A DNA stretch of 20,349 bases, taken from the IMG/VR virus record IMGVR_UViG_3300044645_003289, positions 1-20,349 of that record. One strand, written 5' to 3'. Made by a program: the position numbers and the translations under genes. Below, one piece after another: positions 1 to 20,349 of the stretch (position 1 is the stretch's first letter; each line of letters starts with the position of its first letter). The notes below the pieces were generated by a model that saw nothing but the letters and a program-made list of their open reading frames with translations, searched no databases and had not been told where the DNA came from. Origin of the DNA: a virus.

Positions 1-374
1 TTATCACCCCTACTTTAGGAACACCGGCGTCTGGAACATTAACAAACTGCACTGGATTGCCTGTCTCTACCGGTATTTCTGGTCTTGCTACAGGTATTGC
101 AACATTTCTTGCAACGCCAACTAGCGCTAACTTAGCAGCCGCTGTAACCGATGAAACCGGTACCGGCTTGCTTGTTTTTAATAATTCACCTACATTTATC
201 ACCCCTGCTTTAGGAACACCGGCGTCTGGAACATTAACAAACTGCACTGGATTGCCTATCTCTACCGGCATTTCTGGCCTTGCTACAGGTATTGCAACAT
301 TTCTTGCAACGCCAACTAGCGCTAACTTAGCAGCCGCTGTAACCAATGAAACCGGTACTGGCTTGCTTGTTTTT
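1..374 (+). repeat. 195-bp in-frame tandem repeat in fibre gene
   Basis: Positions 1-179 and 196-374 align without gaps at a period of 195 bp (65 codons). They differ at only six positions, all transitions, and three of these change an amino acid (T/A, V/I, D/N). More copies may lie upstream of the window. The near identity suggests recent duplication or gene conversion, and such repeats allow copy-number change in the fibre shaft. Short-read assemblies can also collapse or expand them. Confidence 0.9.
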
Positions 375-818
375 GCAACGTCACCATCACTTACGACTCC
401 ATCTTTGGGTGTTGCTAGCGCGACATCAATTAATAAAGTTGCAATTACAGCACCAGCTACTAGTGCCACTTTAACCATTGCAGATGGTAAAACTCTTACT
501 GTATCTAATACTTTAACTTTTTCAGGTACGGATGCATCGTCGGTTGCATTCGGAGCTGGTGGCACTGTTGCTTATTTAGGTGCTAACAATGCCTTTACCG
601 GGGCAAATACATTTACAAATGCAACGGGACAAGTTTTTCGCCGGGCCGCAACACAGGATGGAATTGTTATCACTGGACGAGCGGGGGGTTCAGGTTCATT
701 TTCCGCTTCAATTACCCCTGCAACACTAACCGCTAATCAAACCGTGACATTGCCGGATGAAACTGGCACTGTTGCTACACAAGATTTTGCCACTGCAATT
801 GCAATTGCATTAGGATAA
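1..818 (+). CDS. Tail fibre protein, 5'-truncated by window edge
   Basis: The frame is already open at the window start (first complete codon at position 3), so the apparent TTG start at 57 is internal and the gene begins upstream. The visible part opens with two copies of a 65-residue repeat containing TPxLGTPASGTLTNCTGLP and SGLATGIATFLATPTSANLA. A Ser/Thr/Ala/Gly-rich beta-type region follows, with TIADGKTLTVSNTLTFSGTD, a motif common in tail fibres of large phages and cyanophages. The C-terminus has a TLPDETGTVATQD tail, also common in fibre proteins. It is the first of a series of fibre genes on the same strand, and the next starts 4 bp downstream. The role is inferred to be host-surface contact. 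The receptor is unknown. Confidence 0.8.
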   Translation, partial: ITPTLGTPASGTLTNCTGLPVSTGISGLATGIATFLATPTSANLAAAVTDETGTGLLVFNNSPTFITPALGTPASGTLTNCTGLPISTGISGLATGIATFLATPTSANLAAAVTNETGTGLLVFATSPSLTTPSLGVASATSINKVAITAPATSATLTIADGKTLTVSNTLTFSGTDASSVAFGAGGTVAYLGANNAFTGANTFTNATGQVFRRAATQDGIVITGRAGGSGSFSASITPATLTANQTVTLPDETGTVATQDFATAIAIALG

Positions 819-822
819 GATT

Positions 823-1227
823 ATGGCAACTCAAGTACAATTCCGTCGTGGTACATCTGCTGAAACCGCAACTTTTACGGGTGCTGTAGGTGAAGTTACC
901 GTTGATACTGTTAAGCAAACTTGTGTTGTCCACAACGGTAGCCAAGCAGGTGGTTATCCTCTCCTCCGGGAAGATGGCACTAACTCTGCTCTGTCTTTGG
1001 GTTCTCTCAGTAGCTGTGCTTTAAAATTTGCCAATGATTCCAATACAGGGCTTATTAGTCCTGGTGCTGATCAAATTGCCTTGGTGACAGGTGGTGTTGT
1101 TAGACTTACAATAGATTCATCTGGTGCAGTCACCATTCCTGGCAACGTCGCTATTACTGGTAGTTTGACGCTGACAGGGAACTTTAATTCAACTGAAAAC
1201 CTCGCACTTATTGTTGCTTTGAGCTGA
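823..1227 (+). CDS. Short tail fibre / Mtd-N-like structural protein
   Basis: This 134-residue protein begins with ATQVQFRRGTSAETATFTG followed by GEVTVDT and VVHNGSQAGGYPL. That is the pattern of the N-terminal domain of the major tropism determinant family and of many fibre-associated proteins. The middle has DSNTGLISPGADQIALVTGG and LTIDSSGAVTI, the repeat found in fibre shafts. A purine-rich AGGATAAG precedes the ATG. It lies between the truncated fibre and a small structural protein, so it is probably part of the same adhesion apparatus. At this length it may be an adaptor or a short fibre. The variable lectin-type C-terminus of true Mtd is not present. Confidence 0.75.
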   Translation: MATQVQFRRGTSAETATFTGAVGEVTVDTVKQTCVVHNGSQAGGYPLLREDGTNSALSLGSLSSCALKFANDSNTGLISPGADQIALVTGGVVRLTIDSSGAVTIPGNVAITGSLTLTGNFNSTENLALIVALS

Positions 1228-1228
1228 T

Positions 1229-1570
1229 ATGGCCAATACCTTTAAGATTGACACCAAATCTAGCTTGGTTACAGACGCGGTCAGTCTTTCGACGACCAAC
1301 GTATTAAGTGCAGGTGCATCTGCGACCCTCATTCTGCTGAGTGCCATGGTTTCAAACAAAACCGGAAGCAGTGCCAACGTTGATGTTTATTTAGTAACTA
1401 ATACTGGTGATGATGTTTATTTGATCCGTAATGCTCCAGTTCCTGCCGGCTCTTCCCTTGAGATCATCAGCGGCAACAAGATCATCATGGAGTCCAGCGA
1501 TGTGCTGAGGGCTCGCGCCGATACAGCCACTGCTTTGGACATTGCCGTCAGCTACCTTGAGCAAACCTGA
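1229..1570 (+). CDS. Small virion structural protein
   Basis: This 113-residue protein starts 1 nt after the previous stop codon, so the two genes are probably translationally coupled. It has the layout of small beta-sandwich phage proteins: a Thr/Ser/Ala-rich N-terminus, an SNKTGSSANVDVYLV strand, an APVPAGSSLEIISGNKIIME segment and a closing SYLEQT. Proteins of this pattern are common next to tail fibres in cyanophages and other marine phages, and are usually called structural without a fixed role. No signal peptide or membrane segment is seen. The function is inferred from position and composition only. Confidence 0.6.
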   Translation: MANTFKIDTKSSLVTDAVSLSTTNVLSAGASATLILLSAMVSNKTGSSANVDVYLVTNTGDDVYLIRNAPVPAGSSLEIISGNKIIMESSDVLRARADTATALDIAVSYLEQT

Positions 1571-1585
1571 TAGGAGGTCAAGATA

Positions 1586-2596
1586 ATGCCATTAACACAG
1601 GTTGAAACAAGTGGCCTCAGTGGATCTGGTGCATCCAGTAACTCCACAACTGGTAACGTTTTTTCTCAGACAGGTCCGTTTAAAAATAAAATCATTAACG
1701 GCGCAATGGCGGTGGACCAGCGGAATGCTGGAGCCTCTCAAACCTTTACAGCAGGTGCTGCACTTGCTTATGCTGTAGATCGTTGGTACGGTTACTGCAC
1801 TGGTGCCAATGTTACAGGACAAAGAGTAGCAGGGACCGGAGCAGATCAATATCGTTATCGATTTACTGGCGCCTCTAGCGTAACGGCAATTGGTTTTGCG
1901 CAACGAATTGAACAGTTAAACAGCTACGACCTTAATACAACCACAGCAACACTGAGCGTTGACCTCGCCAACTCTCTTCTTACGTCTGTCACTTGGACGG
2001 CTTTTTATGCCAACACCGCAGATACGTTTGGAACATTAGCCAGTCCTACGCGAACGCAGATTGCTACTGGAACGTTTACTGTTAATAGTACGGTTACCCG
2101 TTACAGTGCCAGCATCAGTATACCTGCTGCAGCCACCACTGGAATTGAAATTGTATTTACAGTAGGGGCGCAAACTTCTGGCACATGGACAATTGGTGAC
2201 GTTCAATTAGAGGCTGGCTCGTCAGCAACCGCCTTTGAGCGCAGGAGCTACGGGCAGGAGCTGGCGTTGTGTCAGAGGTATTATCGCAGATACAACAACA
2301 GCGGCGCTTTATACACTAGTATTGGAAGCGGCGCCAGCAATGGTGCCTCTACAATAGCTCGATGGGGTTTTACATTGGAGCCCCCAATGAGGGCCGCCCC
2401 GACAATATCGTTCACTAATTGTCTAGGCTGGAACGCGGCAATAGGCGGCGCGGTCTCAGTTTCAGGTAGTTTCACTACTGTTAACAATGTTGATGCCGAT
2501 TTAAACACAAGCGGCCTAAACACAACAGTAGGTTTAGCCGCAAAAGTCCTAATGCAGTCAACCGGCTTTGTCGAACTTACCGGAGCAGAACTATGA
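1586..2596 (+). CDS. Tail fibre with carbohydrate-binding-like module
   Basis: A strong Shine-Dalgarno (AGGAGGT) lies just before the ATG. The 336-residue protein contains KNKIINGAMAVDQRNAG near residues 33-50 and DRWYGY shortly after. These mark a module found in many phage fibres that looks like a carbohydrate-binding beta-sandwich. At about residues 205-232 it has IGDVQLEAGSSATAFERRSY and then ELALCQRYYRRY, another widespread fibre signature. The last 100 residues are less conserved and probably form the receptor-binding tip. The gene overlaps the following tail assembly chaperone-like gene by 4 bp. The role is inferred to be host binding. Confidence 0.8.
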   Translation: MPLTQVETSGLSGSGASSNSTTGNVFSQTGPFKNKIINGAMAVDQRNAGASQTFTAGAALAYAVDRWYGYCTGANVTGQRVAGTGADQYRYRFTGASSVTAIGFAQRIEQLNSYDLNTTTATLSVDLANSLLTSVTWTAFYANTADTFGTLASPTRTQIATGTFTVNSTVTRYSASISIPAAATTGIEIVFTVGAQTSGTWTIGDVQLEAGSSATAFERRSYGQELALCQRYYRRYNNSGALYTSIGSGASNGASTIARWGFTLEPPMRAAPTISFTNCLGWNAAIGGAVSVSGSFTTVNNVDADLNTSGLNTTVGLAAKVLMQSTGFVELTGAEL

Positions 2597-2991
2597 AAAT
2601 CAGTACAGCAAGGCTCTGCAGTGATCCTCTTAGTGGAAATACCACTTCCATTGTGATTACTGATGAAGGCGGCAAAACATACGGCGTACCTGCCGACCCT
2701 GCCAACACCGACTACCAGGCCTACCTCGCCTGGCTAGAAGCGGGCAACACCCCCGAGCCTGCACCCGTAGCCCCCGTCACCTGGGATTCAATCCGCGAAA
2801 AACGTGATCAAATCATCCGTGACACAGACTGGACCATGACTCCGGATGCTTCAGTCGATCAAGCACAGTGGGCTGCGTACCGTCAGATTCTGCGTGATCT
2901 TCCTCAAACCTTTGCTAAAGCTGGTCCAGAATCTGTGGTCTGGCCAAAACAACCATCTACTGACGGTCCAAACAGCACTCCAGTAGAATAA
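2593..2991 (+). CDS. Phage tail assembly chaperone-like protein
   Basis: It overlaps the preceding fibre stop by ATGA, which indicates coupled translation. The 132 residues show an N-terminal beta-rich part (about 1-60) with DTEYxAYLxWLEAGN-like spacing. A C-terminal part has WDSIREKRDQIIRDTDWTM, then WAAYRQILRDLPQTF and VVWPKQP. The pairing of R-RD-TDWT with WxxYRQxLRDLP is the hallmark of the Phage_tail_APC family (tail fibre assembly chaperones). Such proteins usually sit directly after the fibre they serve, as here. No enzymatic residues are expected. Which fibre it assists is inferred from adjacency. Confidence 0.75.
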   Translation: MKISTARLCSDPLSGNTTSIVITDEGGKTYGVPADPANTDYQAYLAWLEAGNTPEPAPVAPVTWDSIREKRDQIIRDTDWTMTPDASVDQAQWAAYRQILRDLPQTFAKAGPESVVWPKQPSTDGPNSTPVE

Positions 2992-3018
2992 ACATAATTG
3001 AGTTAATAAAGAGACGCT

Positions 3019-4527
3019 GTGGCCTATCTTGGTAATGACCTAAAGGTTGCCTATCCCACTTATGTCAACATTGACGACATCAGTGGGTCCTTCAATGGTT
3101 CTACCACATCCTTCGCTCTCCTTGTTCGTGGTGCAGCTCCTGTACCGCTGCCGTTAAACTCGCAACAGTGTCTTATTTCCGTTGCAGGTGTTCTTCAACG
3201 ACCTGACGATACCGGTGCTGAAGGTTTTCGTCTTAGTGGCGGCAATATTGTTTTTAGTTCGGCTCCAGCAACTGGTGCTGATTTTTTTGGTGTAATTCTT
3301 GCTGGCGCTGATTACGTCAATGCAGGTGCTACATATCCAGATGGTAGTGCTGCAGTTCCCAGCATTACTTTTGACCAGGATACGGACACTGGATTCTATC
3401 GCAGCGGATCTGGTGTTGTTTCGTTCTCAAGTAATTCGGTTCAGGCTGCAATATTAGCAACTACTTCTTTAACGGCGCCGAGTTTTATTCCCACCAGCAG
3501 TACTGTCCCCACTAACGGGGTTTATCTTCCTTCGGCAAATAATGTAGCTATCTCAACTAATAGCCAGGGGCGGTTGTTTGTTAATAGTTCAGGCAACGTA
3601 GGGATTGGCACTACTTCGCCTGGTGGCAAGCTAGCTGTATCGGATGGAACCGCCTATTTCCAATTTGACCCGGTAGGTGGCACTGCAAACATTCTTCGAT
3701 CTTTAACGGGTGCAGGTTCCCGAGAGGCACTTCAACTAGATGCAACTCAGCTCGTCTTTGCTAACAGTGGTAGCGAAAGATTCAGGTGTGATTCAAGTGG
3801 TCGTTTTTTAGTTGGCACGTCTTCTGCGCGTAGCGATTTTTTTAATGCCACAACATTTGCGCCACGCTTTCAAGTCGAAGGTACAGATTTTTCAACATCA
3901 ATGCTTTCGGTCACTTGTAATGCAACTGGAGCAAATACAAATTTAGTTTTAGCGCGCTCTCGTGGCACAACTAACGGAGCTGTTACTGTTGTTGCAGATG
4001 GAGATACGATCGGAAGCATTCACTTCCAGGGTGCGGATGGTACTGATCTTGTTTCTGCAGCAAATATTGTAGCGGTAGTAGACGGCACACCCGGTGCTAA
4101 CGACATGCCGGGCAGGTTAGTGTTCTCCACTACCGCCGATGGTGCAAGCAGCCCAACAGAGCGTCTACGCATTGCGAGCAATGGTCAACTGTCTGCCGTT
4201 GTTCCTGGTAACGCCACTTTATACCCTGCTTTCTTTGCAAGAGCTTGGGTTAATTTTAACGGAACAGGAACACCTGCTGTACGGGCTAGTGGCAATGTAA
4301 GTAGCATTACGGATGCTGCCGTTGGAGCATACGGAGTTAATCTTTCAAATGCTATGCCGGATACTAATTATTCAGTCGCTGCCACGGGAATCAATACCGG
4401 TGTTGCATTTGCTCTTGTATCTTGTCAGCCGAGTACCACCACGCAAGTAGAAGTTGGCACGTTTCAGGTTACTGCAATTAGCACCGCTGCGGATATTGCA
4501 AACATATCCGTCTCCGTCTTCCGTTGA
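3019..4527 (+). CDS. Long tail fibre protein
   Basis: The gene starts at GTG after a GAG-containing weak ribosome binding site and encodes 502 residues. The N-terminal 100 residues (AYLGNDLKVAYPTYVNIDDI, then LISVAGVLQRPDD) are of the type that attaches cyanophage fibres to the tail. The middle holds shaft repeats such as DQDTDTGFYRSGSGVVSFS, SGNVGIGTTSPGGKLAV near residue 190 and SGRFLVGTSSARSDF near residue 263. The last 90 residues (ARAWVNFNGTG to the end) form a compact tip domain. It shares a 25-bp identical stretch with the fibre at the right end of the window. The role is inferred to be host recognition. Confidence 0.85.
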   Translation: MAYLGNDLKVAYPTYVNIDDISGSFNGSTTSFALLVRGAAPVPLPLNSQQCLISVAGVLQRPDDTGAEGFRLSGGNIVFSSAPATGADFFGVILAGADYVNAGATYPDGSAAVPSITFDQDTDTGFYRSGSGVVSFSSNSVQAAILATTSLTAPSFIPTSSTVPTNGVYLPSANNVAISTNSQGRLFVNSSGNVGIGTTSPGGKLAVSDGTAYFQFDPVGGTANILRSLTGAGSREALQLDATQLVFANSGSERFRCDSSGRFLVGTSSARSDFFNATTFAPRFQVEGTDFSTSMLSVTCNATGANTNLVLARSRGTTNGAVTVVADGDTIGSIHFQGADGTDLVSAANIVAVVDGTPGANDMPGRLVFSTTADGASSPTERLRIASNGQLSAVVPGNATLYPAFFARAWVNFNGTGTPAVRASGNVSSITDAAVGAYGVNLSNAMPDTNYSVAATGINTGVAFALVSCQPSTTTQVEVGTFQVTAISTAADIANISVSVFR

Positions 4528-4536
4528 GGTGTCTCC

Positions 4537-4782
4537 ATGACAAAAATCATCTATCCAAACGAAACCGGCGGCATCTCTGTCGTCATTCCCACGGGTGAGC
4601 TGAGCATCGAAGAAGTTGCTCAAAAAGATGTCCCTGCTGGCGTCCCTTACCTGTTTATTCCTGCTGACAGTGTGCCATCTGACCGCACCTTCCGTAACGC
4701 TTGGGAGGCTGACTTCAGCAACCCTGACGGTTACGGCATCGGTGCCGACGCTTACTTCGCCGCCAAGGAGGCAGCCCAATGA
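4537..4782 (+). CDS. Small conserved phage protein, unknown function
   Basis: This 81-residue protein reads MTKIIYPNETGGISVVIPTG at the N-terminus, followed by LSIEEVAQKDVPAGVPY, PSDRTFRNAWEADF and a short acidic-to-Ala tail. The order of these motifs is familiar from small genes next to tail-fibre genes in many tailed phages, but I know of no assigned activity. It starts 9 bp after the fibre and overlaps the next gene by ATGA, so it belongs to the tail operon. There is no membrane segment. A role in fibre assembly or in the virion is possible but is only inferred from context. Confidence 0.7.
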   Translation: MTKIIYPNETGGISVVIPTGELSIEEVAQKDVPAGVPYLFIPADSVPSDRTFRNAWEADFSNPDGYGIGADAYFAAKEAAQ

Positions 4783-5015
4783 TTACCATCAACCTGGATA
4801 AAGCTAAAGCCATTGGCCACGACAAGCGTCGCGCCATGCGGGCAGAGGAGTTCAAGCCTTACGACGAGGTGATCATGAAACAGATTCCTGGTGGAGATGC
4901 CGCTGAGGCGGAGGCCAAGCGCCAAGAAATCCGGGATAAATACGCGGCCATCCAAAGCGACATTGATGCAGCACAAAGCCCTGACGAGATCAAGGCTGCG
5001 CTCGGGCTTGATTAG
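4779..5015 (+). CDS. Small helical phage protein, unknown function
   Basis: It starts in the ATGA overlap with the previous gene. The 78 residues are mostly helix-forming and charged. They begin with ITINLDKAKAIGHDKRRAMR, continue with AEAEAKRQEIRDKYAAIQSD and end in SPDEIKAALGLD. Small proteins with a KAKxIxxDKxRxxR start and a C-terminal helix commonly follow the preceding gene type at the end of tail operons. No catalytic or metal-binding pattern is visible. The pair may act together in fibre assembly, but this is a guess from coupling alone. Confidence 0.65.
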   Translation: MITINLDKAKAIGHDKRRAMRAEEFKPYDEVIMKQIPGGDAAEAEAKRQEIRDKYAAIQSDIDAAQSPDEIKAALGLD

Positions 5016-5034
5016 TCCTACTCACTAACCATCG

Positions 5035-5289
5035 ATGACCAACTGGCTCTGGCGATCAATTGTCGGGACCGCTGCAGCCATCATGGTTGTATCAACTTTC
5101 CAGTGGGCAGCCTGTAGATTTTACGTGCTGCCTACAATCTGGCCTTGGTACGCAAGGTACGTAGGCACTCCAGAAGGCGACAAAATAGATCCGGCTCCAA
5201 TGGGCTGCACCGACGTCGATTCGCGAACTATTGCTGTAATGATGGGTGTCTTAACGACGTTAATCAGTTTATCTCGCAACGCTGAATAG
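5035..5289 (+). CDS. Small membrane protein, holin candidate
   Basis: This 84-residue protein has a hydrophobic N-terminal segment (about residues 9-26, IVGTAAAIMVVSTFQWAA) and a shorter one near the C-terminus (about 66-79, IAVMMGVLTTLISL). A Trp-rich and acidic loop lies between them. It is immediately upstream of the endolysin on the same strand, the usual place for a holin, and its size suits a two-segment holin. No named holin family was recognised. Other options are a spanin subunit or an accessory membrane protein. The holin call therefore rests on topology and position. Confidence 0.5.
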   Translation: MTNWLWRSIVGTAAAIMVVSTFQWAACRFYVLPTIWPWYARYVGTPEGDKIDPAPMGCTDVDSRTIAVMMGVLTTLISLSRNAE

Positions 5290-5323
5290 ATCTGCTACTT
5301 TAGTGTAAGCAGGTATCAGTATT

Positions 5324-6571
5324 GTGAAAATTTCGCCCACTGGCATCAAATTAATTAAATCTTTCGAGGGACTAAGCCTCACCAGCTACCTCTGTCCTGT
5401 CGGTGTACTTACCATTGGCTACGGTCACACCGGAAACGTGCTTGCTGGAACAAAAATCACCGAGAAAGAAGCCGACGCACTTCTCAAGCAAGATCTCATT
5501 AAATTCGAGCAAGCAGTATTAAATTACGTCACCATTGATTTAAATCAAAATCAATTTGATGCACTTGTCTCCTTCTGTTTTAACGTCGGAACCCAGGCTT
5601 TTAAGGGTTCAACGTTAGTTAAACGTCTTAATAATGGAGAAAACCCTAATATTGTCGCTGCCGAAGAGCTGCCAAGGTGGAATAAAGGTGACGGAAAAGT
5701 CCTTGAGGGCTTGAGCCGCCGCCGTTCCGCAGAGGTTGAATTATTTTGCAGCGAAGCCCCGAAAGTAAAGGTTGGATTAATTGATATAACTTCTAAATTT
5801 AATACCTGGCTCAAAAAACGACTCGTTCCTTCCGTCGAGTTAGGTCGTGACGAAAAAGCCAATATTTACAAAGGCAGAACAATTCGAAATTGCTTTGTTA
5901 TTGATCGTAAGGACAAGCATAGCTACGTAGAAATGGGCTTCGGGCTTGGTAAGTGGTGGATCTACGACGATCACTGGGACGGACTTGTCACTAAGACAAC
6001 GATCCATCCTTACGCGATTGACGGTGATCTCCGTTATCTCCGTAACTTCCCATACTTTCATCAAAAGGATAACGGCCCTGAAGGCTGGCGCCAGTGTCAG
6101 ACGAGCAGTATTGCAATGTGTCTGAAGTACTTAGATACGCCCGGTATTAACGACGATACTGACTACTTGAAGATCGTTAATAAGTACGGAGACACCATTT
6201 ATCGCAACCCTCATTTTAAAGCCTTGGCAGAGTTAGGTGTATCCGCTAAGTTTACTCAAACTGCAGACTCGGATGACGTTAAAAAACAAATTGACTCGGG
6301 CCTCCCTGTTGTTGCCGGCATTCTTCATCATGGAACTGTTTCTGACCCTTCTGGTGGCGGCCACTTTGTGGTTATTACTGGTTATGGCCGGGATTATTGG
6401 CTAGTCCAAGACCCCTACGGTGAACAGGACCTGGTCAACGGTGGTTGGGCTTCAACCGGTGCCGTCGCCGGTCGCAATGTTCGCTACAGCTTCAAGAACT
6501 TAAACCCTCGATTCTTTGTTGGTGGGGGCGGCTCTGGCTGGTGCTGGTACGACTTTAAACGCTTAAAGTGA
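5324..6571 (+). CDS. Endolysin: GH24 muramidase fused to C39-like peptidase
   Basis: The gene starts at GTG and encodes 415 residues, long for a GH24 endolysin. Residues 1-145 form a GH24 lysozyme domain with LIKSFEG (E15), C24 and TIGYGHT (T30). The spacings +9 and +6 match a Glu-Cys-Thr triad in place of T4's Glu-Asp-Thr. The conserved NQNQFDALVSFCFNVG and SRRRSAEVELF segments are also present. A linker or SH3-like stretch follows (about 150-230). Residues 240-415 look like a C39-type papain-fold peptidase, with QCQTSS (C258), GGGHFVVITGY (H347) and QDPYGE (D363). The enzyme is inferred to cut both glycan strands and peptide bonds of peptidoglycan at lysis. No signal peptide is seen, so it depends on a holin. 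Confidence 0.88.
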   Translation: MKISPTGIKLIKSFEGLSLTSYLCPVGVLTIGYGHTGNVLAGTKITEKEADALLKQDLIKFEQAVLNYVTIDLNQNQFDALVSFCFNVGTQAFKGSTLVKRLNNGENPNIVAAEELPRWNKGDGKVLEGLSRRRSAEVELFCSEAPKVKVGLIDITSKFNTWLKKRLVPSVELGRDEKANIYKGRTIRNCFVIDRKDKHSYVEMGFGLGKWWIYDDHWDGLVTKTTIHPYAIDGDLRYLRNFPYFHQKDNGPEGWRQCQTSSIAMCLKYLDTPGINDDTDYLKIVNKYGDTIYRNPHFKALAELGVSAKFTQTADSDDVKKQIDSGLPVVAGILHHGTVSDPSGGGHFVVITGYGRDYWLVQDPYGEQDLVNGGWASTGAVAGRNVRYSFKNLNPRFFVGGGGSGWCWYDFKRLK

Positions 6572-6608
6572 AGCTGCTTGTATACTTTGGATTCAGATTT
6601 AAAGACAC

Positions 6609-6812
6609 ATGATCGACTCAATCACTGAACTCGAAAAGGGTCTGCGGGCTCAGCAGGAAAGCTTGGCCAAAGACATTCGCGCCGCTGAGTCCGCGCTCAT
6701 TACTACAAAAGAGGGGTACCTCAAAGTCCAAGGCGCCCTTGAAATTTTAGATATCCTTAAGAAAAAAATCGAACAGGATGATGCAGCCAGTTTGGCAGCA
6801 GTGATGGATTGA
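6609..6812 (+). CDS. Small coiled-coil protein, unknown function
   Basis: The 67 residues are almost all helix-forming, with a heptad-like pattern: ITELEKGLRAQQESLAKDIR followed by KEGYLKVQGALEILDILKKK. Similar short coiled-coil proteins containing a KEGYLKVQGAxE stretch occur in tailed phages with no assigned role. It follows the endolysin by 37 bp, with a TATACT hexamer at 6581-6586 but no convincing -35 box. The next gene starts 1 nt after its stop. There is no signal peptide or membrane segment, so a spanin role is unlikely. Confidence 0.65.
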   Translation: MIDSITELEKGLRAQQESLAKDIRAAESALITTKEGYLKVQGALEILDILKKKIEQDDAASLAAVMD

Positions 6813-6813
6813 C

Positions 6814-7053
6814 ATGTTGGGCGAACTGAACCGAGGACGATATCGAGCCCTTGAGCTGATCGCTGATTATTTGCGTGAACCGTCCCGTGAGTTACGCTTA
6901 AACGCCATTGTCTGCAATGTTTCCGACGAGGACCTCCGTTGGGTTTCGGATCGGATGCATCACTTCACTCTCCGCCTTCTCGAGGATGCTGACTATGATC
7001 CGGCCGAGGATGAGGAGGAAGCCTTCCTTCGAAACATTGGTCTGACCGACTGA
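6814..7053 (+). CDS. Small acidic protein, unknown function
   Basis: The ATG lies 1 nt after the preceding stop, which implies coupled translation. The 79 residues are acidic toward the C-terminus (DADYDPAEDEEEAFLRNIG). An N-terminal half has ELNRGRYRALELIADYLREP and DEDLRWVSDRMHHF, suggesting a compact helical bundle. I do not recognise the family. It is the last gene before a change to HNH endonuclease and tRNA genes. No motif points to an enzyme. Confidence 0.6.
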   Translation: MLGELNRGRYRALELIADYLREPSRELRLNAIVCNVSDEDLRWVSDRMHHFTLRLLEDADYDPAEDEEEAFLRNIGLTD

Positions 7054-7104
7054 TGTTGCAGATCGGTGTGTAGCTGATACATTGCAACAAAATTAACGGC
7101 ATCG

Positions 7105-7476
7105 GTGTCTAATAGCCATACGCGACAGTGTAAAAGCTGTTTAGAGACCTTCGACATCAAGAATTTCGCCAATGCTGGAGTGAAGGGAGGGAAGGCGTAT
7201 TACCGCCATATTTGTCGCACCTGTCACGGAAAGAACGTTAATGAGAGGCGGCTGGTTATTCGCGCCATCTTTGTTGAGTGGAAGAAAACGTTAACCTGCT
7301 CCAAGTGCGGCTTTGACGACCACCGCGCCCTCCACTTCCATCACCATGACGGCAATAAAGAAGCCAACATTGCTGACCTGGTCTCAAACGGAGCTGGAAT
7401 CGATACGATCCAGAAAGAGGCCGCGAAGTGTATCGTTCTATGCGCCAACTGCCACGCAATTGAACACGCCTCATAA
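7105..7476 (+). CDS. HNH endonuclease with N-terminal zinc ribbon
   Basis: It starts at GTG and encodes 123 residues. The N-terminal part has two CxxC pairs (C9/C12 and C37/C40), consistent with a zinc-binding knuckle. The C-terminal part is an HNH-type nuclease fold: TCSKCGFDD (C65/C68), LHFHHHDG (catalytic His region near 77-81) and LCANCHAIEH (C113/C116, H117, H121). It is inferred to be a free-standing homing-type endonuclease. Its stop codon directly abuts the 3' end of the tRNA-Pro gene on the other strand. Homing endonucleases beside tRNA genes are common in phages. The target site is unknown. Confidence 0.85.
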   Translation: MSNSHTRQCKSCLETFDIKNFANAGVKGGKAYYRHICRTCHGKNVNERRLVIRAIFVEWKKTLTCSKCGFDDHRALHFHHHDGNKEANIADLVSNGAGIDTIQKEAAKCIVLCANCHAIEHAS

Positions 7477-7551
7477 TCGGAGTGGAAGGATTCAAACCTT
7501 CGGCCTGTCGCTCCCAAAGCGACCGCTCTAATCAAGCTGAGCTACACCCCG
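7477..7551 (-). tRNA. trnP(UGG): tRNA-Pro (anticodon TGG)
   Basis: Read on the minus strand, the 75 nt fold into a full cloverleaf. The acceptor stem is CGGGGTG/CACTCCG with one G-U pair and discriminator A. The D stem is GCTC/GAGC, the anticodon stem GTCGC/GCGAC with loop TTTGGGA, and the T arm GAAGG-TTTGAAT-CCTTC. The anticodon TGG reads CCA proline codons. CCA is not encoded at the 3' end and must be added by the host. The 5' end touches the encoded CCA of the tRNA-Leu gene, so the two are probably cut from one transcript. Confidence 0.95.
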
Positions 7552-7637
7552 TGGTAGGAACGGTGGGACTTGAACCCACAAGGTCAAAGACCAACGCATT
7601 TTAAGTGCGCAGCGTATCCCGATTCCGCCACGTTCCC
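7552..7637 (-). tRNA. trnL(UAA): tRNA-Leu (anticodon TAA) with encoded CCA
   Basis: Read on the minus strand, the acceptor stem is GGGAACG/CGTTCCT with a G-U first pair, followed by A73 and an encoded CCA (7554-7552). The anticodon stem GCGCA/TGCGT carries loop CTTAAAA with anticodon TAA, reading UUA leucine codons. The long variable arm (GGTC-TTT-GACC) is typical of class II tRNA-Leu. The T arm is GTGGG-TTCAAGT-CCCAC. The gene lies upstream of tRNA-Pro in the same orientation with no spacer. Confidence 0.95.
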
Positions 7638-7658
7638 TTACCCGGCCACAATAGCTCA

Positions 7659-7685
7659 AAATGTAGATGTTTGCACTCTACATTT
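7659..7685. promoter_or_regulatory. 9-bp dyad in divergent intergenic region
   Basis: AAATGTAGA (7659-7667) and TCTACATTT (7677-7685) are perfect inverted repeats around 9 bases. They lie between the tRNA pair, transcribed leftward, and an HNH gene, transcribed rightward. A dyad between divergent units could be an operator or a small hairpin. No T-run follows on either strand, so it is a poor intrinsic terminator. No clear -35/-10 pair was identified beside it. Confidence 0.45.
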
Positions 7686-7708
7686 CTGTCATGGGTTCGT
7701 GACAATCC

Positions 7709-8119
7709 ATGTTCAACTGCGAAGATGATCTCCTGGTCAATCTCGTTGTTTTAACTCCGAAACTTGCGCGTCGCAAATTTAGGCAGCACATCTTTGAAGC
7801 CTGGGGATGGCGCTGTGCTTATTGCGATAAACAACTCAGTGAACATACTGCCACAATCGATCACATTATCCCTAAACACAAGGGCGGTCAAAATGTTCGC
7901 TGGAACATGGCTGCAGCCTGTTCAAACTGCAATCGATCCAAAGCCAGTACGTTAGTCAACGTTTGGTTTACTCCAGATTTACCAATCTATTGCGAGAAAA
8001 GACTTGATAAACTAAATAAATGGATGGAGCAAAAACCTTGTTCCATCAAGCTCCCATCGACGGAACAGGCGGTTCCTTACATCTCCAATGATTTCTACAT
8101 CGGCTGGGTCGCGACCTAA
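7709..8119 (+). CDS. HNH endonuclease
   Basis: The 136-residue protein has a compact HNH nuclease domain at about residues 25-80: RCAYCD (C36/C39), TIDHIIPKHKGG (D51, H52, H57) and ACSNCNRSK (C71/C74, N75). The CxxC pairs bind structural zinc, and His52 is the expected catalytic base of the HNH (McrA-like) fold. The tail (about 85-136) is specific to this protein and may contact DNA. It lies on the other side of the tRNA pair from a second, different HNH gene. Its end overlaps the next small ORF by 32 bp. It is inferred to be a homing-type nuclease. A packaging HNH is less likely without terminase nearby. Confidence 0.88.
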   Translation: MFNCEDDLLVNLVVLTPKLARRKFRQHIFEAWGWRCAYCDKQLSEHTATIDHIIPKHKGGQNVRWNMAAACSNCNRSKASTLVNVWFTPDLPIYCEKRLDKLNKWMEQKPCSIKLPSTEQAVPYISNDFYIGWVAT

Positions 8120-8267
8120 CGGCAAAGAGTTTCTGGATGGCTACGTAGAAAAAGCCATTCAGGAGCTTCAGCGGGCGCGAATCCCTTCAGGTTTCCAGCG
8201 CTTGGCGCAAGGAGAAGAGGCAACTGATATTAAAACTAAAGCGATGAATCGAGAGATTATCGTTTGA
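8088..8267 (+). CDS. 59-aa small ORF, unknown function
   Basis: This short frame starts at an ATG inside the end of the HNH gene and stops 2 nt before the next ATG. It fills a stretch that would otherwise be empty in a tightly packed region. The protein begins MISTSAGSRPNGKEFLDGY, continues with VEKAIQELQRARIPSGFQRL and ends in MNREIIV. It looks like a single amphipathic helix with a charged tail. No strong Shine-Dalgarno precedes the ATG. The family is not recognised. The fit with its neighbours and the protein-like composition support it as real. Confidence 0.5.
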   Translation: MISTSAGSRPNGKEFLDGYVEKAIQELQRARIPSGFQRLAQGEEATDIKTKAMNREIIV

Positions 8268-8269
8268 TC

Positions 8270-8569
8270 ATGTCTGACCGAGCGAAGGCCAAGCGGCTGG
8301 CTGTTGAACGGCTGAAATGTAACAAGCCCGTACGAACACCAGATCATCCGACAAAATCACACGTTGTTCGAGCGTGTGGTGATGATGTACCTGGAGGAGA
8401 AAAGATAATTAGATTCGGTGAACAAGGAGCTGAAACGGCTGGTAAACCTAAAGAAGGTGAATCGGAAAGAATGAAGAAAAAACGTGCTAGTTTTAAAGCT
8501 AGGCACGCAAAAAATATCGCAAAAGGTAAAGGCTCAGCCGCATATTGGGCCGACAAAGTTAAGTGGTAA
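8270..8569 (+). CDS. Small basic conserved viral protein, unknown function
   Basis: The ATG at 8270 is preferred to a TTG at 8264. It lies 2 nt after the preceding stop and gives 99 residues. The protein is strongly basic and has a C-terminal block of EKIIRFGEQG, then KKKRASFKARHAKNIAKGKG and AYWADKVKW. This combination (IRFGxQG, SFxARHxKNIxKGK, AYWAxKVKW) is familiar from a conserved family in tailed phages and some large DNA viruses. It has no settled function that I can name. The high Lys/Arg content makes nucleic-acid binding plausible. The next gene begins 5 bp downstream. Confidence 0.75.
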   Translation: MSDRAKAKRLAVERLKCNKPVRTPDHPTKSHVVRACGDDVPGGEKIIRFGEQGAETAGKPKEGESERMKKKRASFKARHAKNIAKGKGSAAYWADKVKW

Positions 8570-8574
8570 AACCC

Positions 8575-9039
8575 ATGGCAAAACCCCAAACAAACAAGAC
8601 AAGCGCCTGCTACTCCCACCTGGTTCAGTGCCTGCGTGATTCGATGCACCTGTATCAGCAAACCCTGCTTGTCCATTGGGGTTTGATGGGTAGCAAGTTT
8701 TACCAAATCCATACGCTGACTCAAATGATTTACGAAGAGATGCAGGAAGCTCTCGACGTAATCGCGGAACATATCCGCTCTCTGGACATTGCGACGCCCA
8801 AGACCGTCGAAGACCTGACCTATTCCAACCTCCCCTCCGTCCCTCTGGAAGACTGCTTCAAGCAAGAGGTGATCATCAGCCAGTTGGCAGCCAATCAAAA
8901 CGCACTGGCTGACCGCTTCCAGGATTTAGCAGCCATGGCTGAGACCCTTGGCGATCAACTGACGCTTGACTTAGCTGTTGAGCGTGGGCGGGTCCACAAG
9001 AAGTTCCAGTGGCTTCTCAAAGCCAACCTGGACGCCTAG
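8575..9039 (+). CDS. dps: Dps-like ferritin-family protein
   Basis: The ATG at 8575 is chosen over an upstream in-frame GTG inside the previous gene, giving 154 residues, a normal Dps length. It has the Dps core LVHWGLMGSKFYQIHTLTQM followed by EEMQEALDVIAEHIRSLD. The inter-subunit ferroxidase ligands of Dps are all present at correct spacing: H34, H46 (+12), D61 (+27) and E65 (+31). The C-terminus (LAVERGRVHKKFQWLLKA) fits the last helix. Dps proteins form 12-mers that oxidise and store iron, and many bind DNA. In a phage it may protect DNA from host photosynthetic oxidants or handle iron, which is inference. An N-terminal Lys-rich DNA-binding tail is short at best. Confidence 0.85.
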   Translation: MAKPQTNKTSACYSHLVQCLRDSMHLYQQTLLVHWGLMGSKFYQIHTLTQMIYEEMQEALDVIAEHIRSLDIATPKTVEDLTYSNLPSVPLEDCFKQEVIISQLAANQNALADRFQDLAAMAETLGDQLTLDLAVERGRVHKKFQWLLKANLDA

Positions 9040-9062
9040 AATAAGCAAAATTGGTTTAGCCC

Positions 9063-9407
9063 ATGGGTTTCTTTGAGGGTTACCAGCAGACGCTGGTACA
9101 GAACTTTCCTGAGCTTACAGCCCCCGGTTTGACCGATACAATCGACGTATTGGTGGCCAATTACCTGTCGACCCGCAACTACACGCTGAGTGCGACCGTA
9201 ACCAACATCAACACCTCTGTTGTGGTACGCCTTGATGGCAGCATTGATGGTATTAATTATGGTCCGCTAATCTCAAACACAATTATTGAGAACGGAACTT
9301 ATCTCTATTACGTTAACGGATTTCCGGTTGGTCATTTACGCGCTAATTTTTATCACGAAACCGGCGGCACTGATGCCGTCGTTAAATTTAGTATTGCAGC
9401 CAACTAA
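9063..9407 (+). CDS. Small beta-rich protein, probably structural
   Basis: This 114-residue protein is dominated by alternating hydrophobic and Thr/Asn residues typical of beta-sandwiches: VTNINTSVVVRLDGSIDGIN, then ENGTYLYYVNGFPVGHLRAN and DAVVKFSIAAN. There are no catalytic motifs, membrane segments or signal peptide. Such small beta proteins in phages are often capsid decorations or tail accessories, but I recognise no named family. It ends in a 4-bp convergent overlap with the 2OG oxygenase gene on the opposite strand. Confidence 0.6.
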   Translation: MGFFEGYQQTLVQNFPELTAPGLTDTIDVLVANYLSTRNYTLSATVTNINTSVVVRLDGSIDGINYGPLISNTIIENGTYLYYVNGFPVGHLRANFYHETGGTDAVVKFSIAAN

Positions 9408-10198
9408 ATCAAGCTCCAGCTGCGGAACCACTTAGTAATTACATATTTGTTTCCACTGAGGGGCGGGCACGCCTCATGCATAGTTTTTAGATTGGGTAGT
9501 CCATTTTTATAGAGATTATTCCAGACGACCAGCATTCCCTGTTTGGGCTTTACATGAAGATTTAGGTGCTTGAAATACGTTTCACCACCCTCTTCAACAT
9601 CATTGAGATAGACCATAGTGGTCCAAGTTCGCTGCCCCATCCATTCGCAGTAAATTTTGTATTCCTTTGTGGTGGGCATGAAGAAGTCCCAGTGCTCTTT
9701 ATAGTATTGACCAGGCTCATATTTTTGTGCTTGCATAATCTCACCGAGAAAACTATAGAGCCCTAAAGTGTCTACAATTCTCCTGTCTAGCTCCAGGTAA
9801 AGAGGGTCGTCAAAGTAGTGCAGGTCTGAGGTTTGGCTAGTTCTGTAGTCTGAAACCAAGCATGAATCTGCGTCATCGGAGACAGTTGAAGGTCTCAAGC
9901 GAGTATCAATGAGCCTTATCAAGGCCTCACATTCATCTTTGGTTAAAATGTTGTCGTAAGTATAAATTTGAGTAAACGGATAAAAGATCCGATTCCCCGT
10001 TTTGGTGATCTTGGCGCCGTGAAAATCTTTGTAATTAATATTGGACGGCCGGCTTCTAAATGAGCACAGGTGGATGACCTGATCAATTTCGCCATCCCCC
10101 AGTCCATGGCGCTCCCTCATGGTCCTAATCAGTTGCGTCCTACTCACGCCACCAACCGCTGATTTCATAAATTCCGCGACGAGTTGGTTGCTGATCAT
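9404..10198 (-). CDS. 2-oxoglutarate/Fe(II)-dependent oxygenase (prolyl 4-hydroxylase type)
   Basis: The 264-residue protein has the double-stranded beta-helix oxygenase fold at about residues 75-262. The iron ligands are H169 and D171 (KEHWDFF) and H241 (TMHEACPP), and K251 ten residues later is in the 2-oxoglutarate-binding position. Flanking motifs YRTSQTSDL, QAQKYEPGQYYKEHWDFF, YLNDVEEGGETYF and KYVITKWFRS match the P4H alpha-subunit family. Residues 1-50 form a separate helical N-terminus of unknown role. Enzymes of this type are frequent in cyanophages. The substrate, which could be a protein residue or a nucleobase, cannot be told from sequence. It is the first minus-strand protein gene of the window. 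Confidence 0.92.
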   Translation of the reverse strand: MISNQLVAEFMKSAVGGVSRTQLIRTMRERHGLGDGEIDQVIHLCSFRSRPSNINYKDFHGAKITKTGNRIFYPFTQIYTYDNILTKDECEALIRLIDTRLRPSTVSDDADSCLVSDYRTSQTSDLHYFDDPLYLELDRRIVDTLGLYSFLGEIMQAQKYEPGQYYKEHWDFFMPTTKEYKIYCEWMGQRTWTTMVYLNDVEEGGETYFKHLNLHVKPKQGMLVVWNNLYKNGLPNLKTMHEACPPLSGNKYVITKWFRSWSLI

Positions 10199-10336
10199 TG
10201 GTCGGTTTGTCGTCTGTACAATGTATTAGTTAAGCCATTGTTTTTCAAGTGGAAGTTGTTATCTTAACTTTTGGCTTGGTTTTTGGAAGCATCTACAGCT
10301 TAACGACGGTTATTTTGGGACAAGAGATCGAGAGCC

Positions 10337-10489
10337 ATGAATCCAACTCCCCACGAACACTTAAAAAATTACGTCACCGAGCATTTGGCAGAGCTGGTTC
10401 CGGCCGTTTTTGAGGAGGGTGTTGACCTGCCGTCATTTACGACGGATCAACGCACCAAACCCCTGGATGAACCCCCGTACCGCGTGTGA
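10337..10489 (+). CDS. 50-aa small ORF, unknown function
   Basis: It lies between the divergent oxygenase gene and the NblA-like gene. An ATG preceded by GAGAG opens a 50-residue protein, MNPTPHEHLKNYVTEHLAEL followed by VPAVFEEGVDLPSF and a Pro-rich end. It is acidic and probably helical in its first half. The stop codon lies directly upstream of the proposed promoter of the next gene. The family is not recognised. The call rests on a sensible start, position and composition. Confidence 0.45.
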   Translation: MNPTPHEHLKNYVTEHLAELVPAVFEEGVDLPSFTTDQRTKPLDEPPYRV

Positions 10490-10517
10490 TTGACGATTAA
10501 TTCAGCGCTGTTAGGAT
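10490..10517 (+). promoter_or_regulatory. Sigma-70-like promoter upstream of nblA-like gene
   Basis: TTGACG (10490-10495, five of six to the -35 consensus) and TAGGAT (10512-10517, four of six to the -10 consensus) are separated by 16 bp. The NblA-like ATG is 22 bp downstream. Transcription would start around 10524, giving a very short leader. AAGG at 10524-10527 is the only Shine-Dalgarno-like sequence and is distant. The gene may therefore be expressed on its own by the host RNA polymerase. Confidence 0.45.
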
Positions 10518-10539
10518 ATCTGTAAGGTTTAGATCACCC

Positions 10540-10755
10540 ATGGATGCCGTAGATCTTCCGATGGACGTGGAGTTTTCAATCCACGCTGCCGCCCTAGCCA
10601 TTCAAAACCTGGACCGGGACGAATTGGAAGAGGCTTTCATCGAGATGCTCCACCAGAAAGCCCTGGACCGTCAAATGTTCCTGGGCATCTTGAAAGACCA
10701 CGGCATCGACGCCGATATCAATTTCAACTACTCCACGCTCGGACAGATTTCCTAA
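10540..10755 (+). CDS. nblA: NblA-like phycobilisome degradation protein
   Basis: The 71 residues match the NblA layout: a short N-terminus and one long helical core. The core reads VEFSIHAAALAIQNLDRDEL, then EEAFIEMLHQKALDRQMFLG and ILKDHGID. From memory, it aligns without gaps to the cyanobacterial pattern EFxIRxxxxQVQNMSxDQAxxFLxxLYxQMxxREATYxxLL. NblA recruits Clp protease to phycobilisome rods and triggers their breakdown under starvation. Phage copies are known, for example in Microcystis phage Ma-LMM01. Here it would free amino acids or reduce light harvesting during infection. The sequence is diverged, so another small helical family is possible. It appears to have its own promoter. 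Confidence 0.65.
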   Translation: MDAVDLPMDVEFSIHAAALAIQNLDRDELEEAFIEMLHQKALDRQMFLGILKDHGIDADINFNYSTLGQIS

Positions 10756-10760
10756 CCACC

Positions 10761-11147
10761 ATGGCCACCCGCACGATCAAAGGTACCCTCGACACGTTCC
10801 AGGTTGACAGCGGTTCCGACGTCACCTATCTGGGCAACACCTCTGCCGGTTCCACTGGTGGTCTGAACATCCGTGGATTCCGGGTGAACCCTGGCACCAC
10901 TGGTGACATCATCGTCAAACTGGACACGACCAGCGGTGTTAACACCATGGAGATCTTCCAAGAGGACGCGTACACCGCTGGTAATGCTCCGACTGGCTAC
11001 ACCAAGTACAGCAATATTGCGAAGAACGGTTCTGGTAAGGGCGCTGTGGCCGTGACCGTGACCAACGCTGCCAAAGACTACGTGGTGCTGCTAACTTTGG
11101 ATGGCTATTCTGAAGTTTCCTACACTGGCAGCGTCGTCGTCCCTTAA
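10761..11147 (+). CDS. Small beta-sandwich protein, probably virion structural
   Basis: This 128-residue protein starts 5 bp after the NblA-like stop. It is rich in Gly, Thr, Ser and Val, with alternating strands: IKGTLDTFQVDSGSDVTYLG, then RGFRVNPGTTGDIIVKLDTT and AVAVTVTNAAKDYVVLLTLD. The arrangement resembles PPC-like or immunoglobulin-like beta-sandwiches found on phage particles. No catalytic motif or signal peptide is visible. Its last 47 bp overlap the start of the next gene in another frame. A capsid decoration or fibre accessory role is plausible but not shown. Confidence 0.6.
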   Translation: MATRTIKGTLDTFQVDSGSDVTYLGNTSAGSTGGLNIRGFRVNPGTTGDIIVKLDTTSGVNTMEIFQEDAYTAGNAPTGYTKYSNIAKNGSGKGAVAVTVTNAAKDYVVLLTLDGYSEVSYTGSVVVP

Positions 11148-11871
11148 GAATACTGAAGATTGGAGTGAGTACCCGCTGCTCACTCCGAAAGGAGTTGAAC
11201 TAATTAAACGCCACACGCAGCCCCGTACCAATTTAGGTATGGGGCGTTTTGGTTCATACAAAGAATACGGAGAGGACATCTGGCGCATTGGATACGGTAG
11301 CAAGAAAATAAACAAGCACTGGGTTGGATACCACGAAGTCGCGACTCAAAAGCAGATTGAAGAGCAGCTAATCGAGGATCTAAAAGAATTTACCAAACAG
11401 ATCGAACCGTATATTTTTGTGCCTCTAAACAAGAACCGAAAGGCGGCCATCCTGTCATTTGCCCACAACCTAGGGGTGACGGGCTTCAAGGAATCACGTC
11501 TGCTGAGGCTGATCAACTCTCACGCCAGCAAAAAAGACATCATCCGTGAGTGGAGCCCATACATCAATGGAATGTGGCGTTCTGGTGGTGAATCGATTAT
11601 CAACCGAAGGCGAGCAGAGCTGGATACGTTTTTAGCTCCAGACAAGGAGATCCCTACCTTTACAGAACACAATTGCAAACTCAAAGTTTGCCTGTTGAAC
11701 CTACCCGAGACTTACACGGGAGTCCATAATCAGATCAAGGCGATTGAGTATCTGGAAGGAAAGATACTGAGCTGGGATCCGTCTGGACATGCTCTGAAGC
11801 ACTTTTTCCGTCTTTGGAATGAGAAACCCACCGGTCTAGGATCTCCGCCGCGTCCGGGGATAGATACTTGA
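11101..11871 (+). CDS. GH24-like lysozyme homologue lacking usual catalytic residues
   Basis: The ATG at 11101 lies inside the preceding gene. It is the only start before the domain, giving 256 residues. Residues 26-178 follow the GH24 order: LLTPKGVELIKRHTQPR, DIWRIGYGSKK, NKNRKAAILSFAHNLGVTGF and RRRAELDTF. Where active enzymes have FEG, this protein has HTQ (T39 in place of the catalytic Glu), and the TIGYG Thr is Arg (R62). It may be an inactive wall-binding homologue, or may use other acids such as those in the YKEYGED stretch. The C-terminal 75 residues (with SWDPSGHALKHFFRLWNEKP) match no known domain. The last 137 bp are antisense to another ORF. Confidence 0.7.
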   Translation: MAILKFPTLAASSSLKNTEDWSEYPLLTPKGVELIKRHTQPRTNLGMGRFGSYKEYGEDIWRIGYGSKKINKHWVGYHEVATQKQIEEQLIEDLKEFTKQIEPYIFVPLNKNRKAAILSFAHNLGVTGFKESRLLRLINSHASKKDIIREWSPYINGMWRSGGESIINRRRAELDTFLAPDKEIPTFTEHNCKLKVCLLNLPETYTGVHNQIKAIEYLEGKILSWDPSGHALKHFFRLWNEKPTGLGSPPRPGIDT

Positions 11872-11938
11872 TCTGATCTAGCGCGTCGATCAACTGGAGC
11901 TCCAGCGAGTAGTTATCTATAAATTCGTCGTATTGCAT
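11735..11938 (-). CDS. Small acidic protein, unknown function
   Basis: A 67-residue frame starts at 11938, overlapping the end of the upstream Nmad1-like gene by 22 bp. The N-terminal part, MQYDEFIDNYSLELQLIDAL followed by DQIKYLSPDAAEILDRWV, looks like a genuine helical protein. The C-terminal third (from about VSHSKDG) lies opposite the end of the GH24-like gene and is low in complexity, Ser/Asp-rich. The shared 137 bp means at least one of the two C-termini is weakly constrained. The family is not recognised. Confidence 0.5.
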   Translation of the reverse strand: MQYDEFIDNYSLELQLIDALDQIKYLSPDAAEILDRWVSHSKDGKSASEHVQTDPSSVSFLPDTQSP

Positions 11939-12228
11939 TCGACTTCTGTTGTTGATTCTCGTTTCAGGGCGATCTTAAGGAGCACTAAGTAGCCCATAAG
12001 ATCCATTATCACGTCTTCGTCATTAGCGAGAAGACCAGCCCCGGACTTTATTCTGCTTAGTTTATCATCAATCCGAACAAGGATCTGCTCGACAGCATTT
12101 GCCTTACTAAAGATTCGTGATGGATTTAAAGCCGAATCACCATATTTCTTATTCTTCTCAATTAGAAGCTCTTTCACCTCGTCACAGATTACCGCGATGT
12201 GGGCTTGCGTGTTGAAGAACTGAGTCAT
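11917..12228 (-). CDS. Nmad1 (DUF1599)-like protein
   Basis: The ATG at 12228 is preferred to an upstream in-frame start at 12273, giving 103 residues. It has the family pattern KNKKYGDSALNPSRIF (residues 25-40), VRIDDKLSRI (51-60) and NDEDVIMDLMGYLVLLKIA (69-87). This family was named nucleotide-modification-associated domain 1, because members lie near DNA or nucleotide modification genes in phages. The ED-D-L-Y spacing also recalls MazG-like pyrophosphohydrolases, so a nucleotide-related activity is plausible. A Dam-like methyltransferase is encoded nearby on the same strand, after one plus-strand gene. The biochemical role is not established. Confidence 0.7.
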   Translation of the reverse strand: MTQFFNTQAHIAVICDEVKELLIEKNKKYGDSALNPSRIFSKANAVEQILVRIDDKLSRIKSGAGLLANDEDVIMDLMGYLVLLKIALKRESTTEVECNTTNL

Positions 12229-12252
12229 GTTCAGGGCTGTCAGAATACCTAC

Positions 12253-12483
12253 ATGAAACCACAGTTTAGCCAAACTTACGATGTTGATGCCCGCTACACG
12301 GCTGGCAAAGGAGCACTCGATAATTCAGCCGGTAAAGCATTTTTAAATAGCTACATCAGCCGAATGCGCGAGGAGCAAAAGCCTGGTTATGGTTCTGATC
12401 TTGGGAATGAAGATAAATTTATTGTGAACGGACCAGGCAGTGCTAGCTATAGCTTCCGTAACGCCTTCCGAGCTACACAATAA
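12253..12483 (+). CDS. Small hydrophilic protein, unknown function
   Basis: The start at 12253 is preferred to 12199, because the earlier start would lie inside the divergent Nmad1-like gene. The 76-residue product begins MKPQFSQTYDVDARYTAGKG and includes KAFLNSYISRMREEQKPGYG and YSFRNAFRATQ. It is polar, probably partly disordered, and matches no family I know. Its stop overlaps the end of the minus-strand methyltransferase gene by 11 bp. It is isolated on the plus strand between minus-strand genes and has only 24 bp upstream for control signals. Confidence 0.55.
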   Translation: MKPQFSQTYDVDARYTAGKGALDNSAGKAFLNSYISRMREEQKPGYGSDLGNEDKFIVNGPGSASYSFRNAFRATQ

Positions 12484-13099
12484 TTCGACCAAGATTCGAA
12501 AAAATAGTTCTAAATTTTTCGACAGGGTCTAAATCAAATGTAAGGGGAGGTAGGTAAATAAAATACCCCCAGTGAATTGGTGTATCCAGACGGTAAAACC
12601 TGGCGCCATGGATCAAGTTGGCCCGATCCGTAGGAATACACATCGGTAGATCCCAAATTTCCGGGCAAACCCTCATCATTTCCGGATAAATCGTGAAGAA
12701 CAAAGCCTCGGGGATATTGCGCAGCTTCCACTCTTTATAAAGGCGTCGGAACCAGATCACGGACGGGGCTTTGGCGCCGTGACCAGCCTTCAGGCTCCAC
12801 CGCCAGGTCCCACGCTCCTTATTAAAAGAGCAGCGCCCGTAGGTTGGTGGGAACAGGTAGGTGACTCCCTTCCATGGCTCCTCGATATTGAGCCCATCAT
12901 CATCCAGCGTATAGATCCGCTTTGCTCTGATGAACTCGCTATTGGCCCGATGGGTCGAGCAGGGATCTAAATCGATATCACCCAGCAGGGCATCAATATA
13001 AGGTACGTATTCAACTGGAGTCACCCAATCGTCACGGATATGACGAATTCGGCTGAAGTACTTTTCGCGTACTAAAAACCGCTGCTGAGGTGTATTCAC
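12473..13099 (-). CDS. Phage Dam-like DNA N6-adenine methyltransferase homologue, atypical active site
   Basis: This 208-residue protein follows the phage N6-adenine methyltransferase (Dam, PF05869-type) layout: DDWVTPVEYV (23-32), DIDLDPCS (41-48), YTLDDDGLN (63-71) and W..G.. before the catalytic motif. Later segments IPEALFFTIYP, MCIPTDRANLIHGARFYRLD and WGYFIYLPP fit the fold. The catalytic NPPY/DPPY motif reads FPPTYG at 83-88, with the first Asn/Asp replaced by Phe. It could be inactive or altered, or the cyanophage branch may use this form. It is the last of four minus-strand genes and overlaps the preceding one by ATGA. Confidence 0.7.
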   Translation of the reverse strand: MNTPQQRFLVREKYFSRIRHIRDDWVTPVEYVPYIDALLGDIDLDPCSTHRANSEFIRAKRIYTLDDDGLNIEEPWKGVTYLFPPTYGRCSFNKERGTWRWSLKAGHGAKAPSVIWFRRLYKEWKLRNIPEALFFTIYPEMMRVCPEIWDLPMCIPTDRANLIHGARFYRLDTPIHWGYFIYLPPLTFDLDPVEKFRTIFSNLGRIIV

Positions 13100-13503
13100 A
13101 TCCGAAGAAACGAATTGTCCGGGTTTTCGTGTTTATAGTGAATTAGTGACATTTGGTCCTTGTCCTGGATGATAAACAAGGATTCCTTACTGGGATCAAC
13201 TGTTTCTGCTCGGACAATAGCCTTCTTCATCACGTCTGCAGGCCCCTCCATATCTCGACTATTGAAGTCATTAAGTGCGTTCATTAACGCTTCAAGGGGC
13301 AGATAAAACATCGAATCTTTGGGATCCTCAGCATCCGGAATATAAATTACTGCGCCAGGACCTTGTAAAGCGTAAAATTTGGAAAAAAATTCACACATGT
13401 CGATGCAAATTCGTTCCACCACAAGCTTCATCATGGTTTGCTCAGTTTCATTGGGTGCAGACAACATGAGCCTGCTAATCATCTTGTTACGGCGTTCAGT
13501 CAT
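13096..13503 (-). CDS. Unknown protein in methyltransferase operon
   Basis: This 135-residue protein starts ERRNKMISRLMLSAPNETEQ and continues KLVVERICIDMCEFFSKFYA. It has a beta-like middle (GAVIYIPDAEDPKDSMFYLP) and a helical and charged C-terminus ending in IIQDKDQMSLIHYKHENPDN. It is a mixed alpha/beta protein with no recognised catalytic motif. It lies third in a four-gene minus-strand operon, 22 bp after the upstream gene, and is coupled to the Dam-like methyltransferase by ATGA. A partner role for the methyltransferase is possible, but only from gene order. Confidence 0.65.
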   Translation of the reverse strand: MTERRNKMISRLMLSAPNETEQTMMKLVVERICIDMCEFFSKFYALQGPGAVIYIPDAEDPKDSMFYLPLEALMNALNDFNSRDMEGPADVMKKAIVRAETVDPSKESLFIIQDKDQMSLIHYKHENPDNSFLRM

Positions 13504-13525
13504 GGTTTTCTCCGGTTGTTTAAGT

Positions 13526-14122
13526 TTACTGCGCTTGTTGTGATTCGCTTGGTTGGGTTTCCTGACTCTTTTTTACGAGATGTCCCAATCCAGAGCGCTT
13601 GAGAGTCTCCAATAACTTGGGTAGTGGTTTGTATAAAACCACAGCTTTCTGCATATTACCAATTTTTTTAATCAGTTTCCCGTGCTCATCCCGTAGCTTC
13701 GTCAGTTCCCCCTGGCGGATAAGATATTCGGCTACGCAACGATACCTCCGTTTCTCAGCCAAGCCAATGTCCGGGTAGCGGTCGCAGATGGTGCTGGTTT
13801 TCATATCGCTGAACGTCAGTCGGATTTGATCAGCCAGCGACAGGCCCATCATCAGGTCCGTTGTACTGGTTTCATAACTGGAGACGAGCTCAAGGTACCG
13901 CCGAAGATCCAGTGTTTCAAAGCTACCGGAGGGTGGTAGAAAGATCTCAACCTGTTCCGCCAGGGAATTAACCAGCTTGTCTTTATAATTGTCGACAGTC
14001 ACCTCATTGATGTCCAGAGAAGCGAACCGGTAGCTCTGGTAGGTATTCCCAGCGTCTGCGTCTAGCTCAAATTCAGTTTTGTCAAGAATGTCGAGCCAGT
14101 CTTCGACCCTGTTCTCCGTCAT
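13526..14122 (-). CDS. Unknown 198-aa protein in methyltransferase operon
   Basis: The ATG overlaps the upstream stop by ATGA. The N-terminal 60 residues are acidic (ENRVEDWLDILDKTEFELDA). The central region includes FLPPSGSFETLDLRRYLELV and SLADQIRLTFSDMKTSTICD. From about residue 110 it becomes helical and basic (EKRRYRCVAEYLIRQGELTK, then LPKLLETLKRSGLGHLVKK), with a Gln/Ser tail. The basic helical half could bind nucleic acid. I considered a terminase small subunit but see no clear helix-turn-helix or large-subunit neighbour. The function is unknown. Confidence 0.65.
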   Translation of the reverse strand: MTENRVEDWLDILDKTEFELDADAGNTYQSYRFASLDINEVTVDNYKDKLVNSLAEQVEIFLPPSGSFETLDLRRYLELVSSYETSTTDLMMGLSLADQIRLTFSDMKTSTICDRYPDIGLAEKRRYRCVAEYLIRQGELTKLRDEHGKLIKKIGNMQKAVVLYKPLPKLLETLKRSGLGHLVKKSQETQPSESQQAQ

Positions 14123-14523
14123 TGATTAGGCTGCCTTTCGCAAAGTGTAGCTAATTTTTGATGCTTGTCCCACTGCCTCATGTGATCCAGAATCAGCACA
14201 TACTCGCAGTAAGCGCGTTCTTCTTCCATGTGTTCTTCGAACGTGGTGACCTGACGCCACCGTGGTCCGTATATCTTGGTAAGATGCTCTATGCACTTCT
14301 CTTTAGAGCCGCCGAAATTGGTAGCCTCCCAAAGGGCCTTAGCCATTAAACGCTGTTGGGAGGTCATCAGTTGGTATTTGAGCGCTTTAGTGGACACACT
14401 GGCTAAGAACTCGCTAAACTCTTCGATATAGGGATATTTTTGACCATGAAGCGTACTCTTACGTATGCCGAACTTTTCTTGATTCTCATTCTCGGACCCC
14501 TGGGTTGGATCGGAGCTCAACAT
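14119..14523 (-). CDS. Unknown 134-aa protein, first gene of minus operon
   Basis: The frame is open from 14640, but the ATG at 14523 is preferred. It avoids overlap with the divergent gene at 14579 and leaves a 55-bp promoter gap. The protein begins MLSSDPTQGSENENQEKFGI and continues FSEFLASVSTKALKYQLMTS. It has a helical core with KALWEATNFGGSKEKCIEHL and EEHMEEERAYCEYVLILDHM. The family is not recognised. The helical charged composition suggests a protein- or DNA-binding role. The next gene starts in its stop codon (ATGA). Confidence 0.6.
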   Translation of the reverse strand: MLSSDPTQGSENENQEKFGIRKSTLHGQKYPYIEEFSEFLASVSTKALKYQLMTSQQRLMAKALWEATNFGGSKEKCIEHLTKIYGPRWRQVTTFEEHMEEERAYCEYVLILDHMRQWDKHQKLATLCERQPNQ

Positions 14524-14550
14524 TTGTACGGGTTTGTCACGGATAGAATC

Positions 14551-14579
14551 AGTGTAGAAGTAAAATTTAAGTAAGACAA
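14551..14579 (-). promoter_or_regulatory. Weak sigma-70-like promoter for minus operon
   Basis: Reading leftward, TTGTCT (14579-14574) and TACACT (14556-14551) each match four of six consensus bases with a 17-bp spacer. The first ATG of the four-gene operon (14523) is 27 bp further on. No good Shine-Dalgarno follows. The 55-bp divergent gap must also serve the plus-strand gene at 14579. The call is tentative. Confidence 0.3.
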
Positions 14580-15019
14580 TGGGTGGTAGCAGGCCTTCTC
14601 CTCCAAGTGTGATCATGCCATCACCGACGGCACCGACCACGTATCAATCGACGACCCCACTGGAGAGCTACCAAGATCTTGCCGGTCAGTTGCGCAGTAT
14701 TCAAGAAGAGACCGGAAAGATCGCAGAGCAGCGGTATCAAGAGGTTGGTACACCTGCTGAACTTGGTGCTCGCCAGGCTGCCCGCCGTCAACTTGAAGCT
14801 GCTTCTTATTTAGCGACTGTCCCTCTTGGTGATAAATACGTCGAAGAATCGACCGGTAGGAAAGATCAGTTTGAGCCGCTGAAAAAAGCTGCTGAGCAGC
14901 AACTGAGCGAAGCACAAAAAGAATACGCTGAAGCCCTTAAGAAAATCGGTGAAAGACCGACTCCGACGATTGATGAAACTCCGTCTTGGGCTCAGCGGAC
15001 CATTACCAATGTGAGCTGA
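14579..15019 (+). CDS. Coiled-coil protein, probably virion-associated
   Basis: This 146-residue protein starts MGGSRPSPPSVIMPSPTAPT, a Pro/Ser-rich flexible arm. It continues as long charged helices: LAGQLRSIQEETGKIAEQRY, ARRQLEAASYLATVPLGDKY and AAEQQLSEAQKEYAEALKKI. The last 20 residues are again Pro/Thr-rich (RPTPTIDETPSWAQRTITNV). The mix of disordered ends and a coiled-coil core is typical of small phage particle or assembly proteins. It is alone on the plus strand between minus-strand units, and its ribosome binding site is weak. No family is recognised. Confidence 0.6.
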   Translation: MGGSRPSPPSVIMPSPTAPTTYQSTTPLESYQDLAGQLRSIQEETGKIAEQRYQEVGTPAELGARQAARRQLEAASYLATVPLGDKYVEESTGRKDQFEPLKKAAEQQLSEAQKEYAEALKKIGERPTPTIDETPSWAQRTITNVS

Positions 15020-15037
15020 TACGCTCCAGAAAATAAA

Positions 15038-15277
15038 TTACTGAAGCGGCTCCGGTTCGGCGTCTCCGACGTATTCAACCGGGAGAGGAAAGGGGTCGAT
15101 TTGTGGTTCCTCTACCCATTCCTGGTAGGTATCACGTAGAACATCAAATTCATCGTGAGGCATCAGGATGCAATCACCCTGATCAGATTGAATTCGGTAA
15201 TACTGTTTGTTGTCTCCAACGTCATCCATGATGTTGTCAAAATCATCCATCAATTGCTGTAGGGTGATGACTTTCAT
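15038..15277 (-). CDS. Phd/YefM-like antitoxin homologue
   Basis: The first 55 of 79 residues follow the Phd/YefM pattern: MKVITLQQLMDDFDNIMDDV, then YYRIQSDQGDCILMPHDEFD and VLRDTYQEWV. In this family, a short strand and helices form a DNA-binding dimer, and the C-terminus neutralises a partner toxin. Here the C-terminus (EEPQIDPFPLPVEYVGDAEP) is Pro-rich and acidic. No toxin-like gene lies on either side. A solitary phage copy could counter a host toxin or act as a regulator, which is inference. A 23-bp palindrome begins 18 bp upstream of its ATG, where such proteins bind for autoregulation. Confidence 0.6.
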   Translation of the reverse strand: MKVITLQQLMDDFDNIMDDVGDNKQYYRIQSDQGDCILMPHDEFDVLRDTYQEWVEEPQIDPFPLPVEYVGDAEPEPLQ

Positions 15278-15295
15278 GGTTATTTAAACGGTATC

Positions 15296-15318
15296 AATAG
15301 GTTAGCAGCTAACTTATT
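15296..15318. promoter_or_regulatory. 23-bp palindrome, candidate operator
   Basis: AATAGGTTAGC and GCTAACTTATT flank a single central A at 15307. Ten of eleven pairs are complementary. It lies between the Phd-like start (15277) and the stop codon of the next minus-strand gene (15317-15319). Phd/YefM proteins typically repress their own promoters through short palindromes. An RNA hairpin with a one-base loop is unlikely, which favours a DNA operator. Confidence 0.5.
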
Positions 15319-15988
15319 AGGCTGCAAGGGAGCCGAAATCGATAACCTCCTCTACGCCTTCCGTCACAAGGTCAAAATTCAATGCGTCTTCAACTGCTTC
15401 TGCAACAAATCGCCAGTCGGTAATTGAGACGCCGACGGTGATGGAGTAGGTTGTTTCTAAATAACGAATATCATTTGTGATCAGGAACATGTAGTCCCCT
15501 GGATCTAATTTGGTGCTAGGGTAATCGCCGTTTGTTGTCTCATATTCGTCGTCATCGACTCCAGTGGAACTAAACACGTACCCACTGTCGTTAATCGGCA
15601 ACTCAACCCGCTTGGTACCTTCTTCAACCCTGTAAAAAGCTAATAAGGTGTTGCGATTTGTGTTTTCGGTATATGCAAACTGGCTAAAATTTTGTACAAA
15701 TTGGATGGACCTGGGGCGAGTTAATTTGATCCGATAAAACGTACTTTGACGGCGAGATAAACCACCGTGAGTATTGCTTATCGTGATCGATTTGAATACA
15801 CTTGAAAAATCCCCCAGATCGATAGGGTTATTAACGCTATCTCCAGGAGTTGCAGGCAGCGGATCACTTCCAAAGTATGAAGTGGGACCGTATGAAGTAG
15901 GACCAGTACCGCCAACAGGGTAGCTTTCAACGGTACCAAGATTGTAGTAGCCTAGGTTTGATGGAATTGTAGTTAAAAATCTCGCCAC
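15317..15988 (-). CDS. PPC-like beta-sandwich protein, probably structural
   Basis: This 223-residue protein has a Gly/Pro/Ser-rich N-terminus (about 1-55) with SYGPTSYFGSDPLPATPGDS. The domain that follows reads like a pre-peptidase C-terminal (PPC) beta-sandwich: NPIDLGDF, STFYRIKLTRPRSIQFVQNF, NRNTLLAFYRVEEGTKRVEL and KLDPGDYMFLIT, with closing strand YSITVGVSI. PPC-type domains often mediate surface or sugar contacts and have no catalysis. An acidic tail ends the protein. There is no signal peptide, so a particle component is more likely than a secreted protein. The gene is separate from the main fibre blocks and on the minus strand. Confidence 0.6.
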   Translation of the reverse strand: MARFLTTIPSNLGYYNLGTVESYPVGGTGPTSYGPTSYFGSDPLPATPGDSVNNPIDLGDFSSVFKSITISNTHGGLSRRQSTFYRIKLTRPRSIQFVQNFSQFAYTENTNRNTLLAFYRVEEGTKRVELPINDSGYVFSSTGVDDDEYETTNGDYPSTKLDPGDYMFLITNDIRYLETTYSITVGVSITDWRFVAEAVEDALNFDLVTEGVEEVIDFGSLAA

Positions 15989-16011
15989 GTCAACTCAGTA
16001 GACTGTAAAGA

Positions 16012-16323
16012 TTAGTCTACTAAACCGCTATACAGCCCATTGGTGCGCCCAGATGCTTGGTATTTTTCCTCGATCAGGATTGCCCGCTGAGGATAATACC
16101 CTTCCATTTCAATGGTTTCGACCGTCTCATAGCTGAGTCGCTTTTCCAGGCAACGCAGCTCAAGGAGTGCTTCTTCAAACGTATCGTAGAAAGGCGTGTA
16201 GTGGTTGTCACTTCCGAGCTTCACACAACCATAATAGGACCGCTCAGGAAGATGGTAATTTGTTGGGAGGACTTGACTGTTTTTCTGACAGATTTTTTCG
16301 ATAGGACTCGAAGATGTTTCCAT
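16012..16323 (-). CDS. Small protein, unknown function
   Basis: The only credible start is the ATG at 16323, inside the end of the upstream gene (80-bp overlap in another frame). The 103 residues include PERSYYGCVKLGSDNHYTPF, then DTFEEALLELRCLEKRLSYE and EGYYPQRAILIEEKYQAS. It is probably a compact alpha/beta domain preceded by a flexible 25-residue arm. A later GTG near residue 33 would remove the overlap and the arm. No catalytic motif is recognised and the family is unknown. Confidence 0.55.
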   Translation of the reverse strand: METSSSPIEKICQKNSQVLPTNYHLPERSYYGCVKLGSDNHYTPFYDTFEEALLELRCLEKRLSYETVETIEMEGYYPQRAILIEEKYQASGRTNGLYSGLVD

Positions 16324-17392
16324 GGGTCAGCTTTATTTCCCCCATACTAGCGGGTTCAGCTAGATCCTTAATCTCACGAATGTGTAAATGTTTTGGGTTA
16401 CAACAAAACTTTTCGCACTCTGGGCGAGCAAAAACCCTGTACTTCCCGGTATAGCCACGACTTAACCAAAAGGCCACCCTGGATGCGGAATGAACTTTTC
16501 CTGAGTGAAATGGACTTGGGAAGTAAGCGGTCGATTCGGTACCGTCCTTCCGACTGGCGCCGAGCCAAGGCCAGCACTCGTCTTCACCACGAATATCGAC
16601 CTGTTCCCAAAATCGCTTGACGTTCCAGTACCAATTCATGTCGAAGTTGGTGACATCGACAGAGCAGCGACCGTTTTTAATCTCTTCCATGCAGTCCAGA
16701 CATTCTCCCATGAGTCCAAAGTTGCCTTTGTGACCGGGGAGGCCTTTGCGGTGCCAGGGACATTCGAGGGATTCGGACACTTGAATTGCCAGGTTGAATT
16801 CCTTTGATTCTTCAGGGTAGCGAGCTGTCAATTGCTTGCAAATTTCATGAGTGAGCTCCCACATCAGCTCGGCCGGCACCTCCTCTTTAATCTCATTTAG
16901 ATTCTCATAAGTCTCACCCGCACAGATTCGCCTCGCCGTGTGATACGGCACCTTGTATTGACGCGATAGATCCAATACCCGCTTCCCTTCCTGCCGCCCC
17001 CGCCGCAACTTCTCGATCAAATCCACAGACAGGCTGTTCTTTGTCCGCGCCTTCTGCTTCTCCAACATCACCTGGCTCCTGGTCCCCCAGAAGTAGTGCA
17101 ATGGGTTAAGGCAGTGAGGGGACTGACAGATGGATCGACGGACAGCCACCTCTCCATCCCCCTGGAAGCGCCCAGACAGAGCCAAGATCAACGGTCTGGC
17201 ATCGACACCGCGATAGAAGAGGCTGCCTGGATGGGCCGTATTGAAGCCATCGAAAGCGATGTGGCTAGTCCGGTCCAGCTGCCAACACTTGTCCTCTCCA
17301 TACAGCTTGAGACCAACTTGAAACGCTCTGACAAAAGCAATCTGGTCTGACGGAAGGAGGCTCAGATCAGCGAAGAGGGTTTCGATGTCCAT
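16244..17392 (-). CDS. Two-module His-Me (HNH-type) endonuclease-like protein with central HTH
   Basis: Residues 31-104 form a first zinc-loop module: YGEDKCW, then C89..HC94-x-NP-x-H99 and FWGT. Residues 120-165 form a resolvase-like helix-turn-helix (DLIEKLRRGRQEGKRVLDLS, then VPYHTARRICAG). C211, H214, C231 and C234 may bind zinc. Residues 262-340 form a second module (DECWPWLGAS, then C326..CC331-NP-x-H335). The layout is that of homing endonucleases with the zf-His_Me fold. In both modules the usual catalytic His two residues before the first Cys is replaced (Ser87, Pro324). It may be a DNA-binding protein or a degenerate homing enzyme. The 382-residue length is about double that of single-module forms. 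Confidence 0.7.
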   Translation of the reverse strand: MDIETLFADLSLLPSDQIAFVRAFQVGLKLYGEDKCWQLDRTSHIAFDGFNTAHPGSLFYRGVDARPLILALSGRFQGDGEVAVRRSICQSPHCLNPLHYFWGTRSQVMLEKQKARTKNSLSVDLIEKLRRGRQEGKRVLDLSRQYKVPYHTARRICAGETYENLNEIKEEVPAELMWELTHEICKQLTARYPEESKEFNLAIQVSESLECPWHRKGLPGHKGNFGLMGECLDCMEEIKNGRCSVDVTNFDMNWYWNVKRFWEQVDIRGEDECWPWLGASRKDGTESTAYFPSPFHSGKVHSASRVAFWLSRGYTGKYRVFARPECEKFCCNPKHLHIREIKDLAEPASMGEIKLTHGNIFESYRKNLSEKQSSPPNKLPSS

Positions 17393-17689
17393 GAGGGGAT
17401 CGAACGGTTTTAGAAGATTACGCTAACATCCAAGTGCTGTCAAGGGAATTGATGTACGACCAATCACAACCGGTTTACCCGCCTTTTAATAACTTTCTTA
17501 TGAGTTTGGGTTACTAAATGGGTGTATATTTTATGTACTACCAATTACTAACCCAAACTTACAAGGGATTAATGTCTAGCGGCTACCACCGGTCTTGATT
17601 GGTTGTCCATTCACAACCCAGCTCTCGCAACGGATCTCAACCCTTAATCCCGATTTAGCTTCAATCCCCTCACTCATTCTCAATGAGAC
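17393..17689. other. Non-coding interval of about 300 bp rich in inverted repeats
   Basis: No long frame is open on either strand. The interval separates two minus-strand genes and contains the 145-bp interrupted palindrome described separately. It also has a GGTTGT/ACAACC hairpin at 17601-17618 and a CTCATT/AATGAG stem at 17673-17687 just after the next gene's stop. Two AAGGGA sites sit 3-4 bases before ATGs (17452, 17572) that open frames of only 21 and 8 codons. On the minus strand, TTGGGT and TAAAAT with a 17-bp spacer could be a weak promoter. Confidence 0.6.
17459..17603. repeat. 145-bp interrupted palindrome
   Basis: Outer arms ACCAATCACAACCGGT (17459-17474) and ACCGGTCTTGATTGGT (17588-17603) pair at 14 of 16 positions. 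Inner arms AGTTTGGGTTA (17503-17513) and TAACCCAAACT (17549-17559) pair perfectly over 11 bp. The inner and outer arms are 28 bp apart on both sides, so all share one centre near 17531. The innermost loop has a further TGG..GTA/TAC..CCA pairing around an AT-rich core. The symmetric spacing is unlikely by chance. Confidence 0.8.
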
Positions 17690-17878
17690 TCATACTGATT
17701 CCGGTTTAATCGCGTACAACTCCTCGAACTGCTCGGCGTAAACGAAGGCGACGTGGATCGGTTCTACGTAGCGGCAGAGGGACCCGCCTGCTGTACAGAC
17801 CCGATGCACCTGGTTCCCGTGGCTATCGATTCCTAATTCAATCGTCGTACCTTTCGGAAACGTTTGAATAACTTCCAT
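17690..17878 (-). CDS. Small protein, unknown function
   Basis: A 62-residue frame begins MEVIQTFPKGTTIELGIDSH and continues GNQVHRVCTAGGSLCRYVEP and IHVAFVYAEQFEELYAI. The alternating hydrophobic pattern suggests a small beta-rich fold, and the two cysteines are not in a metal motif. Upstream of its ATG the motif GCTCTATT occurs twice with a 10-bp period (17880-17897), in the divergent gap with the gene at 17928. No family is recognised. It is short and isolated, so the call is moderate. Confidence 0.45.
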   Translation of the reverse strand: MEVIQTFPKGTTIELGIDSHGNQVHRVCTAGGSLCRYVEPIHVAFVYAEQFEELYAIKPESV

Positions 17879-17927
17879 TGCTCTATTTAGCTCTATTAAT
17901 ATTGTAAGAAAGGAATGTTGTAATTAA

Positions 17928-18878
17928 GTGGCTCCTAAATACGTCCCTCAAACCGGGCTTGAATATGGATTAAGCGTTTTAGGTGCTCGTCCAGATCCAA
18001 CTCAACAAAGTGGTTTTCAGTACGGGTTGTCACAGCTGCGTAGAGCCGCTGGAGCCACCGGTGCCCCGAAAACTGGATTGCAGTATGGGATGCAGCAATT
18101 AGGTCAATTATTTTCCCGAATTGGTCGTCCTGCTGCCGCTGGAACCTTGGGTCCTAATCCTCTTCAAGGGGATCTGACCGGTCGTTACTCACCTGGGTTT
18201 ATGCAGTCGCAAATCGCAGCAGCCGACATCGGTGGTGATGGTCGCAGCGATGAAGCGCGTGCCCTTGCTTCCCAATACGCTCCGAAACCATTTGCTTTCA
18301 CTCCCGAAGGTCAGTTCGAGCGCTACTTCAAGACCCCTGAGATGGATCAGTACTTTGGTACTGCCTCTCGTGGTGCTGCTGCCCCGAAGGACGTCGAAGC
18401 GATGAAGGCGTTAGCGGGACAAACCGCAGCACCTGGTAAGACCCCTGAAGAGCTGTCCGCTTTCTACCGCGCTGAGAGCGCCATGGGTCGTGCCCAGATG
18501 CCGCAGATCCAGCAAGCCCTTGGTTATAAGGAGGGTTCTGATCTGGCCAAGTGGGCTGAAGCTAACCCGATGCTTGCCCAGCGTCTCTACGCAAAGGAAA
18601 TGGGTAAGCGGGAAGCTGCAGGTCAAGCCACCCCTGGTGTTACCTATGCAGGTGCGGCACCTCAGCCCCCTGGAGACGAGAGTTTCTCCGTGGCTGCTAA
18701 TTCTGTTCCCGCTCCTTGGACTACGCAGGGCAACAAGGTGTCCGGTGTATTTGCTGGTGTTATGCCTTTCCAGTTTGCCAAGACTACCGGCGAAGGTATG
18801 CCTTCGCTTCCGACCACTCTCAATCAGCGGGCCGAGGAACTGATCAGCACCGTCAAACGTGATCGCGGGATGTTCTGA
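17928..18878 (+). CDS. Pro/Ala/Gln-rich protein with N-terminal YG repeats, probably virion-associated
   Basis: It starts at GTG, about 14 bp after AAGGA, and encodes 316 residues. The N-terminus carries three repeats at about residues 9, 29 and 49: TGLEYGLSVLG, SGFQYGLSQLR and TGLQYGMQQLG. The rest is rich in Ala, Gln, Gly and Pro with short helical stretches such as ELSAFYRAESAMGRAQMPQI and AKWAEANPMLAQRLYAKEMG. A final helix reads LNQRAEELISTVKRDRG. There is no enzymatic motif, signal peptide or membrane segment. The composition fits internal or scaffold-like phage particle proteins. It leads a plus-strand group ending in a tail fibre. Confidence 0.6.
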   Translation: MAPKYVPQTGLEYGLSVLGARPDPTQQSGFQYGLSQLRRAAGATGAPKTGLQYGMQQLGQLFSRIGRPAAAGTLGPNPLQGDLTGRYSPGFMQSQIAAADIGGDGRSDEARALASQYAPKPFAFTPEGQFERYFKTPEMDQYFGTASRGAAAPKDVEAMKALAGQTAAPGKTPEELSAFYRAESAMGRAQMPQIQQALGYKEGSDLAKWAEANPMLAQRLYAKEMGKREAAGQATPGVTYAGAAPQPPGDESFSVAANSVPAPWTTQGNKVSGVFAGVMPFQFAKTTGEGMPSLPTTLNQRAEELISTVKRDRGMF

Positions 18879-18880
18879 TC

Positions 18881-19321
18881 ATGATGATGGACAATGACTT
18901 CCCGATGATTTCTAAGGAGACTTCGAATCCTCGGAGCCCTTACGATGTTTACAAAGCACCAGACTGGGCAAAGCCGAAGTATCCACAGCAGCCGCAGGAA
19001 CCTGAACAAGAGGGTCCGGTGAAGAATGCTGCTGGTCTTGGTTACCTCCAGGAATTCATTGCTGGGGTGAACCGTTATCAGCAAGCTGGTACTGACGTCC
19101 CCGATTTTGGTATGCAGACGAATTACGCGCAGCAGGCAGGTGGTCCGTTAGTTGCCCAGGGCATCCCTGTTGGCCAGGATCCCAACCTACCGATGGATCA
19201 GGATCAGTTCCAGGATTGGGTTCGTGGTCAGATGGATAAACGGAACCATCAGTACATCCCGTCTTCCCCTGCAATGCAGGATAGAATGCGTAGGATACGG
19301 GAACGTTACGGGTTCGTGTAA
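18881..19321 (+). CDS. Pro/Gln-rich small protein, probably virion-associated
   Basis: It starts 2 nt after the preceding stop, with two further ATGs immediately following that could also serve. The 146 residues are Pro/Gln-rich and likely disordered: YDVYKAPDWAKPKYPQQPQE, then a helical segment GLGYLQEFIAGVNRYQQAGT and QDPNLPMDQDQFQDWVRGQM. A basic end reads MQDRMRRIRERYGFV. The composition matches the gene before it, suggesting joint function in the particle. No family is recognised. Confidence 0.6.
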   Translation: MMMDNDFPMISKETSNPRSPYDVYKAPDWAKPKYPQQPQEPEQEGPVKNAAGLGYLQEFIAGVNRYQQAGTDVPDFGMQTNYAQQAGGPLVAQGIPVGQDPNLPMDQDQFQDWVRGQMDKRNHQYIPSSPAMQDRMRRIRERYGFV

Positions 19322-19323
19322 CA

Positions 19324-19503
19324 ATGCCTACACAGTTGATTCGCAAACATCTCGAGGAATTTGCTCGTTGGTTGCGTAATCTACCTGAATATGATGATTT
19401 TGAATATGGTACCGAACCAATCAGAGGGGATAAAACGTGGGCAAAAAAATCGTGCGGTCAGTGTGAGTCTTGCTCTTGTAAAATGAGTGATAAGAGCAAG
19501 TAG
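19324..19503 (+). CDS. 59-aa Cys-cluster microprotein
   Basis: It starts 2 nt after the preceding stop and is followed 12 bp later by the fibre gene, so it fits the operon. The protein begins MPTQLIRKHLEEFARWLRNL and continues PEYDDFEYG. Near the end it has CGQCESCSC (residues 44-52), four cysteines spaced CxxCxxCxC, followed by a Lys/Ser tail. The cluster could bind zinc, iron-sulphur or copper, or form disulphides. A helix plus a Cys knuckle suggests a small adaptor. I recognise no family. It is easy to miss because it is under 60 codons. Confidence 0.55.
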   Translation: MPTQLIRKHLEEFARWLRNLPEYDDFEYGTEPIRGDKTWAKKSCGQCESCSCKMSDKSK

Positions 19504-19515
19504 AAAGGCATTTAA

Positions 19516-20349
19516 ATGTCTCAGACGAAGGCACAATTAGTTTCTGGTTTAAATCTCAACCCTTCTGCACCCGCAACGGCGTTGCAGATTGATGCAAGTG
19601 GAAATATTAATTTAGACAGCAATACGCTCTACGTTGATGCTGCCAATAACAGGGTAGGTCTGGGGACTAGTAGCCCTGGATCTCGGTTAACGGTTAACAG
19701 AGTCAACTTTGCAAACGCCAGCGCTACTGGCTCCACAACGCTAAACAATGCTGGAATCACAGTTGAAGCAGCTACGGATACCAATAATCGTTTAATGTTT
19801 GGTATTGGCTCCACCGGTGGCTCACCGTGGATTCAAGCACAAAACACTTCAAGCAACGCCACCCAATCCTTAATTCTTAATCCTGTCGGAGGCAACGTAG
19901 GGATTGGCACTACTAGTCCTGCTGATGGATTGGGCTACGGCACGGCTTTAGATATTCGAGGTAGCGGAACTGGCAATGGTGGCGTTGTCTATCTTCGTAA
20001 CTCGGATGCGTCTGTAACCGGATTTGTTGCTGCTTTTGGCGATGGTCGGATGGATTTAGGTACCAGCACAAATCATCCGCTTAAGTTCATTACAAATAGC
20101 AACGAAAGAGCACGAATCGACACGTCGGGACGCCTGTTAGTTGGCACGTCTACGAGTCCTAGTAGCGGCTTTGGTCAATATGCAAAACTCGTAGTTCAAG
20201 GTCAGCCTGCTGATGCAACAGCTGGCGGTAACTTTTCAATTCAAAGAGGAGAAGCTGCTGCTGGCGGCAACATCACCTCTGGAGAAGGAATTGGAAACAT
20301 TAGCTGGAATGACAATGCTGGAAATACGTTTGGTTTAATCGGTTGCGAG
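19516..20349 (+). CDS. Tail fibre protein, 3'-truncated by window edge
   Basis: An ATG about 8 bp after AGAAAGG opens a frame with no stop to the window end (278 codons seen). It begins MSQTKAQLVSGLNLNPSAPA and ALQIDASGNINLDSNTLYVD, then VGLGTSSPGSRLTV. Shaft repeats include GGNVGIGTTSPADGL near residue 126 and SGRLLVGTSTSPSSGFG near residue 204. Motifs ERARIDTSG and IGNISWNDN are of the type that precedes tip domains in other fibres. It shares a 25-bp identical stretch with the fibre gene at 3019-4527. It is inferred to be another host-recognition fibre, and the tip is missing from the window. Confidence 0.85.
   Translation, partial: MSQTKAQLVSGLNLNPSAPATALQIDASGNINLDSNTLYVDAANNRVGLGTSSPGSRLTVNRVNFANASATGSTTLNNAGITVEAATDTNNRLMFGIGSTGGSPWIQAQNTSSNATQSLILNPVGGNVGIGTTSPADGLGYGTALDIRGSGTGNGGVVYLRNSDASVTGFVAAFGDGRMDLGTSTNHPLKFITNSNERARIDTSGRLLVGTSTSPSSGFGQYAKLVVQGQPADATAGGNFSIQRGEAAAGGNITSGEGIGNISWNDNAGNTFGLIGCE

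Follow-up and report, generated by a model that had tools for sequence, protein, structure and literature searches.

Dps-family mini-ferritins have been described in phages of several kinds. Lactobacillus phages of the Iacchus group carry a Dps gene for which a role in oxidative stress has been proposed (PMC6669764), and Dps is also carried by the Gratiaviridae, where the authors proposed oxidative-stress tolerance (PMC8008677). Both groups have hosts other than that of the phage considered here, and for the Gratiaviridae the comparison draws on the published description. Among cyanophages, Dps-family genes are annotated in S-EIVl, which belongs to the same lineage as our phage and encodes a DNA-binding ferritin-like protein (AHV82153.1), and in S-SRM01, a 241-kb freshwater Synechococcus phage of the Kyanoviridae. 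A discussion of Dps in cyanophages was not found in a search of open-access papers. Together with the abundance of such genes in IMG/VR, these cases do not bear out the impression, given in the initial annotation of the DNA analyzed here, that phage Dps genes are few. Phage Dps as such is known; what our analysis adds is a large cyanophage Dps family with recurrent replacement of one iron-site residue.

The canonical Dps ferroxidase centre is formed by five ligands, two histidines and an Asp or Glu from one subunit and an Asp and a Glu from the other (PMC6675082, PMC10299050), in one protein His38, His50, Glu54, Asp65 and Glu69 (PMC10299050). The third of these, position 67 in E. coli, acts on site B via a water (PMC6675082). 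In Dps4 of Nostoc punctiforme, which has a His-type ferroxidase centre, this position is taken by an Asn that is no ligand, and the protein oxidises Fe(II) with O2 while giving no sign of H2O2 use (PMC6675082).

The gene studied here lies in an IMG/VR virus record of 20,349 bases, the whole of which is referred to as the window (Table 1). Its reading frame is intact, with an ATG at 8575 and a stop codon ending at 9039, and an in-frame GTG is present upstream at 8563. The profile search suggested along with the initial annotation places the protein inside the ferritin/Dps superfamily: Pfam Ferritin PF00210 matches at 2.8e-12 (47.2 bits, above the curated cut-off of 24.5), PHROG 3636 at 1.7e-18 and the NCBIfam Dps model NF006975 at 1.8e-12 (47.7 bits, under the equivalog cut-off of 114). 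The strongest sequence matches in the PDB are Dps-family chains, the best being PA0962 of Pseudomonas aeruginosa (8ff9, 6e-16) at about 30% identity. A single-chain structure model built from 37 aligned natural sequences has a mean pLDDT of 93.6 and helices at residues 11–36, 42–69, 78–81, 97–125 and 128–149; the predicted fold is a bundle of four long helices in which 78–81 forms the short BC helix, and a C-terminal fifth helix is absent. Foldseek and VIA-align both place Dps structures first for this model (Z about 20, rmsd about 2), with PA0962 again as the top Foldseek match, so that profiles and predicted fold agree with the assignment to Dps made initially for this interval. PADLOC gave only a weak match of 39 residues, which was disregarded. 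An overlapping antisense reading frame (8344–8898, minus strand, 184 aa) was rejected as a coding gene because the family match and the selection are found in the plus frame; its apparent match to S-EIVl is the mirror of the adjoining c11 gene.

Table 1. Position of the Dps gene, its iron-site codons and neighbouring genes in the window
Feature	Position	Strand	Remarks
c11, PHROG 7595 protein, left edge of the cargo slot	8264..8569	+	S-EIVl protein at about 67% identity
Dps-family mini-ferritin, 154 aa	8575..9039	+	family profiles, predicted fold, purifying selection
H34 and W35 codons (ferroxidase-site His, conserved Trp)	8674..8679	+	unchanged in all 65 phage and all 26 cellular relatives
H46 codon (second ferroxidase-site His)	8710..8712	+	invariant in relatives
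Q50 codon CAA (site B, E. coli position 67)	8722..8724	+	Glu, Gln or Gly among relatives, at least 7 changes
D61 codon (site-A Asp)	8755..8757	+	invariant in relatives
E65 (bridging Glu) and H66 codons	8767..8772	+	E65 unchanged in relatives; H66 in all 65 phage rows
c4, 114-aa protein without family match, often follows Dps, sometimes duplicated	9063..9407	+	
2OG-Fe(II) oxygenase, right edge of the cargo slot	9404..10198	-	profile match 9.6e-16
NblA-like protein of 71 aa, conserved member of the phage block	10540..10755	+	hhalign, NCBIfam NblA

No terminase (TerL) gene was seen in the 20,349-base window. G016, an 84-kb relative that shares the gene block of the window, encodes a TerL with 64% identity to its counterpart in Synechococcus phage S-EIVl; the matches listed after it are at about 25%. 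Proteins of the window itself resemble S-EIVl proteins with up to 51% identity over 161 residues. Judged by these similarities, the window genome belongs with the S-EIVl-like cyanophages. psbA (PF00124) was absent from the 22 contigs searched, and the host call is therefore not backed by a photosystem gene. The TerL of G016, the matches of window proteins to S-EIVl and the NblA-like gene make a cyanobacterial host, probably a picocyanobacterium, well supported, in line with the photosynthetic host assumed earlier.

The gene order of the block is lysozyme, small genes, HNH, c6, c11, Dps, c4, 2OG oxygenase (on the opposite strand), NblA-like gene, c8 and lysozyme. The same Dps gene is found in the same slot across independent contigs, and in one group (L018–L022) it lies ahead of c11. 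Where c11 and the 2OG gene are both present, Dps fills the slot between them in 8 loci, against 29 loci in which it is absent, and since the slot is mostly empty Dps has to be regarded as optional cargo within a conserved block, its function being either dispensable or met otherwise in most loci.

The NblA-like gene pointed out in the initial annotation is indeed found about 1.5 kb downstream. Its product aligns with NblA of S. elongatus in hhalign (95%, E 2.5e-8), the reference being a sequence that Pfam recognises as NblA (3e-15). The NCBIfam NblA model NF045916 matches at 1.8e-4, under its cut-off, and Pfam PF04485 gives no match for the window copy and 0.0016 for the best of its relatives, which are encoded in at least 330 viral stretches. 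Starting from the best 80 of these 330 stretches, 12 of the 57 NblA-like loci with at least 4.5 kb of upstream sequence hold Dps, a lower bound because Dps may lie further off; on contig 3300042879_004902 the two genes are about 10 kb apart (loci L100 and L148). The proximity of the 2OG-Fe(II) oxygenase and the NblA-like gene, both within 1.5 kb, would suit a Dps that serves as an iron store during infection, capturing iron from dismantled photosynthetic complexes for reuse, e.g. by the adjoining oxygenase, or for export in virions. Both neighbours are, however, widespread without Dps, so that there is no strict coupling, and with the NblA-like gene core to the block and Dps optional their proximity is weak evidence of a shared function. 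In addition, the phycobilisomes targeted by NblA contain no iron, and we therefore consider a role as iron store unlikely.

Relatives of this Dps type are not rare. The search of viral genomes for homologues that had been proposed as a check returned 21 loci at first and then at least 150 viral stretches encoding Dps relatives. When a recent acquisition from the host was considered, a close cellular relative was not found in a short-pattern scan that left out cyanobacterial genomes, the best match, among mostly alphaproteobacterial ones, having 36% identity. In nine Dps pairs with measurable dS, dN/dS was 0.02–0.10, and three more distant pairs were saturated; the window gene is under strong purifying selection. 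The patchy presence of Dps might suggest a neutral passenger or an assembly artefact with no functional phage gene behind it, yet the same neighbourhood recurs in many independent contigs and dN/dS is well below 1. Both observations contradict such an explanation, which we regard as extremely improbable. The window gene is a genuine, well-preserved Dps, and the intact reading frame, the low dN/dS and the invariant residues are consistent with the earlier view that it is probably active and not a remnant.

The residues H34, H46, D61 and E65 are arranged as H-x11-H-x14-D-x3-E, which is the family spacing, with W35 following the first His, and none of the five varies among the 65 phage relatives or the 26 cellular ones. 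The initial annotation had spoken of all four Dps iron ligands. These four stand, but the fifth canonical ligand, an Asp or Glu four residues after the second His in site B, is replaced by Gln50, which aligns with Glu54 of the published list (PMC10299050) and with E. coli position 67. Because Gln50 sits at the Asp/Glu position, the iron site comprises four of five ligands and not the full set. The residue following the bridging Glu differs as well, being His in 65 of 65 phage rows and Arg in all cellular rows (26/26 and 33/33); a role for this Arg was not found in the open-access literature. PA0962, the closest structure, has Glu at position 67 and Arg after the bridging Glu, where the window protein has Gln and His.

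Position 50 is variable within the family. The 65 phage relatives have Glu (34), Gln (26) or Gly (5), four further loci of the window type have Asn, and at least 7 changes are counted on a family tree built without that column. Glu and Gln are encoded by GAA/CAA or GAG/CAG, and the group has switched repeatedly between the two residues. All 26 cellular relatives have Glu, although these were found by patterns, one of which admitted only E, Q or G. Among 33 Dps proteins of Pseudomonadota found by similarity only, the position equivalent to 67 is occupied by Glu in 28, Asp in 1 and Met in 4, i.e. a non-acidic residue occurs in cells too. Together with the Asn of Nostoc Dps4, these four Met-containing proteins indicate that the missing fifth ligand is not decisive against membership in the Dps family. 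The window protein is likely to be active despite Gln50, by analogy with Dps4, which still oxidises iron with O2 with Asn at this position. Dps4 is, however, no clean precedent because it differs elsewhere too, its ligands including His78 and His164, whereas the phage protein retains Asp at 78 (D61).

Taking together the family assignment, the predicted fold, the conserved residues, the purifying selection, the phage context and the affinity to cyanophages of cyanobacteria, we consider it reasonably probable that the gene encodes a functional Dps mini-ferritin, an optional cargo of S-EIVl-like cyanophages which oxidises and stores iron and limits Fenton damage. By analogy with the family, the protein would assemble as a 12-mer, and Fe(II) would be expected to bind where two chains form a dimer, held by H34 and H46 from the first and by D61 and E65 from its partner. 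The iron would be oxidised with H2O2 and/or O2 and stored in the ferric form, and removal of Fe(II) and of peroxide or O2 might protect both the phage DNA and the photosynthetic cell, presumably to the benefit of the phage, while virions are produced in an illuminated, oxygen-evolving cell. Gln50, with which the site-B carboxylate is lost, would probably weaken the second iron site or shift the oxidant preference, with activity being kept. Two sequence features speak against a functional protein, namely Gln50, which breaks the canonical five-ligand site, and the His that follows the bridging Glu in place of a conserved Arg. If the protein is active, phages of picocyanobacteria would be seen to carry, commonly and in addition to the well-known photosynthesis genes, cargo for the control of iron and reactive oxygen.

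Dps proteins are known for DNA binding, a property that is not universal in the family, and the cage might mainly coat DNA, shielding or condensing the phage genome, e.g. against nucleases, with the ferroxidase activity being secondary. The tail preceding helix A, which starts at residue 11, has the sequence MAKPQTNKTSA with two Lys and a net charge of +2, but it is short and the protein as a whole is acidic (net charge -6, pI 5.4). Furthermore, the strict conservation of the catalytic residues would be unexpected if DNA binding alone were important, which makes a predominantly DNA-coating role unlikely. The changes in the dimer region that are specific to the phage clade (the Q50 class and H66) could also point towards mixed cages with subunits of the host Dps, whose altered activity would modify or block the iron and stress handling of the host. 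With identities of about 20–36% to the cellular Dps proteins found, mixed assembly is unlikely, and we give this suggestion very little credence.

Two further cyanophage Dps types resemble the window protein at site B. AHV82153.1 of S-EIVl shares the spacing of His, His, Asp and Glu and has Gly at the position equivalent to 67, non-acidic like Gln50. It is only 31% identical to the window Dps over 80 residues and its gene adjoins a sulfate adenylyltransferase gene, a place in the genome unlike that of the window gene, suggesting separate acquisition or strong divergence. Only 4 loci of this type pass the motif, with Gly or Lys at this position, a weak count since one search pattern fixed Gly. 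The Dps of S-SRM01, which is 28.8% identical to that of the window and has other neighbours, also has Gly at this position, and Glu-His replaces Glu-Arg, as is also the case in the S-SRM01-type copies inspected. Gly is found four residues after the second His in 80 of 80 S-SRM01-type loci read, the search patterns having left this position free. The Dps copies of Lactobacillus, Listeria and Bacteroides phages, including those of Iacchus and of Bacteroides phage BS162P1, retain Asp or Glu. Because of long branches, the tree placement of these Dps proteins from S-EIVl, S-SRM01, Lactobacillus phages and further phages was distrusted.

The loss of the acidic site-B ligand in at least three cyanophage Dps groups (Q, G, N or K) might reflect a shared adaptation to the oxygen-evolving cell, e.g. 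a shift of oxidant from H2O2 to O2 or an easy release of iron, an idea that we put forward as doubtful. As Glu and Gln alternate between close natural relatives, the window-type family provides a ready experiment on the role of the site-B ligand in Dps.

The S-EIVl-type Dps-like family (L221–L270) is encoded in at least 50 viral stretches, and in the copies read His-Leu or His-Phe replaces His-Trp; the S-SRM01 type (L271–L350) is encoded in at least 292. A promoter and terminator scan of the window gave numbers near chance and was not used. Elsewhere in the window, a pair of neighbouring tRNA genes for Pro (TGG) and Leu (TAA) on the minus strand (7477–7637) separates the lysis genes from the Dps block. 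Two phage lysozyme genes are present on the plus strand (5324–6571 and 11101–11871), the first of them fused to a C39-like peptidase domain, and repetitive tail-fibre-like proteins are encoded at both ends of the window (3–818 and 19516–20349).

Follow-up and report, generated by a model that had tools for sequence, protein, structure and literature searches.

Does the small gene upstream of the lysozyme gene in this viral DNA encode a relative of NblA, and from which promoter and at what stage of infection would it be expressed? So far, a few nblA-carrying cyanophages are the known cases in which a phage controls the light harvesting of its host. The DNA analysed here, called the window below, is a whole IMG/VR virus record of 20,349 bases. 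The best explanation, to which we give a probability of about 0.68, is that the gene would encode a diverged NblA delivering phycobilisome rods to ClpC-ClpP, transcribed by the phage from its own sigma-70-like promoter.

The ORF is present exactly as the sequence-only reading had noted it, encoding 71 amino acid residues on the plus strand at positions 10540 to 10755, from ATG to TAA. A scan of IMG/VR found 294 relatives, 80 of which were kept (about 77 to 100% identical to the window protein over all 71 residues); the window gene and these relatives are called family A. The 57 distinct gene sequences encoded only 38 proteins, with a median pS of 0.76 and a median pN of 0.11. The median dN/dS, calculated from the less saturated pairs, was 0.06, which indicates strong purifying selection on family A. 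Because of the number of IMG/VR relatives and this low ratio, we regard the ORF as a real gene and not a chance reading frame. The deposited phages held no relative of the window protein recognisable by tblastn, and Anabaena NblA as a tblastn query against deposited phages gave nothing useful. The GTDB scan gave one match, on contig QQUU01000116.1, binned in a Bacteroidetes MAG. The contig is probably phage and its binning an error, and Bacteroidetes was not taken as the host.

The lineage of the window is indicated by Synechococcus phage S-EIV1 (KJ410740), which was matched by 13 window ORFs at E<0.01, several of them colinear. The matches include the HNH gene, the ORF at 8264-8569 (66% identical) and a minus-strand block at 12473-14122, and the colinear window genes are arranged as they are at 69.7-77.3 kb of S-EIV1. 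Judged by these shared genes and their similar order, the window represents part of the genome of an S-EIV1-like cyanophage. Since the host of S-EIV1 is Synechococcus, the host of the window phage is taken to be a cyanobacterium on the strength of this kinship, without any appeal to NblA. The cyanobacterial host proposed earlier is therefore borne out, while the NblA match, then offered as the main evidence for it, no longer holds that place.

Several other window genes were recorded. Positions 5324-6571 encode a fusion of an endolysin with a C39-like peptidase domain (PF00959 and PF13529), which comes on top of a second lysozyme at 11101-11871. Both ARAGORN and Rfam support genes for tRNA-Pro(TGG) and tRNA-Leu(TAA), which lie side by side on the minus strand at 7477-7637. 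Upstream of the nblA-like gene are a Dps/ferritin-like protein (8563-9039, plus strand; in 12 of 103 relatives) and a 2OG-Fe(II) oxygenase (9404-10198, minus strand; in 76 of 103).

When the window protein alone was searched with phmmer against 177,635 PDB sequences, the top two matches were the NblA chains 3cs5 (E = 0.0028) and 1ojh (E = 0.01); the reversed protein, used as a control, found no NblA (best E 0.19). A family A profile built from 28 relatives gave 3cs5 at 4.2e-4 and 1ojh at 0.026. With a profile that joined family A to family B, its counterpart in S-EIV1 described below, and that contained phage sequences only, 1ojh was matched at 4.7e-6 and 3cs5 at 6.5e-5, the next match being at 0.47. 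Aligned by hhalign to cyanobacterial NblA (five NblA proteins encoded on plasmids and two fragments from the PDB), family A reached a probability of 92% over 55 columns. Residues 6-52 of the window protein pair with residues 10-56 of 3cs5 without gaps, so the gap-free fit to NblA claimed earlier stands.

In the Pfam scan the window protein did not reach PF04485, its gathering score being missed, and the PHROGs scan of this protein found nothing. PF04485 was touched by 4 of the 28 family A members, with a best E of 0.054. Because PF04485 is not reached though NblA chains top the PDB searches, the protein is a distant homologue of NblA that the curated Pfam test does not count as a member. The sequence-only reading had named an NblA profile match as one check on its assignment; read literally, that match fails for the window sequence against PF04485, but the evidence from the family contradicts the conclusion that would follow. 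The homology of family A to NblA is well supported by these comparisons, and we consider it very probable.

Individual residues can be followed through the alignment. Every family A member keeps L6 and F12 of the N-terminal motif, which is linked to ClpC binding; the motif reads L-x-x-E-Q-x-F in host NblA and L-P-x-D-V-E-F in family A, with E-Q replaced by D-V. K52 is also invariant and pairs with K53 of Anabaena NblA. Bienert et al. (2006) reportedly implicated L51 and K53 of Anabaena NblA in phycobilisome binding. The tail after residue 57 (GIDADINFN-STxGQIS) is conserved in family A and has no clear counterpart in host NblA.

The AlphaFold2 model, based on an alignment of families A and B with 33 phage sequences, has a predicted helix 1 at residues 8-21 (10561-10602, plus strand) and a predicted helix 2 at residues 26-53 (10615-10698, plus strand), the latter holding K52. 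Mean pLDDT was 75, and about 80 in the helices. NblA is a helix-loop-helix (PMC4103541; PMC7966870), and the helix-loop-helix of about 60 residues predicted for family A is compatible with that fold. Foldseek of two AlphaFold2 models against the PDB and BFVD gave no significant match and no NblA, whose crystal structures show a four-helix bundle of dimers; a 71-residue two-helix model may hold too little shape information for such a search.

When S-EIV1 was searched in six frames with the family A profile, the best match (3e-5) was AHV82245.1, a protein annotated as hypothetical that adjoins a lysozyme. For most of the members tested of family B, formed by this protein and its relatives, PF04485 is the best Pfam match, with values up to 3.2e-5 and 24.7 bits, 0.3 bits short of the cut-off of 25. 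The hhalign probability between families A and B was 88% over 62 columns. Family B lies at the same locus beside a lysozyme in the same phage lineage, and its helices align with those of family A without gaps. It differs in being only about 23-29% identical to family A, in having an acidic C-terminal tail and no K53 counterpart, and in its upstream motif, which is TTAGAATA and contains no AGCGCTG.

Family B was absent from 24 of the 25 family A records, and 16 records had family B without family A. The two families look like alternatives at one locus, and on these counts the idea that they are cohabiting paralogues was rejected. The one record with both is 88,133 nt long, and its first 832 nt match the stretch at about 85.2-86.1 kb at 70%. 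In this record the contig appears to continue beyond its own start into the sequence of another strain, and hence to hold both lysis-locus alleles. Records such as this contig can fake the co-occurrence of genes.

A PF04485 search of the long records revealed a further NblA-like family, family C, of about 81 amino acid residues with an SLEDEF motif. Its profile matched NblA 2q8v (4e-4) and 2qdo (0.012) in the PDB. Of the 25 family A records, 21 also carry family C. In S-EIV1 the match is weaker and falls at about 27768-27986, within the replication region; in relatives a conserved TARACT box is located about 27 nt upstream of the family C gene. Since family C so often stands alongside family A, many such phages carry two NblA-like proteins of different affinity. 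In Synechocystis, NblA1 and NblA2 form a heterodimer, according to Baier 2014 as cited in PMC7966870. By analogy, family C and family A or B might be made at different times or heterodimerise, with the antenna dismantled in two steps, a programme that we put forward as possible but doubtful.

The presence of family C in most long records of the same phages also bears on the function of family A, as family C could do the classical job. Family A might then be a repurposed NblA homologue that keeps its binding to phycobilisomes or ClpC yet inhibits or diverts Clp instead of promoting antenna degradation, either as an anti-adaptor or as an adaptor for another host protein. Such a change would agree with the two features that set family A apart from host NblA, the conserved tail at the C-terminus and the changed motif at the N-terminus. 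However, the lysine that pairs with NblA K53 is kept in every family A member, and the phage NblA proteins that have been tested are reported to promote degradation (PMC9602691). We consider repurposing unlikely.

Upstream of the gene, TTGACG-16-TAGGAT is located at 10490-10517 on the plus strand, with 22 nt from the -10 box to the ATG. The -35 hexamer TTGACG occupies 10490-10495, and the -10 box TAGGAT (10512-10517) is followed by a conserved A at 10518. In a single sequence this promoter-like site is not significant, because a sigma-70 scan of 8000-13500 found 7 such sites where shuffled sequences led us to expect 6.9, which is chance level. The comparison of relatives gave a different result. 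The 40-nt block containing the site is kept in 35 non-redundant upstream regions, all less than 85% identical to one another. Across these regions the mean information was 0.23 bits per column at -75 to -51, 0.89 at the -35 hexamer, 1.53 over TTCAGCGCTGKTARGATA (-39 to -22) and 1.63 over AAGGTT. TTG was found at the 16-nt spacing in 28 of the 35 regions, and this spacing survives a 1-nt indel, the whole unit moving by one base in one case. The distance from the block to the ATG is nearly fixed.

The spacer contains the conserved element TTCAGCGCTGT (10501-10511, plus strand), which holds the palindrome CAGCGCTG and an extended -10 TG. The conserved AAGGTT is located at 10524-10529 on the same strand, and its first A is invariant in all 35 regions. 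From its distance to the -10 box, this A at 10524 is the predicted transcription start, which would give a 16-nt leader; otherwise AAGGTT may be a weak Shine-Dalgarno sequence. The core motif (with at most one mismatch) occurred 16 times across 25 whole records, all in 15 of them, one of which had one extra occurrence; the positions checked were upstream of the family A gene, and a reversed control pattern gave 0 matches in the 25 whole records. The spacer element TTCAGCGCTG is thus almost confined to the family A gene. Because of this confinement and the conservation of the spacer, the family A promoter has a specificity that a generic host-type promoter would lack. Of the earlier claim that the gene has its own host-type promoter, the first half holds, in that the promoter is dedicated and conserved across 35 regions; it is at chance level when taken alone, and the generic host type has to be given up.

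The palindrome CAGCGCTG suggests contact with a regulator or with a dedicated polymerase. An operator might have such a palindrome in a conserved spacer, and together with the chance-level score of the single sequence this would agree with an alternative that concerns the promoter only and not the protein, namely that the block serves as an operator or in some other capacity, and that expression of the gene depends on read-through alone. Against this, the TTG spacing, the extended -10 and AAGGTT have been preserved as one unit across relatives whose more distal upstream sequence is entirely different, and the distance to the ATG hardly varies. We consider this alternative quite unlikely.

The nblA-like gene sits between tail and lysis genes, upstream of the lysozyme. 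It is preceded by a small ORF of 50 amino acid residues (10337-10489, plus strand; in 18 of 103 A-type loci), whose stop codon abuts the -35 hexamer. The downstream gene, encoding 128 amino acid residues with no assigned function, begins 5 nt past the nblA-like stop codon (10761-11147, plus strand) and was found at the same offset in 101 of the 103 loci. The third gene of the unit encodes an endolysin with a Phage_lysozyme domain (11101-11871, plus strand; PF00959, 1.7e-17), present in 96 of the 103.

Upstream of S-EIV1 genes, TAGAATA occurs 5 times against 0.37 expected and TAAAATA 7 times against 0.45 expected. These TARAATA boxes are often located 25-30 nt before structural genes, and the -10 boxes of families A and B (TARGATA and TTAGAATA) resemble them. 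This points, if faintly, to middle or late expression of family A. Expression early or under stress, as first proposed, is not supported, because the gene sits in the lysis region and its -10 box is like those before S-EIV1 structural genes. The nblA gene of Ma-LMM01 is expressed early (PMC4103541). A separate element, close to AAGCATGACRYTAAACTGCT, recurs in S-EIV1 upstream of three minus-strand genes, whose starts are at 30466, 33554 and 42957; one of the three encodes an ssDNA-binding protein, and the element possibly marks an early promoter class.

In such a lysis and structural neighbourhood, a small helical protein might serve a different purpose. That family A is an accessory protein of lysis or of the virion, for example a lysis timing factor that shares its transcript with the lysozyme, with a convergent similarity to NblA, would agree with the 128-residue gene and lysozyme that nearly always follow it, with the lysozyme adjoining its family B counterpart and with the late-like -10 box, but is very unlikely given that two NblA chains head the single-sequence, family A and joint A and B searches with none in the reversed control, and that most of the family B members tested independently have NblA as their best Pfam match.

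We therefore prefer a diverged NblA expressed from its own promoter. In this mechanism the helix-loop-helix protein would probably dimerise, its second helix and C-terminal end would bind phycobilisome rods, the rods would be handed to the host ClpC-ClpP protease or loosened, and antenna protein would be degraded during infection. Transcription would start from the sigma-70-like promoter with its conserved spacer element, and the nblA-like gene would probably be co-transcribed with the 128-residue gene and the lysozyme. We consider a role in phycobilisome degradation likely. As the protein is a distant relative of the NblA host adaptor, the virus may make its host dismantle the light-harvesting antenna. 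Phage nblA genes expressed in cyanobacteria have been found to cause loss of phycobilin (PMC9602691).

A 2017 survey in which the S-EIV1 group was covered recorded for it no photosynthesis genes other than hli and ptoX, and no nblA (PMC5332604). Family A is common in uncultured phages, absent from the deposited phage genomes searched and missed by the standard Pfam cut-off; it appears to extend phage control of light harvesting to the S-EIV1 lineage. With a conserved, dedicated promoter and two NblA-like proteins, these phages offer a directly testable case of the timing and manner of antenna takedown.

Like the NblA proteins of cyanobacteria (PF04485; 1ojh from Anabaena, and 3cs5), family A has a similar length, a predicted helix-loop-helix, a gap-free alignment and counterparts of L6, F12 and K52. 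It differs from them in being only about 20-28% identical, in missing the PF04485 cut-off, in the changed E-Q and in the extra conserved C-terminal tail. Proteins of T4-like cyanophages (S-SCSM1 QFG06501.1, S-TIM5 and S-SM2) have been described as phage NblA homologues (PMC9602691). Family A is unlike these, with an hhalign probability of 0.3% and no alignment, whereas family C is alike, with 94%. Phage nblA genes for which activity has been reported occur in phages of fresh water and in a marine lineage that is uncultured (PMC9602691), the latter described by Nadel et al. in 2019. The functional NblA of that marine cyanophage lineage resembles family A by description, both being nblA-like genes of uncultured cyanophages, and Nadel et al. 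may already have noted some of the genes described here.
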